IMG/VR virus record: IMGVR_UViG_3300029892_000010 | Span: 1 to 32,800 of that record | Reading direction: 5' to 3' (one strand) | DNA length: 32,800 bases | Source of the DNA: a virus | In this document: piece by piece, positions 1-32,800 of the stretch | Layout of the letters: every line of letters begins with the position of its first letter | Numbering within the stretch: the stretch's first letter is position 1 | Notes under the pieces: generated by a model | Told to the model about the DNA's origin: nothing | The model's input: only the letters and a program-made list of their open reading frames with translations | Databases searched by the model: none | Made by a program: the position numbers and the translations under genes

Positions 1-581
1 AAGTTGGGTGACATACCGGGAATGCCGGATACGCCGCCCATGAAGTACGCCCCTTCGGAGCGGCGGTCGGCGCCGCGGGCGAGCGAGAGATGTTCCGCCA
101 GGGTCAGCTCGCCGCGGCGGGCGCTCTCGCGCAGCTCAGTCGCCAAGGACGCCTGCTTCGCCAGCGCCTCGATGCCTGGGCTCGAGGTATCAAAACCGGA
201 GCCGAGCTGCCGGCGCAGAGTCTCGCGCAGCGTCATCTCCTGCTCGCCCAGCTCGCGCTCGAGCGTCGGGGAGACATCCAGCTCACCCCGCAGCGCCTTG
301 AGAGACCGCTCCAGAAGGCCGCGCTCGATCTCTCCGCGCAGCTTATCCTCCGGCTGTTCGAGCTTCTCGAATGCTACGATGTCTCCAAGCGTGCCGTCCT
401 CGTTCTGCTGGTAGACCGGCTTCAGCCCCATCTCCTCGTAGAGGAACGGCGCCAGCAGGTTGTACTGCTGAAGCTGCCGCTCCATGAGACCGCGCTGGAA
501 CCGCAGCAGCTCCGTCTGCTCGCGTCGAAGCGCCAACTCCTCGGCGGAGGGCTTAGGCGCCTTTGCTTTCTTGCGGCTCAT
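1..581 (-). CDS. Helical virion-associated protein, 3' part cut by window edge
   Basis: An open frame starts at an ATG at 581 and runs off the left edge, so about 193 residues are visible and the C-terminus is missing. The protein begins MSRKKAKAPK, and its first 175 residues are highly charged and predicted helical, rich in Glu, Leu, Arg and Gln. It then turns Gly-rich (FMGGVSGIPG). It is the last visible gene of the leftward virion block, and its first 29 bases overlap the 3' end of the gene upstream. Position and composition fit an internal virion or tail-needle-type protein, but I do not recognise a named family and infer only a structural role. Confidence 0.75.
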   Translation of the reverse strand, partial: MSRKKAKAPKPSAEELALRREQTELLRFQRGLMERQLQQYNLLAPFLYEEMGLKPVYQQNEDGTLGDIVAFEKLEQPEDKLRGEIERGLLERSLKALRGELDVSPTLERELGEQEMTLRETLRRQLGSGFDTSSPGIEALAKQASLATELRESARRGELTLAEHLSLARGADRRSEGAYFMGGVSGIPGMSPN

Positions 582-969
582 AACCCATTACCTTGCGTCT
601 GTACCACTTAACCCCATCGACTTCTCCGACGGGCTGCACCAGCTCCGGGCTGCGCTCGACCGAGTCGAGCCACGCCCGCGAGGCTGAATCATCGAGCGCG
701 AACACATACTCCCGAACGCCGGCCAGCCGCAGCACATTCTCGTAGGCTTCCACCAGCCGCATCGCGGTGATGAAGGTCGGCGCGTAAAAGAATCCGGCTA
801 CGACCGCATCGTTCTGTCGATGCGTTCCGATGCAACCGACGACCTTGCCATCCCGCTCCGCGACAACGGTCGGGAAACTCATCGTGCTCTCCGCGTTCGA
901 GAGCTTGCGTGCCACCGAAAAATCCTTCGGCGAGGACGCCAGCCGGTACACTGTGTCGCGAGGTCTCAC
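553..969 (-). CDS. GNAT-like phage protein
   Basis: This 138-aa frame starts at a GTG (969) that overlaps the previous stop as GTGA. The middle of the protein, VVAERDGKVVGCIG followed by a helix (ITAMRLVEAYENVLR), then EYVFALDD and a final strand around VKWYRRKVMG, resembles the strand-helix order of the GNAT acetyltransferase fold. The acetyl-CoA loop (Q/RxxGxG/A) is not clear, so catalytic activity is doubtful. Genes of this type often sit among podovirus tail genes. The fold assignment is inference from pattern only; a structural or host-modifying role is equally possible. Confidence 0.6.
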   Translation of the reverse strand: MRPRDTVYRLASSPKDFSVARKLSNAESTMSFPTVVAERDGKVVGCIGTHRQNDAVVAGFFYAPTFITAMRLVEAYENVLRLAGVREYVFALDDSASRAWLDSVERSPELVQPVGEVDGVKWYRRKVMGYEPQESKGA

Positions 970-1382
970 CGTCGCCGCCCTCCAAACGGAATTCCAAGGG
1001 ACACCCCGAGCGTCGGCTCGGTCTCTATCCCGTCGTGCTTGACGCGCGGAATGTAGTTGAGCAGCAGCTCCGAGTTATTTCCCAGCGCGAGCCGCAGCTC
1101 CGGGATCAAGAACGGCAGCAGCGCCTCCTGGTAGCCGGTGATGAGTCCGGCGTTGAGACGCAGCCCCAAGATGTCCCCGAGCGTCAGCACTTCCTTGCCA
1201 GCTCCTGCGTATGCACTGGTGCGTCCGAGCGAGTTCCTGTACGCCCCGGCGCCCATGTAGTAGCCGCCGTCACCGATCGGCAGCCGGAACCCGACGCCCG
1301 GATTGCGCTCGTTGTACTGATCCGAGTTCGCCAGATGCTTCGAGGCGAGATGCAGGATCAGCGCTCGTTGGGCTTCGTCCAT
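966..1382 (-). CDS. Gly/Tyr-rich hypothetical virion-block protein
   Basis: 138 aa, ATG at 1382 overlapping the upstream TAA as TAATG; its stop overlaps the next gene as GTGA. After a short helix (EAQRALILHLASKH) the chain becomes rich in Gly, Tyr and Leu with alternating hydrophobic stretches (GGYYMGAGAYRNSLG, LGLRLNAGLITGY, LLLNYIPRV, LGVSLGIPFG). This looks like a small beta-rich or beta-barrel-like domain. No signal peptide is visible. I do not recognise a named family; phage proteins with the same YRNS-GRTS-YAGAG flavour are common in podovirus tail clusters. Confidence 0.7.
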   Translation of the reverse strand: MDEAQRALILHLASKHLANSDQYNERNPGVGFRLPIGDGGYYMGAGAYRNSLGRTSAYAGAGKEVLTLGDILGLRLNAGLITGYQEALLPFLIPELRLALGNNSELLLNYIPRVKHDGIETEPTLGVSLGIPFGGRRR

Positions 1383-2149
1383 TACGGCGTCAGCGTGACA
1401 AACACACCATCAATTTTGATTTCGACATTGAGGTCCGCTACGTCGTGCTGAACGGTGATCTCTAACGTCTGATCGACGGCGGAGTTAACGGCCACCGCCG
1501 CGTCAAATAGTGGGGATGAAACAGAGTTGACTTCAGTAAATTCGCCGTCGTAGTACTGCGCATTGCTGGCATCTCGAGCGAACAGATAATGTCGCCCCTG
1601 TATCTTGCGTCGCTTGGCAGAGGACGCAATAAGACCGAAGCTGTGGTTGCCTACAGTAACTCCACCGTACTTCACTCTTATATTCAAATTCTTGCCGGAC
1701 CCGGAATTATTGAGGTAGCTGCCAAACATGAACATCCGCAGCAGGCGATCCGTTCCCAACGAACCTCCAGGCACCGTCATCGAAAAGACAGACGTTTCAA
1801 CGGTGGTGTTCACCACCGTAATTGGAGTAACATCCTTCGCGAGCACCAATTCCGAGCGATACTGCGGCGAGCTATACCACTGCGCTGCGGACGTGCCGGC
1901 GAATCGATCCTTCAGCTCCTTGATGGCGAATCGCACCTGCTTCAGCTCGTCGCGCAAGCTGGTCGCCAAAAATTCCGTGCCCTGCTCGCCTGGATCGCTC
2001 GTCTGCCGCATCGCCGCCACGTCGGCGGAGGCGTCGTCTACCCCGTCCGGCGTCACGTTGTTGACGTGGTTCTGGTGGTCGCTGTTGTAGATATTCGCCG
2101 TCAGGACGGTTCCCGACGCGCGAGTCGTATGCGTGTAGTTGCCCGGCAT
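1382..2149 (-). CDS. Tail appendage-like structural protein
   Basis: 255 aa, ATG at 2149 with a good ribosome site (GAGGTAAGG). The N-terminus NYTHTTRASGTVLTAN followed by DHQNHVNN is typical of phage tail fibre or tail appendage subunits that begin with this asparagine-rich segment. The middle has a helix (LRDELKQVRFAIKELKDRF), and the last 140 residues are beta-rich (TTVETSVFSMTVPGG, IRVKYGGVTVGNHSF, LEITVQHDVADLNVEIKID), like a jelly-roll or receptor-binding domain. It lies between the nozzle-like protein and small tail genes. The tail role is well supported by pattern and context; receptor binding is inference. Confidence 0.7.
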   Translation of the reverse strand: MPGNYTHTTRASGTVLTANIYNSDHQNHVNNVTPDGVDDASADVAAMRQTSDPGEQGTEFLATSLRDELKQVRFAIKELKDRFAGTSAAQWYSSPQYRSELVLAKDVTPITVVNTTVETSVFSMTVPGGSLGTDRLLRMFMFGSYLNNSGSGKNLNIRVKYGGVTVGNHSFGLIASSAKRRKIQGRHYLFARDASNAQYYDGEFTEVNSVSSPLFDAAVAVNSAVDQTLEITVQHDVADLNVEIKIDGVFVTLTP

Positions 2150-2154
2150 GAGCC

Positions 2155-2583
2155 TTACCTCACCGGCCGCTTGTCAAGGGTCCAAATACCAGCCACCCGC
2201 TTCGGCACGCGCGCGTCGATTTCCTGGAGCGGGCACCGCCCAGGAAGGAACTTCTCGTCCTCGAGCATCTCGCAGAGATCGGTCACATACAGCTCCTCGA
2301 GATCAGCCAGCGTACGAACGGAGCCGGCGCAGCTTCGACATAAACAGGTGGTATGATACGAACCATCCTCGAACTGCATCGTCAGCTCGGCGTAGAGCGT
2401 CAACGGACGCCCGCGCCCATCGACGATCGGATCACCGCAGCGCTTGCAGCACACCGTGGCGTGGCGGCCGAACTCGTCGCGGTCGATATACGACACCACC
2501 CGCGCCTTCCGTTCGTCCGACAAGGCGTCGAGCCGCGCCCGCAGGCGCCGGGCAGTCATCGGTACGTTGAAAGGATGGCGCAC
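2155..2583 (-). CDS. Small zinc-binding hypothetical protein
   Basis: 142 aa from a GTG at 2583 that overlaps the upstream TAG (TAGTG). An internal ATG at 2559 lacks any ribosome site, so the GTG is preferred. Two cysteine clusters, CCKRCG at about residues 45-50 and CLCRSC at about 80-85, fit a four-cysteine zinc knuckle flanking a beta hairpin. The N-terminal third is basic and helical. It sits between two tail genes. No family recognised; it could be a virion component or assembly factor. Confidence 0.7.
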   Translation of the reverse strand: MRHPFNVPMTARRLRARLDALSDERKARVVSYIDRDEFGRHATVCCKRCGDPIVDGRGRPLTLYAELTMQFEDGSYHTTCLCRSCAGSVRTLADLEELYVTDLCEMLEDEKFLPGRCPLQEIDARVPKRVAGIWTLDKRPVR

Positions 2584-4175
2584 TACCGCTCATCTCCCAG
2601 CTTGAAGTAGAGCAGCGCTCTAGCTATCGAAAAATCCTGATCGGCCGTATTATTGCGAAAAACGAGAGACAGGTTCTTCCCGCTACCGACTATCCTCTTT
2701 CTCTGCGATATAACCGACTCCGACGCCAGCGCATCGGTGTCCAGGGTGAACGATCCGAGCGCCGCGCCGCCGACGCCCATGTTGAACCGCAGCGTCTGCT
2801 TCGTGACGCCGTCCCAGATAACGTCGACCTCCAAATCCCAAGCGCCAACGGGATCGAATATCAGTTCCAGGAACTGCCCGATCTTATTTTTGGCCGCCAG
2901 CGTCGGATCGACGTGCGATAGGTCCATGTAGGCCGTCTGAATCTCTGCCTGATAGCCGAAGCCAGCCTTGTTCCTGGCGGATCGGTCCATGCGCCAGACG
3001 AACCCGGCGTTGTCGCCAGACACTAGCTCCTGGTTCTTGTTGGGGTCGAGGCGAGTCCAAATAGAGACACAGACATCGCGATCGGACAGCCGCCAGCGCG
3101 GACGCACGCCGTTCATGTCGAGCACCAACCGACGATCACAATCGGACGAGTTGATGGCAGGAACAGCGAAGTGAACCTCCCGCTTACGGGCGTAGTAGAC
3201 GCCGCGCACCTTCTCGGCAAACGTCTGCACGTCGAGGTCTGACCGAATCAACGCGTTAATTTGGTCAATGTCGCTGACGTTCTGCGAGCCGATGGAGCCG
3301 AACTCCTGCACCGCGGACAGACGCTGAATATTCCCGACCTGATCCGGGAACAGCACGTCGTCCTCGACGATGACGACGGCGAGCGGGCTGCCCGTGCCGA
3401 CCGAGCCGGTATGGCGCCAGACCTTCCAGTTCGCTGTCGACGGATCGCGAGTGTCGACGATGTAGATGCCGGCGGGATACTTCCAAAGAATCAGTAGCCC
3501 TCGGAACGACACCCCGGCCATCAATTTCTGTCCCTCGCCAGGGAAGATAGACAGCGACCCGGAACCGGCCCCGGTGAAATCCTCATGGTTCGTCGTCGTG
3601 GAGTAGTAGACCCGATGAGGATCATTCGGGTTACCAAATCCCCAAAGCCGCCCCTCGTGAATGAGCCCGAAACTCGGGTAGTTCGTCGCCCAGTCGGCAG
3701 GCGGAGTAGTGATGACAAAAGTCGAACCGCCGTCGCCGGACAGTACCCGCACTTGATTGGTGCCGGTGAATAGGAACAGCTTGCGCGGATTGGCCGCGGC
3801 CTCTTTTCCGCCCTCGACGAACACCGCAACGTTGGAGTTAGCGAGCCCAGCCGTAATCGGCGCCTGCCCGTTGAATGTCCCTGTGCCGTCGTCCTTATAG
3901 ATAGACCCAGAATTTCCCGCGCCCGGCCAATAGGAGTACACCACCATGCGCTGCGTCGCACTGTCCGGCCACCAGTCGTGACCGTTGACGATGTATGGCC
4001 AGATGGCGACAGCGTTGTACTTGACCGCACCGCCCTCCTTCTGCCACGTCCCGTTCTCGAACGTGATGTTGCGCGCAGTTATCACATGGGTAGCCGGCAC
4101 CTGAGAGGCGTTCTGCGCCCCGTGCAGCCCTCCCTGGGCGACGGGCAGCTCAACGACTAAACCGCGATAGGCCAC
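2583..4175 (-). CDS. Tail tube/nozzle-like beta-propeller protein
   Basis: 530 aa from a GTG at 4175. The protein is beta-rich with repeated Trp/Tyr/Gly blades (HDWWPDSATQRMVVYSYW, RKLFLFTGTNQVRVLSG, GLIHEGRLWGFG, FRGLLILWKYPAGIYI, VVIVEDDVLFPDQVGNIQRL), the pattern of a beta-propeller. Proteins with this size and layout next to an adaptor gene serve as the podovirus tail nozzle (functional counterpart of T7 gp12). The gene directly downstream of the adaptor candidate (4180-5151) is the expected place. Family membership is inferred from composition, length and gene order, not from a database hit. Confidence 0.65.
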   Translation of the reverse strand: MAYRGLVVELPVAQGGLHGAQNASQVPATHVITARNITFENGTWQKEGGAVKYNAVAIWPYIVNGHDWWPDSATQRMVVYSYWPGAGNSGSIYKDDGTGTFNGQAPITAGLANSNVAVFVEGGKEAAANPRKLFLFTGTNQVRVLSGDGGSTFVITTPPADWATNYPSFGLIHEGRLWGFGNPNDPHRVYYSTTTNHEDFTGAGSGSLSIFPGEGQKLMAGVSFRGLLILWKYPAGIYIVDTRDPSTANWKVWRHTGSVGTGSPLAVVIVEDDVLFPDQVGNIQRLSAVQEFGSIGSQNVSDIDQINALIRSDLDVQTFAEKVRGVYYARKREVHFAVPAINSSDCDRRLVLDMNGVRPRWRLSDRDVCVSIWTRLDPNKNQELVSGDNAGFVWRMDRSARNKAGFGYQAEIQTAYMDLSHVDPTLAAKNKIGQFLELIFDPVGAWDLEVDVIWDGVTKQTLRFNMGVGGAALGSFTLDTDALASESVISQRKRIVGSGKNLSLVFRNNTADQDFSIARALLYFKLGDER

Positions 4176-4179
4176 GACA

Positions 4180-5151
4180 TTACCCGATGATGGACCCCGA
4201 CTCGGTGCGCCTCACGCCGCCGCGGACTCCGCTAGGAGCGCGCGGGTAGATTTGCCCGAGATTACCTTGTCGTACGATCCGGTAGCGGTGTTCCTTCTGC
4301 ATCGCCTTGAGCAGCGCCTTGGCCGCCAGGATCGCCGCGTCCGCGCGGTCGTCGTTCTTATCCATGAATAGCCAGTACGCGGCGATGTCGGCCAGCAGCC
4401 GCCGGTAGGACATCGGCAGCAGCGGCTCTTCGCTCGTTGAATACGTGAGATCGGCTGGCCGGCGCAGATACCAGAAGTCGACCCGCAAATCCGTGTCGGT
4501 GTCGGCGCGGTAGCGATTAAAGCGAACTTCCGATTCGCTGAGGTGAGCGAACTTTGTCGGCACACCCGCCTCGATCTCCGCCACCGGATAGGTGCGCGTC
4601 ATGGCCGCAAGGTCTATACCGTCGACTTCGTGGCCACGCTCATGCGCCCGATGGGAGTACATCGGCGAGACGACTTTCAGCAGATTCGCGGCACCGCCGA
4701 TCGCTCCCCCTAAGTCCATGTCGGTCTTGAAAGCGATGCCGGTAACGGTCCCCGAAGCCTCGAGGTAGTTCGCATCGAGCGTCGCGCTCGGGCTGCCGCC
4801 CGTGTGGGCCAGGATTTTATACACGGTGTTTCGACCATCCGCCTTCTTGAAGTGCCAGCCGGTCAGAGACGACATAGGCGCTGATCCAAAAGTGATGGCA
4901 GAGGAGCCCTGTGCAACCGTCACCGATCCCTTCACGGCCGGCGCCATAAACAAGCTGCCTGAGTTGCGGAGCCACCACCACTCCTCGTTGATCGTCGGGT
5001 CGATCTCACTTCCGCCCATCCAGACCGCCTGATAGGCCCGGTTCACGTACTCGAGCGCCTTGGCGTGAAAGTCGGACGTGCCGTCGACCGCCTCGCCGCC
5101 GCGGAACAGCACATCGTCCACTAAGTCTTTCGTGTAGCGATAGTTCGCCAT
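4180..5151 (-). CDS. Head-tail adaptor-like protein (SU10 adaptor type)
   Basis: 323 aa, ATG at 5151. The N-terminal helix pair YRYTKDLVDDVLFRGGE and FHAKALEYVNRAYQAVWMGG, a central beta domain (SVTVAQGSSAITFGS, WHFKKADGRNTVYKILAH), and a C-terminal helical segment (LLPMSYRRLLADIAAYWLF, DRADAAILAAKALLKAMQKE) match the layout of phage adaptor proteins that bind below the portal. It lies directly upstream of the nozzle-like gene, the order seen in podoviruses. The adaptor call is inference from architecture and context; ring formation is assumed from the family. Confidence 0.65.
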   Translation of the reverse strand: MANYRYTKDLVDDVLFRGGEAVDGTSDFHAKALEYVNRAYQAVWMGGSEIDPTINEEWWWLRNSGSLFMAPAVKGSVTVAQGSSAITFGSAPMSSLTGWHFKKADGRNTVYKILAHTGGSPSATLDANYLEASGTVTGIAFKTDMDLGGAIGGAANLLKVVSPMYSHRAHERGHEVDGIDLAAMTRTYPVAEIEAGVPTKFAHLSESEVRFNRYRADTDTDLRVDFWYLRRPADLTYSTSEEPLLPMSYRRLLADIAAYWLFMDKNDDRADAAILAAKALLKAMQKEHRYRIVRQGNLGQIYPRAPSGVRGGVRRTESGSIIG

Positions 5152-5973
5152 TTACCTTCTCCTTCGACGCGGCAGCGGCAGGTATCCACCACCTGTCAAG
5201 CCCGGCACGTTCGGCTCGTACTCCTTCAGCGCAGCACCGCCGAGCACCATGCCGCCCACACCGACGACCGGCTTCTCATGCAGCCGAGTGGCGGCACCGC
5301 CGAGCACCATGCCGCCCACACCGACGACCGGCTTCTCATGCAGCCGAGTGGCGGCACCGCCGAGCACCATGCCGCCCACACCGACGACCGGCTTCTCATG
5401 CAGCCGAGTGGCGGCACCGCCCAGGATCAACCCGCCGCTGCCGACGTGCGAGTACTCGTTCGGAGTGGTGCCACCCTCGGTGTAATAAACCTTGAGGGCG
5501 AGGTATTCGAGGCTCGCATCCTCGGTGTAGTTGTCGCCCTGGTAGGCGATGCGAATCTTGAAATTCGCGTCTGAGAACTCGGAGGCATCCCACGACCGTC
5601 CCCAAGTATCGGCAGAACCGCCAAAGGTCCAGGTCTGTTTACTGCCAGGAGTCCCGCCGAAGTCTCCGCTTGCCGGGACTCGTTTTGCCGAGGTCCAGCT
5701 CGTGCCGCCGTCGTAAGACAGGTAAAGATTCAGATACCATCCGGCATCCCCGAATGCGTCGTAACCCCGGATCGTTCCTTCAATGCCGTCAATCGTGGCG
5801 CCTGCGGGAACGCCGAACGTGAAGTTTTTCCAGCGGCTCGTGCTTATGCCGTTGTTGCCTGTGTTTCCTGTGGTGGCACTGGTGTCGTCGGCGTGAAGGT
5901 TATTGCGGTTTACCCACTCCGTTGACCCCTCGTCCTCGTTGGCTGTCGGAGCCTTGAAGCCCGTGTCGGCCAT
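5152..5973 (-). CDS. Tail protein with three exact 20-residue repeats
   Basis: 273 aa, ATG at 5973 overlapping the upstream stop as TAATG, so translation is coupled to the 40-aa gene before it. Residues 1-170 form a beta-sandwich-like domain (GVPAGATIDGIEGTIRGYD, WYLNLYLSYDGG, LEYLALKVYY), typical of phage and environmental structural proteins. From about residue 180 the unit GGMVLGGAATRLHEKPVVGV is repeated in tandem and is encoded by identical 60-base DNA units (5234-5421). The C-terminus is Pro/Arg-rich (LPLPRRRRR). The GGxxxGGAA motif suggests a repeated surface loop or beta-spiral. The exact role is unknown; tail decoration is inferred. Confidence 0.75.
   Translation of the reverse strand: MADTGFKAPTANEDEGSTEWVNRNNLHADDTSATTGNTGNNGISTSRWKNFTFGVPAGATIDGIEGTIRGYDAFGDAGWYLNLYLSYDGGTSWTSAKRVPASGDFGGTPGSKQTWTFGGSADTWGRSWDASEFSDANFKIRIAYQGDNYTEDASLEYLALKVYYTEGGTTPNEYSHVGSGGLILGGAATRLHEKPVVGVGGMVLGGAATRLHEKPVVGVGGMVLGGAATRLHEKPVVGVGGMVLGGAALKEYEPNVPGLTGGGYLPLPRRRRR
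5234..5421. repeat. 60-bp exact tandem repeat, about 3.1 copies
   Basis: The sequence is perfectly periodic at 60 bases from 5234 to 5421. Units 5281-5340 and 5341-5400 are identical, including all third codon positions, and partial units flank them. Each unit encodes 20 residues, so copy number can change without a frameshift. Exact identity at silent sites indicates recent duplication or ongoing gene conversion or slippage. Confidence 0.95.
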
Positions 5974-6095
5974 TAGTCAATCGCCTCAATGAGGCCGACC
6001 AGCAGCGCTCGGTCGTCTCCCGTGCAGGCGTGCGACCACGAAAGCGAGTTTGTGCTTCCGCTCGCCTGAGTCGCCGCGTCAAAGTCGATCGCCAT
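5973..6095 (-). CDS. 40-aa protein resembling the N-terminus of a larger virion family
   Basis: ATG at 6095, stop TAA at 5973-5975 overlapping the next ATG. The product begins MAIDFDAATQASGSTNSLSW and continues SHACTGDDRALLVGLIEAID. To my recollection this matches the opening strands of a widespread beta-sandwich family in phages and environmental genomes (xxFDAATxG...SLTWSHTCTGxxRxLxVGV), whose members are normally much longer. Here it stops after 40 residues. No clear ribosome site precedes the ATG, and the region upstream has an in-frame stop. It may be a remnant of a truncated gene or a minimal coupled leader for the next gene. Confidence 0.6.
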   Translation of the reverse strand: MAIDFDAATQASGSTNSLSWSHACTGDDRALLVGLIEAID

Positions 6096-6132
6096 GTGTT
6101 GTCGTAGTTATTGGCGTCGTTGCGTTCAAAAC

Positions 6133-6393
6133 TTACACATACCCCAGCCGAGCGCCAGCCTCCAGCGAAGGCCGGCGGGGCGCCGGAATCTCCGCAAGAC
6201 ACGCCTGACGCAGCTCCGCGACACGAACGTCCGGGACCACGAGCTGGGTTGTGCCGTCGTCGCGCACGAGATGCAGCTCCACAAACGCGCCGGACGGATG
6301 ACGATGCCGGCCACCGTCGGGCAAGTGGTCGTACAGCTCAAACACGATCCCGACGCCGCGATTCTGCCAAACCACCCATTGGCCTTTGCGCAT
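6133..6393 (-). CDS. Small hypothetical phage protein
   Basis: 86 aa, ATG at 6393. It starts MRKGQWVVWQNRGVGIVFE, continues HLVRDDGTTQLVVPDVRVAEL and ends with a basic segment. The first half looks like a small SH3-like beta barrel. It is three bases from the stop of the preceding gene, with CAGGA as ribosome site. Proteins with this KGQWVVW opening recur in phage structural regions, but I know of no assigned function. Confidence 0.7.
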   Translation of the reverse strand: MRKGQWVVWQNRGVGIVFELYDHLPDGGRHRHPSGAFVELHLVRDDGTTQLVVPDVRVAELRQACLAEIPAPRRPSLEAGARLGYV

Positions 6394-6396
6394 AAC

Positions 6397-6801
6397 TCAG
6401 TCCTGCGTGATCTTCGGGGTGATGCGAATCACATCCCCGCTGTTACTGATCGGATTGGGCGCGTCGGTAAACCGCTCGGCGTAGGCGATGCGGCCAGAGA
6501 TAGCCCGCGTCAAGTAGTAGCCGTAGATGTTCTGGGTCGTCTGATTGGCGGACGACGTGAACGACTGCTGCGCATAGGACGCCTCGGAGGGAGCGCCCTC
6601 GGTGACCGTCCAGGAGGCGCCAGTCAACGCGATGGAGGCGTACCCGGTGAAAGTCGCCTCGGTGTAGCTCGCGGCGGTGTCCGTCTCCGCCGGGGTGACG
6701 TTGTTCTGGTAGAGACGAAGGACTAGGTTTTCCGGCGAGGCGTTGTTGACGAAGTACTTGAGTGCGTCACCCTCGCCGTTGTTGGGGACCAGCAAGGCCA
6801 T
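6397..6801 (-). CDS. Virion-associated hypothetical protein
   Basis: 134 aa, ATG at 6801. It begins MALLVPNNGEGDALKYFVNN and then has LRLYQNNVTPAETDTAASYTEATFTGYASIALTG-type strands, ending SGDVIRITPKI. The motif 'VPNxGE...L.LYxNNVTPxxTDTxxxYTEAxFxGY' is one I recall from small beta-rich virion proteins of podoviruses and siphoviruses. It lies in the cluster between capsid and tail genes. A decoration or tail-tip role is plausible but unproven. Confidence 0.7.
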   Translation of the reverse strand: MALLVPNNGEGDALKYFVNNASPENLVLRLYQNNVTPAETDTAASYTEATFTGYASIALTGASWTVTEGAPSEASYAQQSFTSSANQTTQNIYGYYLTRAISGRIAYAERFTDAPNPISNSGDVIRITPKITQD

Positions 6802-6804
6802 GTG

Positions 6805-7272
6805 TTAGCCCCCGAGCTGTCGCAGCAGCTCCTCGCGCTTTGCCTTTGCCTCGCGATAGCGGCGGTCCTCGTCGTCGCGCTGCGAGCGCAGCGCCTCGAT
6901 CTGAGAAAGCAGCGCCTTCTTTTCCCTGTCGGTGCTATCCTGAAGCTTCGCCAGTGCCGCCTTGGCGTCACGGACCACCTGCTCCGCCTCCACGCGCGCC
7001 ACTGAAATGCGTTCGCGGCACTCCGCTTCGGCCGCGGCGGCGTTCGACTCAGCCGCGGCGACAGCTTCCTTCAACTCACCCAGCCGACGCTCGAGGTCGC
7101 CGATCTGCGCCTCCAGCTCGGCACGAGCGATTTTTTTGCGTTCGTCGATCTCGTGTAGCGCGCTTTGCGCCGCGGCCACGGCGCGCAAGAACTCCTCCGC
7201 CCGCGCGAATGCCCGGTAGGCGTTCTTCATCTGCTGGGCGAGATGAATGGCCGCGTTCAGATCGTCGCTCAT
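6805..7272 (-). CDS. Long coiled-coil protein
   Basis: 155 aa, ATG at 7272 overlapping the previous stop as ATGA. Almost the whole chain is a predicted coiled coil (RAELEAQIGDLERRLGELKEAVAAAESNAAAAEAEC, then REKKALLSQIEALRSQ), with heptad-spaced Leu/Ala and no Pro after the start. A single long helix of this kind fits a tape-like, chaperone or assembly protein, but it is far shorter than a siphovirus tape measure. Function not identified. Confidence 0.75.
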   Translation of the reverse strand: MSDDLNAAIHLAQQMKNAYRAFARAEEFLRAVAAAQSALHEIDERKKIARAELEAQIGDLERRLGELKEAVAAAESNAAAAEAECRERISVARVEAEQVVRDAKAALAKLQDSTDREKKALLSQIEALRSQRDDEDRRYREAKAKREELLRQLGG

Positions 7273-7622
7273 CGCTCAGCCGACTGCGAAAGCAGCTTGC
7301 AGATAAGGTTGGTCGTACCGTCGCCTCCGGTCACACGCGGACGAATCCATTTCGTGTTCTCGAGCACCTGCTCGATAGACTCCTGGGTAAACGAGAGCGC
7401 GTTACCCTGCGGGTCGGTCAGCGTCCGAGCGGTCGACTTGTTGTTCGACCCCTCGATAACAACCGTACCGCCGACACCAAACGTGCCGTAGACATGGACT
7501 GACTTGTCCGCCAGCATCGCCGCGTCCAGCCAGTCGCCGTCGTCACCGCTTAGCAGCCCGCTCCAGGTACACTCGTGGACGCCGCGGGCAAGCCAGACGC
7601 CGCTACGGGCTCTCGTCGCCAT
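7269..7622 (-). CDS. Small beta-rich virion-block protein
   Basis: 117 aa, ATG at 7622. The sequence SVHVYGTFGVGGTVVIEGSNN, LTDPQGNALSFTQESIEQVLENT, then IRPRVTGGDGTTNLICKLLS has a layout I recall from phage structural regions: a small beta domain in which 'GTVxIEGSN...DPxGNxLxFT...IxxxLExxxxIRPxVTGGDGxT' is conserved. It overlaps its downstream neighbour by 4 bases and its upstream neighbour by 20. Likely a head or tail accessory protein; no function known. Confidence 0.7.
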   Translation of the reverse strand: MATRARSGVWLARGVHECTWSGLLSGDDGDWLDAAMLADKSVHVYGTFGVGGTVVIEGSNNKSTARTLTDPQGNALSFTQESIEQVLENTKWIRPRVTGGDGTTNLICKLLSQSAER

Positions 7623-7941
7623 GAGCGTCCTCGTCGACCTTCAGCTCCTGCTTCGCTGCTTCAATCTCCGCCTTCCGGGCCTGCTCCTCCTTGCTTGGAC
7701 GGCCTCGGCCGCGCTTCGGGCCGACCTCGGTGAAGCCGACCTCGGCGAGCACTTTGGAGCTGATTTTCTTCAGCTCCTCCTCGAACCAGGGCGGGAGCTG
7801 GTCGACCTTTTTGCCGCTCTCGGTGTAGACCTGACCCTCCTTGAGATATAGAGTCGGGCCGCCCCGCTGGGCGATACGAACATATGGGCTCACCCGAACG
7901 ACGCGTTCGCCCCGCCGTTCGTGGGTTTGAAGCAGATGCAT
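7603..7941 (-). CDS. Charged hypothetical protein with basic AT-hook-like patch
   Basis: 112 aa, ATG at 7941. The N-terminal half is strand-rich (RVSPYVRIAQRGGPTLYLKEGQVY); a conserved-looking core LPPWFEEELKKISSKVLAEVGF follows; the tail holds PKRGRGRPSKEE, which resembles an AT-hook (RGRP), and then an acidic end. It overlaps the next gene by 20 bases. The RGRP patch could bind DNA but may be coincidental. No family recognised. Confidence 0.65.
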   Translation of the reverse strand: MHLLQTHERRGERVVRVSPYVRIAQRGGPTLYLKEGQVYTESGKKVDQLPPWFEEELKKISSKVLAEVGFTEVGPKRGRGRPSKEEQARKAEIEAAKQELKVDEDAHGDESP

Positions 7942-7950
7942 CGTACCCCC

Positions 7951-8280
7951 TTAGTACCCGAAGGCGATGCCGTAAAGCGTCACCGCTCCGGGGTTGTCGT
8001 CCGCGTCGCGCTCAAGTGCTGGACCCTCCGCCGCGTTCGGGTAATCGAACTCGTAGCTCTTGAGGGTATTGTTCGCGTGGTCATACCGCCACAGAAACCC
8101 GCCGATGATATTGTCGGCGAGCACCAGCTCCCGGATATACCGGGAGAAGCCGAGCGCGGCCGGCGTCAGAACGACCCCGGTGTCGTAGGTGCCGGCACCG
8201 AGATCGATCTTGACGAAGTGCTTTTTCTCGCCGTCGCTCAGCTCGCGATGCTGGACCTTAACAGTGAGTGACTGAGCCAT
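7951..8280 (-). CDS. Small hypothetical protein in the capsid cluster
   Basis: 109 aa, ATG at 8280. The chain is mostly beta: LTVKVQHRELSDGEKKHFVKIDLG, YDTGVVLTPAALGFSRYIRELVLADN, GGFLWRYDHANNTLKSYEFDY, then TLYGIAFGY. Position two genes downstream of the major capsid gene fits a capsid decoration or head-completion protein. I cannot name a family, and the role is inferred only from gene order. Confidence 0.7.
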   Translation of the reverse strand: MAQSLTVKVQHRELSDGEKKHFVKIDLGAGTYDTGVVLTPAALGFSRYIRELVLADNIIGGFLWRYDHANNTLKSYEFDYPNAAEGPALERDADDNPGAVTLYGIAFGY

Positions 8281-8293
8281 GAGCCACCCCCTA

Positions 8294-8713
8294 TTAGGTC
8301 GATTCCTTCATCGCGGCGATGTTGCCGGGCAGCTCCCAACGGGGCTCGACGAAGAAGATCACATCGGCGAGAGTCAGTCCGGTAACGGCGCCAGTCACCT
8401 CCACGACCGCTTCCTCGCCGGGCTTCAGCTCGACGTTGAGGCCGTCCTTGTAGACCACGTCGCCCTGGGCGTGCGTGGCGGCGACGTTGATGACCGCCAC
8501 GTCGCCGTCTCCGCGGCCGGTGTCGGAACCAGCGGTCGGCCGCTTATCGATCTTCAGAACGCCCGCGGCCGTCGGATCGGTCTTGCAGACGATCGCGACC
8601 GCGCGGATCACGAGCGGGACGTAGCCGGGCGTGAGCTTGCCCTTGTCGCCCGCGGTGGCGAGAGTCGCCTCGGTGACGACCCTCTCCTGATACTGCGTAT
8701 GCGTGTACGCCAT
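8294..8713 (-). CDS. Putative capsid decoration or head accessory protein
   Basis: 139 aa, ATG at 8713, immediately downstream of the major capsid gene. It starts MAYTHTQYQERVV and is strand-rich (YVPLVIRAVAIVCKTDPTAAG, VAVINVAATHAQGDVVYKDG, LKPGEEAVVEVTGAVTG). The 'KPGEEAVVEVT' strand pair resembles beta-tulip or jelly-roll decoration proteins that bind HK97-fold capsids. That role rests on position and composition; there is no diagnostic motif. Confidence 0.65.
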   Translation of the reverse strand: MAYTHTQYQERVVTEATLATAGDKGKLTPGYVPLVIRAVAIVCKTDPTAAGVLKIDKRPTAGSDTGRGDGDVAVINVAATHAQGDVVYKDGLNVELKPGEEAVVEVTGAVTGLTLADVIFFVEPRWELPGNIAAMKEST

Positions 8714-8743
8714 GTTGCTTACCTCACTGCTGCCAACAGCCGA

Positions 8744-9685
8744 TTACAGGCTGCCGACGTGGACGATCTTGGCCTCGCCGGGGTTGCCGGTATCGAACGG
8801 CAAACCGAACTCGAGGATGCCGTACCACGCGACCGCCTTCTTGCGGCCGAAGTCCTCCGGCATCGCCGCGCGCAGCTCGGGCGTCAGCGCCTCCGCCATC
8901 ACGACGGCGTCCTCGCCGAACACCACGCCCTCGCCGAGCACGGAGTTCGTACCAACCTTGCCGAGTGCCTTGGCATGATTCGTCTCGACGAATCGGACAC
9001 CTTCGATGCGGCCGATCTCGTTGTTGAACTTCGCCTGCGGGTCGGTGTAGCGGTGCCACTGCTCCCAGGCCGGGTCGCGCTTGATGCCGCGCAGTCCGAG
9101 CGTGCGGAAGATCGCGACGTAAGAATCGCCGAGCATCGGCACGCGCAGCGTGTCGTACATATAGTCGCGGATTTCCTCGACGTGAAAGACGTTCATGTTC
9201 TCCGACGCCGTCGCGCCGAACACACCGTTCGTGGCGATGTTGTTGCTCGCCAGTCCAGTCGGGGCGTACTTGATCTTCGACTGCTTGAACGCCTTGGCCG
9301 CCTTGGTGTCGAGAATCAGCTTCATCTGATCCCGCAGCTTGCGCTGCACCGCGTTGTCGATGTCGAACTCGGAGAGGTCATCGGCGAGCGACGTATAGGG
9401 GATCGCACGGCCGAGTTCCTTCACGGTGATCGACGTGGTCGACAACGAAAAAGTGTCCTCGGGGATGCGCTGCGTTTCGTCGAGCGTCGAGTCGTCGACC
9501 TCGGCGACCTCCGCGATGCGGGTCAGCGTGATGGACTCGCCGCTCTTGCGGCCGTAGCCGTCCACAGAGCCGACGTGGTCCATGAACGCCGCTTCTTCGA
9601 CCGCGGCCTCGAAGAGCCGCTTGCTCATGGCGTGGTTCTTGTACGTCCCGGAGGGGGCGTCAAAGACCCAGGTATGCGTAGGCAC
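8744..9685 (-). CDS. Major capsid protein, N4-gp56 type HK97 fold
   Basis: 313 aa from a GTG at 9685 with GAGG upstream. It forms the icosahedral shell. Family features: an early helix (MSKRLFEAAVEEAAFMDHVG), SGESITLTRIAEV, VKELGRAIPYTSLADDLSEFDI, a long spine-helix region (AVQRKLRDQMKLILDTKAAKAF), and the C-terminal segments YVAIFRTLGLRGIKRDPAW and IGRIEGVRFVETNHAK, which are hallmarks of the N4-gp56 family. It follows the scaffold gene, as expected. Length is on the short side for the family. No protease gene is seen in the capsid cluster. Confidence 0.88.
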   Translation of the reverse strand: MPTHTWVFDAPSGTYKNHAMSKRLFEAAVEEAAFMDHVGSVDGYGRKSGESITLTRIAEVAEVDDSTLDETQRIPEDTFSLSTTSITVKELGRAIPYTSLADDLSEFDIDNAVQRKLRDQMKLILDTKAAKAFKQSKIKYAPTGLASNNIATNGVFGATASENMNVFHVEEIRDYMYDTLRVPMLGDSYVAIFRTLGLRGIKRDPAWEQWHRYTDPQAKFNNEIGRIEGVRFVETNHAKALGKVGTNSVLGEGVVFGEDAVVMAEALTPELRAAMPEDFGRKKAVAWYGILEFGLPFDTGNPGEAKIVHVGSL

Positions 9686-9713
9686 GGTTCACTACCTCAG
9701 TGATGGAGCGCTG

Positions 9714-10457
9714 TTACGCGGAGGCGCGACGCGGCTGCAATCGCATCTGCCGGCGAGCCTTGATGACCGCGGACAGCGTGATGGGCTCCTCCTGATCCGG
9801 CGCCGGCTTGGCGCCAGGGTTCGGCAGGCCGGAACCCATTACCACCTGCCTCGAACCTTGACCGGGCTTCTCACCCGGCTGCAAAAACGGTTTCACGAGC
9901 GCATCCCGCTCAGCGCGGGCCAGCTCGGCGAGCTTCTTCTTCGCCTGCGACACCGGCAAATCAGCCAGCTCGTTGAGGTTGGCGTGCATCACGCCCTGCA
10001 CGAGCGCCTTCGACGCCGCGAGGTCTTTGTGCTCGCCGTAGAACTCGTCCCAGAACTGCTTTTCACGAGTCTTGCGTTCCCCGGCCGTCAGCTTCTGGTC
10101 GAGCTTCTGCTCAAACTCCGCGAGCGCCTTGCCAACGTGGTATGCGATGGCCTTTTCCGGCGCCTCAAAGAAATCGGGCGCCTGCTGCTCGGCCGGCTTG
10201 TCATCAGCCTTCGGCTTCTGCACGGACTCGACGAGCTGCTGCACGTACTCGGCGGTCTGCCGCTGGTACTCCTGGAACGCCTGACCTTGCGCCTGAATAG
10301 CGGCGGCAAGATCGGCGTCGACCTCGAACTCACGACCACCGATCGCGACTTTCGCTTTAGTAGACTTCTTTTCCGGCGACGCGGCCGGCGTCTGCGCACC
10401 CGGCTGATCGGAACCGGGAGCGCCGTTGAGTACTTCCGGCTCGGTAGGCTTAGGCAT
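9714..10457 (-). CDS. Capsid scaffold protein
   Basis: 247 aa, ATG at 10457 with GAGAGG upstream. The N-terminus is Pro/Gly-rich and disordered, followed by a short beta hairpin (KVAIGGREFEVDADLAAAI) and a long charged helix rich in Gln, Glu and Lys (QGQAFQEYQRQTAEYVQQLV, LAEFEQKLDQKLTAGERKT). The C-terminus is basic (VIKARRQMRLQPRR), as in many scaffolds where it contacts the capsid shell. The position directly upstream of the major capsid gene supports the call. Scaffold proteins guide procapsid assembly and leave before maturation. Confidence 0.82.
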   Translation of the reverse strand: MPKPTEPEVLNGAPGSDQPGAQTPAASPEKKSTKAKVAIGGREFEVDADLAAAIQAQGQAFQEYQRQTAEYVQQLVESVQKPKADDKPAEQQAPDFFEAPEKAIAYHVGKALAEFEQKLDQKLTAGERKTREKQFWDEFYGEHKDLAASKALVQGVMHANLNELADLPVSQAKKKLAELARAERDALVKPFLQPGEKPGQGSRQVVMGSGLPNPGAKPAPDQEEPITLSAVIKARRQMRLQPRRASA

Positions 10458-10668
10458 TTGAACCTCTCTTTTCTCGCTTTGCCGCGTCGTTCAGCAGTCG
10501 GATCGCGGAGACCTCTGCTACCAGACTGCGCGCTTGCTCACTGTTCCACTGACCGCCTCGATGCATCTGCACCAAGCGGTCCATGATCGACTTCTCTCGC
10601 TGCTCGCTCTGGTCGCCCAGCCACGACAGCAAGAACATCGCCGCCCGCGGGTTGATCTCCTCGCTCAT
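10450..10668 (-). CDS. Small helical hypothetical protein
   Basis: 72 aa, ATG at 10668; it overlaps the upstream stop by 4 bases and the scaffold start by 8. The chain is predicted helical (AAMFLLSWLGDQSEQREKSIMDRLVQ, SEQARSLVAEVSAIRLLNDAAKREK). No cysteine clusters or membrane span. It belongs to the portal-to-scaffold gene group; function unknown. Confidence 0.7.
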   Translation of the reverse strand: MSEEINPRAAMFLLSWLGDQSEQREKSIMDRLVQMHRGGQWNSEQARSLVAEVSAIRLLNDAAKREKRGSNA

Positions 10669-10913
10669 CTCGAGCGAAGCGGGCTGTGCATCAGCACCCC
10701 GCGCGGCAGAAGAATCTGACGCCGTACCTCGGCGTTTCCGTTGCGGCGCTCGAGCCGCTGGATGTCCTTGGTCGCGATGGCGAGCAGCTCAAGCAGCCCG
10801 TCGATCGCCTTGCCGTAGAACTCGAGTTTTTTCTCGAGCGACATCCCGTCGTTCCTGTGGTCCGTATACCACAAGGCCCACTCAGTCACGCGCCTATCCA
10901 GATCAGCGCTCAC
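10665..10913 (-). CDS. Small helical hypothetical protein (GTG start)
   Basis: 82 aa from a GTG at 10913. A strong ribosome site (GAGAGGAGG, seven bases upstream) fixes this start; the frame is open further upstream, but that part is antisense-like over the portal gene. The product, VSADLDRRVTEWALWYTDHR onward, is helical (EKKLEFYGKAIDGLLELLAIATKDI) and ends basic. Its stop overlaps the next start as ATGA. Function not recognised. Confidence 0.75.
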   Translation of the reverse strand: MSADLDRRVTEWALWYTDHRNDGMSLEKKLEFYGKAIDGLLELLAIATKDIQRLERRNGNAEVRRQILLPRGVLMHSPLRSR

Positions 10914-10990
10914 CGTTGCCCTCCTCTCTCCTGTCTCATCCGATAATGCGCGTAGTGTACCAAAGAGAGAAAGACGACTCCTTCCTCTGT

Positions 10991-11083
10991 CTATCCCAGT
11001 AGCATCAACGCCCAAACCGCGGCCGGGATGCACATGATGAGGTACGCCATCCCGTCGCCGAACTCCTCCGGGAAATCTGTCAT
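10991..11083 (-). CDS. 30-aa single-span membrane peptide
   Basis: ATG at 11083 overlaps the portal stop as TGATG, with GAGGGG in the portal 3' end as ribosome site; stop TAG at 10991-10993. The product starts MTDFPEEFGDG and ends with one hydrophobic span (MAYLIMCIPAAVWALMLLG). The acidic N-terminus and single C-terminal span suggest an inner-membrane peptide. It could be a minimal holin-like or regulatory protein, but nothing more can be claimed. The remaining 77 bases before the next gene hold only its ribosome site. Confidence 0.55.
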   Translation of the reverse strand: MTDFPEEFGDGMAYLIMCIPAAVWALMLLG

Positions 11084-12957
11084 CAGAACATCCCCTCGGC
11101 CGGCGGCGTCGGTCCCGGACCCTCCTCCGGGTTCGGCAAGCTCGGCAACGCGTTCGGGTTGCCGGCGCCGGGCGGAGTCGCCGTACCCATTCCGGGTACG
11201 CCCATACCCAGTCCGGGTACGCCCATACCGAGCATCTGCTGGAGCATCTCCTGCGCGGTGATCTTGATCGACTCGGTCTTGATGTTCGCCAGCTTGATGA
11301 GTTGGTCGAGCACTTTGTTGATCGAGTACTTCTGCATGAACGCCTGGAGCAGCATCGGGTTCTGGAACACGAGCTGGAGCAGCCCAAGCAGCTTCTGGAA
11401 GTCCCGCGCGCGGGCGAGCAGTCCGCTGATGCCGTGAACCTTGAATGTCGCCTGGGCCAGCTCGTTGAACCGCTGGTCCGGGCTCATGCTCATTAGCGCG
11501 TAGGCGGACTCCATGCCGATCACGTCGACAACCTCACGCGCATCGAAGTTCTCGAGGTTTTGCAGAATCACCAGCCAGACCTTGCGCAGCAGTGGGGCGA
11601 TCAGCTCCGTCTCGATGTCCTGCACAATGGCGTCGAGCGTGATAGCGGTGGATTGCTGCGCCTCGACGATCTCCGTCGCCTTCACCTGCTTAGGCGGCAG
11701 CATCCCCATCTTGAGGTCGTTGGTCATCGAAGCCGCCTGGAACTCCCGGTCCAGGATGTTGTAGAGTGCAAGTGCCTCCTGCGGGATGTCCCCGGTGTCG
11801 GAGGCGGTCAATGCCTGCTGCTGCATCGGGGCGTCGTCCTTGAGCACCAGCGTCATGCCTTGGCGAATGCCGCCGGATACCTGATTCACGTCCTCGAGCA
11901 TCCCGAGCCGCAGCTCCTTAATGCCCCACACCGCCGCAAGGCCGCCGTCGAGCATCAGATTGAACAGCTCGTTCTGCGCGGCGTTGAGCGCCGCAGCGTC
12001 GTCATAGAGCGCCTTGTGCCAAACAGAATGCGGCACGCGAATGATCGGCGACGTGATGAAGCAAGACTCCCCGTGCCAGTACGGGTTCGGCTCCGGCGGA
12101 CGGATCAGATGACGGTCGTTCGCGACCGCGCAGACCACGCCCTTCTCGACGATGTGCCCCTGTGTGTTGACCAGAGTGCCCCAGCACTCCTCAATCTTGA
12201 CCATCCGGCGGCGCTCGGTCGTATCGTCCTGACCGCGCTCACGCTCGTAGCGCTCGTGGCCGCGACGAGTTCGCGGCTTGGAGTACTCCGCGGACAGCTC
12301 CGACATCGCCGTCGCGTCGAACACCCCCTCCTCCGCCAGCTCTTGGGTCTCGTGCAGATCAAGGTACGTCACTTGCACTTCGTAGAGCGACTTGCCGCTC
12401 GGGTCAGGCAGGTAATTCTCGGTCGGGATCAGGTCGAGCTTCACCCGCCAGGGGCGATATTCCTGGAACGACCCGTCGGGCTGCATGATCCGCCGCGCCA
12501 CGTCCGAAGGCCCGGCGTGAACCTTGAACACAACGAGCGCCTCGAGCAGCCCCTGCTTCACCCCGTCCGACAGCAGCGCGTTGAACGACCGCGGGCGGCC
12601 GGAGGCGACGAATTGCTCGCCGATCTTGTCGAGCTGCGACTGGATCAGCTTCGCCGCCTGCTCGCCATTGATCGGCAGCCCCTCCGGCAACTCCACCGCG
12701 AACCAATCGCCGAGCGAAGTGAGTCCCTTCTTGATGAACGCGGCGAACTGCTCTACCGCGGAGGCGATCTTAGGAAGGCTCTCCGTACTCTGACCTTCGA
12801 TCTTGTGGGACCAGTCCTGCATCCCGAACAGCATCTCTCGGTTGCGCCGGTTGAGCGCCATGCGGGTGTCGCGCGCCTGCTCGGCCTCGCGCACATACGC
12901 CTGGACGATCCGAACGATGTCCTTTGGCAGCGCCTCGACGGGAACGTGCGTCGGCAT
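11083..12957 (-). CDS. Portal protein
   Basis: 624 aa from the ATG at 12957, placed 8-9 bases after GTGAGG; a TTG two codons upstream is too close to that site. Portal proteins form the dodecameric ring at the capsid vertex. Seen here: helical N-terminus (DIVRIVQAYVREAEQARDTRMALNR), the wing segment IKKGLTSLGDWFAVELPEG, KLDLIPTENYLPDPSG, the clip/stem region around SVWHKALYDDAAALNAAQNELFNLMLDGG, and the long C-terminal helices. The extreme C-terminus has GMGVPG repeats and a Pro-rich tail. The N4/SU10-like length and the terminase-portal-scaffold-capsid order support the call. Confidence 0.88.
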   Translation of the reverse strand: MPTHVPVEALPKDIVRIVQAYVREAEQARDTRMALNRRNREMLFGMQDWSHKIEGQSTESLPKIASAVEQFAAFIKKGLTSLGDWFAVELPEGLPINGEQAAKLIQSQLDKIGEQFVASGRPRSFNALLSDGVKQGLLEALVVFKVHAGPSDVARRIMQPDGSFQEYRPWRVKLDLIPTENYLPDPSGKSLYEVQVTYLDLHETQELAEEGVFDATAMSELSAEYSKPRTRRGHERYERERGQDDTTERRRMVKIEECWGTLVNTQGHIVEKGVVCAVANDRHLIRPPEPNPYWHGESCFITSPIIRVPHSVWHKALYDDAAALNAAQNELFNLMLDGGLAAVWGIKELRLGMLEDVNQVSGGIRQGMTLVLKDDAPMQQQALTASDTGDIPQEALALYNILDREFQAASMTNDLKMGMLPPKQVKATEIVEAQQSTAITLDAIVQDIETELIAPLLRKVWLVILQNLENFDAREVVDVIGMESAYALMSMSPDQRFNELAQATFKVHGISGLLARARDFQKLLGLLQLVFQNPMLLQAFMQKYSINKVLDQLIKLANIKTESIKITAQEMLQQMLGMGVPGLGMGVPGMGTATPPGAGNPNALPSLPNPEEGPGPTPPAEGMF

Positions 12958-12959
12958 AG

Positions 12960-13136
12960 TCAAATCCTCACTTCACGGCGCTCTCTGCGGCGCCACCCAT
13001 AGCGCGGCTCGTTCACGGCGCGCTCGCGTACACGATTTTTGAACAGGCATTCTGTGTGAACGCCAATCACGTACTCGTGCGAATGCCGCGGCAGCTCGCG
13101 GGCGCACATCCGGCAGAATTTAGAGTCGGCGTCCAC
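12960..13136 (-). CDS. 58-aa zinc-finger-like protein between terminase and portal
   Basis: GTG at 13136 overlaps the terminase 3' end; stop TGA at 12960-12962, three bases before the portal ATG. The product starts VDADSKFCRMCARELPRHSH, contains CxxC at residues 8-11, H18/H20, and H27 with C30 (GVHTECLF), then a strongly basic C-terminus (WRRRERREVR). This pattern fits a single treble-clef or HNH-like zinc finger with a basic DNA-contacting tail, but no HNH catalytic motif is complete. Coupling to terminase suggests a packaging accessory role; that is inference. Confidence 0.65.
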   Translation of the reverse strand: MDADSKFCRMCARELPRHSHEYVIGVHTECLFKNRVRERAVNEPRYGWRRRERREVRI

Positions 13137-14595
13137 CGCGTATGATCCTCAGTCCGGGGCGCGAATAGCTCGGCGCCTGGATCAGCACCGACTGCCGGTG
13201 CGGGGTGCGCACAAGCGCCCGACCTTCGCCCGCGCCGAGCAGCAGATAACCGCCGGCCTCGCAGACGTGGCTGTAGATCGAGTGCTTGTCCGGCTTGTCC
13301 TCATAGCGCTCATCGCCGGCCACCTTCATGCGCCGGTAGTGGTAGCCGCCCGACAATCCCTTGCGGAAGTACCGAGCCTTCGGCGACACCTGGAAGCCGG
13401 GCTTGCCGTCGATCATGCGCAGCATCGGCGCCGCGAGCGCCTCACGCCGCAGCACAAAATCGTTCGATTGCGCCGGCAGCGCTGGGATGCCCATCGCCCG
13501 CAAGATCGAAAAACAGGTATCATCCTCGCGCTGCGAGTGCGGCGCCCGCGTATCACCGGCCGGGTCGCCGTAGATGCGGAACTCGTACCCGTAAAAATCA
13601 GTGCCCATCTTGGCCTTGAGCAGCTCCCCGAAGCGGTAGATGCCCATGTCCTCGGTCACCAACTCGTCAAGGAAAGCCCACTGACCGTTGGCGTACCGCT
13701 GCGCGAACACCGCCGCGGGCGTAAGCCCGAAGTCAAGCCCGACCCAGACGGTGAGTCCCTTAATCGGCTCGATCACCGACGGCGCGCAGTGGGTGGCGTC
13801 GATATACTCTGGCACCACCGGCTTGCCGTCGCGCACGAAGCCATACTGCGCGGCGTAGTACACCCGGACGTGGTCGAGCGGCTTGCCGTAGGAACGGGTG
13901 AGGTAGTACTGCTCTTCGAGGTTCTCGATGTTCTCCGCGAGCGGGTTCTCGACGAACGTGCCATCCGCTTGCTCGATCAGTCCGCCCGGCTGACGGAAGT
14001 AGGCGAACTTCTTGGGGTACTTCTCGTGCAGCCGATTTTCCTCGAACTCCTTGTAGAACCAATGGTCCTGATCGGGCGGGTTCGAGTCCGCCAGGATGCC
14101 GCGCCACGTCGCGCCGCCGTCGGCACGCGGCGGGTAGCGTCCAACGCGGTCCTCAAGCGCTTCCCAGATGCCGCGCGGTATCTCTCGCGCCTCGTTCAGC
14201 CACGCTCCGGTAACCTCGAGCGAAAGCACCTTCTTCACGTCTTCGACGGTGTCGAGCGCGCGGAACAGCACGTCGAACTCAGCGTCACCGACGCGACCCT
14301 TGAAGATCATGTCCTGCCAGTTCATCGTGCCGACCTGGGACATCCAGTACATCCAGGTAGCGACGGTGGTGTCCTTCAGCTCCCGGTAGGTGTTGCGCAC
14401 CGCCAGCCAGCGGCTGCGCCGGGTGCCATCCCGGCCGGGGCGCTGCGCCAGCGCATGACCGACGGTGTCGAAGCAGCACGCGGTCGACTTGCCGGAGCCG
14501 ACCGGACCAATGACGATGCGCACCATCGCGTCGCTGGCGTGGAACTTCGCCAGCGTCGGGCCGGGGCAGTGATACTCAAGAATCGCGTGCGACAT
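13120..14595 (-). CDS. terL: Terminase large subunit
   Basis: 491 aa from the ATG at 14595, which overlaps the upstream stop as TGATG. It is the ATP-driven DNA packaging motor and headful or site nuclease. Walker A is GPVGSGKST with K36; a Walker B-like segment is KVLSLEVTGAWLNEAREIP (hydrophobic strand then NEA, a slight variant of DE). The coupling region has ILADSNPP. The C-terminal nuclease has the first acidic strand VWVGLDFGLTPAAVF and a second at FRIYGDPAGD. Length is normal for the family. The small terminase candidate is directly upstream. Confidence 0.92.
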   Translation of the reverse strand: MSHAILEYHCPGPTLAKFHASDAMVRIVIGPVGSGKSTACCFDTVGHALAQRPGRDGTRRSRWLAVRNTYRELKDTTVATWMYWMSQVGTMNWQDMIFKGRVGDAEFDVLFRALDTVEDVKKVLSLEVTGAWLNEAREIPRGIWEALEDRVGRYPPRADGGATWRGILADSNPPDQDHWFYKEFEENRLHEKYPKKFAYFRQPGGLIEQADGTFVENPLAENIENLEEQYYLTRSYGKPLDHVRVYYAAQYGFVRDGKPVVPEYIDATHCAPSVIEPIKGLTVWVGLDFGLTPAAVFAQRYANGQWAFLDELVTEDMGIYRFGELLKAKMGTDFYGYEFRIYGDPAGDTRAPHSQREDDTCFSILRAMGIPALPAQSNDFVLRREALAAPMLRMIDGKPGFQVSPKARYFRKGLSGGYHYRRMKVAGDERYEDKPDKHSIYSHVCEAGGYLLLGAGEGRALVRTPHRQSVLIQAPSYSRPGLRIIRGGRRL

Positions 14596-14951
14596 CAATC
14601 AGCTTCGGCGTCGCCGTCGTCATCCGGCGGCGCAACTGTCGCCTTCGCCTTCTGCGAGCCGTTGTCTTGCTTGCGGCCGATGAAGTCGAGCACCAGCCGG
14701 CCACCGACGATCCCCCCGCCGCTGCTGTCCTGCTGGCCGGGTCTCCCATACCCACGATCTAGGATTGCAATTGCCGCAGCTACGCGGGCACGCTTTTCGG
14801 CCTTCGTATCGGTGGCGATAGCGTGCAGCGAATTTATGGCGTCCTTGGTGAACCGGCGCGCTAGCTTCTTCACCGCGTTGAGCGCCTCTTTGTCGGCTCT
14901 GCTCTTGCCGCCCGGATTGCCGCTCTGGCCAGGGGCGAACTTCCCGCCCAT
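14595..14951 (-). CDS. DUF5681-like protein, probable small terminase
   Basis: 118 aa, ATG at 14951 overlapping the upstream stop. The opening MGGKFAPGQSGNPGGKSRAD is the signature FxPGQSGNPGG of the DUF5681 family, which is often coded next to terminase genes. A helical region follows (LNAVKKLARRFTKDAINSLHAIA, RVAAAIAILDRGYGRP), then a Gly-rich linker and an acidic tail. By position and family it is a good candidate for the DNA-recognition (small) subunit of terminase; direct function is not established for the family as far as I know. Confidence 0.7.
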   Translation of the reverse strand: MGGKFAPGQSGNPGGKSRADKEALNAVKKLARRFTKDAINSLHAIATDTKAEKRARVAAAIAILDRGYGRPGQQDSSGGGIVGGRLVLDFIGRKQDNGSQKAKATVAPPDDDGDAEAD

Positions 14952-15133
14952 CAGGTCAGCACCGCTAGTCCGGTTTTCTTGTCATACTTGAAGCCGCGAA
15001 AGTCCATCGCCTTGGACTTTCTACGCACAGCACGACGCAACGCCTCCGCGCGCGTCAGTCCGCGCGGGAGCTGTAACCCACAATTAAAATCGGTGACGGC
15101 GACAGAGCGCCGGCTGGACTTTTTTGCGCGCAC
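14951..15133 (-). CDS. Small basic hypothetical protein
   Basis: 60 aa, very basic in the N-terminus (MRAKKSSRRSVAV) and middle (EALRRAVRRKSKAM), ending DFRGFKYDKKTGLAVLT. The C-terminal 'DFRGFxYxxxTGxAxLT' segment resembles small phage proteins near packaging genes. Its stop overlaps the start of the DUF5681-like gene by one base. Possibly nucleic-acid binding, judged only by charge. Confidence 0.65.
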   Translation of the reverse strand: MRAKKSSRRSVAVTDFNCGLQLPRGLTRAEALRRAVRRKSKAMDFRGFKYDKKTGLAVLT

Positions 15134-15208
15134 GCGCCCTCCAAACGGATAAGATCGACCTTCAGACGCAACTATCTGTCGCCAATTCTATCTGAGAGCG
15201 CCGTCTCG

Positions 15209-16375
15209 CTATTTCCTGAGCGAGTACTTGCAGTAGACCGGCATAAGCCAAGTGATCCCGTGCTTCGGGTGCACGGTGAGCAGCGCCTGCGCGGGCGCCT
15301 CCCACGGAGCGCCGATCTGGAGGGCATACTCATCATAGCCCTTGACTGAGCCGTTCACGATCACCCGGTTCGAGAGCCAGAGCTGGTGGAAGTGGCCGAC
15401 CAACATCGTGTCGTACTGCTCCGGCCGCCCAGGCATGAGGCTGTCGGTCACCCGCTTCCGGGCATCGCCGCGCAACACCGGACCCAGCGGGCCGATGAGT
15501 GAGTCACCGCCCTTGAACTGGTCCCCGTGCGTAAGCCGGAACACCCGGTTCTCGAGGCTGAACGTCAGGTCGCGCGACGGCGGGAAATGGCAGTGAACCC
15601 GGTCGCGATACTTCTCTCGCGCGGACAGCCAGTCCTCAAGCAGCTTATAGGCTAGCCAGTCGAGCGAATATTGTGCATAGCCCTTCGTACGCGGCTTGCG
15701 TGTGGTGCGCCCGTGATTGCCGGGCACCCCGTAGAGCCAGACCTCGCCGAACTCTTCGACGAGGAAGGCAACGACATCGGCCACGAGCGCGGCGATCTCG
15801 CGCGCCTGCACCAGCGGTGGCACCGCGTCGGTGTCAGCCAACTCCTCGTGAATAGACCCGGAGATCAGATCGCCGCCGAGCGCGAGAACGATGCCGGGGT
15901 AACTCGGGTGGGCCAGATGCTGCTTCAGCAACTCCGCGGATGTGCGGGCGATCTCCTGGAGCCGAGCGGCGCAGATTGTGGGATCGTATTGGTTCGAGTG
16001 AAACACCTGCTCCGGCACGACGACCTCGCCGTAATGGATGTCGGACAAGAACAGCAACGGCACGCCCGGCGCACCCAAGTCACGCTTGCGTTCGGGCATC
16101 CGCCACCGCACCCTCGGATCGTACGGCTTACGTGCCGCCTGTATGCCCAATCGTTCGAGAATCGTGTCCTGGATCGACGGCGGGCTCGTGGCGTTGTCGG
16201 GCGGCGCGTAGACGCCTTTCTCGATCCGCACCAGCTCCTTCGTGCGGGTCGCCTGACTCAGCAGTTGCGCAATAGCGTTCGGGCTCGCCTTCGGAAAAAT
16301 AGCAGACAGCTCGGCGATCGTCTGCGCGCCGGCCCTGACGGCATCGATCACCTTCTGCCGCGTCAAGCGGGACAT
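15209..16375 (-). CDS. Metallophosphoesterase with N-terminal winged-helix-like domain
   Basis: 388 aa, ATG at 16375. Residues 1-60 look like a winged helix (VIDAVRAGAQTIAELSAIFP, ELVRIEKGVYAPP). From residue 105 the calcineurin-type motifs appear in order: LFLSDIHYGE (D112, H114), LALGGDLISG, VPGNHGRTTR, LTHGDQF and MLVGHFHQLW, giving all the metal ligands. Members hydrolyse phosphomonoesters or diesters, or nucleotides; some phage members act on DNA ends. It is coded next to the packaging genes. The fused DNA-binding-like domain suggests a nucleic-acid substrate, which is inference. Confidence 0.85.
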   Translation of the reverse strand: MSRLTRQKVIDAVRAGAQTIAELSAIFPKASPNAIAQLLSQATRTKELVRIEKGVYAPPDNATSPPSIQDTILERLGIQAARKPYDPRVRWRMPERKRDLGAPGVPLLFLSDIHYGEVVVPEQVFHSNQYDPTICAARLQEIARTSAELLKQHLAHPSYPGIVLALGGDLISGSIHEELADTDAVPPLVQAREIAALVADVVAFLVEEFGEVWLYGVPGNHGRTTRKPRTKGYAQYSLDWLAYKLLEDWLSAREKYRDRVHCHFPPSRDLTFSLENRVFRLTHGDQFKGGDSLIGPLGPVLRGDARKRVTDSLMPGRPEQYDTMLVGHFHQLWLSNRVIVNGSVKGYDEYALQIGAPWEAPAQALLTVHPKHGITWLMPVYCKYSLRK

Positions 16376-16554
16376 GACAACTCCTCAATCACCCGGCGAC
16401 ACTCCGGGACCGGCGTCAGCACGCGCACATGGCGCCGTCCGTTGAACACCTGGAACTCCACCCCGCCGGCTGGCGGCCGGCGAATGCGCGGCCGGCGGTC
16501 GACGTACTTCCGCACCAAGTCCGCGTACGCGTACAGCACCTGAAGGTCATCCAT
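16363..16554 (-). CDS. Small basic hypothetical protein
   Basis: 63 aa, ATG at 16554, overlapping the metallophosphoesterase start by 13 bases. Sequence MDDLQVLYAYADLVRKYVDR, then a basic Pro-rich stretch (RRPRIRRPPAGG) and a strand-rich end (VEFQVFNGRRHVRVLTPV). Two conserved-looking halves, no known domain. The overlap implies translation coupled to the esterase. Confidence 0.6.
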   Translation of the reverse strand: MDDLQVLYAYADLVRKYVDRRPRIRRPPAGGVEFQVFNGRRHVRVLTPVPECRRVIEELSCPA

Positions 16555-16557
16555 CGC

Positions 16558-16761
16558 TCACTCCTCTGACTCTTCGTCACCGTTGCCATAAATGCGCCGG
16601 CCGGCGTGCAGCTCGAACGGCTCGCCACACTCGACGCAGATGGCGTGACCGCTGTCGAAAAGGTTGAACGCCCCGCTACCGCAATCCGGACAAAGCAGCG
16701 GCGAATCGGGCTCCCCGTCGGCGGACAACGGAGAAAAATGCACGTCGGCAACACGCGGCAC
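16558..16761 (-). CDS. Zinc-ribbon protein (GTG start)
   Basis: 67 aa from a GTG at 16761, which follows the upstream TAA directly (TAACGTG) and has AGGAA at good spacing. Longer upstream starts would run antisense-like through the neighbouring gene. Two CxxC knuckles, LLCPDCGSG at residues 23-29 and ICVECGEPF at 41-48, make a classic zinc ribbon; the C-terminus is acidic (GDEESEE). Such small ribbons are common phage regulators or adaptor proteins. Specific role unknown. Confidence 0.75.
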   Translation of the reverse strand: MPRVADVHFSPLSADGEPDSPLLCPDCGSGAFNLFDSGHAICVECGEPFELHAGRRIYGNGDEESEE

Positions 16762-16762
16762 G

Positions 16763-16945
16763 TTACCGTTCCTCGATCGACCCCAGCTTCGCAGCTGCGG
16801 CCTCATAGCACCGATCAACCGCCAACTGCGGATTTCGGTCGGTCTCTTTCCAACGGAACAGCGACCGCAGATGCTTCAACTCGATCGTGTAGTTCCCGCG
16901 CGAATCGGGACCAGTTTTGATGACGAGAAAATCGGACCTCTTCAT
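16763..16945 (-). CDS. Small hypothetical protein
   Basis: 60 aa, ATG at 16945. MKRSDFLVIKTGPDSRGNYT begins a two-strand segment, followed by LKHLRSLFRWKETDRNPQ and a helix (LAVDRCYEAAAAKLGSIEER). Its stop is two bases from the next GTG. No motif recognised. It belongs to a run of short coupled genes upstream of the metallophosphoesterase. Confidence 0.6.
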   Translation of the reverse strand: MKRSDFLVIKTGPDSRGNYTIELKHLRSLFRWKETDRNPQLAVDRCYEAAAAKLGSIEER

Positions 16946-16966
16946 GACCTGTCTACCTCACCGCAC

Positions 16967-17242
16967 TCAAAAAACGATTCGGTAAATCACCGAGTACTGG
17001 TCGACCAAGTCCTCCGGGCGGTCGTTGAACGGCTGCCCCTCGGTGAAACTCGAGTGGTGATCGAACTCGAGCACCCACCCGCTGCCGGTGCGCGGCTCGT
17101 AGCGATAGCGAATCACCGACTGCGGGTTCTTACCCTCGTCGATGTGCTTGTCGTACCCCGCGCCCAGCTCGAGGACGTGCTGGTGCGTCGCGCAACCAGA
17201 AAACGCGACGACCGCAGCCAAAATGAGTCCGGCACGGATCAT
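16967..17242 (-). CDS. Phage lipoprotein
   Basis: 91 aa, ATG at 17242 overlapping the protease stop as ATGA. The N-terminus MIRAGLILAAVVAFSGC is a lipoprotein signal peptide with lipobox AFSGC (C17 after cleavage). The mature part is beta-rich with aromatic strands (VLELGAGYDKHI, VIRYRYEPRTGSGWVLEFDH, QYSVIYRIVF), which suits a small periplasm-facing outer membrane lipoprotein. Phage lipoproteins of this size can block superinfection or assist lysis; which applies cannot be read from the sequence. It is coupled to the protease gene. Confidence 0.8.
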   Translation of the reverse strand: MIRAGLILAAVVAFSGCATHQHVLELGAGYDKHIDEGKNPQSVIRYRYEPRTGSGWVLEFDHHSSFTEGQPFNDRPEDLVDQYSVIYRIVF

Positions 17243-17991
17243 GTCGGCGCCTCGAGGAAACGACGAACGATGTCCGCCGGCACGGCGAACCCGATGTGAT
17301 AAACCGGCACCATCGAGAACCCGACAGCACTGGCACGCAGTCGCACGTTGATCCCGGCAACGCAGCGACGATGGGCGTCGAACAGCGGCCCGCCACTCGA
17401 GCCGAACACGATCGACGCGGAGTGCTGCAAGACCTCGACGGTCTGGTCGTCCTCGATCGGCAGCACCAGCCGGGCGTTGCCGACGATCCCCGCCGTCGGG
17501 AACGGGTCCATCCCTGCGGCAGCGCCGACCGACACCACGGCGTCGAACGGGTGCAGAGGCAGTTCGCACAACGAGGCGACGGGAACGCGGTAGCGGACGG
17601 GGAGCGAAACCTTCAGCAGCGCCAGATCGAGCTTGTCGTCTCGACGGATGACTTCGGCAGGGAGGGAACGCAGGTTGAGCGCCACGAAGTGGACGAGGAG
17701 CTTGTCGTCCCCGGCGAGGACGTGTGCCGCAGTGAGAAGCAGCGCCGCACCGGGCGCCGCGGTGATGACGACCGCGGAGCCGTGGCCGCCGTCACTACGG
17801 GCGACGGTCGCCGTCGCTTCGATCGTCGCGGCGTCGGTGTCAACCCGCAGAGGCGCCGCAGCGTTGACACCGCGAGCTAAGTACCCGGTGCAAAAGCCCA
17901 GGGCGCCAAAAATCAGCGCCAGGGAAAGAAACAGCAGCCGAAACAGGTTCACCTTGGCCGGCTCCATTGGCGATTCGAGAGACAGACTCAT
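17239..17991 (-). CDS. Membrane-anchored trypsin-like serine protease
   Basis: 250 aa from the ATG at 17991; starts at GTG 18009 or ATG 17967 are also possible, and none has a strong ribosome site. One N-terminal membrane span (LFRLLFLSLALIFGALGFCTGYL) is followed by a chymotrypsin-fold protease. Catalytic triad candidates are H90 in LLTAAHVLAG, D122 in KLDLALL and S199 in FGSSGGPLF, all in proper context. The anchor places the protease outside the cytoplasm. It is the first gene of the leftward block and couples to the lipoprotein. Roles in host envelope modification, lysis or exclusion are inference. Confidence 0.82.
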   Translation of the reverse strand: MSLSLESPMEPAKVNLFRLLFLSLALIFGALGFCTGYLARGVNAAAPLRVDTDAATIEATATVARSDGGHGSAVVITAAPGAALLLTAAHVLAGDDKLLVHFVALNLRSLPAEVIRRDDKLDLALLKVSLPVRYRVPVASLCELPLHPFDAVVSVGAAAGMDPFPTAGIVGNARLVLPIEDDQTVEVLQHSASIVFGSSGGPLFDAHRRCVAGINVRLRASAVGFSMVPVYHIGFAVPADIVRRFLEAPT

Positions 17992-17995
17992 AGCG

Positions 17996-18007
17996 TATCT
18001 GTCTATC
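17996..18007 (-). promoter_or_regulatory. Motif GATAGACAGATA upstream of the leftward block
   Basis: On the minus strand the sequence GATAGACAGATA lies just upstream of the protease start. It matches the ACAGATAGAC-type motif found in the rightward promoters. A TTGTGA element (18013-18018) and a TATGAG (17987-17992) flank it, but their 20-base spacing is too long for a normal sigma70 promoter, so only the motif is claimed. Confidence 0.4.
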
Positions 18008-18041
18008 ACATCTCACAACGGGCGTGCAAGGCGGGACGGGA

Positions 18042-18248
18042 TCAGAGCAGGATCGCGAGGAAAAACAACACAAGCACGACGTACCCCGTCACGTCGAGCC
18101 AATCGGCGGCGTAATTTCGTTCGAGGTATTCGAGCAGCGTTCGGGTATACGCGTGAGCGGAAAAATTCCGGAGGGAATTGCGAGCCGGGTATTTATTTTT
18201 TGGAAAAATTTTGTGAGGTAATTTTTCGGAAATACCAGAGCGAAACAC
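18042..18248 (-). CDS. Possible small membrane protein, start uncertain
   Basis: An open frame ends with a clear hydrophobic span (GYVVLVLFFLAILL) after a charged amphipathic helix (LLEYLERNYAADWLD). Candidate starts are GTG codons at 18248 or 18260, neither with a good ribosome site; the longer open frame upstream to 18533 has non-coding-like composition (Pro/Arg/Gly-rich). The A+T-rich DNA at 18150-18240 within it also argues that part of it is regulatory. If real, it is a C-terminal tail-anchored peptide of about 68 aa, and a holin-like role could be considered. Low confidence. Confidence 0.3.
   Translation of the reverse strand: MFRSGISEKLPHKIFPKNKYPARNSLRNFSAHAYTRTLLEYLERNYAADWLDVTGYVVLVLFFLAILL
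18189..18235. repeat. Nested inverted repeat in an A+T-rich island
   Basis: GTATTT (18189-18194) pairs with AAATAC (18230-18235), and inside it GAAAAATT (18203-18210) pairs with AATTTTTC (18220-18227) around a nine-base loop. A related GGAAAAATTCC with a small dyad lies just left at about 18161-18179. The island stands out from G+C-rich surroundings. It could be an operator or structured DNA site; it lacks the G+C stem expected of an intrinsic terminator. The rest of 18249-18533 shows only G/C tracts, a GGCCACC/GGTGGCC hairpin at 18255-18272 and the direct repeat listed next. Confidence 0.5.
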
Positions 18249-18482
18249 CCCCAAGGCCACCCCATGGTGGCCCCGTGCCACCCTGTCACCCCCTCCCCTG
18301 GGGGGCGTCCGGCAGGCCATCTCGAGGCGGGTGGAAGAGTACCGATCCCGTCCCCCTGGTTCTCGGTTCAAGGGCTTAGCATCACTATGGGGCGCTCCTG
18401 GGGCGACGGCGCGCGGGCCAGCCTTACCGACGCGACGCGAGCCGCCGGGTAGGTGCGACTCAGGCGCACGCTCGCCGGACCC

Positions 18483-18505
18483 CTTTGATCGATTTCTTTG
18501 ATCGA
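18483..18505. repeat. Direct repeat CTTTGATCGA, two copies 13 bases apart
   Basis: CTTTGATCGA occurs at 18483-18492 and 18496-18505, just downstream of the leftward SprT-like gene. A related CTTTGATC lies in the divergent control region near 19508. It may be a paired protein-binding site; function unknown. Confidence 0.4.
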
Positions 18506-18533
18506 ACCCCGGTGCCACGACAAACAACGTCAA

Positions 18534-18923
18534 TCAGAAGCACGCACGGGGAAAGCCCAGCTCACGGCATACCTCGTCAGCCGCGCGCTGGAAGGAAGGG
18601 CCATGGATGTACCGCCCGCGGCGCGTCGACCATGGCAACTTCGCCACGTCCTCGTGGATGTGGACCATCTCGTGTGCCAACGTCGCGACTACGCCGTACA
18701 GCTCCCGGTGCGGCGCCACGTAGACACGCCACCGCTTACGGCCGAGATACACACACTGACCGCGCAGCGGCTTATCACCTTTGTGCCTGCGGCGTCGAAT
18801 CCCTTTCAGCACGAACTCGACGCGTTCGACCGGCGGCATCTCCCATCTCGAGAACGGCGGCAGAGACCGCAGCATCTCGTAGTTGGCGCGCAACTGCTCA
18901 ACGGTCGGTCTCACCATGCGCAT
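18534..18923 (-). CDS. SprT-like zinc metalloprotease
   Basis: 129 aa from the ATG at 18923, placed two bases after the upstream stop and about 11 bases after GAGGAG; an in-frame extension upstream has no ribosome site. The zinc site is TLAHEMVHIHED (H84, E85, H88), with a third ligand likely in RYIHGPSFQRAADEVC. This HExxH plus downstream HGxxF arrangement is that of SprT/Wss1-type proteases. In cells these act on DNA-bound proteins; phage copies are common but little studied. A role in DNA-protein processing is inference. Confidence 0.8.
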   Translation of the reverse strand: MRMVRPTVEQLRANYEMLRSLPPFSRWEMPPVERVEFVLKGIRRRRHKGDKPLRGQCVYLGRKRWRVYVAPHRELYGVVATLAHEMVHIHEDVAKLPWSTRRGRYIHGPSFQRAADEVCRELGFPRACF

Positions 18924-18925
18924 AG

Positions 18926-19123
18926 CTACATCAGCTCCTCGCCAAACGATTCCACCCAAGTCAGGAGATCGCGCGCAGGCGTATCGTCGGAGACCTCGAA
19001 CGTCGTGCCGGCGTCACCCATTGCCTTGACTTGCACCCGCGGATTCGGAACGCGCCCGCGAAAGCCCAGCGCGTACACCCGCGAGCCGTCCTCGAAGTCG
19101 ATCACGATGGGCACAACCTTCAC
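18926..19123 (-). CDS. Small hypothetical protein upstream of SprT-like gene
   Basis: 65 aa from a GTG at 19123 with GAGAGGGAG upstream. MKVVPIVIDFEDGSRVYALG, then RVPNPRVQVKAMGDAGTTFEV, followed by a short helix (ARDLLTWVESFGEEL). Small beta-rich protein with no cysteine motif. It is the first gene behind the leftward promoter at 19314-19342 and is coupled closely to the metalloprotease gene. Confidence 0.7.
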   Translation of the reverse strand: MKVVPIVIDFEDGSRVYALGFRGRVPNPRVQVKAMGDAGTTFEVSDDTPARDLLTWVESFGEELM

Positions 19124-19263
19124 GCACTCCCTCTCCCCGAAAACCTAAGTCGCGGCGCACCCAGGCTAGGAGGCGCAGGGTTTGGGCAACCCCTAGATGG
19201 ACAGGCGGCCTGGGGCGCCGCGAGGGATGGATAGTACCACAGATGGACACTCCCGGTCTCCTG

Positions 19264-19275
19264 ACAGATAGACAG
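19264..19275 (+). promoter_or_regulatory. ACAGATAGACAG motif in the divergent region
   Basis: ACAGATAGACAG follows CTG, giving CTGACA like a -35 element, but there is no -10 at usual distance. It belongs to the set of ACAGATAGAC motifs found in control regions of this phage and may be a regulator site acting on the leftward promoter 40-70 bases away. Confidence 0.4.
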
Positions 19276-19288
19276 GTAGCAGGTTTCA

Positions 19289-19477
19289 GGTTGCAACCAG
19301 TTTGCAACTCCCTTATATATATTTTTCTTTTCTTTCTATCAAAAACATGTCCAAGTAATAGGATTTGGGCTCGCAACCCGCAACCTCTGCAACCGTACGA
19401 GCCTTGCCGCACTGTTCTTCGGCTGCGGTACAACGCCCATCGGACCTTGAACAACGATACGGCGATAAACAGCAACC
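19289..19477. repeat. Cluster of GCAACC repeats (iteron-like)
   Basis: GCAACC occurs at 19293-19298, 19373-19378, 19380-19385, 19389-19394 and 19472-19477, and a GCAACT variant at 19304-19309. The first copy is part of the perfect palindrome GGTTGCAACC (19289-19298). The cluster surrounds an A+T-rich tract (19312-19345) in the gap between the two divergent gene blocks. Such repeats plus A+T-rich DNA fit an origin or a multi-site operator. I see no gene in 19124-19619. Confidence 0.55.
19314..19342 (-). promoter_or_regulatory. Leftward sigma70-type promoter
   Basis: On the minus strand TTGATA (19342-19337) is followed after 17 bases of A-rich DNA by TATATA (19319-19314). Both boxes and spacing fit a sigma70 promoter reading toward the gene at 19123. 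The GCAACC repeats flank and follow it, so it may be regulated. Confidence 0.6.
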
Positions 19478-19498
19478 TCGATACAGCGATTCAAAGAT

Positions 19499-19521
19499 TT
19501 GATAACTCTTTGATCTATCAA
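19499..19521. promoter_or_regulatory. Dyad TTGATA-N11-TATCAA, possible operator
   Basis: TTGATA (19499-19504) and TATCAA (19516-19521) form an inverted repeat that lies 18 bases upstream of the -35 box of the rightward promoter. A second small dyad, CAAAGA/TCTTTG, overlaps it. Spacing suits a dimeric repressor or activator; the binding protein is unknown. Confidence 0.4.
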
Positions 19522-19538
19522 TCTTCGATTACCGCCGC

Positions 19539-19569
19539 TTGACAGTGAGATAGATAGTTGCCGTAGAAT
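19539..19569 (+). promoter_or_regulatory. Rightward early promoter
   Basis: TTGACA (19539-19544) is followed by a spacer containing GAGATAGATAG and a -10-like TAGAAT (19564-19569). The spacing is 19 bases, a bit long; GTAGAA gives 18. It would start transcription about 45 bases before the first rightward gene. The spacer repeats the GATAGATAG theme seen at 26974. Confidence 0.6.
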
Positions 19570-19619
19570 GGCGCCCTTGGCAGTTGGAGGTTTGGCACTT
19601 CAAGCCTGGAGGAGGCGCC

Positions 19620-19856
19620 ATGGTTATCACGATCACCCTGTCCGATGCACCCAACGGGTGCGCCTGCGGGTGCGGCAGCAGGCTGCACCTTGACGTTCAG
19701 GCCCACCGCGCAGACGAGGAGCCCGATCCCGATCCCGATCCCGAGCCGTCGGAGGCCGGGGAGGCAGCGGAGCTGATGCTGGACGCGCTGCTGAAGCACT
19801 ACGACATCCGCCGGGAGGAGCCGCTTGCGAGCATCTCCCATCCCACCGTCAACTGA
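19620..19856 (+). CDS. Small acidic early protein
   Basis: 78 aa; ATG at 19620 with GGAGGAGG five bases upstream, so a longer TTG-started frame is rejected. Sequence MVITITLSDAPNGCACGCGS has a CACGC cluster, and the middle is an Asp-Pro run (EEPDPDPDPEP), followed by a helix (AAELMLDALLKHYDIRREE). First gene after the rightward promoter. The cysteine cluster could bind metal; acidic early proteins sometimes act as DNA mimics or inhibitors, but nothing specific can be assigned. Confidence 0.7.
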   Translation: MVITITLSDAPNGCACGCGSRLHLDVQAHRADEEPDPDPDPEPSEAGEAAELMLDALLKHYDIRREEPLASISHPTVN

Positions 19857-19872
19857 CCGACCGGAGAACGCC

Positions 19873-20253
19873 ATGCACCAGCCAGTGATGTCGCTCGTCC
19901 ACGAACAGAGTGCCGTCGAGCACAACGCCAAGCTCCTCGCCGATGTCCTTCGGTGGTGGAAGCTGGGCCACAAGTACCGGGCGCTCGGGACGACGTGGCA
20001 GATGATCGCCAACTTTGTGCGCGGCGCTGCCGCATACGCGGACGCGTTCGGTCACGAGGACGTGCTCGACGATCTCCAGACGCTGTTCCAGGTCGCGCTC
20101 GAGCATCACTTCGAGATCATGGAGCACGGCATACCAATGGCGGAGCACTTGAAGGCGCGTCAGTTGTTCGCCCAAGAGTACGCCAAGGAGTTCGGGCTCA
20201 AGGGCGACAAGCGTCCGTCGGTCTTGGTCGTCGCGCCCGCGGGGCACGCGTAG
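19873..20253 (+). CDS. Hypothetical helical early protein
   Basis: 126 aa, ATG at 19873 with GGAG nearby. The product is all-helical by pattern (NAKLLADVLRWWKLGHKYRALG, TWQMIANFVRGAAAYADAFGH, DVLDDLQTLFQVALEHHFEI). No motif recognised. It lies in the early operon between two other small genes. Confidence 0.7.
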   Translation: MHQPVMSLVHEQSAVEHNAKLLADVLRWWKLGHKYRALGTTWQMIANFVRGAAAYADAFGHEDVLDDLQTLFQVALEHHFEIMEHGIPMAEHLKARQLFAQEYAKEFGLKGDKRPSVLVVAPAGHA

Positions 20254-20262
20254 AAGGTCGTC

Positions 20263-20643
20263 ATGTGTGTCAAGTTCTTTGGCGATTGGATGGAGGTGAA
20301 GGAGCTGGTGACCGCCTACAAGGTGGTGCGCCGCGTGCCCGGCCTCGAGCACACCTACCGGTCCAAGACGTTACCGCACTCACGGTCCCCGCAACCTGGG
20401 TCGCCCAACTCTGGGCGTAAGCTGAAGTACCGGCTGCACGAGGAGACCCGCTCCGGTGCACCGGGCATCTACTGCTATGCCGTGAGGCCGACGCTTCCGA
20501 AAGACCAGTATCACGAGCGCTCGCTGCTCGAGGTGGAGATTCCCGCTGGCGCGAAGATTCGGTTTGGCCGAGTGCGCTCCAGGCAGGTGACGGTGAACGC
20601 CACGCGCGTGATCCCCAGGAGGGTGCTGCTCGGCATTTTATGA
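20263..20643 (+). CDS. Hypothetical early protein
   Basis: 126 aa, ATG at 20263 with AAGG upstream. KELVTAYKVVRRV and EHTYRSKTLPHSR precede GAPGIYCYAVRPTL, then SLLEVEIPAGAKIRFGR and RVRSRQVTVNATRVIPRR. The order YK-x-YR-x-GIYCYA-x-LLEVEIP resembles small phage proteins of unknown function that share a compact beta domain. Its stop overlaps the next start as ATGA. Confidence 0.65.
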   Translation: MCVKFFGDWMEVKELVTAYKVVRRVPGLEHTYRSKTLPHSRSPQPGSPNSGRKLKYRLHEETRSGAPGIYCYAVRPTLPKDQYHERSLLEVEIPAGAKIRFGRVRSRQVTVNATRVIPRRVLLGIL

Positions 20644-20801
20644 GCTGGCGTCTGATCCTGGTCGCCGCTGTCGTTGCCACGATCACGGCAGCGGCTGTTC
20701 ATCGTGCCCGCGCGCACGACGACTGCGGGGAGCCATACTCGGGCGCGGAACTTCTGCCGATCACTGGAGATAAGCCGCGTTGCGAAGCAACGTCGGCTTG
20801 A
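20640..20801 (+). CDS. 53-aa secreted or membrane-anchored peptide, 3' end inside an attC-like site
   Basis: ATG at 20640 overlaps the upstream stop (ATGA); stop TGA at 20799-20801. The start MSWRLILVAAVVATITAAAV is a signal peptide or anchor; the short rest has two cysteines (C29 and C48) able to form a disulfide if exported. Its last 15 codons lie within the attC-like hairpin at 20756-20815, so the C-terminus is encoded by recombination-site DNA. The original 3' end may have been replaced when the cassette inserted. Function unknown. Confidence 0.6.
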   Translation: MSWRLILVAAVVATITAAAVHRARAHDDCGEPYSGAELLPITGDKPRCEATSA

Positions 20802-20815
20802 GCGACTTGTTATGC
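20756..20815 (+). other. attC-like recombination site, left boundary of gene cassette
   Basis: The right core is GTTATGC (20809-20815), close to the integron consensus GTTRRRY. Nine bases to its left is CGGCTT (20794-20799), which pairs with AAGCCG (20772-20777); the inner stem CGTTGC/GCAACG closes on GAA. T20793 is left unpaired, like the extrahelical bases of attC. The left core at the mirrored nine-base distance is GCCGATC (20756-20762), a degenerate match (5 of 7 to GCCTAAC). No T-tract follows, so it is not a terminator. Confidence 0.65.
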
Positions 20816-21300
20816 GGCATTGGTGGCTGACGAAGGACGGAGACCGTGATTGCCTGGAACTCTACGAACGGCACTACAGCGCCTACCGGTACAGGGACGG
20901 ACGTGAGCGCAAATTGTTCGTCGGGCCGGGCGAGAAAGTCGTTCTGCGCACCGAATCAGGAGATGCCATGTTCGTGTGGCGGAAGTTCATCGACGACAGC
21001 GGCCAGCGCGGGATCAACTGCGCAGTTTTCAGAAACGAAGGCCAGATCCGCAGCAGCGACCTCATACGACAAGCGGACGAAATTGCTGATTGCCTCTGGC
21101 CTGATCGCCGGCATTACACCTACGTCAATCCGAAAGCGATCCGCTCAACAAACCCTGGATATTGCTTTATCGCAGCAGGATGGAACCGATGCGGAAGAAC
21201 GAAAGGCGGACTGATCGTGCTGGAGCGCGTCATGCCGCCTAACGCCTGAATTCAGGTGACGGCAAAAGCGCAGCTTTTGACGGTCACCTGCAATGACGGG
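20810..21300 (+). mobile_element. Integron-type gene cassette
   Basis: The 491 bases between the predicted cut points (G/TT at 20809-20810 and 21300-21301) carry one gene in the attC orientation. The ATG is two bases after the left cut, and the stop lies inside the right attC. This compact promoterless layout is that of integron gene cassettes. No integron integrase gene or attI site is seen in the window, so insertion must have been carried out elsewhere, for example by a host integron. Confidence 0.65.
20812..21249 (+). CDS. Cassette-borne hypothetical protein
   Basis: 145 aa from the ATG at 20812, directly after the left recombination point; the open frame upstream is not coding-like. Stop TGA at 21247-21249 lies within the right attC site, as in typical cassettes. 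Features: MRHWWLTKDGDRDCLELYER, ERKLFVGPGEKVVLRTESGD, AMFVWRKFIDDSGQRGINCAV, RNEGQ, a Tyr-rich segment (RRHYTYVNPKAI), and GYCFIAAGWNRCGRTKGGL. The many Trp and paired Cys suggest a compact alpha/beta domain. I do not recognise the function; cassette genes often carry defence or adaptive roles. Ribosome binding may depend on readthrough from the upstream gene. Confidence 0.7.
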   Translation: MRHWWLTKDGDRDCLELYERHYSAYRYRDGRERKLFVGPGEKVVLRTESGDAMFVWRKFIDDSGQRGINCAVFRNEGQIRSSDLIRQADEIADCLWPDRRHYTYVNPKAIRSTNPGYCFIAAGWNRCGRTKGGLIVLERVMPPNA

Positions 21301-21306
21301 TTAGCC
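21237..21306 (+). other. attC-like recombination site, right boundary of gene cassette
   Basis: Left core GCCTAAC (21237-21243) matches RYYYAAC exactly. Nine bases on, CAGGTGAC (21253-21260) pairs with GTCACCTG (21283-21290), which is nine bases before the right core GTTAGCC (21300-21306). The inner stem CAAAAGC/GCTTTTG closes on GCA, and G21282 can be extrahelical. Length (70 bases), symmetric nine-base spacers and both cores fit the attC folded-hairpin plan. The right core departs from GTTRRRY at one base. Confidence 0.75.
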
Positions 21307-21348
21307 GGCTACCCGCGATAAAGCCCGGCGCATTCAAGGATTTGCGAA

Positions 21349-21540
21349 ATGACCAAGAAAGTAAGAATCGAGAACGCCGACACCGCCAACTACAAGGTGG
21401 TTGTTCAGGTTTGGGACAAGGGGCACGACGGCCAGCCGGACGTGATGGCCTTCGAGAAGGTGCTGCACAACCCCTGCGACATCACTGGCGACGACGTGTA
21501 TCTGACCAGCACCCGCTACGTGGTGGTCAAGGAGGCGTAA
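21349..21540 (+). CDS. Small hypothetical early protein
   Basis: 63 aa, ATG at 21349 with AAGGA upstream. MTKKVRIENADTANYKVVVQ, WDKGHDGQPDVMAFEKVL, then TSTRYVVVKEA: a small beta-sandwich-like phage protein of a type often found near phage early or replication genes. First gene after the right attC. Function unknown. Confidence 0.7.
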   Translation: MTKKVRIENADTANYKVVVQVWDKGHDGQPDVMAFEKVLHNPCDITGDDVYLTSTRYVVVKEA

Positions 21541-21542
21541 TC

Positions 21543-21758
21543 GTGACGACGGGCGCGCCGAGGATTTGCCGCTCTTGCGGCCACGAACTTGCCGAAGCCA
21601 AGCACGGCCGCTACTGCAAGAACGGCTGCCAGACCTACACGGCGCAGCCCGTCGGCTCGGAATACCTGACCGCCAAGGGACTAGCGCGAGACGAGGACGG
21701 TCGAGTTTGGGAAACCGGCGGAGTTGGCGGAATACGGCGCTTGCTAAGAGCAAGTTGA
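21543..21758 (+). CDS. Small zinc-ribbon protein (GTG start)
   Basis: 71 aa from a GTG at 21543, two bases after the previous stop, with GGAGG in the 3' end of that gene. A longer frame upstream runs through the neighbour in another frame and is rejected. CRSC (residues 9-12) and CKNGC pairs make a zinc knuckle; the rest (EYLTAKGLARDEDGRVWE) is charged. Possible DNA- or RNA-binding adaptor; role unknown. Confidence 0.65.
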   Translation: MTTGAPRICRSCGHELAEAKHGRYCKNGCQTYTAQPVGSEYLTAKGLARDEDGRVWETGGVGGIRRLLRAS

Positions 21759-21792
21759 TTTTCATACTGCGATAGGACCAATTAATCAAATG

Positions 21793-21895
21793 TCCGGAAC
21801 AACTCGGGCGGCAGGCTTAGCTGAGTGGTCCAAGCCCCGCAACGATAAAGCGGTGACGCGGGTTCGATTCCCGCAGCGCTGCCGCTCGAGCCGGA
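21793..21895 (+). ncRNA. tRNA-like structured RNA with extended acceptor stem
   Basis: A cloverleaf can be drawn with every stem perfect or nearly so: outer helix 21803-21814 with 21879-21890 (12 pairs, one G-T); D-like arm GCTT/AAGC (21815-21818, 21832-21835) with TAGCTGAGTGG-type loop; anticodon-like arm CCGC/GCGG (21837-21840, 21850-21853) with loop AACGATAAA, GAT in the middle; and a canonical T-arm GCGGG-TTCGATT-CCCGC (21858-21874). Unlike a true tRNA it lacks the two-base 8-9 linker, has 12 acceptor pairs, a four-base AGCG link after the T-arm and no CCA end. A further TCCGG/CCGGA helix flanks it. A degenerate tRNA or a tRNA mimic are the options. Confidence 0.5.
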
Positions 21896-21914
21896 CCCCA
21901 AGAACATCGAAGCG

Positions 21915-24056
21915 TTGAAAATCCTTCTATTCGATTCGGTAAAGTCGAAAGCGCCGAGTCGATCCGTTGATCTCACCTGGGAGCAGCTCGCAACGCTGCT
22001 TACGTCCCAGCGCGTCACCGTCACGAAGAAAGAGGCGGTGAAGCTCATCGGCCCGTATTCTCTCGTCGAGGGCACGACGCGCGGAAGCGACAACGTCACC
22101 GAGGTCCACGCGCTCTTCGTCGACATCGACGACGACGGCACCACTCCGAACGACGCCACGAAGCTGCTCAATCAGCGAAGAGTGGCGCACGTCGTTTACT
22201 CCACCCACTCGAGCACCCGCGAGCGACCGAAGTACCGGGTGGCGATCCCGCTGAGCGAGCCCGTGCCGGGGTCGCGCTGGCGGGAGTTCTTCGAGGCCGC
22301 CTGCCAGCTCTACAAGCTGCCGTACGATCCCAAGACGGTCGACCCGTCTCGCATTTATTACCTGCCGAGCAGCCCGCCCGACTGCGACAGCGTGTTCGCC
22401 TGGAAGGCCGAGGGTGCCCCGCTCGACGTGACGACGATACAACGATCCGACGCCACGGCAATGCCGCGATATGCCGATGCGTTCGATCCGTTCATGGACG
22501 ACGCCGAGCCGTTCCGGCTGCCGCCGAAGATCGACAAGGGTGGCCGCAACGACACACTGCATCGGTACGCGTGGCACCTGCTGGGCAAGAACGAGGAGAT
22601 TGCCTACGCCGATCTGCTTGCCAAGGTGATGGAGGCGAACGTCAAGCGGTGCGTGCCGCCGCTGCCGGAAGGCGAGATTCGCACCTTGGTCGACTCCGCG
22701 GTGTCACATTTCGAGCGCCGAAAACGACAGGAGGAGATGCAGCCGCCCGTCGCGCCTGACGATCGCAGCGCAGAGGGCTTCGAGAACCCGCCGCAGTATC
22801 CGCCGCAGGTGGAGAGCTATATGTACACCCTCAACGAAACGTACGCCTACATCATGGCGCAATCGGCGGTCTGGAAATTTCCGGTGCGTACGTTCGCGTC
22901 GCCGGACAAGTGCAGACACGACCAGTCGAATATGCTCTTCAAGATCACCAACCGTCGCAACGCCCAGGAGTTCAACGCGTTCGATTTGTGGATGAAGTGG
23001 CGCTACCGCCGGCAGTACGCCGCGATCGAGTATGCACCGGGGCAGCCGGCGACGACGGCGGGCGGGGCGCTCAACTTGTGGACCGGCTGGCCGCAGCAAC
23101 CTCGAGCGGGCGACGTAACGCTCTGGCACCGGCTGCTCGATCATGTGTTCGGCAGCAACCGGGAGATGCGTCGCTGGTTCGAGTGCTGGGCGGCGTGGCC
23201 GATCCAGCATCCAGGCGCGAAGCTGCTCACCGCGTGCATCTTCTGGAGTGCCGTCGAGGGCTCGGGCAAGTCCAGCCTGGGGCTGCTGATCGGGTCGCTC
23301 TACGGTCAGCACAGCCGGGTGATCCACGGCAACGAACTCTCGCGTCCGTTCAACGCTTGGGCGAAGGACGCCAGCTTCGTGCTCGGTGAAGAAGTGCGCA
23401 GCGAGGACCAGCGTATCGACGCTGACCGACTCAAGCATCTCATCACCGGGGAGACGATTCCGATCGAAATGAAATTTGTCGACCGCTTCGAGCTGCCCAA
23501 CCGAATGAACTTCATGTTCAACTCGAACCACCCTAATGCGTTCTTCCTAACGGACTACAGTCGGCGGTACTTCATCTGGGAAGTTATTGGCGGGAAGCTG
23601 CCGCTCGAGCTGGGCGAGGCACTTGAGCGCTGGCGCAAGAGCGAGGAAGGGCGCTCCGCGCTGATGCACTACCTGCTCAACGTCGACACCACCGACTGGA
23701 GCCCGAATGCCGACGCACCGAGCACGGAGAGCAAGGAGGACATGGTCGAGGCGGGACGCACGGAGCTGGAACGATGGCTGTTGGATACACTCGACGGGGT
23801 CGAGATCGTCCGCGTCGAGGATTTGAAGCTCATGTACGAGGCGGAAATGGGCAACGCCAAGACGACCACGACGGCAATCTTTCACGTTCTGCGCCGGCTG
23901 TTCGGCAAGATGACCGCCCGACCGATAAAAGTGGGCGGTCGGGTGCTACGACTGCGAGCCATTCGCAACGCCGGGCAATGGAATAAGAGAGACAACCAAG
24001 ACTGGATTTCCGCTTACAGGGCGTGGACAGAATCGCGTTTACAAAGAAGTAGTTGA
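21915..24056 (+). CDS. Primase-helicase (RepB-like primase with SF3/D5-type helicase)
   Basis: 713 aa from a TTG at 21915; no ATG or GTG start fits and an in-frame stop lies at 21846-21848, so translation initiation is weak. The N-terminal 300 residues carry the archaeo-eukaryotic-like primase pattern with ALFVDIDDDG, VVYSTHSSTRERPKYRVAIPLSE and the DPSRIYYLPSSP segment. The helicase has Walker A VEGSGKSSLG (K452), Walker B-like SFVLGEEV and a motif C-like NRMNFMFNSNHP sensor asparagine. Proteins of this plan prime and unwind phage DNA. It sits directly downstream of the tRNA-like RNA. Confidence 0.85.
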   Translation: MKILLFDSVKSKAPSRSVDLTWEQLATLLTSQRVTVTKKEAVKLIGPYSLVEGTTRGSDNVTEVHALFVDIDDDGTTPNDATKLLNQRRVAHVVYSTHSSTRERPKYRVAIPLSEPVPGSRWREFFEAACQLYKLPYDPKTVDPSRIYYLPSSPPDCDSVFAWKAEGAPLDVTTIQRSDATAMPRYADAFDPFMDDAEPFRLPPKIDKGGRNDTLHRYAWHLLGKNEEIAYADLLAKVMEANVKRCVPPLPEGEIRTLVDSAVSHFERRKRQEEMQPPVAPDDRSAEGFENPPQYPPQVESYMYTLNETYAYIMAQSAVWKFPVRTFASPDKCRHDQSNMLFKITNRRNAQEFNAFDLWMKWRYRRQYAAIEYAPGQPATTAGGALNLWTGWPQQPRAGDVTLWHRLLDHVFGSNREMRRWFECWAAWPIQHPGAKLLTACIFWSAVEGSGKSSLGLLIGSLYGQHSRVIHGNELSRPFNAWAKDASFVLGEEVRSEDQRIDADRLKHLITGETIPIEMKFVDRFELPNRMNFMFNSNHPNAFFLTDYSRRYFIWEVIGGKLPLELGEALERWRKSEEGRSALMHYLLNVDTTDWSPNADAPSTESKEDMVEAGRTELERWLLDTLDGVEIVRVEDLKLMYEAEMGNAKTTTTAIFHVLRRLFGKMTARPIKVGGRVLRLRAIRNAGQWNKRDNQDWISAYRAWTESRLQRSS

Positions 24057-24082
24057 CAGGCAGATAGACCGAGCGCAATAAT
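24053..24082 (+). promoter_or_regulatory. Rightward promoter with AGATAGAC spacer
   Basis: TTGACA (24053-24058) starts inside the primase-helicase stop region and is followed after 18 bases by AATAAT (24077-24082). The spacer contains CAGATAGACC, the recurring motif. It would drive the small-gene, xis and int operon. Two ribosome-like GAGG sites follow before the ATG at 24145. Confidence 0.65.
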
Positions 24083-24144
24083 TGCGTCCTCACCCTAGTT
24101 TGTAGCGGTTTTTCCACCGAGGAGGCACACAATAGGAGGCGCTT

Positions 24145-24423
24145 ATGAACGACTACGTGGTCTGTCCCCGGTGCCAGGAGACGAACGCCGCCGGGGACTC
24201 CTTCGTCGGAGTGCTCGGCACGCGCGAGCACCACCGCTGCCGGTACTGCGGCGGGCTGTTCTCCTTCAACGACTTCGAGGCCGCGGAGCGGCTCGCCTAC
24301 GGCCGGCTGCGCCGTGAGCAGGAGGCCGCGGCCGACGCCGCGTGGATCGAGGCGCTCGACAAAGCTGCGCAGGCGGCTATCTCCGCCAGGGCCGACATCA
24401 GCAAGGTGTCGTCATGCGCGTAA
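24145..24423 (+). CDS. Zinc-ribbon protein with helical tail
   Basis: 92 aa, ATG at 24145 with AGGAGG nearby. CPRC (residues 7-10) and CRYCG (32-36) form a zinc ribbon; the rest is a charged Ala-rich helix (AAERLAYGRLRREQEAAADAAW). First gene behind the promoter at 24053. The next gene starts inside its last codons, so the two are translationally coupled. Likely regulatory or adaptor; no family named. Confidence 0.7.
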   Translation: MNDYVVCPRCQETNAAGDSFVGVLGTREHHRCRYCGGLFSFNDFEAAERLAYGRLRREQEAAADAAWIEALDKAAQAAISARADISKVSSCA

Positions 24424-24623
24424 TTCAGTTCTACATCGAACCGCGCGGAACTGGGTTCGTAGCATACCTCGAGGGCAAGAGTTCTCCAGTCCTTGATGTC
24501 TGTCCAGGGAACGATCGTCCCGCCGCCGCGAAGTGGTGGCCTACGGCAGCAGAAGCTCGCGCTTGGTTAGAGGCGAAGTTCCCTGGTTGCTCAGTGCAAG
24601 ACGGAGGTCGGTCATGCGCGTAA
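24414..24623 (+). CDS. Small coupled hypothetical protein
   Basis: 69 aa, ATG at 24414 overlapping the previous stop by 10 bases. MRVIQFYIEPRGTGFVAYLE begins a beta hairpin, then WWPTAAEARAWLEAKFPGC forms a short helix. The junction sequence GTCATGCGCGTAAT is repeated exactly 200 bases downstream at the next gene start. Function unknown. Confidence 0.65.
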   Translation: MRVIQFYIEPRGTGFVAYLEGKSSPVLDVCPGNDRPAAAKWWPTAAEARAWLEAKFPGCSVQDGGRSCA

Positions 24624-24886
24624 TCAAGTACTACGACGACCAGTGGGACGTAGGGCTGCTCGTCAAGAGCGGCAGCAAGTACGTCCACGTCATCCCGATG
24701 GATGTCGGCGGCATCCGCGTCAAGAAGTTCTCAGCCGAGAAGGAGACCGGATTTATTTTTTTGGACGACTACCAGCTCGAGCGAGCTGCCGAACGGTTCC
24801 TTGACGCCGGCCGGCGTTTCGGGATGACGAAGGAAGCCGAGCGCTACCTGCGCGAGGCGGTGCGCACCAGCAGGAGGGCGGCATGA
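24614..24886 (+). CDS. Small coupled hypothetical protein
   Basis: 90 aa, ATG at 24614, again overlapping the previous stop by 10 bases at a GTCATGCGCGTAAT junction. MRVIKYYDDQWDVGLLVKSG and KYVHVIPMDVGGIRVKKF are strand-rich; the C-terminus is a charged helix (LERAAERFLDAGRRFG, EAERYLREAVRTSRR). The shared MRVI start reflects the duplicated junction rather than clear homology of the bodies. Function unknown. Confidence 0.65.
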   Translation: MRVIKYYDDQWDVGLLVKSGSKYVHVIPMDVGGIRVKKFSAEKETGFIFLDDYQLERAAERFLDAGRRFGMTKEAERYLREAVRTSRRAA

Positions 24887-25176
24887 GTGCCCGGCCGCAA
24901 CGCGCCGTACAGGCGCGGTACTTCGACAGCAACGGCGTCGTCCTGGTGCGCGACGGGGACTGCATGACGATCACCTTGCGGGTGCGCAGCCGGCTCTCTC
25001 CGGGCAACGTCGCCCGGGAGCTGAACAACGCGTTCGTGAAGTTGTCTCGGATCGGCTACCGCTTCGTGAGCAAGCCGCGCTGGGAGCGCATCCCAGGCGG
25101 CGCCGTTGCCACGTTGAACCGTCCGCTCAGTTGGACGGTCTCAGCACTACGAACTGAGACGCGAAGGGCGGCATGA
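24883..25176 (+). CDS. Small hypothetical protein upstream of xis
   Basis: 97 aa, ATG at 24883 overlapping the previous stop (ATGA) with AGGAGGGC upstream. Strand-rich (RYFDSNGVVLVRDGDCMTITL) with a helix (NVARELNNAFVKLSRIGYRF). Its last codons contain two interlocking hairpins (25118-25160). The C-terminus is RRAA. Function unknown; its place before xis suggests a recombination or regulation operon. Confidence 0.65.
   Translation: MSARPQRAVQARYFDSNGVVLVRDGDCMTITLRVRSRLSPGNVARELNNAFVKLSRIGYRFVSKPRWERIPGGAVATLNRPLSWTVSALRTETRRAA
25118..25160 (+). promoter_or_regulatory. Two overlapping, mutually exclusive RNA hairpins before xis
   Basis: ACCGTCC (25118-25124) pairs with GGACGGT (25133-25139), and GTCTCAG (25138-25144) pairs with CTGAGAC (25154-25160); they share two bases. 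The loop of the first holds CTCAGTT (25126-25132), which is complementary to AACTGAG (25152-25158), so a pseudoknot or an alternative fold is possible. No T-run follows. Confidence 0.5.
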
Positions 25177-25241
25177 TCGAGGCAATCGCTATCGCGCTGC
25201 TAGCAGCTTGGATTCTCGACGAGTTGGAGCAGTGGTTCTAA
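25173..25241 (+). CDS. 22-aa hydrophobic peptide
   Basis: ATG at 25173 overlaps the upstream stop as ATGA, with GAAGGGCGG upstream; stop TAA at 25239-25241. MIEAIAIALLAAWIL is a short membrane-active helix followed by the acidic DELEQWF end. It sits three bases before xis and may mainly couple translation. Could also be a small membrane peptide with its own role. Confidence 0.45.
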   Translation: MIEAIAIALLAAWILDELEQWF

Positions 25242-25244
25242 CCT

Positions 25245-25424
25245 ATGGTCCGTTGGGTGCGCATCAGCCGCTTCTGTGAGCTGACGGGCTACACGAAGGA
25301 CGCCGTCTACACGAAGATACAGCGCGGCCACTGGCTCGAGGGGGTTCTCTGGAAGCGCGCCCCCGATGGCAATATTCTGATGAACTTGGAGGCGTACGAG
25401 AAATGGGTCGAACAGGCGGCATGA
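25245..25424 (+). CDS. xis: Excisionase (Xis)-like protein
   Basis: 59 aa, ATG at 25245. The sequence MVRWVRISRFCELTGYTKDA, VYTKIQRGHWLEGVLWKRAP and DGNILMNLEAYEKWVEQ follows the pattern of the phage excisionase family (WVxLxxxxExTGYTxxAVxxKIxxGxWxEGxxWxKAPDGxxxxNLxxYxxWV), a winged-helix recombination directionality factor. Xis bends attachment-site DNA and turns the integrase toward excision. Its stop overlaps the integrase ATG (ATGA), so both are made together. High confidence from motif and context. Confidence 0.85.
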   Translation: MVRWVRISRFCELTGYTKDAVYTKIQRGHWLEGVLWKRAPDGNILMNLEAYEKWVEQAA

Positions 25425-26629
25425 AGCTCTACACCGGCCCGTTGCCGGAGGGCGTCGAGATCAGGGGCGGCAGTCTGCGCATGACGTTCTACTATCGCGG
25501 AGTGCGCTGCCGTGAGACGGTGCGCATCTCGCCGACGGTTGCGAACGTGCGGCACGTCCAGCGCTGGCGCGAGACGATCCTCTTCGAGATCGCAACCAAC
25601 CAGTTCGACTACGCCAAACACTTTCCGGATTCCGAGCAGGCCGGGCTCTTTCGTCGCGGCGCCACGACCACCGTCGCCCAGGCGCTCGAGGCGTGGCTGG
25701 CGTCCCAGCAGAAGCTGTCGGCGCCGTCGACCCTGGACGACTATCGTAACACCGTCCACAACCACCTGATCCCTGCGCTCGGCAAGCTGAAGCTGTCCGA
25801 GCTGTCGAAGTCGGCGATCAAGGAATGGATCGGCGGTCTCACCTGCTCGGCGAAGCGGGTGAACAACCTGCTGATTCCGCTACGGGGGATGCTGACGGAC
25901 GCGTTCGAGGACGGCGCGATCGACCGCAACCCGATGGCGACGATCCGCAACCTGAAGCGGGACACGTTCCCGGAGCCGGACCCGCTCACGCCGGACGAGG
26001 TCAAGGCGATCCTGAGTGCCTGCCGGCAGGAGCAGCACCGCACCCTCTGGCAGTTCGCATTCTCGACTGGACTGCGCTCCTCCGAGCTGATCGCGCTCGA
26101 GTGGGGCGACGTGGATTGGCACCGCGGAGTGATCCGGGTGCGCCGCTCGGTCGTCCGCGGGCGCGAGCGCGAGGGCACCAAGACCGAGTCGGGGGTACGC
26201 GAAGTCAAGCTGCTTCCGCCGGCCCTGGAGGCGCTACAAGCGCAGAAGGCACACACCCTCTTACTGGGCGGCCGGGTGTTTTACAACCCGAACACCGGCA
26301 AGCCTTGGGTCAGCTCGAAGCAGCTCGAGAAGGTCTGGGGGCGGATCATCCAGCGCGCCAAGGTGCGCTATCGGAATCCCTACCAGACCCGGCACACCCA
26401 CGCCTCTACTCTGCTCACGGCCGGCGAAAACCCCGCCTGGGTGGCCGCGCAGATGGGGCACAAGGACTGGGGCATGATCCGCAAGGTCTACGCCCGGTGG
26501 ATTCCCGATCTGAGTCCAGAAGCCGGGCAAAAGGCGGCGCAGCTCGTGGGGCGCAGTTGGGGCGATGGGAGCCGATTTCAGCCGACTCCAGCCGACCCAT
26601 ATCTCACTCAAGAGATAGGTGCCCTCTAA
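25421..26629 (+). CDS. int: Tyrosine-family phage integrase
   Basis: 402 aa from the ATG at 25421, overlapping xis; an upstream start at 25403 would lie inside xis. The N-terminus is an arm-type binding domain (LYTGPLPEGVEIRGGSLRMTF, DUF3596-like), then a core-binding domain (TVAQALEAWLASQQKLS). Catalytic residues: R219 in STGLRSSELIALEW, the lysine in GTKTESGVREVKLL, R324 in NPYQTRHTHAST, the GHKDW histidine and Y357 in RKVYARWIPD. It inserts phage DNA at the attachment site just downstream. Confidence 0.92.
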   Translation: MKLYTGPLPEGVEIRGGSLRMTFYYRGVRCRETVRISPTVANVRHVQRWRETILFEIATNQFDYAKHFPDSEQAGLFRRGATTTVAQALEAWLASQQKLSAPSTLDDYRNTVHNHLIPALGKLKLSELSKSAIKEWIGGLTCSAKRVNNLLIPLRGMLTDAFEDGAIDRNPMATIRNLKRDTFPEPDPLTPDEVKAILSACRQEQHRTLWQFAFSTGLRSSELIALEWGDVDWHRGVIRVRRSVVRGREREGTKTESGVREVKLLPPALEALQAQKAHTLLLGGRVFYNPNTGKPWVSSKQLEKVWGRIIQRAKVRYRNPYQTRHTHASTLLTAGENPAWVAAQMGHKDWGMIRKVYARWIPDLSPEAGQKAAQLVGRSWGDGSRFQPTPADPYLTQEIGAL

Positions 26630-26663
26630 AACTCAGGAACTTACGGGCGCCAGATAGAAAGAT

Positions 26664-26693
26664 TGGCGGAGCGGACGGGACTCGAACCCGACG
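26664..26693 (-). other. Probable attP core (tRNA 3'-end sequence)
   Basis: Read on the minus strand, this segment holds a T-loop GGGTTCGAGTCCCG followed by TCCGCTCCGCCA, the 3' end of a tRNA with acceptor GGAGCGG and an encoded CCA, like proteobacterial tRNA-Asp. It lies 35 bases after the integrase stop, the usual place for attP. The rest of the tRNA is not present, so this is the identity block that would restore a host tRNA gene. An AGATAGA motif sits next to it (26652-26658). The exact crossover length needs the host sequence. Confidence 0.75.
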
Positions 26694-26765
26694 CACCGAC
26701 TGAAAAGTCAAGCACTTAGGAGCGCCGTGGGGCGTCCCTGGGGACACTATATAAGGAGTGCGGCT

Positions 26766-26963
26766 ATGGGTGAAGTGCCGGCCACCCGGCCCTACCGGGT
26801 CGAGATCAAGATAGTCCAGTACGTTCGTGCCAACGGAGGTTATCGCGAGGCAGCTCTTCGGGCGCTCGAGGTAATCCGCCGGGAGGTCGAGCATAGTGGT
26901 CCCGAGGATACTTTCCCGGACTACCCTGCGGTCGGCATCAAAGTTTCGATAGACAGACGGTAG
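26766..26963 (+). CDS. Small hypothetical protein downstream of attP
   Basis: 65 aa, ATG at 26766 with AAGGAG upstream. A TATATAAGG just before it could be part of a weak promoter, but no -35 box is clear. MGEVPATRPYRVEIKIVQYV, then a helix (GYREAALRALEVIRREVEHSG) and the end IKVSIDRR. A GATAGACAGACGG overlaps its last codons. Function unknown. Confidence 0.65.
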   Translation: MGEVPATRPYRVEIKIVQYVRANGGYREAALRALEVIRREVEHSGPEDTFPDYPAVGIKVSIDRR

Positions 26964-26973
26964 CGGTTGCCTG

Positions 26974-27002
26974 TTGACAGATAGATAGACGCACGGCATA
27001 AT
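26974..27002 (+). promoter_or_regulatory. Strong rightward promoter with AGATAGATAGAC spacer
   Basis: TTGACA (26974-26979), 17-base spacer, CATAAT (26997-27002): a near-consensus sigma70 promoter. Its spacer carries AGATAGATAGAC, the clearest copy of the recurring motif. It drives the DUF932-like gene, which has its own terminator, so that gene may be expressed separately, perhaps in a lysogen or very early. Confidence 0.75.
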
Positions 27003-27032
27003 GGCCCGGCTTTTGTTAGACAGGAGGCTCAA

Positions 27033-27806
27033 ATGAACGGTCTAATCCTTCACTGCGGCGGGCAGCGTGCTGCTCTGGATCAGGTAGCGGCGGTCGATAC
27101 GCCGGAACCCACCAAGAGCTGGCATCCCATCCCTCACATCCGGCTTCTCGAGCAGGTGCGCGGCACGCTCGAGGGCTCCGGGCTCATCGTGTCAGAAGAG
27201 GCTCACGCGTTGGCGCGCGACGGACTGCGGTACTTCGGTCTGCTCGCAGTCGTGCCGGCGGTCGGTGAGGTTCGCTCCGAGCGCGGCGCTGACTACGGTC
27301 TGATGGTCGGCGTGCGCAACTCACACGACCAGTCCTTCCCTGCCGCGCTTGCCGTCGGCTCCCGTGTGTTCGTTTGCGACAACCTCGCGTTTTCGAGCGA
27401 GGTCGTGCTCGCGCGCAAGCATACGACGTACATCGAGCGCGACCTTCCCAGCCTCGTGTCCCGCGCGGTCGGCCGTCTCTCCGATCTGCGCGTCGACCAG
27501 GATCGCCGCATCGAGGCGTACAAGCACGCCGAGCTGGGCCGGAAGGACGCGGACCATCTCATCATGGAGTGCTTTCGCCGCCGGATCATCAACCTCCAGC
27601 GCATCGACGATGTCTGGCAGGAGTACGAGACCCCGCGGCACCCGGAGTTCGCTCAGGACGGCTACACCGCATGGCGGTTCTTCAACGCGGTGACCGAGGC
27701 GCTCAAGGGTCAGGTGTTCGCCCTCCCCCGTGCCACGCAGGCGCTGCATGGCCTGCTCGACACGGTGGCGGGTATCGAGGTTGCTCAGGCGGAGAGAGTC
27801 TCATAG
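27033..27806 (+). CDS. DUF932-like phage/plasmid protein
   Basis: 257 aa, ATG at 27033 with AGGAGGCTC upstream. The core ADYGLMVGVRNSHDQSFPAA, then LAVGSRVFVCDNLAFSSEVV, then RKHTTYIERDLPSLV follows the DUF932 (phage/plasmid-like) pattern in which 'RNSHDxSxxxxxxxGxRVFVCxNxxxxG' is conserved. The C-terminal half is helical. The gene is a single-gene unit with a strong promoter and a strong terminator. The biochemical function of DUF932 proteins is, as far as I know, undefined. Confidence 0.7.
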   Translation: MNGLILHCGGQRAALDQVAAVDTPEPTKSWHPIPHIRLLEQVRGTLEGSGLIVSEEAHALARDGLRYFGLLAVVPAVGEVRSERGADYGLMVGVRNSHDQSFPAALAVGSRVFVCDNLAFSSEVVLARKHTTYIERDLPSLVSRAVGRLSDLRVDQDRRIEAYKHAELGRKDADHLIMECFRRRIINLQRIDDVWQEYETPRHPEFAQDGYTAWRFFNAVTEALKGQVFALPRATQALHGLLDTVAGIEVAQAERVS

Positions 27807-27826
27807 CTGGCCGTTAGTGGAGGTTC

Positions 27827-27855
27827 GCCGGGGCCAAAAGCCCCGGCATCTTTTT
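27827..27855 (+). terminator. Intrinsic terminator
   Basis: GCCGGGGC (27827-27834), loop CAAAA, GCCCCGGC (27840-27847), then ATCTTTTT. Eight perfect G+C pairs and a T-run 20 bases after the DUF932-like stop make a strong rho-independent terminator. Confidence 0.92.
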
Positions 27856-27875
27856 GCCCGGCCACAGGTAGTTCA

Positions 27876-27885
27876 ACAGATAGAC
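27876..27885 (+). promoter_or_regulatory. ACAGATAGAC motif before the next operon
   Basis: TTCAACAGATAGACGTAGATAGG lies between the terminator and the gene at 27903, split here as TTCA, ACAGATAGAC and GTAGATAGG. The motif is present without a normally spaced sigma70 -10 box, and its end merges with the ribosome site TAGGAGG. A start of transcription is expected here because of the terminator just upstream, so the motif itself may be part of a phage-specific promoter or operator. Confidence 0.45.
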
Positions 27886-27902
27886 GTAGATAGGAGGCGT
27901 GC

Positions 27903-28190
27903 ATGAGCGGTGTTAAAGAGCGGCTTCTCGAGACGGTCGAGAAGATGGAGTCGACCAAAGAGCTGTCGGCATCGGATTTCATTCAGGGCGTGCTCGAGCG
28001 CATGCAGCGCGCGGGTACGGACCACATGGAGTTCGGCGTCGTTCGTGGTTCGTACGCCCTCCGCTTCGGGATCGTGCTGCTCGAAGTGGAGGAGATCGAG
28101 AACCCCGAGCAGTACCTGACACAGGTGCGCGAGGCTGCGCAGCGTCACAGCGCCGAGGCGAACGACAAGACGCCCGGCCTGACGGACTAG
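27903..28190 (+). CDS. Small hypothetical protein
   Basis: 95 aa, ATG at 27903 with TAGGAGG seven bases upstream. Helical N-terminus (VKERLLETVEKMESTKELSA, FIQGVLERMQRAG), then MEFGVVRGSYALRFGIVLLE and a helix (PEQYLTQVREAAQRH). First gene of the polymerase operon after the terminator. No family recognised. Confidence 0.7.
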   Translation: MSGVKERLLETVEKMESTKELSASDFIQGVLERMQRAGTDHMEFGVVRGSYALRFGIVLLEVEEIENPEQYLTQVREAAQRHSAEANDKTPGLTD

Positions 28191-28240
28191 CTGCCACGGA
28201 CTCCTACTCGCCGGTCGACGCGCTGCCGCACTGGACGGAT

Positions 28241-28429
28241 GTGTTGGTGCAGTACGCCAACGATCCGAACCCGGCGGTCCGCGCGATCATCCGACGAGCG
28301 AACCAGGAGATCAGGCGGTCGCGCGAAGACGCCTACCGGCGCGGCTTCGATGCAGGCTACCGGGACGGACACCGCTCCGGTTATGACGACGGACATGGCG
28401 ACGCGTTGAGTGGTGGCAGTGGTTGCTAA
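28241..28429 (+). CDS. Small deca-GX3-like protein
   Basis: 62 aa from GTG 28241; the frame is open about 20 more codons upstream with no ATG/GTG/TTG and no clear ribosome site, so the start is uncertain. After a basic helix (VRAIIRRANQEIRRSRED) it has RRGFDAGYRDGHRSGYDDGH, i.e. Gly every fourth residue with aromatic partners, like the deca-GX3 helix packing motif of Yae1-type proteins. Its stop touches the next ATG (TAAATG). Function unknown. Confidence 0.55.
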   Translation: MLVQYANDPNPAVRAIIRRANQEIRRSREDAYRRGFDAGYRDGHRSGYDDGHGDALSGGSGC

Positions 28430-28723
28430 ATGCGTTCCCGCTACAGGGCTCTCTACGGGCTGTTGCAGCCGGCAGAGCGCGCAATCTGGGAAGAGTTGAA
28501 TCAGCCTGACCCGCCGCCGTGCTTCACGCGTGAGCAGTGGCGTCGCTACCAGCAGGTGGCGCTGATGGAGCCGCCCCTCGACGCGAGCTACTGCCAAGAC
28601 TGCACCGCGCCCCATCAGATGCAGATGCTGCGCTGCGGTCGGTGCCGTCACCCGGAGGTCTGGTTTAACGAGGAAGGTGAGGGAAGCAGAAGTGAGAGGA
28701 AAACGCGCAAAACTTCTCCGTAG
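28430..28723 (+). CDS. Zinc-knuckle hypothetical protein
   Basis: 97 aa, ATG at 28430 immediately after the upstream stop. A helical N-terminal part (RYRALYGLLQPAERAIWEEL, CFTREQWRRYQQVALMEP) is followed by CQDCTAPHQMQMLRCGRC, a C2-C2 zinc site, and a basic tail. The 3' end overlaps the next gene by 32 bases. Possibly nucleic-acid binding; no family recognised. Confidence 0.65.
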   Translation: MRSRYRALYGLLQPAERAIWEELNQPDPPPCFTREQWRRYQQVALMEPPLDASYCQDCTAPHQMQMLRCGRCRHPEVWFNEEGEGSRSERKTRKTSP

Positions 28724-28964
28724 AGCGGTGCCGGTCATCGCCGCCGCGCGACGCGACTACGGATTGCCCGTGCCGCCGAGTACGCTCGAACCCGCCGGGC
28801 CGCCGCACCTGAAGGTCTGGTCTGTGCTCGGGCCCGACGGCAAGACGCACCGACGCGAGCTGCTCGTCTACACGTTCCGCTACCCCAAGGGGTCGCTGGC
28901 GTACATCTACAAGCAGCTCAAACGAGGTCGACTCGACAACGCACTCGCAGGGCTGTCCGCATGA
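28692..28964 (+). CDS. Small basic hypothetical protein (GTG start)
   Basis: 90 aa from a GTG at 28692 (GAGGG about eight bases upstream); an earlier GTG at 28677 is possible, but the MRGKRAKxLRR opening is the form I recall for small phage proteins. KLLRRAVPVIAAARRDYGLP is basic and helical; later RRELLVYTFRYPKGSLAYIYKQL. Coupled to the next gene (ATGA). Function unknown. Confidence 0.6.
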   Translation: MRGKRAKLLRRAVPVIAAARRDYGLPVPPSTLEPAGPPHLKVWSVLGPDGKTHRRELLVYTFRYPKGSLAYIYKQLKRGRLDNALAGLSA

Positions 28965-29095
28965 ACAGACCGAGGAAACACTGGTTCAACCGCAACCTGA
29001 TCCGCGACGCACTCGGGTGGAGCTATGAGCCGAAGCCGCTGCCGATCGTGCGGTCGCCCGGAAAAACGAAACGGAAACACGAGGGGCGTAAATAG
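28961..29095 (+). CDS. 44-aa basic peptide
   Basis: ATG at 28961 overlaps the upstream stop (ATGA); stop TAG at 29093-29095 overlaps the next GTG. MNRPRKHWFNRNLIRDALGW then SYEPKPLPIVRSPGKTKRKH. Very basic with Trp and Pro. Both ends are coupled to neighbours, which supports translation. Function unknown. Confidence 0.6.
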   Translation: MNRPRKHWFNRNLIRDALGWSYEPKPLPIVRSPGKTKRKHEGRK

Positions 29096-29289
29096 TGACC
29101 GAACAGGCGTCAATGCCGCGCGGTGTCAACCGCCGGCTGGCATACATCTTCGTCGACCTTCTTGTGCGCGGCGAGCGTGGGCTGGGGCTCAACGTGCGCC
29201 GGGAGCTGGAGCTGCGCTACCCGTCGCACGCTGAGTGGATCGACCGACAAATTAACAGTGCGGTGAAGTGTCAGCGATGCGATTCGTAG
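29095..29289 (+). CDS. Small hypothetical protein before PolA (GTG start)
   Basis: 64 aa from a GTG at 29095 that overlaps the previous stop (TAGTG), with GAGGGGC upstream. RRLAYIFVDLLVRGERGLGL then RRELELRYPSHAEWIDRQIN, ending KCQRCDS with a CxxC. Its end overlaps the polymerase start by 13 bases. Function unknown. Confidence 0.65.
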   Translation: MTEQASMPRGVNRRLAYIFVDLLVRGERGLGLNVRRELELRYPSHAEWIDRQINSAVKCQRCDS

Positions 29290-31121
29290 GATTCGACGTG
29301 GAGACCCGGTCGCTCGTCGAGGGGCATGACGAGTACGCGCTTCAGCCTTGGCGGGCGCTGATCGGCAGCCGGGTGACGTACGCCGCTATCGCTCGCTCGG
29401 ACGGGCAGGCGCTCGGCGTCGAGGTTCTGCCTTACGGAGCCGGTGCGATGCCGCTGCTCGCTCACGTACTCGGGCAGGCGCGCGGCCAGCACGTTGCCGC
29501 ATGGAACGCCGTGTTCGATGTGTCGTGGTGTCTGGCCTATGGGCTCGACGCCGACGTGCTGGCGATCCGATGGTGGGACGCCAAGCTGATGTGGAAATGG
29601 GTTGACCCGAACCGCTACAGCTACCACCTGATAGACGCGGCCGAGGAGATTCTGCTCAAGAAGCTGAGTCTGCCCTGGGTGCCGCGGTACATCGCCCTGA
29701 AGCGCGAAGAGAGAGAACGCGGGTTCAACACCGAGAATACGGGCGACTACAACAAGCTGGACTCCTACGCCACCGCGATCCTAGCGGAGTACTTCTGGGA
29801 GCGGTTGACGGAGCAGCAGCGCCGGTCGGTAGCGATCGAAGCGTCGCTGATCGTGCCGGTCGCTAACTCCTGGGTGCGCGGCGTGCCGCTCGATCTAGAT
29901 CATGCGGCAAACCTAAAGCCTAAACTCGAGGAGACGAAGCGCCGGATCGAATTGGAGCTGGGGCTCACCGACGAAGTGCTCTCAAGTCCGAAGCAGCTCT
30001 CGCGGGTGCTCTACCAGGAGTGGAAGCTGCCGGTGCTGTGGCGCACGGAGAAGGAGGAGCCCAGCACCGACAAAACGGCGCTCACCTATCTGACCGACCA
30101 CGACCGTCGCGCCGGGCTGATCCTCGACTGGCGTGAGGCGAACACCCGGCTTAACAAGTTCGTGGAGGGCAGCTTTGAGTGCGCTAACTACATCGGTGCC
30201 CCGGTGTCGCACGCGCAGCCGCAAATCTTCTCCACCTATACCGGCCGGATGACCTACGAGTCCCGGCAGCTCAAGCAGCACCCGGTCGGGATCGCGCTGC
30301 ACCAGGTCCCGCGCGACAAGGATTACCGGAAGCTGGTAGTGCCGCCGCCCGGCTTCCTGCTGTTCGAGGATGACTTTGCCGGTCAGGAAATGCGACTCAT
30401 GGCCGACATCGGTGAAGAGGACGTGCTGCGACAACTATTCCGGGAGAAGAAAGACCCGCACAGCTACACTGGGGCCGGCATCCTGCGGGTGCCTTATGAG
30501 GAGTTCATGCAGCGCTACAAGGCCGGCGAGGAGGCTATCGCCGGCCCGAAGGGCGGTCGGTACCTGGGCAAGTTCACCAACCTGTCACTTCAGTACCGCA
30601 CCAGCGCTAAGACGCTGCGACGTAAGGCCCGCGTCGACTACGGCGTCGACGCTGACTACGAAACGGCAAAACTCTGGCACGCCACCTATCACCGGCTCTA
30701 TCCGGGCGTGAAGCGCTACTGGCGCCGCGCGATCCACGCGGCGCGCACGAGGGGTTACGCCGAGACAATGGCGGGACGGCGGTACTACTTGCCAGAGCGA
30801 GCATTTCTGAATGACGAATGGCAGGCGGAGTCAACCGCGATCAATCACCCGATCCAGGGCACGGGCGCCGACCAGAAAGAGCTGGGGCTTGCGATCGTCA
30901 CCGCGAAATTTCCTGAAGTCACGTTCGCGTTCGATCTCCATGACGGTCTCTACTTCTGGGTGCAGGCCGATCTGCCGGGGCTCCAGGAGCTGCTGCGGGA
31001 GATCAAGCGCACGTTGTCACACCTGCCTTATTCAGACGCGTGGGGCTGGGCGCCGGCAGTGCCGTACCCCGTCGATGCGAAGGTCGGAGCGGCCTGGGGC
31101 CGCATGGAGGAAATCCAGTGA
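29277..31121 (+). CDS. Family A DNA polymerase with 3'-5' exonuclease
   Basis: 614 aa from ATG 29277 (a GTG at 29268 is the alternative start). Replicates phage DNA. Exonuclease motifs: VGFDVETRS (D7, E9), AAWNAVFDVSW, and YNKLDSYATA. Polymerase motif A is LFEDDFAGQEMRLM (D366), motif B is GKFTNLSLQYRTS (K432) and motif C is FDLHDGLYFW (D556). Two variations: the position equal to E. coli F762 is L436, and the HDE of motif C is HDG. There is no 5' nuclease domain, as usual in phages. First large gene of the replication-nucleotide module. Confidence 0.9.
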   Translation: MRFVGFDVETRSLVEGHDEYALQPWRALIGSRVTYAAIARSDGQALGVEVLPYGAGAMPLLAHVLGQARGQHVAAWNAVFDVSWCLAYGLDADVLAIRWWDAKLMWKWVDPNRYSYHLIDAAEEILLKKLSLPWVPRYIALKREERERGFNTENTGDYNKLDSYATAILAEYFWERLTEQQRRSVAIEASLIVPVANSWVRGVPLDLDHAANLKPKLEETKRRIELELGLTDEVLSSPKQLSRVLYQEWKLPVLWRTEKEEPSTDKTALTYLTDHDRRAGLILDWREANTRLNKFVEGSFECANYIGAPVSHAQPQIFSTYTGRMTYESRQLKQHPVGIALHQVPRDKDYRKLVVPPPGFLLFEDDFAGQEMRLMADIGEEDVLRQLFREKKDPHSYTGAGILRVPYEEFMQRYKAGEEAIAGPKGGRYLGKFTNLSLQYRTSAKTLRRKARVDYGVDADYETAKLWHATYHRLYPGVKRYWRRAIHAARTRGYAETMAGRRYYLPERAFLNDEWQAESTAINHPIQGTGADQKELGLAIVTAKFPEVTFAFDLHDGLYFWVQADLPGLQELLREIKRTLSHLPYSDAWGWAPAVPYPVDAKVGAAWGRMEEIQ

Positions 31122-31315
31122 GCGAAGAGCTGAAGAAATCGCACTTTCACCTGCTCGCCGCGGCGACGCTGCTTAATCAGATCATTGAGCTGTTCGCGCT
31201 GAAAGCTGATCGGCCGGTGTATGAGCAGATGAAAGAGATTCGCGATGAGTACCTGGAGCTGAAGCGCGGCGCCACCGTCGAGGTCACGGTGCGTCGCGCG
31301 GGGGCGGTTCACTGA
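31118..31315 (+). CDS. Small helical hypothetical protein (GTG start)
   Basis: 65 aa from a GTG at 31118 overlapping the polymerase stop (GTGA), with ATGGAGG upstream. VSEELKKSHFHLLAAATLLN, EQMKEIRDEYLELKRG, then TVEVTVRRAG. Predicted helical hairpin plus one strand. Its stop overlaps the next ATG (TGATG). Possibly a polymerase partner; inference only. Confidence 0.65.
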   Translation: MSEELKKSHFHLLAAATLLNQIIELFALKADRPVYEQMKEIRDEYLELKRGATVEVTVRRAGAVH

Positions 31316-31740
31316 TGAAAATCTACATCTCCGGCACGTTCACGGCCCAGCGACGACTGCGCCCCTGGAGGGACGAGCTGTGGCGCATCGGACATCAAGT
31401 CACCAGCTCTTGGCTGGATGAGCTGAGCAAGCCGGACGGGATGCCAGTCGAGGCGTTCAACCGCAAGCTGGCGATCAAGGACTTGGCCGAAATCAAGGAG
31501 GCCGATTGTCTCATTATCGACACTGACGGCGCGTCGACGACGGGCGGGCGCTATGTGGAGCTGGGCTATGCGCTGGCGAACCACAAGCTGATCTACGTCG
31601 TCGGGCCGCAGCGGTCGGTGTTCCTGTCGCTTGCCGATCGGCGGTTCGACACATGGGACGCGCTACTCCAATTTCTTAAGGCCGGCGGAGATCGCGACGA
31701 GACGCAGCATCCGGATTTCGTCGCGGGAGGATGTGGGTAA
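31315..31740 (+). CDS. Nucleoside 2-deoxyribosyltransferase-like protein
   Basis: 141 aa, ATG at 31315. The start MKIYISGTFTAQRRLRPWRD, the helix, then DLAEIKEADCLIIDTDGAST and GGRYVELGYALANHKLIYVVG follow the Rossmann-like nucleoside deoxyribosyltransferase fold, with the glutamate of YVELGYAL as the expected nucleophile position. Such enzymes exchange bases on deoxynucleosides or hydrolyse nucleotides. In a phage early operon it could salvage or alter nucleotide pools. Substrate unknown. Confidence 0.75.
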   Translation: MKIYISGTFTAQRRLRPWRDELWRIGHQVTSSWLDELSKPDGMPVEAFNRKLAIKDLAEIKEADCLIIDTDGASTTGGRYVELGYALANHKLIYVVGPQRSVFLSLADRRFDTWDALLQFLKAGGDRDETQHPDFVAGGCG

Positions 31741-32015
31741 TGCCTTACATCAGTGTTGAGGCGCGAGCGCGCCTGGAGCGGTCCTTAGGTCGTCCGACGC
31801 TCGATACCGCAGGGGAGCTGAATTACTGCATCACTCGGCTGATCGAGCGGTATCGCGAGCGGCTCGGCACCAACTACCAGACCTTGAACGATATTCTGGG
31901 CGCGCTCGAAGGCGCAAAGCAGGAGTTTTATCGGCGCGTCGTCGAGCCCTACGAGAACACGAAGTTGGCACTCAACGGAGATGTGTACGGCCATGAGCCT
32001 TCCGACCGACGCTAA
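31740..32015 (+). CDS. DUF6899-like phage protein
   Basis: 91 aa from ATG 31740; the ATG at 31731 is too close to GGGAGG. The sequence MPYISVEARARLERSLGRPT, AGELNYCITRLIERY, LGTNYQTLNDILGALEGAKQ and EFYRRVVEPYENTKLALNGD matches the pattern of the DUF6899 family common in phages. No function known to me. It overlaps the next gene by 23 bases. Confidence 0.75.
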   Translation: MPYISVEARARLERSLGRPTLDTAGELNYCITRLIERYRERLGTNYQTLNDILGALEGAKQEFYRRVVEPYENTKLALNGDVYGHEPSDRR

Positions 32016-32304
32016 AGCGCGCAAGGCGATCCCGCTCTATTCCGGGCTGATCCGGTACTTCCCGGACGCGCTAATTGCCGTCGCTGAGCTGTCCCGTATC
32101 GGCAACGATCAGCACAACCCCGGCAAGCCGCTCCATTGGGACCGCAGCAAGAGCGCCGACGAGCACGACGCTCTATGCCGGCATCTCTGGGAGGCCGGAA
32201 CGATCGACACCGACGGCGTCCGACATAGCACCAAGGTCGCATGGCGGGCGCTTGCAGCACTTCAAAAAGAAATAGAGGCGACGCGAGAGGACGCTCCTGA
32301 ATGA
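31993..32304 (+). CDS. dATP/dGTP diphosphohydrolase N-terminal domain protein (DUF5664)
   Basis: 103 aa from ATG 31993 inside the previous gene. The segments KARKAIPLYSGLIRYFPDAL, AELSRIGNDQHNPGKPLHWD, then SADEHDALCRHLWEAG and VAWRALAALQKEIEATRED match the DUF5664 domain, named for the N-terminal part of dATP/dGTP diphosphohydrolases. The C-terminal part of longer family members is absent, so it is a stand-alone form. It ends as ATGA with the next gene. Role: probable purine dNTP handling, by family only. Confidence 0.8.
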   Translation: MSLPTDAKARKAIPLYSGLIRYFPDALIAVAELSRIGNDQHNPGKPLHWDRSKSADEHDALCRHLWEAGTIDTDGVRHSTKVAWRALAALQKEIEATREDAPE

Positions 32305-32800
32305 TCGCCGTCAGTTACAGCCGACTCAGCGACTTCGGGCGCTGTCCGCGGTATTTCTTCGAGAAGTACGTCGCCAGGTCCTTCAAGGAGGAGACCCAGG
32401 TACAGAGCGCCGGGCTCCAGGCACACAAGGCGCTCGAGGAGTACACCCGATCCTTCACACCGCTACCGGTGCACCTGGAGCACGTCGCCCCGCTGATCGA
32501 GCAGATACGCGCGACGCACGAGCGCATCGAGCCGGAGCGCGAGCTGGCGGTCGATCTGCACTGGCAGCCGTGCGGCTGGAAGGAGTGGGGCAAGGTCTAC
32601 ATCCGGGTGAAGCTCGATCTTCTCGGCGTTAAGCCCGGCGGCACTCGCGTCAGCGTGATCGACTGGAAAACAGGGAAGATCAGCGAGGGTCGCGATCAGA
32701 TGCGACTCGCCGCGGCGGTGCTATTCGCGCACGACCCTAAGATCGAAGTGATCGACGCGGCGTACGTCTGGACCACCCATCGGCACGTCGACTCGTTCAC
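32301..32800 (+). CDS. RecB/Cas4-like PD-(D/E)XK nuclease, 3' end cut by window
   Basis: ATG at 32301; 166 residues visible. The N-terminus MIAVSYSRLSDFGRCPRYFF with a CP motif and the later KLDLLGV (metal Asp), then SVIDWKTGK (D-x-K) and the Gln of DQMRLAAA follow the RecB-family or Cas4-like exonuclease core. Cysteines for an iron-sulfur cluster would lie in the missing C-terminal part. Phage members degrade or process DNA ends during replication and recombination. Function by family; the 3' end is outside the window. Confidence 0.85.
   Translation, partial: MIAVSYSRLSDFGRCPRYFFEKYVARSFKEETQVQSAGLQAHKALEEYTRSFTPLPVHLEHVAPLIEQIRATHERIEPERELAVDLHWQPCGWKEWGKVYIRVKLDLLGVKPGGTRVSVIDWKTGKISEGRDQMRLAAAVLFAHDPKIEVIDAAYVWTTHRHVDSF

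Follow-up and report, generated by a model that had tools for sequence, protein, structure and literature searches.

The origin of integron cassettes is an open question. One locus in a viral record from IMG/VR (32,800 bases; hereafter the window, meaning the whole stretch of DNA analyzed) gives it a concrete form: a single gene (20812–21249, plus strand) lies between two hairpins about 0.5 kb apart, and an earlier reading of this DNA (the original prediction) took the arrangement for an integron-type gene cassette inside the early region of a temperate phage. We asked whether the hairpins are attC sites, which way the cassette points, and where its gene came from.

The Phage Record and Its attC Sites

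The window encodes a portal, a major head protein, a primase, a family-A DNA polymerase, an excisionase (25245–25424; PHROG), a phage tyrosine integrase with a P4-type arm domain (25403–26629, plus strand; Pfam) and a terminase, a set of genes that indicates a temperate tailed phage. The terminase large subunit (13120–14595, minus strand; PHROG) has relatives in named phages and by itself marks the window as tailed phage. No integron integrase was found in the window: the best match to TIGR02249 reached 23.2 bits against a cut-off of 265, and the phage tyrosine integrase falls below that cut-off. The locus lacks the intI gene of a complete integron and may be a CALIN (two attC sites 0.5 kb apart, no intI above cut-off), though one site scores below 20 bits and the record is possibly incomplete. 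Elsewhere in the window, gene 5152–5973 contains a 60-bp repeat (window 5231–5436; 14848–15143 in contig L057) whose copies align out of register between these two near-identical copies of the phage, perhaps reflecting variable copy number. A protein encoded at 17239–17967 (minus strand) matches a PHROG protease family and has a trypsin-like look, and a tRNA was called just before the primase (21811–21880) by Rfam (36.8 bits), not by ARAGORN.

A covariance model with two extrahelical bases, whose sole input was 41 chromosomal attC sites (taken from 40 regions adjoining integron integrases in Pseudomonadota genomes), matched the window at E ≤ 10 exactly twice, both times on the minus strand and on either side of the gene. 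The right site (21237–21306; 40.6 bits, E 7e-7) carries R'' GGCTAAC and R' GTTAGGC and is by itself far beyond chance. The left site (20756–20815; 17.7 bits, E 0.064), the cassette's own attC, carries R'' GCATAAC and a degenerate R', GATCGGC, and is marginal when taken alone; it shares its strand with the right site and has a homolog in another phage, the terminal attC of a related cassette. The R''/L''–L'/R' hairpin plan with extrahelical bases is present at both, strong on the right and weak on the left. Both R' boxes lie where cleavage is predicted (minus strand, 21243–21237 and 20762–20756), and the G|TTRRRY consensus is intact in the right box, not in the left. The left R' is the point at which the cassette meets phage DNA, and a degenerate box is to be expected where such a unit joins non-att DNA. 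The weakness of this site and the state of its R' suggest that present-day excision may be poor.

Folding agreed with this picture. The bottom-strand fold of the right site, as drawn in the original prediction, gave −24.9 kcal/mol (z −6.1), a value that none of 200 shuffles equaled, and that of the left site gave −13.2 kcal/mol (z −2.2), equaled by 4 of 200; across folds, z ranged from −4.3 to −6.1 on the right and was −3.0 for the left site on the plus strand. Much of the original prediction held at this level. Its site limits were correct (on the plus strand, GCCGATC from 20756 and GTTATGC from 20809 for the left site, GCCTAAC from 21237 and GTTAGCC up to 21306 for the right), as were the symmetric nine-base spacers (9/9 at both sites). 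It had looked for support to same-strand attC matches, which were obtained, and had named the lack of any attC model hit as grounds for giving it up, whereas an independent model recovers both sites.

Polarity of the Cassette

The direction of the cassette relative to its gene was judged from sequence and structure. A position matrix for attC orientation, tested with whole loci left out, assigned the right orientation to 162 of 163 chromosomal sites; it scored the right site at 31.0 on the minus strand vs. 3.2 on the plus strand, and the left site at 18.2 vs. −3.1. In the plus-strand fold of the left site, an unpaired T occupies the position seen when a chromosomal attC is folded as its bottom strand. 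Together with the strand of the covariance model matches, these results argue that the coding strand of the gene corresponds to the bottom strand of the attC sites, so that gene 20812–21249 appears to be antisense to the attC polarity of its cassette, the reverse of the usual direction (attC minus, gene plus). With cut positions deduced from the R' boxes, the predicted unit spans 481 bp on the minus strand (20762–21242), from the G| cut of the right attC to that of the left, with the gene inverted inside it; the cassette start corresponds to the R'' of its own attC, the two ends of the unit (GTTATGCGGCAT / ATGCCGCCTAAC) being complementary at 11 of 12 bases. The right core "starting GTT" that had been described as a plus-strand core is thus R'' read backwards on sites that lie on the minus strand. 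Likewise, the ATG at 20812 does sit inside GTTATG, just after what had been called the left cut, but that cut is not canonical. Cassette direction annotated from core motifs alone can therefore be wrong.

In chromosomal arrays, the longer open reading frame between neighboring attC sites ran with attC polarity 94 times and against it 7 times, with 8 ambiguous cases; inverted cassettes thus make up at most 7 of 101, and several of the 7 are without any convincing gene. With the same tools, genes in published phage arrays ran in the normal direction in 19 of 19 cases in M16-3, 9 of 11 in Vibrio phage p16 and 2 of 2 in TJE1 (2/32 inverted in all three together). Inverted cassette genes numbered one in the window, four in a short P2-like phage fragment (L023) and two in a Mu-like phage (L022), both of which are unrelated to the window phage. 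The difference from chromosomal arrays gave Fisher values of 1e-7 by genes and 7e-4 by phages, where genes of the same array are not independent and one shared gene had led to all three phages. Past its second attC, L022 has a segment with normally oriented reading frames, one of them ending at the attC, so inversion is not universal in that phage. The inverted layout is rare in the bacterial and phage arrays checked.

A signature-pattern search for inverted arrays returned L023 again and three further stretches (L140, L141 and L143) with no detectable attC, and our model, tuned to Pseudomonadota-type sites, found no attC in the remainder of H101, P12002L and L144. The array of L023 (988–2584) and that of Shewanella phage M16-3 (MZ568829, 14664–17002) occupy the same place, with the baseplate V gene on one side and the tail completion gene on the other, and with inverted polarity in L023 and normal polarity in M16-3; two different P2-like phages with arrays at one place suggest a shared insertion locus.

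The Cassette Gene and Its Family

The gene starts in the left R'' box, stops in the right attC and encodes a 145-aa protein of family phrog_24928 (E 3e-27). Its structure model (pLDDT 92.7) matched ElaA and other GNATs in the PDB (best ElaA 5z6n, TM 0.63, probability 1.00), and from this model we are confident in predicting a GNAT fold, a likeness by structure at an identity to solved GNATs of only about 9–19%. The acetyl-CoA motif (Q/R)xxGx(G/A) is not clear in the family consensus, which has FRNE…SS at the expected place. Homology to Mu Mom found no significant support (hhalign probability 0.5%); the one visible likeness, a shared HYS triplet, is no more than a lead. PADLOC found no defense family. 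A GNAT-type acyltransferase could benefit the phage, and counter-defense through acylation or DNA modification would be our guess.

By codon usage, the gene is the least phage-like of 51 (rank 1/51, based on our own gene calls). It lies in a plus-strand early region between a small upstream reading frame (20640–20801, plus strand, 53 aa), whose 3' end now enters the left attC, and a native phage gene downstream (21349–21540, plus strand, 63 aa), whose codon usage is the most phage-like of the 51; a family search matched neither neighbor. Without the cassette the upstream frame would stop after 42 aa, and in-silico deletion of 20762–21242 gives it a clean stop. A sigma-70 scan of 19100–22000 called no promoter, and neither attC hairpin was called as a terminator.

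Relatives of phrog_24928 were found in 49 viral stretches of IMG/VR by search and in 456 with an alignment query. By comparison, a limited 8-residue pattern search of 84,980 genomes (genome_contigs) gave 2 matches to the family, and 1 of 399 Pseudomonadota genomes held a member, this being the genome chosen as a center because it carries one. The family is therefore mainly viral and almost absent from the bacterial genomes sampled. Homologs in chromosomal cassettes, which the original prediction had named as support, were not found in any chromosomal integron of those genomes, and the region had no blastn match in INPHARED. A 69%-identical homolog of the protein has conjugation genes as neighbors on a Rhizobium plasmid (CP021372, 4001–4417), where the annotated gene is on the opposite strand.

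Almost all relatives examined are without attC, which was present only in the window, L022 and L023. The homolog in L022 has the same inverted arrangement, and that in L023 is one of its four inverted cassettes, contrary to the proposed refutation that homologs would never have flanking attC sites. The tree is compatible, weakly (69% of bootstraps), with the cassette forms having arisen once.

Edges of the Cassette

Alignment of the window with L023 runs on the minus strand from the gene through the attC to …CTCC(A/G)GTG, where it ends; past the G, the DNA differs (ATCGGC in the window, TCAGCA in L023). Judged from this alignment, the left boundary of the cassette falls on the predicted G| cut, with unrelated phage DNA beyond. 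Alignments to two plain homologs (L003 and L007) span the reading frame only. Another cassette gene of L023, P0002, has a plain, attC-free homolog in a 91-kb viral contig (L225, 5015–5375), and these two align from ATG to TGA. As had been predicted, the stop (TGA, 21247–21249) lies inside the right attC; there and at 1487–1489 in L023 the final codons and stop (AAC GCC TGA) come from the attC, which by supplying them edits the C-terminus of the gene.

Relatives lacking exactly the insert, named by the original prediction as further support, were sought through the primase, terminase, DNA polymerase and flanking genes, and none was found in the sampled databases. Contig L057, the one candidate to emerge, was set aside, being 99.9% identical over 15 kb and hence the same phage, and ending at window position 20268, before the cassette.

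Origin of the Cassette

These observations are best accommodated if 20762–21242 is an integron-type cassette made from a phage gene, inserted by IntI acting in trans and with its gene inverted, a reading that we consider probable. Codon usage, homology confined to the reading frame, the viral family, the left edge at the cut base and the layout in L022 and L023 all count for it; the failure to find an empty-site relative or call a promoter, the weak left attC and the normal-looking segment of L022 count against it. A common viral accessory gene, normally without attC, would have been built into a cassette, and phages rather than integrons may be where such cassettes were assembled or selected. 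The cassette would then have been inserted, most likely by a host integron integrase, at a non-att (attG-like) G| site in the early operon of the temperate window phage or of an ancestor. As a single clean insertion should leave one hairpin and two flank the gene, the place must be taken to have had an attC or a cassette already. A gene inverted relative to attC polarity would not depend on the integron Pc promoter and would have to be read by phage transcription.

A competing account keeps the block but removes the integrase from this lineage: phage mosaicism, in which homologous or illegitimate recombination with an array-bearing phage brought it in. Phages do swap such modules, Qi et al. 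(PMC9892861) suggested this route, and the two hairpins with a degenerate R' resemble a fragment of a longer array. A random cross-over, however, would not favor the cut base, and it is on this predicted base that the left edge falls and that homology with L023 ends despite unrelated flanks; we regard mosaicism as rather unlikely. A normal cassette captured from a chromosomal integron, with plus-strand attC polarity and its ATG right after the left cut, appears improbable. The plus strand does read RYYYAAC…GTTRRRY at the core boxes, the gene fits tightly between them, and palindromic sites can be used on either strand at a lower rate (as for the top strands of phage attC sites, PMC9892861), but the strand of the covariance model matches, the matrix scores with their control accuracy, the arm that bears the unpaired base and the failure to find a homolog in chromosomal integrons all speak against it.

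Least credible, to the point of being very nearly dismissed, is that there is no cassette and that two unrelated hairpins, terminators or attenuators, look like attC sites by chance. Phage operons hold many hairpins and the left one is weak alone, but the E value of the right site comes from an independent model, the only two matches in the window flank one gene of foreign codon usage, neither was called as a terminator, and the homologs in L022 and L023 are bounded by attC. The original description of an integron-type cassette in a phage early region thus survives through its attC matches, the homologs in phage arrays and the foreign codons, and needs correction in its polarity.

Relation to Known Systems and Significance

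Gene cassettes in phages, held by the original prediction to be rarely reported, are not unreported: integron parts were found in 21 of 10,705 phages, and 5 of 6 phage attC sites tested recombined with IntI1 (Qi et al., 2023; PMC9892861). That survey used a limit of 20 bits with a model different from ours, and such cases as the window, where one site is below 20 bits, could be missed. Like the phage-borne CALINs of TJE1 and M16-3 (PMC9892861), the window has attC-bounded genes in a tailed phage. It shares with Tetrasphaera phage TJE1 the lack of an integron integrase, while Shewanella phage M16-3 holds one in a separate integron. The genes of M16-3 and TJE1 and most of those of p16 follow attC polarity, whereas the cassettes described here in the window, L022 and L023 oppose it. 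Compared with chromosomal Pseudomonadota cassettes, the window has the same short attC architecture (60–70 bases, extrahelical bases, GTTRRRY) but differs in having no integrase, no attI, an apparently inverted gene and a gene family scarcely represented in bacterial genomes. Cassettes can enter genomes at non-classical attG sites, according to Loot et al. (2024) as cited in PMC12901181. The locus works in a like manner, an attC-ended unit meeting non-att DNA at a G| (G|ATCGGC in the window, G|TCAGCA in L023), although insertion in the window would have to be deduced, no empty target site having been seen.

The window adds to the known phage-borne attC arrays a variant with an inverted cassette and a gene family of phage origin. 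One viral gene is seen in two forms, plain in dozens of phages and cassette-borne in three, with edges that can be read to the base. That these cassettes are inverted speaks for their being kept for phage expression, not integron expression. We suggest, tentatively, that phages might be a nursery for distinct inverted cassettes, in which phage accessory genes acquire attC sites and pass from phage to phage as cassettes, free of the Pc constraint. If so, the pairs of plain and cassette forms (the window, L022 and L023 vs. L003 and L007, and P0002 vs. its homolog in L225) would record the birth of cassettes.
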